The notes beneath the pieces were generated by a model. It ran no database searches. It saw nothing but the letters and a program-made list of their open reading frames with translations, and was not told the origin of the DNA. This document shows positions 1 through 25,902 of a stretch of 25,902 nucleotides of DNA, one piece after another. A program made the translations under genes and the position numbers. The stretch comes from a virus, in the IMG/VR virus record IMGVR_UViG_3300030389_003573, positions 1 through 25,902 of that record, one strand, 5' to 3'. Within the stretch, counting starts at the first letter, position 1. Each line of letters begins with the position of its first letter.

Positions 1-1784
1 CCCGCAAACAAGCCCGCCGCCGCAAAGTGATTTCCAGCTAAAGCGGGGTTGGTAAATAAAGCCGCAGTTCCTTTGGCTGTTTCGATCAAACTTTGAACCG
101 CTGATTGCCTACCCAAAGCAATTAATATTTCACCAACACTTTCTTTAAACGATTCACCAAAGAGTAAGGAGCTATAAGCCGCTTCAGCTAGACCCGCACC
201 ATACAAGCTAGTGAATTCACCTACTTTGTTAATTTGGGCTTGGATGGAAGCGTTAACAATATCCTTACGTTCAAGCGCTTCTCTTCTTTGAAGCTCGGTA
301 ATTTGGTCTTGAGTATGTGCATTAAGCTGTATTTCTTTGTCATACCTTAATTCAAGTAAAGCAAGTTCTCTTTCAGTCTGGTCTTCAATCCTTGAAATAT
401 CGAATTCCATAGTACTTTGAATAAAAGCTTGCCTTTGTTCAGCAAAGGCTTGTTCTTGACTCAACCTTGCCTGTTCTTCACTTTGTTCAAGCTTTGTTAA
501 TTCATTCTGATATTTCATTTCAGCGGCAAGCTTTAGGTTAGCATTATCCTTAGCCTTGGCTAGTTCATCGTTATACCTTGCTTCGAGTATTTCCTTTGCA
601 CTAGCCCCATTGATTCGCATCCCTTCAAGTTCAAGCTTCCTAATATTGTTAAGTTCAGCTTGTAACTTTCGTTCATTCATTAAGGCGGTTGCATCCTGTC
701 GGGCTTGCATAGCAAGACTTCTTTGTCTTCTCTTTTCGGCTTCTTGTCTTCTCTTCTCAGCAAAGCCCTTTTCAATATCGCTTATCTCAGCTTGAAGCCT
801 CTTTCTTTCTCCTTTTATGGCTTGACTTCTGACAGTCTCGCTTATGTCTTCTATTGCTTTTATTTCAGCTATTTTTTGTTTACTCGCAATTGTTGCAATT
901 TTCTTTTGAGTTTTTAAAGTGTTCTTTGTGGCTTGAAGTTCGTTGACTCTTGCTTCAGTTAGTAACTTGGTTTCAAGGTCTAGTATTTTCTTTCTTGCTT
1001 CAGGACTTTCCTTGAGCTGGTCTTGAATCATCTTTTCAGTAACTTGTCTTTGCTTGTTACCTTCCATTGCTTTTTTATCGGCTTCAGTGGTGATATCATC
1101 AAGTCGTTGCTGGAGCTTGGCTATTTTAGCAAGCCTGGTTAATTTATTTGATTCTAGAGCTGAAATAATAGTAAAAGCTTGTAAGTTAAATTTTGCTTGT
1201 TCTTTAGCTTTTCTGATTGATTCTTCAATTATTTTTATTTGCTTTTGTTCATTTTCAATATTGATTTTTAAGGCTGTTGATTTCTGTCTTAAACCTTCGG
1301 CTTCCTCGATTGCTACTTGTGCCCGTTCGCTTTGAATTCTAAACGCTTTGATAGTCTCTAGATTTAATTCTATTTGTGCGTCCGATAAACGCTCGATAAT
1401 AGATGTAAGCTCAGTAGCACTAGCTTTGAAAGCTTCTATTCTTATGTTTGTACCGTCTACTTCATTCGAGTATTCTTTATAAGCTGAATATAATTCACTA
1501 ACAGCAACAGCCACCAAACCAATTGGACCAAGTAAAGAAGAAAAACCCGCCCCACTACTTTTAAGGGCTGTACTTAAACCACCCAAACTATCAACAACGT
1601 CACCAACTGAGCTTCCAACTTGACCCAATGCTTTAGAAGATTGACCGCCCAGATTGGACACAGCTTTTCCAACACTAGTAAATGATTCACCGACCGCTTC
1701 AGCACCGCTTTCAACTTTCTTAAAACCCTTCTCCGCATCCTTAGAATTTAAAACTACATCTATTTCCACTTTGTTAGTTGCCAT
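1..1784 (-). CDS. Tail tape measure protein, C-terminal end outside window
   Basis: This open frame starts at an ATG at 1784 and runs without a stop off the left edge, giving 594 residues of a longer protein. Tape measure proteins set tail length and are packed inside the tail tube. The visible part is mostly long charged helical coil (about residues 130-530, rich in K, E, Q, A and R). A hydrophobic segment lies near residues 81-100, and an Ala/Gly/Phe-rich stretch sits at the cut end; both are typical of this family. It lies directly after the frameshifted tail chaperone pair, the canonical position. Its start overlaps the end of the -1 frame chaperone extension by 11 bases, which suggests translational coupling. 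The identification rests on composition, length and position, because these proteins have little sequence conservation. Confidence 0.88.
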   Translation of the reverse strand, partial: MATNKVEIDVVLNSKDAEKGFKKVESGAEAVGESFTSVGKAVSNLGGQSSKALGQVGSSVGDVVDSLGGLSTALKSSGAGFSSLLGPIGLVAVAVSELYSAYKEYSNEVDGTNIRIEAFKASATELTSIIERLSDAQIELNLETIKAFRIQSERAQVAIEEAEGLRQKSTALKINIENEQKQIKIIEESIRKAKEQAKFNLQAFTIISALESNKLTRLAKIAKLQQRLDDITTEADKKAMEGNKQRQVTEKMIQDQLKESPEARKKILDLETKLLTEARVNELQATKNTLKTQKKIATIASKQKIAEIKAIEDISETVRSQAIKGERKRLQAEISDIEKGFAEKRRQEAEKRRQRSLAMQARQDATALMNERKLQAELNNIRKLELEGMRINGASAKEILEARYNDELAKAKDNANLKLAAEMKYQNELTKLEQSEEQARLSQEQAFAEQRQAFIQSTMEFDISRIEDQTERELALLELRYDKEIQLNAHTQDQITELQRREALERKDIVNASIQAQINKVGEFTSLYGAGLAEAAYSSLLFGESFKESVGEILIALGRQSAVQSLIETAKGTAALFTNPALAGNHFAAAGLFA

Positions 1785-2208
1785 TTTTCGCTTCTTTCAT
1801 TGCTCTTTCTTGTGACCTATATACGCTCTCTTCTGTATTAGAGTGTAATACATCCATTGCTTCAAGTGTTGCACAAGTAGGGTTGGGATATACATTATTT
1901 ATTTGAATCAAGCCCGCTCTGTGTCGGTGATATGTTTGAATTATACTTGATAAGCGGTTAGCACTAGCCACAGGACAGGATCTTATTTTTAAGTCACTGT
2001 AATCTTCACCACAATCAGGAGCCACACGATAGCCAGGCACAAAGAAGCCTTCTTCATCTTCTTGTAGAGTAGGCAAGCCACGTTTAAAAGACCCGCCACA
2101 ATTACCGCGAAGTCTTCTGAGTCCTTGCTTACTTCGGCATTGGTCACAAGACCAAGCCCGCCCCTTCGAGTGATTTAACCAAACTGAAGAGGCAAGAGCT
2201 ATTTTCCC
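1774..2208 (-). CDS. Tail assembly chaperone, -1 frameshift extension (GpT-like part of G-T fusion)
   Basis: This frame has no good start of its own: the only candidate is a TTG at 2076 without a ribosome binding site. It is open from a stop just upstream, through the slippery heptamer at 2208-2202, to a stop at 1774-1776. It is best read as the C-terminal 144 residues of a fusion made when ribosomes slip back one base at the end of the upstream gene, giving about 312 residues in total. The extension is Cys-rich: WSCDQC, then GNCGG, DCGED and SCPVA. The first cysteines resemble a zinc-ribbon knuckle. In lambda the equivalent G-GT product recruits the tail tube protein to the tape measure during tail assembly. 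Position between the tube gene and the tape measure supports this role; the zinc-binding idea is inference. Confidence 0.75.
   Translation of the reverse strand, partial: GKIALASSVWLNHSKGRAWSCDQCRSKQGLRRLRGNCGGSFKRGLPTLQEDEEGFFVPGYRVAPDCGEDYSDLKIRSCPVASANRLSSIIQTYHRHRAGLIQINNVYPNPTCATLEAMDVLHSNTEESVYRSQERAMKEAKNGN
2160..2208 (-). promoter_or_regulatory. Programmed -1 ribosomal frameshift signal
   Basis: In the frame of the upstream chaperone the message reads GAG GGA AAA TAG, so a perfect X XXY YYZ heptamer (G GGA AAA, 2208-2202) sits immediately before the stop codon. Downstream lies an 8-base spacer (2201-2194), then GCCTCTTC (2193-2186), an 18-base loop, and GAAGGGGC (2167-2160). The two arms pair over 8 bp with one G-U wobble. 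Weaker U-G and C-G pairs could extend the stem by three and shorten the spacer to 5. This is the standard architecture of lambda-type G-GT frameshift sites. It was read by eye and not folded by software. Confidence 0.82.
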
Positions 2209-2711
2209 TCAATGCCCAAAAGACTTATTCTTTGAATGTGTGCCACAAGTTCACTAATAGCCCTAACTCTAAAACTATCTGGTCTTATTGCTTGCACTTG
2301 CTCAAGGCTTGCTTCTTCACCGTTAATTTTTTTTAAGCTTGCTTTAATCATTTCTAAATACACTTTTGATAAATATGCTTCATAGCTTGCCATAGACTCA
2401 CGTTCATCTTCTTTCAAATTGTGGTGCCATCTTGCCCGCTCTTTGGTGTCAATTGGTGCTTCCACCCATAAAAGCCGCCCAAGTTCACTCCTCGAATAAG
2501 CCCCCGCTTTTACTTCGGCTTCTTCTCTTTCACTTGGTGACAAAGCTTTAAGTGTGAACTTTGTAGCATCATCGCCAACGCTTCCAAGGTCTTCAAGCTT
2601 ACCGCTTGTCAAATATGCGGTTTTTTGTTCATCGGTCGCTTCAACTGTAGAATCACAGGTAACAACCACTTCAATTGTTTGGTCTGAACTAGTTAAGAAG
2701 GTTAATGCCAT
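2199..2711 (-). CDS. Tail assembly chaperone (GpG-like), 170 residues
   Basis: This is the zero-frame product of the tail chaperone locus, lying between the tail tube gene and the tape measure. I chose the ATG at 2711 because GGAG lies 8 bases upstream; a TTG at 2723 is possible but overlaps the end of the tube gene. The protein starts with a small beta-rich part and continues as acidic, helical sequence with many E, K and L residues, as is usual for these chaperones. I recognise no conserved motif; the assignment rests on position and on the slippery heptamer at its last codons. Most ribosomes should stop at the TAG at 2199-2201, and a minority should shift to make the longer fusion. Confidence 0.8.
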   Translation of the reverse strand: MALTFLTSSDQTIEVVVTCDSTVEATDEQKTAYLTSGKLEDLGSVGDDATKFTLKALSPSEREEAEVKAGAYSRSELGRLLWVEAPIDTKERARWHHNLKEDERESMASYEAYLSKVYLEMIKASLKKINGEEASLEQVQAIRPDSFRVRAISELVAHIQRISLLGIEGK

Positions 2712-2712
2712 T

Positions 2713-4014
2713 TTAATCTCCAATACCTAAGGCAAGTCTAAAAGGTGAATTTCCAGCATTAGCTTCATAAGTTGCTGTAGAGAAGTCACCCGCATATCTT
2801 GATTGAGTGTAGCTTAATTGCTGTCTTACAATGTCGTTTCCTGAAACATCATAAACGCTTGGGTCAGCGGTTAACATTCCAGCAGGAAGCATAATAGCAC
2901 AGCCCTGACCCGTTCCCGTTGGACCTGTGCCAATCAATACTTGTCTTACTGTTCTATTGAAGAAGTCATTATTTATAGTTGTATTTACAGTAGATAGAGT
3001 TAAATTTAATTCTACTTGTACGTCACTAATGTCCATGCCTGACATGGCTATAACATCATTGCTGTGACCCAAAGGTGTTAAAGTATTTGTATATGTTAAA
3101 CTAAAATCTTCACAATCAAGGGCAATTCGTGAAAGTTTATCACTTGAAGTTGCATTAGTTAGGCTTGAAGGTGAAGTTGAAGAAATAACAACATAAGAAC
3201 CTCTGAACAGTGGAGCCGCTCCAGTGTTATATGTTGGTTCTGCTGGACCTGTAGCACTTCCATGGTCGTCTGTAATATATGCGGCTTGGTAGGTGAACTC
3301 TCCCATTAAACGCCCATTGTCTAAAGTAATATTCAAGCTTTCGAGCACACAACCAAAGGCAAAAGATAAAAAGTTTACACCTTCAATTTTAAATGAAACG
3401 CTTGCTTCAAAAGTTCCCGTATTACTTCGGCTTGGTGTGTACCAAGTTTGCAGACCTCTCACCGCGGTATAGGATGAAGTTGAAAGAGCTGGTGATATAG
3501 TTACATCACCGCTTTCATCATTGTCGGTTATAGCTGAATATTCAGAACGCCCATTGATTGACGAACTTATTAAAGTTCCAATATCAGCGATGGCAACAGA
3601 GCTTGAAGGAGTGTAACTATTGGCATTTGCCGCGGTCACGCTGTCACTTCTTACGCTTGGAATTTTGGTTTTTAAACCAGCTCCCAACAAGTAACCAAGG
3701 TAGTTTGATGAATAGTCATTTGCCGCACTGCCTATTGTTGTTAAATCAACCCGACAAACCACTTGACCAGTTCTTCTTCGTACTCTTGAACCACTTGAAA
3801 AAACTGTATCGGGTTCGCTTGGTACATTGTAAGAACCATCACGTGCATCATTTCTTTCACTGACCACGGGTTCACCTGGAATTATAATTGGGTCACGCTC
3901 GCAAGGAATAGAAATGTAATTTAGTCCAGTAGTATAAGGAATTCCTGTTGATGGGTTAGGATTGCCAAAAGTCGTTTCTACAGCAATGCTTAAGCTTCTG
4001 TGAGTTACTGCCAT
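2713..4014 (-). CDS. Major tail protein (tail tube)
   Basis: The 433-residue product is rich in Ser, Thr, Asn and Gly with short alternating beta segments, as expected for a tail tube subunit. It lies directly upstream of the tail chaperone and tape measure genes and downstream of the terminator-like gene, the usual order for siphoviruses. GGAGG stands 8 bases before the ATG at 4014, so the gene should be strongly expressed. It is longer than many tube proteins (often 150-250 residues), which suggests an added surface domain, but I cannot place the domain border. No sheath-like gene follows, so a non-contractile tail is likely. Family membership is inferred from context and composition. Confidence 0.72.
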   Translation of the reverse strand: MAVTHRSLSIAVETTFGNPNPSTGIPYTTGLNYISIPCERDPIIIPGEPVVSERNDARDGSYNVPSEPDTVFSSGSRVRRRTGQVVCRVDLTTIGSAANDYSSNYLGYLLGAGLKTKIPSVRSDSVTAANANSYTPSSSVAIADIGTLISSSINGRSEYSAITDNDESGDVTISPALSTSSYTAVRGLQTWYTPSRSNTGTFEASVSFKIEGVNFLSFAFGCVLESLNITLDNGRLMGEFTYQAAYITDDHGSATGPAEPTYNTGAAPLFRGSYVVISSTSPSSLTNATSSDKLSRIALDCEDFSLTYTNTLTPLGHSNDVIAMSGMDISDVQVELNLTLSTVNTTINNDFFNRTVRQVLIGTGPTGTGQGCAIMLPAGMLTADPSVYDVSGNDIVRQQLSYTQSRYAGDFSTATYEANAGNSPFRLALGIGD

Positions 4015-4017
4015 TTT

Positions 4018-4482
4018 TTAAGCCTCCAAATATAGAAGATCGAAAGGAAGAACCAAGAGATAAGCAAAACGCTCACCTTGATTATCAAGTAAAGTTTGTA
4101 ATGTTGGTTCAAGTGGTATTAGTGAGACAATACCCGTTGAAGACAAGTTATATTGTGGACCTTTTAAAGTATTTATTAAATCGGCTACATCTTCATTTAT
4201 TAAGCGAAGTAAAAAGCCCGAATCATATGGAATGTCATATCTCACCCTACAGTTTATTCTAGAACGCTTGCGACCGCTAAGACCTGCCGCTCCGTCATCT
4301 TGGGCAAAGCCATCCAAAACAAGCTCAAAATACCTAGTTGAATTTGATCTTTCTTCTAATGTAGAAGTCAACCCCGTTCCTCTGTTGATAGCTACAAAGC
4401 CGTGATGGTTGTCGGTCTTTGGGTCAATGTTTTCAACTAGATTCTCTAAGAATTCTAGCGCCGCAAATATGCCTTGGCTCAT
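4018..4482 (-). CDS. Probable tail terminator / minor tail protein
   Basis: This 154-residue protein is encoded between a tail-completion-like gene and the tail tube gene, the place where siphoviruses carry the terminator that caps the tail before joining to the head. Its start overlaps the stop of the upstream gene as ATGA at 4479-4482. The sequence alternates short helices and strands (for example a helical N-terminus and a basic GRKRSRINCRVRYDI stretch followed by a hydrophobic helix), compatible with the small alpha/beta fold of terminators. I recognise no diagnostic motif, so the role is inferred from position and size. Confidence 0.5.
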   Translation of the reverse strand: MSQGIFAALEFLENLVENIDPKTDNHHGFVAINRGTGLTSTLEERSNSTRYFELVLDGFAQDDGAAGLSGRKRSRINCRVRYDIPYDSGFLLRLINEDVADLINTLKGPQYNLSSTGIVSLIPLEPTLQTLLDNQGERFAYLLVLPFDLLYLEA

Positions 4483-4985
4483 GGTTCCAACTTTCTTTTA
4501 AGGTCAAGTTCTACAGCCTTAACAAGTATCTTAACTTCTTGGTCTGTCAAGCCAATGAATTCACGGTCTTGGTTTACTTGGTAGCCATATTGAGCATTAT
4601 TGGTTAAGCCTAGTTTGAAACCGTTATCAGTAGCTTCTTGTACAATAAAGTTGTTAAGCATATTACCACTTAACACCAAGTCTACTTCAGCACTTTGACC
4701 CGCTGAAGGTCGCTTTCTACTTTCTTTCTTATACTGTGCATAACCATCCTGATAGAACACACTTTTACCGCTTCTTGATGGTCTGCCGCCTTTAGGAGTT
4801 AACCTTGCCCCTTGCCTTTGAATATATATTGGTTCGGTGGAATAAGGAGCAAAGGGTTGCCCATTAGCGTCCAAACCTTTACTAGTTCTAAGCTTTATAG
4901 AAGCTAGTGTATTAGAAGCTAGTCCAACACTGTCTTGTTGTGTCCACAAGTTTTTAGGTAAGTTTAAAGTAATTTTCACACTCAT
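4479..4985 (-). CDS. Tail completion / virion morphogenesis protein (Mu gpG- or HK97 gp10-like)
   Basis: The 168-residue product has features of the phage virion morphogenesis proteins that finish the neck or tail. An early segment reads GLDANGQPFAPYS, followed by a basic, serine- and glycine-rich loop. Near the C-terminus is REFIGLT followed by a final helix, much like the R-x-F-x-GL-[ST] pattern in the Mu gpG-like family. GAGG lies 8 bases before the ATG at 4985. It overlaps the terminator-like gene by four bases and follows the connector-like gene by one base. The family resemblance is from memory of the motif and is moderate. Confidence 0.6.
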   Translation of the reverse strand: MSVKITLNLPKNLWTQQDSVGLASNTLASIKLRTSKGLDANGQPFAPYSTEPIYIQRQGARLTPKGGRPSRSGKSVFYQDGYAQYKKESRKRPSAGQSAEVDLVLSGNMLNNFIVQEATDNGFKLGLTNNAQYGYQVNQDREFIGLTDQEVKILVKAVELDLKRKLEP

Positions 4986-4986
4986 T

Positions 4987-5943
4987 TTAGTGCCTCATCC
5001 CACGCTTAGGAGTGAAAAAACTATCATTTTGTGATTTGCTGTAACTTCTCCAACTTGCCCGAAAGTCAGAAGCGCTACCACCTTTTCGGGGTAGTGCCTC
5101 TTCACCACTATCAACCACTCCGTCCCCATCTAGATCAAGTGAAATAGTAGCTAAAGCCTTGTTCATAAGTTCTTCACAACGGGCTTTCATAGCACCAGCC
5201 GCATCAAACTGCAAAGCCTGTTCATATATTCTAGCCGCGGCACAATAGGCATGAGATAGTTTAAATGATTCAGGATTGAAGACTTCATCTTCTGTGATGT
5301 TATCCGCGGTTAAATGGTTTCTTATTGTTAAAATTATTTCTTCAAGACTTGCTTTTATCTGTGGTGCAAAACTTCCTTGTCTTCTTGGTACCATGTCGGC
5401 AAGGTTAGCAAAGGTACTCACAAGTTCATCATGATCTAGACCAGTATCAAAAGGTCGGCTTGTAACTTTTATCAATCCTTTTTCGGTCTTGCCTTGGTTT
5501 TGGCTTCCCATGTCTTCCGTATAGCTTACCGTGTAAGGATAATAACCTGGTGTATCTGTAACTTGTGCGGTTGATACTGTCCCATAATACATGGGAAAAT
5601 GAAGACTTGCACTTGTTGACAAGTCCACTTCTCTAGGTAGTGGTTCGGCTAGTATCACTGTAGTGTTTACAATTCGGTTCACTGTCACAGAGAAAAAAGT
5701 ATCACCATTTGTTATGAAAAAAGCTTTGACTTGATCAGCTTGTAAAGCGGTAGCACTTCCAGACAGAGTTAATGTTCTTCTGTCGGTCGCTATGGCTGTT
5801 ACTGTCAAGTTTGTTCTACTTTGAGTTAGGCTAATACTGACCGCACTATCAGCCCCATAAACGTCAAGGGTTACACTTCCCGTGGTGGGCTTTGGTGCGT
5901 TCCATTCGAAAAGTAGATTTGTATTAGTTGGTACTTTTATCAT
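4987..5943 (-). CDS. Probable head-tail connector protein with an EF-hand-like loop
   Basis: The 318-residue protein has two parts. Residues 1-150 are beta-rich (many S, T, V and N). Residues 165-265 are helical, with Ala-, Tyr- and Leu-rich repeats resembling the small helical head-tail adaptor proteins. Near the C-terminus, residues 270-281 read DLDGDGVVDSGE, which matches the 12-position calcium-binding EF-hand or dockerin loop (acidic at 1, 3, 5, 9 and 12, Gly at 6). The gene lies between the minor head protein and tail-completion genes, the usual place for connectors. GAGGT lies just upstream of the ATG at 5943. The connector role is inferred; the loop is seen directly. Confidence 0.55.
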   Translation of the reverse strand: MIKVPTNTNLLFEWNAPKPTTGSVTLDVYGADSAVSISLTQSRTNLTVTAIATDRRTLTLSGSATALQADQVKAFFITNGDTFFSVTVNRIVNTTVILAEPLPREVDLSTSASLHFPMYYGTVSTAQVTDTPGYYPYTVSYTEDMGSQNQGKTEKGLIKVTSRPFDTGLDHDELVSTFANLADMVPRRQGSFAPQIKASLEEIILTIRNHLTADNITEDEVFNPESFKLSHAYCAAARIYEQALQFDAAGAMKARCEELMNKALATISLDLDGDGVVDSGEEALPRKGGSASDFRASWRSYSKSQNDSFFTPKRGMRH

Positions 5944-5946
5944 GTT

Positions 5947-6861
5947 CTACCTCTTCGCTTTATCATTGGCTTCTTTAATATCGGCATTGGTCGCAAGTGT
6001 TAGCCCGGCAGCTTCAACAAAGCCTTCTGTAACAGGTGACCAACTATGTCGGCAATTGTAACCACCTCCATATGCTAGCACACCAAGCCCTTGACCGTTA
6101 TTCAATTTATTCATTTGTTCTTTGGTGACCACTAGATTTATCAGTTCATTGCAGAAAGGTCTTGTAATACCATCCTTGGGTCCAGTGTATAAGTACAAGT
6201 CCAAGCCCGCTGATTCAGCAACAAAGGCGGTTATACTTCGACCGTAAGAACTGATTTGAGTTTTGATTTCGGTTAGCTGTCTACCTATAGAGCTTTCAAG
6301 TCTAGTTTGTAGGTTGCTAACGATTATATCAGTAGGTACTTCCAATAATCCATCCCTGAGGCTTTCGGTTATGCTCTTCTTAACAGGTGGTAAGATGACA
6401 TCTTCGAAGACCGTCTTGGCTGTGATTGCTTGGATAGCTTCCAAGTCTGAAGCTATTTGTGAGAAGTTGACATCTTGCTTGATGGCTAAGATACCCTTTT
6501 GAACTGATTGCCTTATTAAGTCAGTCTGTTCTATGAATTCGTCTACAGCAAGACCAAGCCCACCTTGTAAGATGAACTCCATTAATTGCTCATCGGTATA
6601 ACCAAGGATTGATTGTACTCTTGCTGTATTGATTGCGGCTTCAATAGTCTTAGTAAGATTACTAGCCGAATTGGTCAAAGCCTTGGCAAAAACTTGTTCT
6701 GCTTTTACCTCAGCTTTTAGCTGGTCACGTCTTGCCCGTGTTAACGTAGCCAAAGGACCTGACAAGCTTTTAGCCTGTCGGTTTAAGTCCTCAATAGCTT
6801 TCTTATCTGCGTCAGTTTCGCTTAATAAGTTTACTTTTGTTTGACCACACGAACAAAACAT
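5947..6861 (-). CDS. Minor head protein (Mu gpF / SPP1 gp7-like)
   Basis: The 304-residue protein has a helical N-terminal part and a C-terminal domain (about residues 219-285) matching the phage head morphogenesis family. That domain contains YTGPKDGITRPFCNEL, then a basic and Gly-rich stretch ending in GGGYNCRHSWSPV, with the conserved aromatic-Gly-Asn-Cys-Arg-His pattern. In Mu and SPP1 such proteins bind the portal and help assemble the procapsid or deliver DNA. A CSCG pair stands at residues 3-6. Unusually, the gene follows the major capsid gene; in many phages it lies just after the portal. GGTGA precedes the ATG at 6861. Confidence 0.75.
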   Translation of the reverse strand: MFCSCGQTKVNLLSETDADKKAIEDLNRQAKSLSGPLATLTRARRDQLKAEVKAEQVFAKALTNSASNLTKTIEAAINTARVQSILGYTDEQLMEFILQGGLGLAVDEFIEQTDLIRQSVQKGILAIKQDVNFSQIASDLEAIQAITAKTVFEDVILPPVKKSITESLRDGLLEVPTDIIVSNLQTRLESSIGRQLTEIKTQISSYGRSITAFVAESAGLDLYLYTGPKDGITRPFCNELINLVVTKEQMNKLNNGQGLGVLAYGGGYNCRHSWSPVTEGFVEAAGLTLATNADIKEANDKAKR

Positions 6862-6869
6862 TATTCACC

Positions 6870-7877
6870 TTATAGACAACTTGTAATGATGCGTCCCAGT
6901 GTAGAGTCTACAGCGTGGAAGGTGTTGACCTCTTCACCCCATACATATCTTCGGGTTCTATCTAAGCTGTCATATTGACCACTTACCATTTGTGAGAAAG
7001 AAAGATTAAGAGCCGCCACAGGCATTCCCTTCACATTGCCGCTCTTTTGTACGATAGCATCAGAACCGCGTAGAATACCCATGAATAAACTGTCACCAGT
7101 CCAGATGTAAGACTCTGAAGAAGTCGCACCAGGTACGGCTGTCTCTTGTCGGGCTTGACCTACAAAGATATTTGGGATTCCAAGAACGTCACGAAGCACA
7201 GAAAGGACCGCCTCATCGCTCAAGATACGGTTACCACTTGAGAAAGCTCCCGCTTGTGTACTATCGCCAACATAACCGCGTACCTCTGGGTTACGGGCTA
7301 GTTCTCTGAATAGTTGCCGACCAAATACCAAAGTATCAGGATTTATTCCATGAGCCGCTTCAAAGACAGTATCTTTTAATTGATGTAAGAAAGCCAAAGG
7401 TTCAGAGCCACCAGCGTTGAACTTTCCGCCAAATTCTGCGGTAGAATTATTATTATTGAAATTACCTGTACCAAAAAGAAGATCAGCCGCTCTTTTTTCA
7501 CGAGCTAGTTTCATTACACGAGCAACTTTTTTCGCTATGCGTCCTTCTTCGCTTCCTGGATATTGACTATCAAAAATGTCTTCCATTGCGATTGAGTCAG
7601 AAGCTGAAAAGATCTTTGCTTTGAAAGTTTGACTTGAACGATCAAAACCACCGATTGAAGCACGGCTTGAACCTGGTGCTCTCTCGATGTCAAGACCAGC
7701 ACCCGCACCCATGAAGTTTCTAGTGTTCTCAACAAGTAGAGTACCTGAACGCTCAGGGATTGTGATGGTTTCAAGTACTTTGTCGGCTATGAGTTGATTA
7801 TCACTAGGCACAGCCTCTTGGACAAGACTTGTTAAAATTTGGTCTACGGGATGTAGATTTGAATATGAAGAAGCCAT
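6870..7877 (-). CDS. Major capsid protein
   Basis: The 335-residue product has the size and style of the lambda gpE-like / HK97-fold capsid family. It has an N-terminal arm followed by an ERSGTL stretch and a charged loop with ERAPGSSRA, then a long helix rich in Lys, Arg and Ala (about residues 115-135). The C-terminal half carries alternating strands and ends in RRYVWGEEVNTFH. AAGGAG lies 7 bases before the ATG at 7877, an excellent ribosome binding site for a highly expressed gene. The preceding genes, decoration protein and protease/scaffold, give the expected capsid-assembly order. No delta domain is visible, consistent with a separate scaffold. Confidence 0.85.
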   Translation of the reverse strand: MASSYSNLHPVDQILTSLVQEAVPSDNQLIADKVLETITIPERSGTLLVENTRNFMGAGAGLDIERAPGSSRASIGGFDRSSQTFKAKIFSASDSIAMEDIFDSQYPGSEEGRIAKKVARVMKLAREKRAADLLFGTGNFNNNNSTAEFGGKFNAGGSEPLAFLHQLKDTVFEAAHGINPDTLVFGRQLFRELARNPEVRGYVGDSTQAGAFSSGNRILSDEAVLSVLRDVLGIPNIFVGQARQETAVPGATSSESYIWTGDSLFMGILRGSDAIVQKSGNVKGMPVAALNLSFSQMVSGQYDSLDRTRRYVWGEEVNTFHAVDSTLGRIITSCL

Positions 7878-7887
7878 GTTTTACTCC

Positions 7888-8265
7888 TTATGGTAATAAG
7901 TTATTAGGACCAGTAAATTTGATCAAGATTTGATCACCCGCACTTGATGAAACTTGGTTTATGTTTGGTAGAATTTGCCCTATGCTATAGTTTCCACTAG
8001 TCGCATGAGTCGCTACTTTTCCATCTGTAGCCGCCATGACAAGAGAAACAGTATTTGCAATAGTGGCTCCAGCAATTACTCTTGAGGTGCCTTGTACAAC
8101 CACTTCAACAGTATCACCTAAGCTACAAGCTCTCTGAGCAATACCAATACATCGAGGATCATTAGCCGCGTCTGTGATGACAATCTTGCCCGCTGTGTCA
8201 ACGGAAACAAGTGCAAATTCTGTGATAGCCTCAGCGGCTACAAAAGATTTAATAATATTATACAT
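7888..8265 (-). CDS. Capsid decoration/cement protein (DUF2190-like)
   Basis: This 125-residue, beta-rich protein has the pattern of small capsid decoration proteins that sit between protease/scaffold and major capsid genes. An N-terminal alpha-to-beta turn leads to PRCIGIAQRACSLGDTVEVV, followed by a Gly/Ala-rich segment. The 'G-IA....GD-V-V...G' pattern is the one I associate with DUF2190-type proteins. GGAGC precedes the ATG at 8265. Such proteins stabilise the expanded shell or form its surface knobs. It could instead be another small capsid accessory protein. Confidence 0.68.
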   Translation of the reverse strand: MYNIIKSFVAAEAITEFALVSVDTAGKIVITDAANDPRCIGIAQRACSLGDTVEVVVQGTSRVIAGATIANTVSLVMAATDGKVATHATSGNYSIGQILPNINQVSSSAGDQILIKFTGPNNLLP

Positions 8266-8268
8266 TTT

Positions 8269-8955
8269 TTAAGCTCCAAAGACTTTGTTATAATAATCAG
8301 GGTTTGATTTAGCGAATAATTTTAAGGCTTCTGAATAGCTTACTGATTTCTCATTGGCTAAACTTCTTACTTCTTGGTCAAGAGTAGCCTTATTGATTTC
8401 TTGACCGCTTGCACCGTGTCCGACCTCTACTAATGGGACTGCACTATTTAAAGGTCTTTCACTAAACATAGTCCAAAACTCACCTTGAATTTCACGAAGT
8501 TCAAAAGCTTTTCCAGCCACTTCAACTTCACTTGGTGTAATCTTGCCTTCATTAAGAAGTACGTTGACAGCCTCACGCTTTTCAACTTCTTTCTTTTCGG
8601 CTTCAATGGCTTCAATACGTTGTGAAAGTTTAGCGTTATTTTCTCTTAACGCTTGAACCTCATTTAATAAAGTTGATTCGGTCAAGGTCTCACTCATTTT
8701 GTAAGATTTATCATGACCCATTGAAGAAGCTTTCTTTTTTTCGTCTTCTTCTTCTTTCATCTTCTTGGCTTTTTCTTCGTCTTCTTTAGACTCTGCCATT
8801 TTTTCTTCTTTTTCGGTCAATTCTTCTTCAACCATTTTGGCTTCTGAATCTTCCTTCATGTCTTTTATTTTTTGTTCAAGTTCCTTAACCAATGCGTCCT
8901 TGCTGACAAGCATTTGGCGAAGTTCTTCAACTGACATTGATTCAACATTATCCAT
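8269..8955 (-). CDS. Possible nested scaffold protein from an internal start
   Basis: Inside the protease/scaffold gene, in the same frame, an ATG at 8955 is preceded by AAAGGA with an 8-base spacer. It falls exactly after the protease domain and before the charged coiled coil. Translation from it would give a 228-residue scaffold without protease. Lambda (Nu3 within C) and Mu (Z within I) make their scaffolds this way. The ribosome binding site is seen directly; its use is inferred. Confidence 0.5.
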   Translation of the reverse strand: MDNVESMSVEELRQMLVSKDALVKELEQKIKDMKEDSEAKMVEEELTEKEEKMAESKEDEEKAKKMKEEEDEKKKASSMGHDKSYKMSETLTESTLLNEVQALRENNAKLSQRIEAIEAEKKEVEKREAVNVLLNEGKITPSEVEVAGKAFELREIQGEFWTMFSERPLNSAVPLVEVGHGASGQEINKATLDQEVRSLANEKSVSYSEALKLFAKSNPDYYNKVFGA

Positions 8956-10257
8956 GAATCCTGTCCTTTCGCTTAGTGTGACTCTGCTTATTTTGTCGTT
9001 AGATTGAGCAGGTCTAGGGGTTAAAGTAATAGCTAATAGTTGAGCTTCTCCAACTTTGGTTCCACCATCTCTTGAGAAGACTTCTCCATTCAAAAACTCA
9101 GGAGATGACCACAACACACCACCAGCAGACTTGACGACTTCAAGCCCTCTTTCGTTGTAAGCTGGTGTTGCGTATAAACCGTCCTGTCTTAATTCAAGAT
9201 CAACGATTAAACCAAGTGCGTTTCCGCTTTCGGGAGGTGCTGGGTGACTACCTTGGAAGGGGCTTGTGGCATGTTGCCAATCAATGATGACGGGGTCAGC
9301 TTCTTGACGTTCTTTGAATACTCGAATCATTTCAGTAAGTAATTCAACATCAATTTCTTTTCCTATTTTTTCACCGTTCATTCTTGAAGAGACTTGACCC
9401 AGAGCCAAAGTCTTGAAAGGTTTACCAATAGTTAATCCATCGGGGAGTTCGTAGGTGGGTTCACTTAGGTTAGTAAGTTGGACCGCTTCACCGTATGCCC
9501 TTAAAGTGGTTTGTTTATCATCTGCGGCTTTCATTTGTTTTACTATCTTTCTAGCATATGAGAAACCATCATCACCGCCCCAGCCATGCCAAGCTTGCCA
9601 ACCTTTTCCTTTTTCTTTCCATGATGAACCTTTTTTATCTACTTCATGCCTTGAAAAATAGGAAAACATTCTTTTAACGGTTTCGGGCGTTAGTGTTTTT
9701 CCATTTGCCAAATCACGAGCCCTTGCTATTCCTACAGGTGTCATCCCACGTTGTGAGGGTGGTTTGCTTGCTCGAACTTCCAAGGCACGTTTAGCCGCTT
9801 CTTGAACTCCCTTTGGTGGTGTAAAGTCTATGTGGCTGTATTTGTCAGGTATTGCTAAGGCTTCGGCTTTGGCTTCGGTCTTTTGCGGATGTCCTTTGGG
9901 TAATAAATCAAGATCTGTTGTGTAAGCTTTTTTTCGTTCACCTGTACCGACCAATTTCAAAAAAGCTCGAACTCTTGCAAGCCCCCATTGATTTCTATTC
10001 ATTCCAGGTCTATGACTTACTGAGAAAGCACCCGCACCTCGTCTGAAGACCGCTTTTAACATTCCCAAATCAACCTTTTTAGATTTGGCTTTGTATTTGT
10101 CATTATGCCTATCACGCATATTTTTAATAGCTTTTTCTGTAGCCTCACCAATCTTAATTGAACCTCTTGAACCTGAAGCGCTTCCCTTTGGGTTTGTTTT
10201 GCTTCCCTTGATTCTGTCTTTCTTTGGTGCTGGTGTCTGTGCTTTGGTTCTAACCAT
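8269..10257 (-). CDS. Prohead protease (Mu gpI-like) fused to scaffold
   Basis: The ATG at 10257 is chosen because AGGAG lies 8 bases upstream; a GTG at 10302 would extend further into the portal gene. The 662 residues appear to hold four parts. Residues 60-245 are basic, with RGAGAFSVSHRP and a WQAWHGWGGDDG motif seen in several large phage proteins of unknown role. Residues 255-420 resemble Mu-type prohead proteases, with IDWQHAT at 325-331, LWSSPEF at 382-388 and LTPRPA at 412-417; Ser384 or Ser385 is the likely nucleophile. Residues 440-560 are a highly charged coiled coil typical of scaffolds. The rest is a conserved-looking capsid-binding tail. The stop of the portal gene overlaps its start by 8 bases. 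Confidence 0.8.
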   Translation of the reverse strand: MVRTKAQTPAPKKDRIKGSKTNPKGSASGSRGSIKIGEATEKAIKNMRDRHNDKYKAKSKKVDLGMLKAVFRRGAGAFSVSHRPGMNRNQWGLARVRAFLKLVGTGERKKAYTTDLDLLPKGHPQKTEAKAEALAIPDKYSHIDFTPPKGVQEAAKRALEVRASKPPSQRGMTPVGIARARDLANGKTLTPETVKRMFSYFSRHEVDKKGSSWKEKGKGWQAWHGWGGDDGFSYARKIVKQMKAADDKQTTLRAYGEAVQLTNLSEPTYELPDGLTIGKPFKTLALGQVSSRMNGEKIGKEIDVELLTEMIRVFKERQEADPVIIDWQHATSPFQGSHPAPPESGNALGLIVDLELRQDGLYATPAYNERGLEVVKSAGGVLWSSPEFLNGEVFSRDGGTKVGEAQLLAITLTPRPAQSNDKISRVTLSERTGFMDNVESMSVEELRQMLVSKDALVKELEQKIKDMKEDSEAKMVEEELTEKEEKMAESKEDEEKAKKMKEEEDEKKKASSMGHDKSYKMSETLTESTLLNEVQALRENNAKLSQRIEAIEAEKKEVEKREAVNVLLNEGKITPSEVEVAGKAFELREIQGEFWTMFSERPLNSAVPLVEVGHGASGQEINKATLDQEVRSLANEKSVSYSEALKLFAKSNPDYYNKVFGA

Positions 10258-11674
10258 TGCGTCTTCTCCTAATAAGCTGTTCAGCAAGTGAAGCCACCCC
10301 ACCGCTTCCGCTTAAGTTAGATGTTCTTTCAAGGCTTGACCGTTGCGCATCTTCGGGAAGTTCACCAGCTCCAAGTCTTTCTCTTATTGCTCTTTCAAGT
10401 TCATCATCTGGAGTTAATAACCCACTTTGAACAAGACCTGGCAACATTCCCAAACTTTCAGCGAGGTCATCTGTATCAAGACCTGTATGAGTAAGCTTGG
10501 GAAGTTTGGAAGGGTCAACAGTGCCAAAGTTCCAACGAATCAACCGCCCAATAGTCCCACCACCTCTTCTATCAACTCCGCTCACTTGACTTGCTACTAA
10601 ATCACAAAGGTTAATAGCCGCCCTTCTAAATATGCTTAAATGTATTTCACCAACTGAACGAGCACCCGTTTCAGTATTTCCCAAGTCTGCAAACTGTGTA
10701 AGAAAAGCCGAACTAATTTGAGAATCACATTTAGTTATTATTTCAATTGGTCCACTTGCGTATAAATTAGGCTGTGCCGCATAAGTATCAAAACTTACCG
10801 CTCCATTTTCTACTAGATAGCTTTGTTCTGCACTTATAAAGTTTTGGGCTTGTGCTTCAGCGTCATCTATCATAGCGTCAATGTCACCGTCAGTTAAGCC
10901 TAACTGTTCAGCTATTGACCTATCTACTTTAACTTTAGGAGTAGGAACAGCCCAACGGTCAAGACCAACACACATAAGATTCGCTACACGTTGTTTAGTT
11001 CTCCACCACCACCAAACAGGACGCAACATTCCAACGCCTTCAAAGTTTGAACCCGTTTTATTAAGTGTAAGAAGTAAAAGCTTGTTTGCTGGTATTGGTT
11101 CAGGTGTGTATGTTAAACCAACAGTATTTTGTAAAACCCCGTCTAAATGTTGATTATCTCTTGATAACCATTTTTGATGTGCACTTGGTTCTCTATCTGC
11201 ATAATGATCAAGCCATACTCTTATATTCCCTTTGCTGTCGGGTCCTACTCTGTAGATTTCTTCAGCATAGCGATAGCCTAACGGTATAAATTGAAATAAG
11301 TATGATAGTTGATCTTCCCAAGATACTGTCATTTGTCCCGCATAATTATCAAACCCATAGCATTCATTTGCAAAGTCGGCTAGACGTTGGGCGACTGTGT
11401 CGTTTTCAATACCTGGTTCAAATCTCCAAGAAGCACTTAACAAAGTTTGCCGTAACATATGCCAAGAACGCCTTACGATTGGGTCAGTTCTCAACATTTC
11501 TTCGGCTTCAATTACCCAGTTTAACCCTGTTAATTGTGAATTGTTTTCTTTGCCAGTTATGACACCGCCACCAAGTTGAGTTCCTGTAATTCCTTTTGTC
11601 ACAAAGCGGGGAGACAATGCTCGAAGATGTCTATGTGTCTTATCTTTGCTTTGTTGATTCATTAGCGAACTCAC
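10250..11674 (-). CDS. Portal protein (DUF935, Mu gp29-like)
   Basis: The 474-residue product resembles the Mu-type portal family. It has an N-terminal helix with EEMLRTDPIVRRSWHMLRQ, then a paired helical region with WWWWRTKQRVANLM and RWAVPTPKVKVD. Late in the protein is GRLIRWNFGTVDPSKLPKL followed by a helical stretch with LGMLPGLVQSGLL, the DUF935 pattern. Twelve of these subunits form the ring through which DNA enters and leaves the head. The start is uncertain: a GTG at 11674 and an in-frame ATG at 11662 both lack a strong ribosome binding site. It is the first gene of the late block, after a 230-base gap, so a late promoter should lie just upstream. Confidence 0.82.
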   Translation of the reverse strand: MSSLMNQQSKDKTHRHLRALSPRFVTKGITGTQLGGGVITGKENNSQLTGLNWVIEAEEMLRTDPIVRRSWHMLRQTLLSASWRFEPGIENDTVAQRLADFANECYGFDNYAGQMTVSWEDQLSYLFQFIPLGYRYAEEIYRVGPDSKGNIRVWLDHYADREPSAHQKWLSRDNQHLDGVLQNTVGLTYTPEPIPANKLLLLTLNKTGSNFEGVGMLRPVWWWWRTKQRVANLMCVGLDRWAVPTPKVKVDRSIAEQLGLTDGDIDAMIDDAEAQAQNFISAEQSYLVENGAVSFDTYAAQPNLYASGPIEIITKCDSQISSAFLTQFADLGNTETGARSVGEIHLSIFRRAAINLCDLVASQVSGVDRRGGGTIGRLIRWNFGTVDPSKLPKLTHTGLDTDDLAESLGMLPGLVQSGLLTPDDELERAIRERLGAGELPEDAQRSSLERTSNLSGSGGVASLAEQLIRRRRNG

Positions 11675-11768
11675 TGTTTAAAATTGTCTCTTTTACTAAT
11701 ATATACACCTTAAGTCTATTTTATCAATAAAAGCTTGTACAATATAAAATCAAGTGTTATATACACAA

Positions 11769-11838
11769 AGCCCAAGACTACTCCTTAACGTGTTTAAATA
11801 TACGGATGATAAGAAATAAGATTCAAGGGTCTTGGGCT
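11769..11838. repeat. 10-bp inverted repeat with a 50-base interior
   Basis: AGCCCAAGAC at 11769-11778 and its exact complement GTCTTGGGCT at 11829-11838 can pair. On the minus strand a second short helix (CCTT with AAGG) can continue inside the stem after a four-base bulge. The result would be a long imperfect hairpin, a possible structured leader, regulatory RNA or paired protein-binding site. Confidence 0.65.
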
Positions 11839-11846
11839 ATTAGTTC

Positions 11847-11883
11847 CCGCTTCGCTTGCTCACCTCCGAAACAAGCGAAGCGG
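11847..11883. repeat. 12-bp perfect inverted repeat (hairpin)
   Basis: CCGCTTCGCTTG at 11847-11858 and CAAGCGAAGCGG at 11872-11883 are exact complements separated by 13 bases. The stem is GC-rich in an AT-rich setting and lies 22 bases after the stop of the two-helix membrane protein gene. It could stop transcription from either side, but no T-tract follows on either strand, so an intrinsic terminator is not proven. Confidence 0.7.
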
Positions 11884-11904
11884 TCAAAGTAGCATATTGA
11901 TATA

Positions 11905-12372
11905 TTAACCTTTAGGTATCCATTCTTCAACTTTTGGGTGTAAAATCACTTCTTCTTCATTTTGGGTTTGTATAGCTTCTTGATTTGCAAATATTGAAAG
12001 CTTATTAATTACTGCGGTTTGTAATTCCATCAATTGATCTGTTTTAAGTTGCATTTGTATCTGAGCATCCCGAAGCCTAGCAATTAGGGCTTCTCTGTCA
12101 GCGTTTGCACTTGCTAACTTGTCCTTAAGTTCTTCTACTTCTGAAGGGTCACGACCTGAAGCAATAGCGACCATAGAAGATATTGAACCAGTAATCACAC
12201 CAAGTATTCCCACTAATACATCACGGTTTTCATCTACTATCTTTACATAAGTTAAAAACAAAATGAGCAAAACAACCAAGACAAGAAAGAAAACAGAGAA
12301 CCACCAACCCCGCTTCGCTTTTTGATCTTTTGTGAACTCTGCATGGCTTTTATTTTGCTTCTTATCACTCAC
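11905..12372 (-). CDS. Two-helix membrane protein with coiled coil (holin-like)
   Basis: The 155-residue protein begins with a lysine-rich stretch. Two hydrophobic helices follow (about 23-43 and 52-72), joined by a short charged loop, then a coiled coil of about 50 residues and an acidic tail. The second helix carries GxxTGSISSMVAIASGR, a Gly/Ser-rich pattern seen in many small phage membrane proteins. Its start overlaps the end of the cyclase-like gene by four bases (ATGA, 12369-12372), so the two are probably translated together. It might be a class II holin, or a membrane effector or partner of the cyclase. No cyclic-nucleotide-binding domain is visible. The topology is seen; the function is not. 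Confidence 0.6.
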   Translation of the reverse strand: MSDKKQNKSHAEFTKDQKAKRGWWFSVFFLVLVVLLILFLTYVKIVDENRDVLVGILGVITGSISSMVAIASGRDPSEVEELKDKLASANADREALIARLRDAQIQMQLKTDQLMELQTAVINKLSIFANQEAIQTQNEEEVILHPKVEEWIPKG

Positions 12373-13193
12373 TTGAATACCTCGATAAACTTTTCAATGA
12401 ACACTATATAAGGATCTATCCAATAAAAGTAATATTCAAGCCCGCTCATCAAACGGGCGTGTCTATTCATTAAGATAGGAACCAAGACAGTCAAGAACCA
12501 TAAGAAAATAATTAGAGCGGTACGACTAGCAAAAAACCACAACCATTCTCTGAGTTCCTTGTCTCTTAATCTGCTTTTAATCCGTTTGGGTCCACCAAGT
12601 CTTTTCACCTTGTCGCTACCCTTTGGAGGTTGCAAGCTTTCAATAGTGGTTCCTACTGTATAAATGACTTGCGGAACTTTGACACCTTTGAAGCGATACA
12701 TACCAGCACAAGCATATCGTGTTCCTTTTGGTGTGTATCTGTTTGTTCTTGACTTAACCGCCTTCATTGCTTCTTTAGTTAGTAATACCTGACCAGCTCC
12801 ACAAAGTGACATAGTACGAGCGGCTATATTTTTTGATATACCTTCAAGCTCAATTTGTTTGGCACCGCTCAATGTGTAAAGTTCATCTTGTTTAACTTCT
12901 ACGATTACCCCCCAGTGAATACCAATTCTACATTGTAGCTTTGTTTTTTGAGGTATAGAATTCTGGTAGTGAAGTGCAAAGTTGACAGCATCAACAGGAC
13001 GTTCAAAGGAAAGCAAGAAACCATCAGATCTGTCTATTTCTCGACCGTTGAATTTTAGAATTAAAGATCGTGTGAGTCTATCATGATATTGAAGCCATTT
13101 AGCCGCCTTCATAGCCCCTACACTTTGAACAAACTTGGTGGAACCAATGAGGTCAAGTAGTACAATTGCAAGCTTGGTTTCTATAAGTTCCAT
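12369..13193 (-). CDS. Class III nucleotide cyclase-like protein with C-terminal membrane segment
   Basis: The ATG at 13193 is chosen because AGGAG lies 8 bases upstream; the product has 274 residues. Residues 8-140 match a class III adenylate/guanylate cyclase catalytic domain. LLDLIGST at 12-19 carries the first metal Asp (D14). REIDRSDGFLLSF at 51-63 carries the second (D57). RIGIHWG lies at 89-95, and KNIAAR at 121-126 carries the Asn and Arg that stabilise the transition state. The usual substrate-selecting Lys before the second Asp appears to be Ile53, so the base used cannot be told. Residues 217-242 form a hydrophobic membrane segment, with a second amphipathic or hydrophobic stretch at 253-270. 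It lies between terminase and portal and overlaps the two-helix membrane gene. Such a gene is unusual in a phage. Confidence 0.8.
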   Translation of the reverse strand: MELIETKLAIVLLDLIGSTKFVQSVGAMKAAKWLQYHDRLTRSLILKFNGREIDRSDGFLLSFERPVDAVNFALHYQNSIPQKTKLQCRIGIHWGVIVEVKQDELYTLSGAKQIELEGISKNIAARTMSLCGAGQVLLTKEAMKAVKSRTNRYTPKGTRYACAGMYRFKGVKVPQVIYTVGTTIESLQPPKGSDKVKRLGGPKRIKSRLRDKELREWLWFFASRTALIIFLWFLTVLVPILMNRHARLMSGLEYYFYWIDPYIVFIEKFIEVFK

Positions 13194-13194
13194 T

Positions 13195-14568
13195 TTAAAA
13201 GCTCCTATTCTTTGACCCTCCAACCTTAACACGTCTTTTATTTTTAACTACACCGCTTCTTCGTGTGTAGTTTCTTTGGTCAACTGCATTATCAGACCAA
13301 TTGAAGATTATACAATCATATCTTAATGCGTCCAATGGGTCTTCTCTACCATCTTTCTTGGGTTGTTCTTTATTATCCCAAGCATAGGATAGAAGGGCTT
13401 TTCTTAGGCTGTTACCCGTGGCACGTTCTCCACGTTCCCATACTTCTTTAGTTATTAAATAGCGTCTTGAGTTGAAGGCACGTTTAAGCCTTTGAACACC
13501 GTTCAAGATGTCAACCTTTATCGGGTCGGTGGTAGATCTTAAGGGAAGACCAAGCCCTAAAGGTGGTGGTTGTCGCATTACTCGAAAGGCACTTTTGCCC
13601 GTTTGGTCGTTTCGTGCTTTGCCCGCTTTGTCTGCTACACCTGTATCAAGCCATATTTTGGGACCGCTTGCCATATTCTTCAATGATCGTGGATAAGCTA
13701 CACTTAATATTAAGTTTGTTAGTTCTTCAGTAGTAACTTCTTTGGGGTTGAATTCATGACATATAATGTCAGCTTGTAATTCTTCATCATGACATATAAT
13801 CAAAACACTTGGCTTCCTGAAGCCCCAGTCTATAGCTATTCTTCCAGTCATGCTTTCTTTATACGTCCAACCGTCTATTATGTGGCTTTCTGTGAACTCT
13901 TGATAAATTAAACCTGTTGGTGGTTTGGGCTTGTTCATGATCATTGCTTCACGTTCTTCAGCGGGTAATAGTTTGGTGGCTTCAAACCATTCATCAGCAA
14001 GATTATCTTGATTCACATAGCTGGTGAATAGTAGCGGCAAACTTCCCGAAGCTTCAGCCATAGTACACCACCAAGCATCATTGACAGGTAAACCAACCAA
14101 AACAAGAATAGGAGAAGGACCAGCCCGTAAACGTCCAAGGGCTTTGTGGGCTACCTCAATATTTAAGGTTTGACATTCATCAATTAAACAGACCCCACTT
14201 GTTACATTCAAACCTTCAAGGGGGTTGTGTGTTGCGTCTCTTGTTCCTGGTCGATAGTACGACCGACACCAAACCGTTGAACCAGTGGAAGGATCTAACC
14301 ATTGTTTGTTCGTGTGGTTGTACGTCCATCCCAACGGGCTTAACCATTTTTGCATTTCAGGCATTAACACGCTGTTGTATCTTGGTGTCGTGTCGGTGAC
14401 TAATAATGTACTAGTATTTGGTCGAGTCTTGGCAATGAATAAGATAGAAAAAACTAACGCGCAAGTTTTACCACTTCCCCATCCACAACGAGCGGCAACC
14501 ACCTTTTGTTCATCCTTTAACGCTGTGATGATTGCTTTTTGTAAATCATTTAGTTTGATTGCTGTCAT
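13195..14568 (-). CDS. terL: Terminase large subunit
   Basis: The 457-residue product has the features of the DNA-packaging motor. Walker A is CGWGSGKT (28-35) and Walker B is VCLIDE (126-131) followed by a Cys-Gln pair. A RNase H-like nuclease domain begins at RIAIDWGF with the first metal Asp at 247, and a late Asp pair lies near DALRYD. The ATPase part pumps DNA into the prohead through the portal; the nuclease part cuts the concatemer. A stretch of about 55 bases separates it from the small subunit gene. The stop at 13195-13197 lies one base from the cyclase ATG. The ribosome binding site before its ATG is weak, so coupling with the small subunit gene is possible. Confidence 0.93.
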   Translation of the reverse strand: MTAIKLNDLQKAIITALKDEQKVVAARCGWGSGKTCALVFSILFIAKTRPNTSTLLVTDTTPRYNSVLMPEMQKWLSPLGWTYNHTNKQWLDPSTGSTVWCRSYYRPGTRDATHNPLEGLNVTSGVCLIDECQTLNIEVAHKALGRLRAGPSPILVLVGLPVNDAWWCTMAEASGSLPLLFTSYVNQDNLADEWFEATKLLPAEEREAMIMNKPKPPTGLIYQEFTESHIIDGWTYKESMTGRIAIDWGFRKPSVLIICHDEELQADIICHEFNPKEVTTEELTNLILSVAYPRSLKNMASGPKIWLDTGVADKAGKARNDQTGKSAFRVMRQPPPLGLGLPLRSTTDPIKVDILNGVQRLKRAFNSRRYLITKEVWERGERATGNSLRKALLSYAWDNKEQPKKDGREDPLDALRYDCIIFNWSDNAVDQRNYTRRSGVVKNKRRVKVGGSKNRSF

Positions 14569-14623
14569 AATCTTTGTTATTCATAGATTTAAGGGTTTGT
14601 CATGCCCTCGGTCTGACCTAGTT

Positions 14624-15100
14624 TTAGGTTGAATCACCCTTCACAGTTTCTGATTTTAAAATCTTCTCCTGTGGCTGTGAAGGGTTGTTTTTTATCTGTT
14701 CAAGCATAGATAGAACCTCTTCGGTTCCATTGCTCGCTTGATTCGTTTCAAGTTTAAGTTCTTGTTTTGCAGACCACCGTTCAGGGAAACGCCTTTCAAG
14801 AATCCAAGCGGGAGCCCTCCAATCATCACGAGTTATTGCCATTCTCATTATTTGGTTTAGTAGTGCTTCTTCACTTTTGGCTATAGCTTCATCAGCGGCT
14901 AGTCTGAATTTCTCGTCAGCTTCTCGCCAATTATAATAAGTTCTTTTACAGATACCCGACTTATGAGCGGCTGTTTCGATGGTATTTCCAACTTCAAGGT
15001 GATCAATTACACTTTGCATGATGACAGCTTTGGGCTTAGTTGACTTTCTTTTTTTCTGTCTTGGTGCTGTCTTTCGTGTTGTCTTCTTCTTTCCATCCAT
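14624..15100 (-). CDS. terS: Terminase small subunit
   Basis: The protein starts with a Lys/Arg-rich tail (KKKTTRKTAPRQKKRKS), followed by a helix-turn-helix (about residues 32-60, including TIETAAHKSGICKRTYYNW). A long helix then runs into a segment with RMAITRDDWRAPAWILERRFPERW, typical of phage small terminase and related DNA-binding proteins. Small terminases recognise the packaging site and regulate the large subunit, encoded next. The start is ambiguous: ATG at 15100 has GGTGA close upstream, while ATGs at 15112 and 15121 and a GTG at 15157 are also in frame. The gene overlaps the upstream small gene by at least 65 bases in another frame. Confidence 0.82.
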   Translation of the reverse strand: MDGKKKTTRKTAPRQKKRKSTKPKAVIMQSVIDHLEVGNTIETAAHKSGICKRTYYNWREADEKFRLAADEAIAKSEEALLNQIMRMAITRDDWRAPAWILERRFPERWSAKQELKLETNQASNGTEEVLSMLEQIKNNPSQPQEKILKSETVKGDST

Positions 15101-15296
15101 ATAATTCACCATATGCTTCATGAAGGGTTGATTCAATAGCGTTATAAAGTGCTTCACTTTCTTTGCTTAAGTTTCCTTCTTCTTCTTTATAAATCAATCT
15201 ATCTTGAAGGGCTTTTCTTAGTTGAATGAGGTTTGTTAATATCTCATGCGCGCGCGTGTTGGTTGGTGTATTTGGTATATCATCATTCATCATCAT
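15036..15296 (-). CDS. Small acidic helical protein, function unknown
   Basis: This 86-residue protein begins at a run of three ATG codons (15296, 15293, 15290), of which the first is used here. It is mostly helical and charged, with an EEEGN turn between two predicted helices and a Lys-rich tail. It overlaps both neighbours: 14 bases with the gene upstream and at least 65 with the small terminase gene. Its position suggests a role close to packaging or nucleotide metabolism, but I recognise no family. Confidence 0.55.
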   Translation of the reverse strand: MMMNDDIPNTPTNTRAHEILTNLIQLRKALQDRLIYKEEEGNLSKESEALYNAIESTLHEAYGELYGWKEEDNTKDSTKTEKKKVN

Positions 15297-15576
15297 CCAT
15301 CCAATCAAAGCCAAACGCTTCTTTAAATTGATCTTTGTCAAATGGTCTAAAGCGAAGATCTCGATAGTGGAAGTCTTTACCGTTATTCAACAACATAGCA
15401 TTGCGGCTAACTTCTATAGCAGGACTTTCTTCTATAGGAGGCCAAATAATAGCTTTATATTTCCTAACTTCAAAGATTTTAATGTGATCAATATTAATAT
15501 ATCTAATATTAGTCAGACTAAATTTTAACTTTCCCCTACCATCTAACTCATAAACTTGAAACTTAACAAACTTCAT
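15283..15576 (-). CDS. Hypothetical protein, 97 residues
   Basis: The ATG at 15576 overlaps the thyX stop (ATGA at 15573-15576), so translation is probably coupled. The N-terminal half is beta-rich and basic (KFVKFQVYEL, KLKFSLTNIRY), and the C-terminal part is acidic, ending in DWMDDDE. I recognise no family and see no membrane segment. It is part of the compact block between thyX and terminase. Confidence 0.65.
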   Translation of the reverse strand: MKFVKFQVYELDGRGKLKFSLTNIRYINIDHIKIFEVRKYKAIIWPPIEESPAIEVSRNAMLLNNGKDFHYRDLRFRPFDKDQFKEAFGFDWMDDDE

Positions 15577-16235
15577 AGGCCACCCATCATGGCTTTCATG
15601 CTTACAGGGTAAAGACTAACCAAAGAATCAAGAATAGCCTTAGCCATTAACCTTGTCTCTTTCTGTGCGTGTTCATCCAATCTTAACAACAAGAACTTAA
15701 CCCAGTTATGAATAGATCCAGTCATGTAGAAAGTGGTGTAAGTTGCTTGTGGTAAGACAGCCCTCGCAAGCTCTCGGGCAATACCACGTTCTAGGAGATC
15801 ATTATAAACATTCAAAGAAGACGCTATTGCATAGTCATAAATACTGCTACAATCTTGATCTTCAATAGTGCCTTCACTACATTGTAAATCAAACTTGCTT
15901 TGTCCTCTAAACTCAATAGGCTTCCAAGTTTGGATATTATCAGAAGTATAACGACGGCTAACCTCATTGTATGAAAATGTTCTATGCCTCATCACTTGAC
16001 TTCTCACGAACAAAGGAACGGTTACTCGATAAGTAACGGTCATATGTTCAAAAGGTGAAGTGTGATTATTACTTACTAGATAATTAATTAACTTCTTATC
16101 TCTTGCTGACAAAGTTTGATCTTTTGTATCTCTTAAAAAGCTAACTCTAGCCGCGTTAACCGCTGATTTATCATTCCCCATATGGTCGATCAGTTCAACG
16201 CTTCCAATGTTGTCTTGATAAATATAATTAATCAT
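15573..16235 (-). CDS. thyX: Flavin-dependent thymidylate synthase ThyX
   Basis: The 220-residue protein carries the signature RHRTFSYNEVSRRY (83-96), which fits the ThyX motif RHRxxSxNxxSxR. The enzyme makes dTMP from dUMP using methylenetetrahydrofolate, FAD and NADPH, and works as a tetramer. A second conserved region, ELARAVLP followed by TTFYMTGSIHNW and RLDEHAQKE, agrees with the C-terminal active-site part. Length is normal for the family. The start overlaps the upstream small helix-turn-helix gene by four bases. Phages carry thyX to supply thymidine for genome replication, and here it lies beside replication genes. Confidence 0.96.
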   Translation of the reverse strand: MINYIYQDNIGSVELIDHMGNDKSAVNAARVSFLRDTKDQTLSARDKKLINYLVSNNHTSPFEHMTVTYRVTVPLFVRSQVMRHRTFSYNEVSRRYTSDNIQTWKPIEFRGQSKFDLQCSEGTIEDQDCSSIYDYAIASSLNVYNDLLERGIARELARAVLPQATYTTFYMTGSIHNWVKFLLLRLDEHAQKETRLMAKAILDSLVSLYPVSMKAMMGGL

Positions 16236-16576
16236 CCTAGCTTCCTTCTGAGTGTCAGTCTGTTTTCTTCATACCAACGTTTATTCCAAGATTTTAGATA
16301 TTCTTTGTTCTTCAATCTCCATTCTCTTTGATAAGCCTTGCTTCTTTCTTTTGCCCCTTTTAAATATTCTTCACGTTCTGCTTGTGACATATTCTTCATG
16401 CATTGCTTTCTACGTCCTCCTTGTGGGTTGATCCCCTTGACCCACTTGTAAATTCTAGCCTTTGTTATTGGGTCACCATTTGTCATGGTTCGACCTTCTT
16501 CTATAAGTTGGTCTATAACTTCCTGAGTAGTCAAGCCGCTTTCTTTTAGCTCAATAGCTCTGTGAATTGTATTCAT
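16232..16576 (-). CDS. Small helix-turn-helix, basic DNA-binding-like protein
   Basis: The 114-residue protein has a helix-turn-helix-like N-terminus: a helix, then TTQEVIDQLIEEG, then ITKARIYKWVKG as a possible recognition helix. A very basic and aromatic tail follows (YQREWRLKNKEYLKSW and further), which looks suited to nucleic acid binding. It overlaps the end of the rIIA-like gene by four bases and the start of thyX by four. T4 rIIB, which follows rIIA, also begins with a helix-turn-helix, but it is much longer (about 312 residues); similarity in order is suggestive only. No catalytic motif is visible. Confidence 0.62.
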   Translation of the reverse strand: MNTIHRAIELKESGLTTQEVIDQLIEEGRTMTNGDPITKARIYKWVKGINPQGGRRKQCMKNMSQAEREEYLKGAKERSKAYQREWRLKNKEYLKSWNKRWYEENRLTLRRKLG

Positions 16577-18546
16577 GCTGGTACCTCATGAAGTACTTGG
16601 TTCTTCTTATATTCTCGAAAAAGTCTGGTCATATCCATTTCAAAGAAAGCTTGGCATCCCAACAAAGCCCAAGTTAGTCTTTCGGCTGAATAGGCTTGTG
16701 GGTCTTTCTTTAACTCAGGTAACGTTCGACCATGAAGGATGGATAAGGCGGCATACTCTTCCCAAAAAGGTTTAACGAACCATTCAATGATGTGGTTACG
16801 AGTAAAGGTTAATTGCTTCTTACTCAACCAATCTTCAGCTACGTTCACATAACCATGAAGAAGGTTATGGTCTTGATTGATGTATAGGAAGTTACCGTGA
16901 TTACCTTTAGCGCTAGGCGGTTCATAGAAAGCACCTTGCCAATGACCATCCACCAAGAACCGTTCTTCGGCATCATCATGGGTCTTCTTGATAAACCTAA
17001 TTCTTGGGGCTTCTCTTCGCTTGGCTTCGGCTACCTTTCTTGCTTTCTTCTTTGCTTCTTCGGCTTCAAGTTCTTCCTTAGTTTTTGGCTTTGACTCGGT
17101 GGGTTCACTTGGTTGACTTTCTGAAGTGGCGTTGGTTTTACCCTGTAAGCTTCCAAACAATTCACCAAGTTTAACACCAGCTAATAAGTCACCGTTCTTG
17201 TCAGAAATTAAAAGACCATTATCTCCCTTCTTAATCTTTCGGTTCTCTTTCGGGATCTTCAACCACTTTTCCATCTTTTTGACTGCCTTAGACTGATGAT
17301 CTTTGGTAAGACCTTCAAGGGCTTCTTCTTCGATTAGTTCAATGATTTCCTTTGGCATATTCTCTTGAAAGTACTTTTTCAGTTCATCAAGTGGTAGGTG
17401 TTCGGTTTGTTCGCTTGTCTCTGACTCTTTCCAAGATAGCTTTGACCGTTCTTGATTAGGGAATACACCCCGCTTTGATTCTTGAGTATAGACAGGTGGT
17501 TCAATAAGCAAGGTGATTCTCTTACCTACGTTCTTGTAATAAATACCCCAAGAGTTACGGACCGCCGCTATGGTTTGAGGTGGTAATTGTCCAAAGTCAC
17601 CATAAACTTCATTCTTATAGATGATAGACTGATTGAACTTTAATTTATTTATGGATGAATCCCCATAAAGTCCTAATGCTGCTCTCCCGCAATTCTTGAT
17701 AAAAGGTCGAATAGACCATCCTCTAAAATAAAGCGTATCTAATTCTTTTGAACCCTTATTAAGTCTATCAATTGGTGAATCAAGTTCTCGAACAACATTA
17801 CTATGTTTAGCTTTAGCCCCACGTCCTAAAGTTACTCTTGGTACTACAGGATAAGTTAAATACCTTTCGTTAAGGTAGGGATAGCCTTTGAACCTCATTT
17901 GGTCAAAAGTCTCTTCATAATTATTAAAGTCATTACCGCATAGAATGACAGCCGTACCATACTTATGATTACTCTTGGTATTGTTATCCCACCAATTCAA
18001 CCAATCAACTGAATCAATGGTAAACTTGTCATAACCACGTTCAATGACTTCTTCAAAGTCGAGTACATAATCAATGAAGGTTTCAACGTCCTCTTCGTGT
18101 GCAAAGATTGAATTCTCAGCACTGGTTAAGCCTCTAGCACCAGCTAGCCCCTTGTTCATGTGTAGCCATATCATCGACCCAAAGGGCTGATCTTTGGTTC
18201 TTGAGATAACAATTACACCGTATTGATTGAAGGGTAAAGTACTGACTTTAAGACCTACCCCAAAGTTTTGGTCTATCTGTCCCACTGTCTTCGATGAACT
18301 GTTGGTTTCATTGGTGTACTTTTCAAGGTCTTTCTTATTCATGCCTGGACCATTGTCTATAATGACAGCTCTTTTGATCCCCTGAGCTTTATAGATGGAT
18401 TTGCAGAAAGTGAACCGTATATCAGTTGCACCAGCTTCAACACTGTTTTGGTATATCTCCCTCATGTATTGTTGACTGTGCATTAAAGCACTTGCACGAA
18501 GTAAGAAGGCAGCGGGGTTAGCGTCTTTCATTGGTTTGGTTGACAT
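16573..18546 (-). CDS. GHKL-type ATPase resembling phage rIIA
   Basis: The ATG at 18546 has GGAG 8 bases upstream; an ATG at 18582 in frame has no such signal. The 657 residues begin with a clear Hsp90/MutL/histidine-kinase type ATPase fold. The N-box is REIYQNSVEAGA (Glu30, Asn34), the G1 box is DNGPGM (64-69) and the G2 box is GVGLK (96-100). Residues 120-370 look like a second domain with alternating structure. Residues 470-510 are charged coil rich in Glu and Lys (SESQPSEPTESKP and beyond). The rest is a compact C-terminal domain. T4 rIIA has the same N-terminal ATPase and a similar size; it counters exclusion systems. Here it overlaps a helix-turn-helix gene and precedes thyX. rIIA homology is a proposal from fold, size and setting. 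Confidence 0.75.
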   Translation of the reverse strand: MSTKPMKDANPAAFLLRASALMHSQQYMREIYQNSVEAGATDIRFTFCKSIYKAQGIKRAVIIDNGPGMNKKDLEKYTNETNSSSKTVGQIDQNFGVGLKVSTLPFNQYGVIVISRTKDQPFGSMIWLHMNKGLAGARGLTSAENSIFAHEEDVETFIDYVLDFEEVIERGYDKFTIDSVDWLNWWDNNTKSNHKYGTAVILCGNDFNNYEETFDQMRFKGYPYLNERYLTYPVVPRVTLGRGAKAKHSNVVRELDSPIDRLNKGSKELDTLYFRGWSIRPFIKNCGRAALGLYGDSSINKLKFNQSIIYKNEVYGDFGQLPPQTIAAVRNSWGIYYKNVGKRITLLIEPPVYTQESKRGVFPNQERSKLSWKESETSEQTEHLPLDELKKYFQENMPKEIIELIEEEALEGLTKDHQSKAVKKMEKWLKIPKENRKIKKGDNGLLISDKNGDLLAGVKLGELFGSLQGKTNATSESQPSEPTESKPKTKEELEAEEAKKKARKVAEAKRREAPRIRFIKKTHDDAEERFLVDGHWQGAFYEPPSAKGNHGNFLYINQDHNLLHGYVNVAEDWLSKKQLTFTRNHIIEWFVKPFWEEYAALSILHGRTLPELKKDPQAYSAERLTWALLGCQAFFEMDMTRLFREYKKNQVLHEVPA

Positions 18547-18610
18547 AGATACTTCTCCTTTAATGATTGTCTTATTTGTCATATTTATAGGTCTTATTTT
18601 CGTAAGGTTA

Positions 18611-18991
18611 TCAATTACCCCAAGGGTTATTTGTTTCAGGTCCTAGCAATTGGCTTGAATGTTGTTGCTCTTTTTTATTTTTAAGAACCTTGAAAGTCTT
18701 TGCTACGACTTCCCATCGTATGGCACCAATTTGATTTTGATAACTGGTTAATTTACCTTCCACATAGACTAGTGAACCCTTTTGAATTTGGTTCATTACT
18801 CGACCCGCTGAATACCCAAATACCTTTATTTTATGCCATTCTGTTTGATTGTCATACTCTCCATTAGGCTTCTTAAAACTTTCTGTGGTAGCGAGTGAGA
18901 AAACTGCAAATGGTTTATTATTCGTTTCGATCAGTTCGGGATTTTTCCCTGCGTTTCCTATCAGGGTTATTTTGTTGACGCTTGCACTCAT
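18611..18991 (-). CDS. ssb: Single-stranded DNA-binding protein
   Basis: The 126-residue product is an OB-fold SSB. It opens with MSASVNKITLIGNAGKNPEL and continues with FSLATTESF, TEWHKIKVFGYSAG and GSLVYVEGKL, the standard order of SSB strands. It coats single-stranded DNA during replication and recombination and is likely the partner of the RecT-like protein and the helicase loader. The C-terminal tail is short and ends in NNPWGN, without the acidic DDDIPF tip that bacterial SSBs use to recruit partners. The start overlaps the end of the ribbon-helix-helix gene by four bases. The gene lies in the replication operon. Confidence 0.93.
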   Translation of the reverse strand: MSASVNKITLIGNAGKNPELIETNNKPFAVFSLATTESFKKPNGEYDNQTEWHKIKVFGYSAGRVMNQIQKGSLVYVEGKLTSYQNQIGAIRWEVVAKTFKVLKNKKEQQHSSQLLGPETNNPWGN

Positions 18992-19142
18992 TTAGTTCTT
19001 TCCTCAGTTTTTGCAGTCTGGTTGCAAAGTAGTCCGCTGTCTGTGCTGAAGTAGGAAGGTGCCTCGCTTGGTCCCAAAATTCGTAATAAGTCAAGGTTGA
19101 CTTGATTTCCTGTTCTATTATTTCGATGGTTCTCGATGACAT
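18918..19142 (-). CDS. Possible overlapping small gene, 74 residues
   Basis: An ATG at 19142 opens a frame ending within ssb, in a different frame from both the regulator gene and ssb. Its sequence looks protein-like, with amphipathic helices such as TLTYYEFWDQARHLP and ATRLQKLRKELNECKRQQ, and a basic tail. There is no ribosome binding site, and the frame overlaps two better supported genes. It could be a real overlapping gene, or coding-like by chance. I hold it as doubtful. Confidence 0.25.
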   Translation of the reverse strand: MSSRTIEIIEQEIKSTLTYYEFWDQARHLPTSAQTADYFATRLQKLRKELNECKRQQNNPDRKRREKSRTDRNE

Positions 19143-19266
19143 AAGATAAACTTAAATGTATTAGTTGACTGATAGATCTATGGTTTATCTTGCCTAACCT
19201 TTGCAAGTAATCAAGGTTTTCTTTGCTTGTCCTAAATGTTTTAGGAATCATTTTATTTTCACTCAT
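18988..19266 (-). CDS. Ribbon-helix-helix (CopG-like) regulator
   Basis: The ATG at 19266 has AAGGAG a few bases upstream. The 92-residue protein starts with KTFRTSKENLDYLQRLGKIN, matching a ribbon-helix-helix: a beta strand followed by two helices (about residues 8-45), a small dimeric DNA-binding fold. The tail after residue 48 is polar and carries no recognised domain. Its start sits just after a promoter-like site with a 7-bp inverted repeat, so it may repress itself and the genes behind it, including ssb and the rIIA-like gene. It overlaps ssb by four bases at its end. Confidence 0.65.
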   Translation of the reverse strand: MSENKMIPKTFRTSKENLDYLQRLGKINHRSISQLIHLSLSYVIENHRNNRTGNQVNLDLLRILGPSEAPSYFSTDSGLLCNQTAKTEERTK

Positions 19267-19286
19267 TGTGTCTCCTTTCACTTCAA

Positions 19287-19325
19287 AGTGTACTAGACCT
19301 TAAACCGTACACTAAGCAAAGTCAA
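19287..19325 (-). promoter_or_regulatory. Promoter with overlapping operator upstream of the RHH gene
   Basis: On the minus strand TTGACT (19325-19320) is followed after 17 bases by TAAGGT (19302-19297), a passable -35/-10 pair. AGTGTAC at 19287-19293 and its exact complement GTACACT at 19307-19313 flank the -10. Small ribbon-helix-helix repressors often bind short inverted repeats over their own promoter. Pairing a good -35, correct spacing and the repeat makes this likely, but the -10 is weak. Confidence 0.5.
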
Positions 19326-19334
19326 GAAGAAACT

Positions 19335-20252
19335 TTAACCTATCCAGGCTTGTAATAGATCACTATTTTGTATTCTACGATCTTGTCCGATCATTGTAAT
19401 TGGTTCACCAAACATAGCTATAAATCTGCTTAATATAGCTTTGTTGTGATCAATAGCGGTCTTTAATTGCTGGTTTGTCAAATTGCTCGTAAGTATGACA
19501 GATAGTTTTCCTGACTTCCAACGCTCATAAATCTTTTGTACTATATCCGCCGTAGTCGATTTATACCAGTTGGTTTGATTAGCACCACCACCAACACCAC
19601 AAAACTCATCAAATAATAGTAAATCAATATCATCAAGCCAATGTTTCAAAGGGTCTTTATCTCCGCTATAAGATCGTTTTATTTGGTCAATTAATTGATT
19701 GTGTGAAATATATACAACTTTTAAGCCGCTAAATACAGCTTCTTTAGCCATGCAATAAAGCAAAGATGTTTTACCATTACCTGGGTCACCTCTTAGATAA
19801 AGTGAAGGGCTTGCTTGTATTTCTCTGTTTTTCGGTTGTTGCATCCAATCTAGCAAACCTTGAACCCTTTCTTGTTGCTTTGGTGAATCCCATTCATAAG
19901 CTTTGAAATGCATACCATAACTATCACTAGGTAGTTGAAGCTTAGTAAGTTGATTCATTTTTCTTCTTGGTATTTCACAAAACTTACAAAGTCTTGAAGT
20001 AATGATATGTCCTACTCGCTCAGGAATATAACCACCTTCACACCTTCCACATTGTGGTAATTCTTTGCATTGAAAAAAAGGAGCGTCTTTATATACCAAG
20101 TTTTCCAGCTCTAAATTAGTTGCATTGAGATGACGAAAATCTAGAAACTGTTTTTTAGTTTTTGGCTTGTTCTTTGTTTCTTGTCGTTTGAGTTCTTGAA
20201 TTTTTTTTAATCCGACCAAAGAACCTTCTAGGGCTTGTGAAAGACTTTTCAT
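19335..20252 (-). CDS. DnaC-like helicase loader ATPase with zinc-finger-like region
   Basis: The 305-residue protein has an AAA+ domain of the DnaC/IstB type: Walker A GDPGNGKT (155-162), Walker B LLLFDEF (211-217), and a later sensor-like stretch SVILTSNLT. Upstream of the ATPase a cysteine cluster (CGRC at 68-71 and CKFC at 89-92, with another Cys at 62) probably binds zinc. Such proteins load the replicative helicase at the origin. It overlaps the gene before it, a winged-helix initiator-like protein, by four bases (ATGA), an arrangement typical of phage O/P-like pairs. It is followed by a regulatory site and the RHH gene. Confidence 0.85.
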   Translation of the reverse strand: MKSLSQALEGSLVGLKKIQELKRQETKNKPKTKKQFLDFRHLNATNLELENLVYKDAPFFQCKELPQCGRCEGGYIPERVGHIITSRLCKFCEIPRRKMNQLTKLQLPSDSYGMHFKAYEWDSPKQQERVQGLLDWMQQPKNREIQASPSLYLRGDPGNGKTSLLYCMAKEAVFSGLKVVYISHNQLIDQIKRSYSGDKDPLKHWLDDIDLLLFDEFCGVGGGANQTNWYKSTTADIVQKIYERWKSGKLSVILTSNLTNQQLKTAIDHNKAILSRFIAMFGEPITMIGQDRRIQNSDLLQAWIG

Positions 20253-20782
20253 GATTCACCTACCTTATTTGCTTGTAAATCAGCTTCTACTTGTTCTCTT
20301 AATTCATTACCCCAAACCTCTCCAGGTTCTACCTCATATACATATTGTTTAATAGTTGTATATATATTGTTATTATAGTTAGTTGTTAGTGTTGTATCCT
20401 GTATAACTGCTTCTGTTGTCTCTTGTATAACAGTAGTATTATCTTCTGTATAACTAGAAATGTTATCTTTTGTATCACAGGGTGTTATATATTGAGAATC
20501 AGATTGCTCAAGGTTTTCAATGTTTAATTTCATAACTGGAGCTTTACATTTTCCACTTGTAAACCAGTCTCTAGAAATCAATTCTAGCTTCTCAAATTTC
20601 TTAATATACTTTACAAGATTGTGTCGTTTCTTACCTGTAAGTTTTGCAAGTGCTGTGTAACTTGTTCGATTAGTCCACGTCTGCCAATCGACAGTCAATA
20701 AGATAGCCATCAAAATTACTTTGTCAGAATCGGTCAAGTCAGTTCTTTTTAGTATTGCCTTTCGGGCTTCGATTTCCTTCAT
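20249..20782 (-). CDS. Replication initiator-like winged-helix protein carrying iterons
   Basis: The 177-residue protein has an N-terminal winged-helix segment (about residues 15-90; TSYTALAKLTGKKRHNLVKYIKKFEKLELI). A Thr/Asn-rich middle (about 100-145) and a helical C-terminus follow. It precedes a DnaC-like loader, so it probably acts as the origin-binding initiator, like lambda O or DnaD-type phage proteins. The middle region is encoded by the four-copy repeat array at 20390-20479, which resembles iterons. AGGAG precedes the ATG at 20782, which diverges from the plus-strand block. The exact family is not recognised. Confidence 0.68.
   Translation of the reverse strand: MKEIEARKAILKRTDLTDSDKVILMAILLTVDWQTWTNRTSYTALAKLTGKKRHNLVKYIKKFEKLELISRDWFTSGKCKAPVMKLNIENLEQSDSQYITPCDTKDNISSYTEDNTTVIQETTEAVIQDTTLTTNYNNNIYTTIKQYVYEVEPGEVWGNELREQVEADLQANKVGES
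20341..20479. repeat. Iteron array with AT-rich tract: probable origin of replication
   Basis: Four 19-bp copies read TGTTGTATCCTGTATAACT (20390-20408), TGTTGTCTCTTGTATAACA (20414-20432), TATTATCTTCTGTATAACT (20437-20455) and TGTTATCTTTTGTATCACA (20461-20479). Their starts are 24, 23 and 24 bases apart. Beside them, 20341-20389 is almost wholly A and T, suited to DNA melting, and may hold two decayed copies. The copies fall in different reading phases (VIQ in two copies, SYT in a third), so they are conserved as DNA and not as peptide. The array lies in the initiator-like gene, as in lambda O. Confidence 0.75.
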
Positions 20783-20912
20783 AGTTCTTCTCCTGTGTTG
20801 AAGGGTTAAATACTATTTATCAAATTAAAATAAACTTTACAACAAATTTATTTGACATTAATAAAAAAACAATATAACAATAGCTCACAACCTAAGACCA
20901 AAGGAGATGACA
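20783..20912. promoter_or_regulatory. Divergent promoter region between replication operon and plus-strand block
   Basis: On the plus strand TTGACA (20852-20857) is followed after 15 bases by TATAAC (20873-20878), or after 17 by TAACAA, pointing to the small helix-turn-helix gene. On the minus strand TTGTAA and TAAATA stand 17 bases apart ahead of the initiator-like gene. A short inverted repeat, TCAAAT (20820-20825) and ATTTGA (20850-20855), overlaps the plus -35. The region is very AT-rich and suits a lambda-like switch with the neighbouring helix-turn-helix protein as regulator; promoter calls are by eye. Confidence 0.55.
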
Positions 20913-21143
20913 ATGAAGGTCTATAAAAGACAGTTTTTAAAAAAACATGTCAAACTTTCTTTACTCGCAGAGAGAACAGGAATCACCCTCAGTTATTTAT
21001 CAAGAATCATAAATAATCACATCATACCAAGTGATGATCTGGCTTTCTCATTAGCTGAACATGCAAACATTCTTTCTTTCCAAAATGACTACTTCACCCC
21101 ATCCGATTTTATACCAAAGATAGCTATAAAGGTTTCTGAATAA
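20913..21143 (+). CDS. Small Cro/XRE-like helix-turn-helix regulator
   Basis: The ATG at 20913 has AAGGAG six bases upstream; an ATG at 20907 is too close to that site. The 76-residue product has a typical helix-turn-helix (LSLLAERTGITLSYLSRIIN, then a partly hydrophobic C-terminus), like Cro or small XRE-family repressors. It is divergent from the replication operon and sits by the promoter region it probably controls. Its stop shares bases with the next start (TAATG). It is likely a regulator of early gene expression or of the acidic protein gene behind it. Confidence 0.78.
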   Translation: MKVYKRQFLKKHVKLSLLAERTGITLSYLSRIINNHIIPSDDLAFSLAEHANILSFQNDYFTPSDFIPKIAIKVSE

Positions 21144-21310
21144 TGAAAGATCAATATTTTCTTTTTGGCAATGCTTACCCTGATAATGAAGACCTTGATG
21201 ATACCGAAGACACAGAAACCGAAGAAGAAGAACATGATGACCAAGACTTAAGAGACTACGAAGACCAACTTAATGATGAGCTTGACCGTGAAATAGGACG
21301 CTCATTTTAA
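21143..21310 (+). CDS. Very acidic 55-residue protein, possible DNA mimic
   Basis: This short gene begins at ATG 21143, sharing the A of the upstream stop (TAATG), and ends at TAA 21308-21310. The product has 23 Asp or Glu in 55 residues against four Lys or Arg, with a net charge near -19. An acidic core (TETEEEEHDDQDLRDYEDQ) follows a short aromatic start (YFLFGNAYP). Acidic small phage proteins often mimic DNA and block restriction or CRISPR enzymes or other DNA-binding proteins. The translational coupling to a helix-turn-helix regulator adds interest. Function is inferred from composition only; a structural or chaperone role is possible. Confidence 0.6.
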   Translation: MKDQYFLFGNAYPDNEDLDDTEDTETEEEEHDDQDLRDYEDQLNDELDREIGRSF

Positions 21311-21333
21311 AACACTTAACAAAGGACCACAAC

Positions 21334-21636
21334 ATGACACCTGACCAAAGAATTACCAATGATCTAGCTTTGATCTTTCTTGCCCTTGTCGTACTTGCGA
21401 CCAGCATAAACTATATTATTGATATAGAACTTGATGAAGCCGCCTACTGTGCGGAACGTGTAAAAACATCAATAAGCCCGTATCAAAGAAAGCTTCTTAT
21501 AGCTAGTGATACGTTCACACCTTCTTATGATGAAGTAAAAGACTGGTGTGATAATAACCCTTTAACTTGGGAAAGATCTTTAAAATCTGCAAAGTCTTTT
21601 CCTGAGTATCCTTCCACCCCTGACATGATCCAATAA
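21334..21636 (+). CDS. Small membrane protein, function unknown
   Basis: The 100-residue protein starts at ATG 21334, with AAAGGA eight bases upstream. One hydrophobic helix lies at about residues 10-31 (LALIFLALVVLATSINYII). A polar region with two Cys (Cys38, Cys72) and several aromatic residues follows and may lie outside the membrane. I recognise no family. It sits between the acidic protein and the RecT-like gene in the plus-strand early block and could act in superinfection exclusion or host takeover, which is inference only. Confidence 0.6.
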   Translation: MTPDQRITNDLALIFLALVVLATSINYIIDIELDEAAYCAERVKTSISPYQRKLLIASDTFTPSYDEVKDWCDNNPLTWERSLKSAKSFPEYPSTPDMIQ

Positions 21637-21661
21637 ACAAACACAATACAGGAGAAGTATT

Positions 21662-22723
21662 ATGTATCAATCAATTTATGTTCCTTCATCTTTAGAGCAA
21701 GCCAAAGAGATTGCTTCACTACTCGACCAAGCCGCACCACTTGACCTTCTAAAATGTCATGCTTCCTTTGGTCATCACTTCAAAGGTGATATGGGTTTAG
21801 TTTCTACACAGGCTTATTGCCTTAGAGGTAAACCAAGCTTGAACGCTGACGCTATGGCTGGAATATGTCGTAATAGTGGCTTGGTTCGTTATATGAAGAT
21901 AGTCACCTGGGATCAACAACATTGTAAGATGATCTTTAGTCGTAAAGATGAACCTGAAGAAATAATTCATGAATTCACTTTTACTTTTGAAATGGCAAAG
22001 AATCAAGGCTTGACTAATAACCGTAACTGGAGAACCATGCCGCTTCAAATGTTAAGAAGTCGAGTATTAACAATGGGTCTCCGTGCTGTCTTTCCAGACG
22101 CTGTAAGCGGTATATATTCAGCGGATGAAATAGCAGATAATACAAAAATGAGTGATGACGAAAGAGCAAAGATAAGCGCTGAATCATTAGGTGAAGAATT
22201 AAATATTAGCCATCGACCACAGCCAGCACCACCACCACAACCAAAGCCACAACCAAAGCAAGAAGTAAATTATCAACCCGTTTGGAACTTTACGAACGAA
22301 CAAGACTTTTATGATATATGTGAAGAACATGATATTAGTTTTGAAGAAGTAAATTCCACGACTTCAAGGCACAGTGTAGAACTTGCTGACATGACACCCA
22401 AAGAGCTTGAAAGTTTCTTTTATAATGTAGTCATTCATCAAGTGACAAGAAGAAGTTGGTCTTTTGAAATTGATTGGTACAAAGGAGAACCCGAACAAGT
22501 AAAAGCAGTTCATGACGGGTTTGTAGTTGAATATCCTATTTTAGAAACTGCAAGCCCTTCCTGGTACGGTCCAAGACTCGCACATGGTGCATTTGTAGAA
22601 GCACTTAGACAAGCTAATTCTATGCATGAAAAACACGCAAAAGAATCACAAAAAATTCTTGGTCAAATGAACCCGACCGACTGGAAAGCTTACTATAAAC
22701 TAGTAGAGCTAGAAAAAAACTAA
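21662..22723 (+). CDS. RecT-like single-strand annealing protein with C-terminal extension
   Basis: AGGAG precedes the ATG at 21662. Residues 1-160 resemble phage RecT/Bet-type annealing proteins: GKPSLNADAMAGICRNSG, then a WRTMP.QMLRSRVL segment and GLRAVFPDAVSGIYSADEI, the 'R..FPd...G.Y...E' pattern of this superfamily. A Pro/Gln-rich linker (about 185-200; PAPPPQPKPQP) separates a C-terminal domain with many aromatic residues, of unknown role. The protein would anneal complementary strands during replication and recombination, probably together with the SSB encoded across the switch region. No exonuclease gene accompanies it here. Its stop overlaps the stop of the convergent gene by four bases. 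Confidence 0.6.
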   Translation: MYQSIYVPSSLEQAKEIASLLDQAAPLDLLKCHASFGHHFKGDMGLVSTQAYCLRGKPSLNADAMAGICRNSGLVRYMKIVTWDQQHCKMIFSRKDEPEEIIHEFTFTFEMAKNQGLTNNRNWRTMPLQMLRSRVLTMGLRAVFPDAVSGIYSADEIADNTKMSDDERAKISAESLGEELNISHRPQPAPPPQPKPQPKQEVNYQPVWNFTNEQDFYDICEEHDISFEEVNSTTSRHSVELADMTPKELESFFYNVVIHQVTRRSWSFEIDWYKGEPEQVKAVHDGFVVEYPILETASPSWYGPRLAHGAFVEALRQANSMHEKHAKESQKILGQMNPTDWKAYYKLVELEKN

Positions 22724-22956
22724 TCTCGTTGATTGATTATCGTTTCAAGACGGGTCAAACCTTCTAATAAACTTTGTAACTTATCATCAATACTTTCAAA
22801 TTTAGTATCTATCTGAGCGGCTTTGTTTTCTAGATTTTGTACTTGTTGTTTTAATCGTCCCATAGCCTCAGCTTGAACAATCTTATCTTGAGTGGTCTTG
22901 TAGATTAAGCCCGCTATAGCCAAAAGTGTTCCAATGTCAACAGCGTTCATATCCAT
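22720..22956 (-). CDS. Small membrane-anchored coiled-coil protein
   Basis: The 78-residue product has a short hydrophobic N-terminal segment (about residues 6-20), then a coiled coil (about 25-76, with regular Leu/Ile spacing). AGGTGA stands just before the ATG at 22956. It resembles small XhlA-like or Rz-type accessory proteins next to lysis genes. The gene ends head-on against the RecT-like gene. The specific role is unknown; lysis accessory is inferred from its neighbours. Confidence 0.55.
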   Translation of the reverse strand: MDMNAVDIGTLLAIAGLIYKTTQDKIVQAEAMGRLKQQVQNLENKAAQIDTKFESIDDKLQSLLEGLTRLETIINQRD

Positions 22957-22959
22957 GAT

Positions 22960-23418
22960 TCACCTCTTGATTATGTATAATGTAGTGGTGATTGTTGCAA
23001 CAAAACCCAGACCACTTGCAACATATAACATTATTTTATTATATTTCTTTTCTTTTTTCAATGAATCTTCAAGTTTTAACAATCTAGTTTCATACGCTTT
23101 AATAATATCGAGGTGGTCGACCTCTCTAGTGTATGCTTCTGTTAATGCCTTAGTCATGCCTTTTTCGCATTCTTTTAAGGCTTCATCAATAGCCCATACA
23201 CAAAGGTCTGGTGAATTTTCCAACGCACTTTTAAGCCTTATGAACTCAGAGACGGTTAGCAGTGCTGAAGGTTCTTTAATCTTTAGATCAAAGTCTTTAT
23301 CAACTTTAATTGCTTTTATTGGTTCAACACCTTGACCAAGATAAATCCAATTCGGTGGGATGTTCTCAGGCTTCAAAGGAGTAAGCATTAACAAAACTGA
23401 TAGTAAAAGGTTAGTCAT
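22960..23418 (-). CDS. Spanin-like protein with signal-like start and C-terminal membrane helix
   Basis: The ATG at 23418 lies within the end of the upstream gene. The 152-residue product begins with a signal-like hydrophobic stretch (TNLLLSVLLMLTP). A soluble middle with helical, Lys/Glu-rich coil around residues 90-125 follows, and the protein ends with a membrane helix (about residues 130-150; ASGLGFVATITTTLYI). This resembles a unimolecular spanin that would join inner and outer membrane at the end of lysis, but no lipobox cysteine is seen at the start. It overlaps the gene before it by eight bases. Confidence 0.48.
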   Translation of the reverse strand: MTNLLLSVLLMLTPLKPENIPPNWIYLGQGVEPIKAIKVDKDFDLKIKEPSALLTVSEFIRLKSALENSPDLCVWAIDEALKECEKGMTKALTEAYTREVDHLDIIKAYETRLLKLEDSLKKEKKYNKIMLYVASGLGFVATITTTLYIIKR

Positions 23419-23704
23419 TACAAGCCCAGTCTCTATGAGTATCAAGTGCTTGTTTTACTCGCTTATTGCAAACTGATTCACAGCTCAAAGCGGCTTCACC
23501 CGCTTTTTTTGCTTTGCACGTTGTTAAATCAATATCACTCTTGATTTTATCATTTTTAAGATTTTCAACTTCTATAATATAGTCAGCACAAACAACAGCA
23601 GGGTCTTGTTTACCGAGCAAATAGCCAACAGTTAAGCATACCACAACACCGAAAATAATAATTGTGTAAGCCATATCTTGTTTAAATAATATTCTTTCAA
23701 TCAT
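23411..23704 (-). CDS. Small Cys-rich membrane-anchored protein
   Basis: The 97-residue product starts with one membrane helix (about 11-30; AYTIIIFGVVVCLTVGYLLG). A helical segment with four to five Cys follows (VVCADY, TTCKAKK, SCESVCNKR, WACND), likely outside the cytoplasm and able to form disulfides. Its start overlaps the stop of the fibre-side gene (ATGA, 23701-23704). It may be an i-spanin-like lysis protein or another envelope protein; the cysteines are unusual for that family. Confidence 0.5.
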   Translation of the reverse strand: MIERILFKQDMAYTIIIFGVVVCLTVGYLLGKQDPAVVCADYIIEVENLKNDKIKSDIDLTTCKAKKAGEAALSCESVCNKRVKQALDTHRDWACND

Positions 23705-24162
23705 GCTGGTAATTCCATTATTTTTATCGTTTCAACGGGTTCATAAGTTGCGCCAGTACTATTGTTTCCTATAGTTCCAGTCACTGACTTACATTTTATT
23801 GATAATGTCATACTAGTACTAATATCTGATGATAGTATTAAAGCTCTAGTAAAATTAGTAGAACAATTTAGAGCGTTAATATTTGACATAATAGCAGGGA
23901 AACCCACATAATTTGACCCATCATGAAGTTGTGTGATATATTCACTACTTAAGCTCAGATTAGGAAGTTGTGCGCCTACTTTACTCTCTATTAGCCAGTG
24001 ACTACCAGTGTATATTGTTATTTTTCCACTGTTTAAAGTCGCTCTGGTATGAATAGGAGAATCTGCTATAGTCCATTCATCGCCCGCGCTTAAAGAAGTT
24101 TTAATATTTACTTTTAAAATATCACATCTAAAAGTTGCTCTTGATAATGCTAGATAACTCAT
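23701..24162 (-). CDS. Small beta-rich virion or fibre accessory protein
   Basis: The 153-residue product is rich in Ser, Thr, Ile, Asn and Leu and alternates short strands, with GDEWTIADSP and GSHWLIES as examples. It looks like a small C1q/jelly-roll or fibre-tip type protein. It is one of three similar-sized genes in a row following the tail fibre gene; ATGA overlaps join them, suggesting a co-translated set. A receptor-binding or fibre-cap role is likely. I recognise no family. Confidence 0.5.
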   Translation of the reverse strand: MSYLALSRATFRCDILKVNIKTSLSAGDEWTIADSPIHTRATLNSGKITIYTGSHWLIESKVGAQLPNLSLSSEYITQLHDGSNYVGFPAIMSNINALNCSTNFTRALILSSDISTSMTLSIKCKSVTGTIGNNSTGATYEPVETIKIMELPA

Positions 24163-24593
24163 ATAAAAAACCCCGCAAAAAAATCATTATTTGGAAGATT
24201 TCTGGTCGTGCCATTTTGGAATTGTGCATCTATTTTTAATTGTGTTGACCCTGTGAAAAATGCGTCAGCACTATCACAACCATGCATATAATTATTTCTA
24301 TTATGAAAGCTTGTTCTAGAATATTTTGAATTAGAAAAAGTATATGTGAAAATTGGTATATAAGACTGCCCACCTGTATTTGTTGTGCTTATGTCACCAA
24401 CTGCCAGAGCTTTTGTGTTTGTTGCTAAAATAATCTCATTGCTTACATTTGTAGCATTATCAATTATCGTATCAAAAGGCAAAATTATATTACTAGAATT
24501 CCAACTATTTTGCGTATTATTTGAAAGAGTTTGTGTAGTTGAATGATAGCCACCAAAAAAAAGACCTGTTTTTGTAATCGGCTTATATGTCAT
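24159..24593 (-). CDS. Small beta-rich virion or fibre accessory protein
   Basis: The 144-residue product is Asn-, Thr- and Ser-rich with short hydrophobic strands (IILPFDTII, SYIPIFTYTF, NNDFFAGFFI at the end). It has a single Cys (Cys106) and no membrane segment. The start overlaps the stop of the gene before it and the stop overlaps the next start, each by four bases. It is likely a distal tail or receptor-binding component encoded with its neighbours. I recognise no family. Confidence 0.5.
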   Translation of the reverse strand: MTYKPITKTGLFFGGYHSTTQTLSNNTQNSWNSSNIILPFDTIIDNATNVSNEIILATNTKALAVGDISTTNTGGQSYIPIFTYTFSNSKYSRTSFHNRNNYMHGCDSADAFFTGSTQLKIDAQFQNGTTRNLPNNDFFAGFFI

Positions 24594-25054
24594 GTTTCTA
24601 CCTCTGTTATTAAAATATTCATTGTTTCTTTGATTGTTGTAGTGCCGCCAGATAATCCCGAAATCACTAGTTTTATGTCAAAAGCTGGATTACTTACATA
24701 CATTACAGATATTAATGTACCGTTTCTTCTTGTTGATGATGAAGTGCCGCTAGGATTATATTGACTTTTGAAAGCTCCATCTGATTTATCTAAAGCGGTA
24801 TTTGTGCTGGAGTTATACCATGTTGTTATGACATCACTTGAAGTACTTGGACGTTCAACAGATACAGCACATTGTAAGAAGTAACTTTTAGTGGAACTTA
24901 AAGAAATCACACCACTTGAGACGCTTACAGAATCGCCCCCTGTAGTTTGTTTATTCGGAAACAAAATTGTATCACCATTGCTTACGGTTTGCGTTCCATC
25001 CGCTGAAATAATAATCATTCTTGTTGTTCTTGAGTGTCTTTGTAAATATGTCAT
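24590..25054 (-). CDS. Small beta-rich virion or fibre accessory protein
   Basis: The 154-residue product begins MTYLQRHSRTTRMIIISAD and is then Ser/Thr-rich with many strands (DTILFPNKQ, VISLSSTKSYFLQCAVSVE, ITTWYNSS). It resembles the C-terminal head of fibre or C1q-like proteins: alternating strands, an aromatic-rich centre and a closing strand. It follows the tail fibre gene after 11 bases and starts the chain of three small genes. It may be a fibre tip encoded separately. Family not recognised. Confidence 0.5.
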   Translation of the reverse strand: MTYLQRHSRTTRMIIISADGTQTVSNGDTILFPNKQTTGGDSVSVSSGVISLSSTKSYFLQCAVSVERPSTSSDVITTWYNSSTNTALDKSDGAFKSQYNPSGTSSSTRRNGTLISVMYVSNPAFDIKLVISGLSGGTTTIKETMNILITEVET

Positions 25055-25065
25055 TATTCACTCGC

Positions 25066-25902
25066 TTAAATGATGAACCACTTATTTGTTCCGTTGCTTA
25101 CAATAGTTAGAGCCGCATATTGTGTATTAATATCTACTGTTGTACTGCCATCGATTGTCTGTGTGCTGTTTGGATCAATAGTCAGAGTATAGGTACTAAT
25201 ATTTTTTAGTTGATATTTATAACCTTCGCCAACAGTTGAAGCACTTGGCAGATTCACATTGATTGAAGCTCCTACATCAAATATATAAACCTCTTCAATC
25301 CCTGTATAAGTAGAAATAGTGTAGTCCGTTGTTTGAGTATTATCAATTTCTTTTACATCAGGTGCAGAACCTCCACCGCTGATGGTCGTAAATGATAGGT
25401 TTCCAGACCCATCACTCACAAGTGCGTCACCTGGTGAACTGGCATCTGCTGTAGGTAGTCTCCAAGTGACAGAGCCGCCGCTCAATTCTGAATGTGTCGG
25501 TGATTTTAACGCTACATAATGTTCGTCTGAACTTTCACAATACAACCTTAATTCAGCTGGGTTTGTATTTCCTCCTAGCTGTATCGCTCCCGTTCCATTT
25601 GGTCTTAAAATTAAATTTCTATTTGATGCGGTTACTATCTCATGTTGATTTGTGTCTAGATTCCCCCCAAGCTGTGGAGATGTATCATTAACTAGATCTG
25701 AAGTTACATTGGTTAATTGTGAACCATCTATAGCGGGAAGTTTTGCTGATCCGTCAAGTTGAACAATCTTACTAGCTGTTGTACCAACGTCTAAAAATGC
25801 TGATGTTCCCAAGGTTCCTAGTTTAGTATCAATACCGCTGAAGTGACCGTCTACGTTAGTGTTTGCGGCTGTATAGTGACTTGCTGAGTAATCTACCGCT
25901 AT
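25066..25902 (-). CDS. Tail fibre or baseplate spike protein, N-terminal part outside window
   Basis: The frame is open from the right edge to a stop at 25066-25068, so the visible 278 residues are a C-terminal portion. It begins with a YTAANTNVDGHFSGIDTKLG segment, a motif I know from phage tail fibre stalks. It continues with repeated Gly/Asn/Ser-rich strand units (SPQLGGNLDTNQHEIV; LILRPNGTGAIQLGG; GDALVSDGSGNLSF), typical of trimeric fibre shafts. The end is a beta-rich domain with YKYQLKNIS and TQTIDGSTTV, ending in NGTNKWFII. Such fibres recognise the host surface. The genes that follow may be fibre-tip or chaperone proteins. Confidence 0.75.
   Translation of the reverse strand: MAVDYSASHYTAANTNVDGHFSGIDTKLGTLGTSAFLDVGTTASKIVQLDGSAKLPAIDGSQLTNVTSDLVNDTSPQLGGNLDTNQHEIVTASNRNLILRPNGTGAIQLGGNTNPAELRLYCESSDEHYVALKSPTHSELSGGSVTWRLPTADASSPGDALVSDGSGNLSFTTISGGGSAPDVKEIDNTQTTDYTISTYTGIEEVYIFDVGASINVNLPSASTVGEGYKYQLKNISTYTLTIDPNSTQTIDGSTTVDINTQYAALTIVSNGTNKWFII

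Follow-up and report, generated by a model that had tools for sequence, protein, structure and literature searches.

We identified an array of four 19-bp iterons and an adjoining AT-rich tract inside the initiator gene of a virus that is most likely a phage. To judge from their sequence and arrangement, the array and tract very probably form the replication origin of this virus, placed within the initiator gene as in lambda. The window, meaning the whole stretch of DNA that was analysed, comprises the 25,902 bases of a virus record in IMG/VR, and its relevant features are collected in Table 1. The gene for a helicase loader lies directly downstream of the initiator gene and starts with a 4-nt overlap onto it; profile searches (Pfam and PHROG) placed genes for a ribbon-helix-helix (RHH)-like protein and a single-stranded DNA-binding protein (SSB) downstream of the loader gene. 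The layout of array, unstable tract and gene is kept in seven relatives and therefore almost certainly marks the start of DNA copying.

Table 1. Features of the candidate origin and its surroundings, in window coordinates
Feature	Positions	Strand	Details
Initiator gene	20249-20782	minus	177 aa
DnaC/IstB-like AAA+ helicase loader gene	19335-20252	minus	IstB_IS21 E=3.7e-9; PHROG 50 (DnaC-like helicase loader) E=3e-29
Ribbon-helix-helix (RHH) protein gene	18988-19281	minus	
Cro-like protein gene	20907-21143		
Degenerate fifth copy	20483-20501	minus	TGATTCT-CAATA-TATAACA; left arm decayed, right arm TATAACA intact
Iteron copy 1	20461-20479	minus	TGTGATA-CAAAA-GATAACA; gene nt 304
Iteron copy 2	20437-20455	minus	AGTTATA-CAGAA-GATAATA; gene nt 328
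Iteron copy 3	20414-20432	minus	TGTTATA-CAAGA-GACAACA; gene nt 351; phase differs from copies 1 and 2
Iteron copy 4	20390-20408	minus	AGTTATA-CAGGA-TACAACA; gene nt 375; adjoins AT tract
AT-rich least stable tract, candidate DNA unwinding element	20336-20385		16% GC; nearest-neighbour stability
Predicted helix-turn-helix	20588-20659	minus	residues 42-65: helix 42-49, turn, recognition helix 53-65 (RHNLVKYIKKFEK)

A preliminary description of this DNA had reported four 19-bp copies starting 24, 23 and 24 bases apart, with the middle shift changing the reading phase. Both points were confirmed at 20390-20479 in the minus-strand gene, where copies 1 and 2 encode CDTKDNIS and SYTEDNTT and copies 3 and 4 encode (T)VIQETTE and (A)VIQDTTL. 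Each copy is an imperfect 7-5-7 hyphenated dyad (an inverted repeat) with the consensus TGTTATA/C-N5-GATAACA. The dyad symmetry of the window copies is 4-5 of 7, below that of the relatives (4-7, mostly 6-7). The degenerate fifth copy precedes copy 1 in the gene by a 22-bp step and is in register with the second of the six copies found in the relatives. A scan with the window-type iteron pattern hit at least 120 stretches, with one match each among the matches listed, and these stretches were taken as chance matches. A single TGTTATA half-site also occurs on the minus strand at 20862-20885, in the intergenic stretch that precedes the initiator gene, and three relatives (L002, L003 and L005) have TGTTAAC at the equivalent place; this half-site is possibly autoregulatory, or it may be there by chance.

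The complete initiator gene was found in seven uncultured viral contigs (L002, L003, L005 and L016 to L019), whose winged-helix regions are 56-72% identical to that of the window; whole-protein identity is 56-60% for L002, L003 and L005 and 42-45% for L016 to L019. The comparison with relatives had been set beforehand as the refuting test, and the repeats are present in 7 of 7 that keep the complete gene. Each of the seven has six dyads at the same place, from gene nt 277-282 onward, and a partial contig with only the end of the gene (L004) has five copies. These 7-5-7 hyphenated dyads, TGTTAnC-N5-GnTAACA, are nearly perfect in symmetry and stand at steps of 22-24 bp, with one 35-bp step in L018 and L019, and in all relatives the copies fall in two codon phases. 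No initiator relatives were found among cultured phages, plasmids and genome contigs at the sensitivities used, and no prophage relatives were found in the genome contigs. Searches of cultured phages and plasmids likewise returned no relatives of the window's loader or terminase-like protein, and only remote matches for the loader of one relative and for RecT.

The best four-copy repeat score in the initiator gene is 89 of 114, which is above all of 200 synonymous-codon shuffles that keep the protein and its codon usage (mean 73, maximum 84) and above all of 200 dinucleotide shuffles (mean 57.9, maximum 67). The lambda O gene, used as a positive control, scored 88 and returned the annotated iterons with their spacing of 20, 24 and 23, so the test recognises a known case. 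A repeat at the peptide level, in which an 8-residue linker unit was duplicated by slippage and the DNA has no function of its own, would account for the 24-nt steps, which are whole codons, and would suit the predicted disorder of the encoded region. The 22- and 23-bp steps, however, put the copies in two phases. This alternation of codon phases occurs in every relative, so that one DNA word is translated into unrelated peptides (PVINMITP and CYQDDNTP), and the DNA of the array is therefore most likely what selection has acted on. Moreover, identity of the encoded peptide between the window and L016 to L019 falls to 24-29%, yet the dyad persists. Given the phase alternation and the failure of synonymous shuffles to reach the observed score, we rejected the peptide-level reading as extremely improbable.

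Third codon positions were also compared. Within half-sites they changed less often than elsewhere in the gene for four of the six pairs of sequences (p 0.0005-0.024), and the two remaining pairs, both involving L005, gave no significant difference (p 0.10 and 0.35), the six pairs sharing ancestry and not being independent. Changed third positions inside and outside the half-sites numbered 0/32 and 16/94 for L002/L003, 0/31 and 21/92 for L018/L019, 3/32 and 40/95 for L016/L017, and 4/20 and 46/93 for the window and L005. The proposal that selection acts on DNA and not on the peptide is supported by the two-phase DNA word, the codon shuffles and the third positions.

An AT tract beside the copies had also been described, and this too held. 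The tract at 20336-20385 has the lowest stability of any 50-mer in the 25.9-kb window, tied with a 50-mer one base away. In the window and in 7 of 7 relatives, the 50-mer of lowest stability within the gene starts inside the last copy or at most about 5 bp beyond it, and in the lambda O control the least stable tract follows the array too. GC skew in the window gave no origin signal at the array site.

An AlphaFold2 model of the initiator has a confident winged helix at residues 1-90, a disordered linker at residues 95-158, for which the array and the AT tract code, and a C-terminal helix of lower confidence at residues 159-174. The initiator may be a very small O-type protein, made of one winged helix and one C-terminal helix. 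The winged helix matches Pfam HTH_36 (PF13730) below the cut-off of 25 bits in the window (20.1 bits, E=5e-4) and in L016 (24.2 bits), and above it in L003, L017 and L018 (29.0-30.3 bits). A profile of O-like initiators, phrog_678, is matched by the window protein (E=6.7e-6), L017 (4.2e-6) and L003 (3.4e-6), and also by lambda O (E=1.7e-35); the window protein matches PHROG 345 (replication initiation, O-like) as well. The likeness to lambda O at the protein level runs through the shared profile only; direct profile comparison of the two found no homology. The window protein was unlisted for Pfam Phage_rep_O (PF04492), for which L003 reached 16.6 bits against a curated cut-off of 28.7. The best PDB fold match of the model was a plasmid Rep-DNA complex (5kbj), a weak match with E=7.5e-3, and a sequence search of solved structures gave nothing useful.

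The half-sites of the relatives fall into two classes. L002 to L005 and L016 have TGTTATC-N5-GATAACA, and L017 to L019 have TGTTAAC-N5-GTTAACA or mixtures. Residues 55 and 57 of the recognition helix are N and V in the window, L002, L005 and L016, N and A in L003, and S and S in L017 to L019, giving the motif NIVR in L002, L005 and L016, NVAR in L003, and SISR or SVSR in L017 to L019. Position 6 of the half-site is T in the N55 group and mostly A in the group with S55 and S57. The switch from TGTTATC to TGTTAAC thus goes with that from NIVR to SISR, also between L016 and L017. The winged helix of L016 is 83% identical to that of L017 and 63% identical to that of L002, yet L016 shares its half-site and helix residues with L002. 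The covariation is suggestive, because it rests on one evolutionary switch. A recognition code in which residues 55 and 57 (N,V or S,S) of a very small O-type initiator set position 6 of the half-site is possible, and we propose it tentatively. If the code is true, an intragenic origin and its host gene can be watched as they co-evolve, with changes in the sites rewriting the coding sequence.

The array could also consist of operators, or of partition or incompatibility sites, for the Cro-like or the RHH protein, whose genes belong to the same module in the relatives with the neighbourhood read. The array lies inside a gene and not at a promoter, and the most unstable DNA is next to it, which does not suit such sites. 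Moreover, the half-site class tracks the recognition helix of the initiator, and the strand of the RHH protein fails to track it (TFRTS in L003, HLYLN in L016, TFYLS in L017 and NFRIK in L018). This suggestive covariation favours the initiator as the binder of the array over both proteins, and we consider such sites for either protein very unlikely.

Every testable anatomical feature of the lambda design is present here. As in the lambda origin within gene O, there are four dyad sites (18-19 bp in lambda) that are spaced by 20-24 bp and fall in at least two codon phases, and the array is followed by the least stable tract of the gene and then by a loader gene with a 4-nt overlap. Lambda-style iterons inside the initiator gene and upstream of a helicase loader, as first proposed for this DNA, are supported by the relatives, and the order was checked against the lambda record. 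The site sequence differs from that of lambda, the initiator has 177 aa whereas lambda O has 299, and the initiator falls below the cut-off of Pfam Phage_rep_O. The loader is a DnaC/IstB-like AAA+ protein, unlike lambda P, which to our knowledge is outside that family. From its anatomy the system would work like the lambda origin; with its initiator outside Phage_rep_O and its DnaC-like loader, it forms a separate lineage. Among lambdoid phages the number of iterons ranges from four (lambda) to six (P27 and 933W), extra copies lengthening O (PMC7466680). Copy number varies similarly here, with four or five in the window and six in relatives, but the iterons of P27 and 933W are nearly those of lambda in sequence, whereas the relatives studied here differ in the half-site itself. 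Iteron origins of plasmids with a winged-helix Rep (5kbj) are also comparable, the winged-helix fold being the top PDB match, a weak one; the initiator has no sequence match in plasmid records or solved structures.

Dimers of O occupy each iteron of lambda, and the resulting complex stresses the AT-rich tract; O has an N-terminal DNA-binding domain, a flexible linker and a C-terminal region that contacts P (PMC6022878). We infer binding by the initiator, dimerisation, melting and loader contact in the present system as well. For binding by dimers the pointers are indirect, namely the dyad symmetry of the sites and the covariation of half-site and recognition helix. Dimers of the 177-aa winged-helix initiator would bind the four, perhaps five, 7-5-7 dyads, which follow each other at intervals of roughly two helical turns, and the nucleoprotein complex so formed would strain and melt the AT tract next to them. 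Tethered by the flexible linker for which the sites also code, the C-terminal helix may then recruit the DnaC-like loader and thereby the host helicase.

Initiators of plasmids have operators and control sites among their targets, and the chief role of initiator binding to the array might likewise be to control the initiator gene or copy number, the true origin being elsewhere; the window may be a fragment, which leaves room for another origin. The array, unstable tract and loader gene nevertheless make up the minimal lambda origin layout, and no second cluster of sites occurs elsewhere in the window or in the other records searched, so we regard a purely regulatory array as highly unlikely. 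The origin reading places a lambda-type intragenic origin, with a DnaC-like loader, in a phage lineage that had no relatives among the cultured phages searched. The sites and recognition helices form a natural series that would make the co-evolution of initiator and origin measurable under a double constraint, on DNA and on protein.

Several neighbouring genes deserve mention. A 74-aa ORF at 18918-19142 (minus strand) overlaps the RHH-like gene by about 155 nt in another frame. Clear conservation of its product (..YEFWDQ.RHLP.AAQTADYFA.RL..LR.ELN..) in L003 (5276-5512) and in L018 (6745-6960) makes the ORF a likely true overlapping gene that bridges to SSB. A 669-aa GHKL/HATPase protein (HATPase_c_3) is encoded at 16573-18582 (minus strand), and a similar protein follows SSB in L018 (7382-9373). 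Between the Cro-like and RecT-side genes is a very acidic small ORF at 21143-21310 (EDLDDTEDTETEEEEHDDQD..), and acidic ORFs resembling it occur at that place in L017 (4446-4640) and L018 (4109-4267). Beside the terminase-like gene, the protein encoded at 12369-13232 (minus strand) matches the adenylate/guanylate cyclase catalytic domain (PF00211, above the cut-off), unusual in a phage, and has hydrophobic stretches at its C-terminal end.
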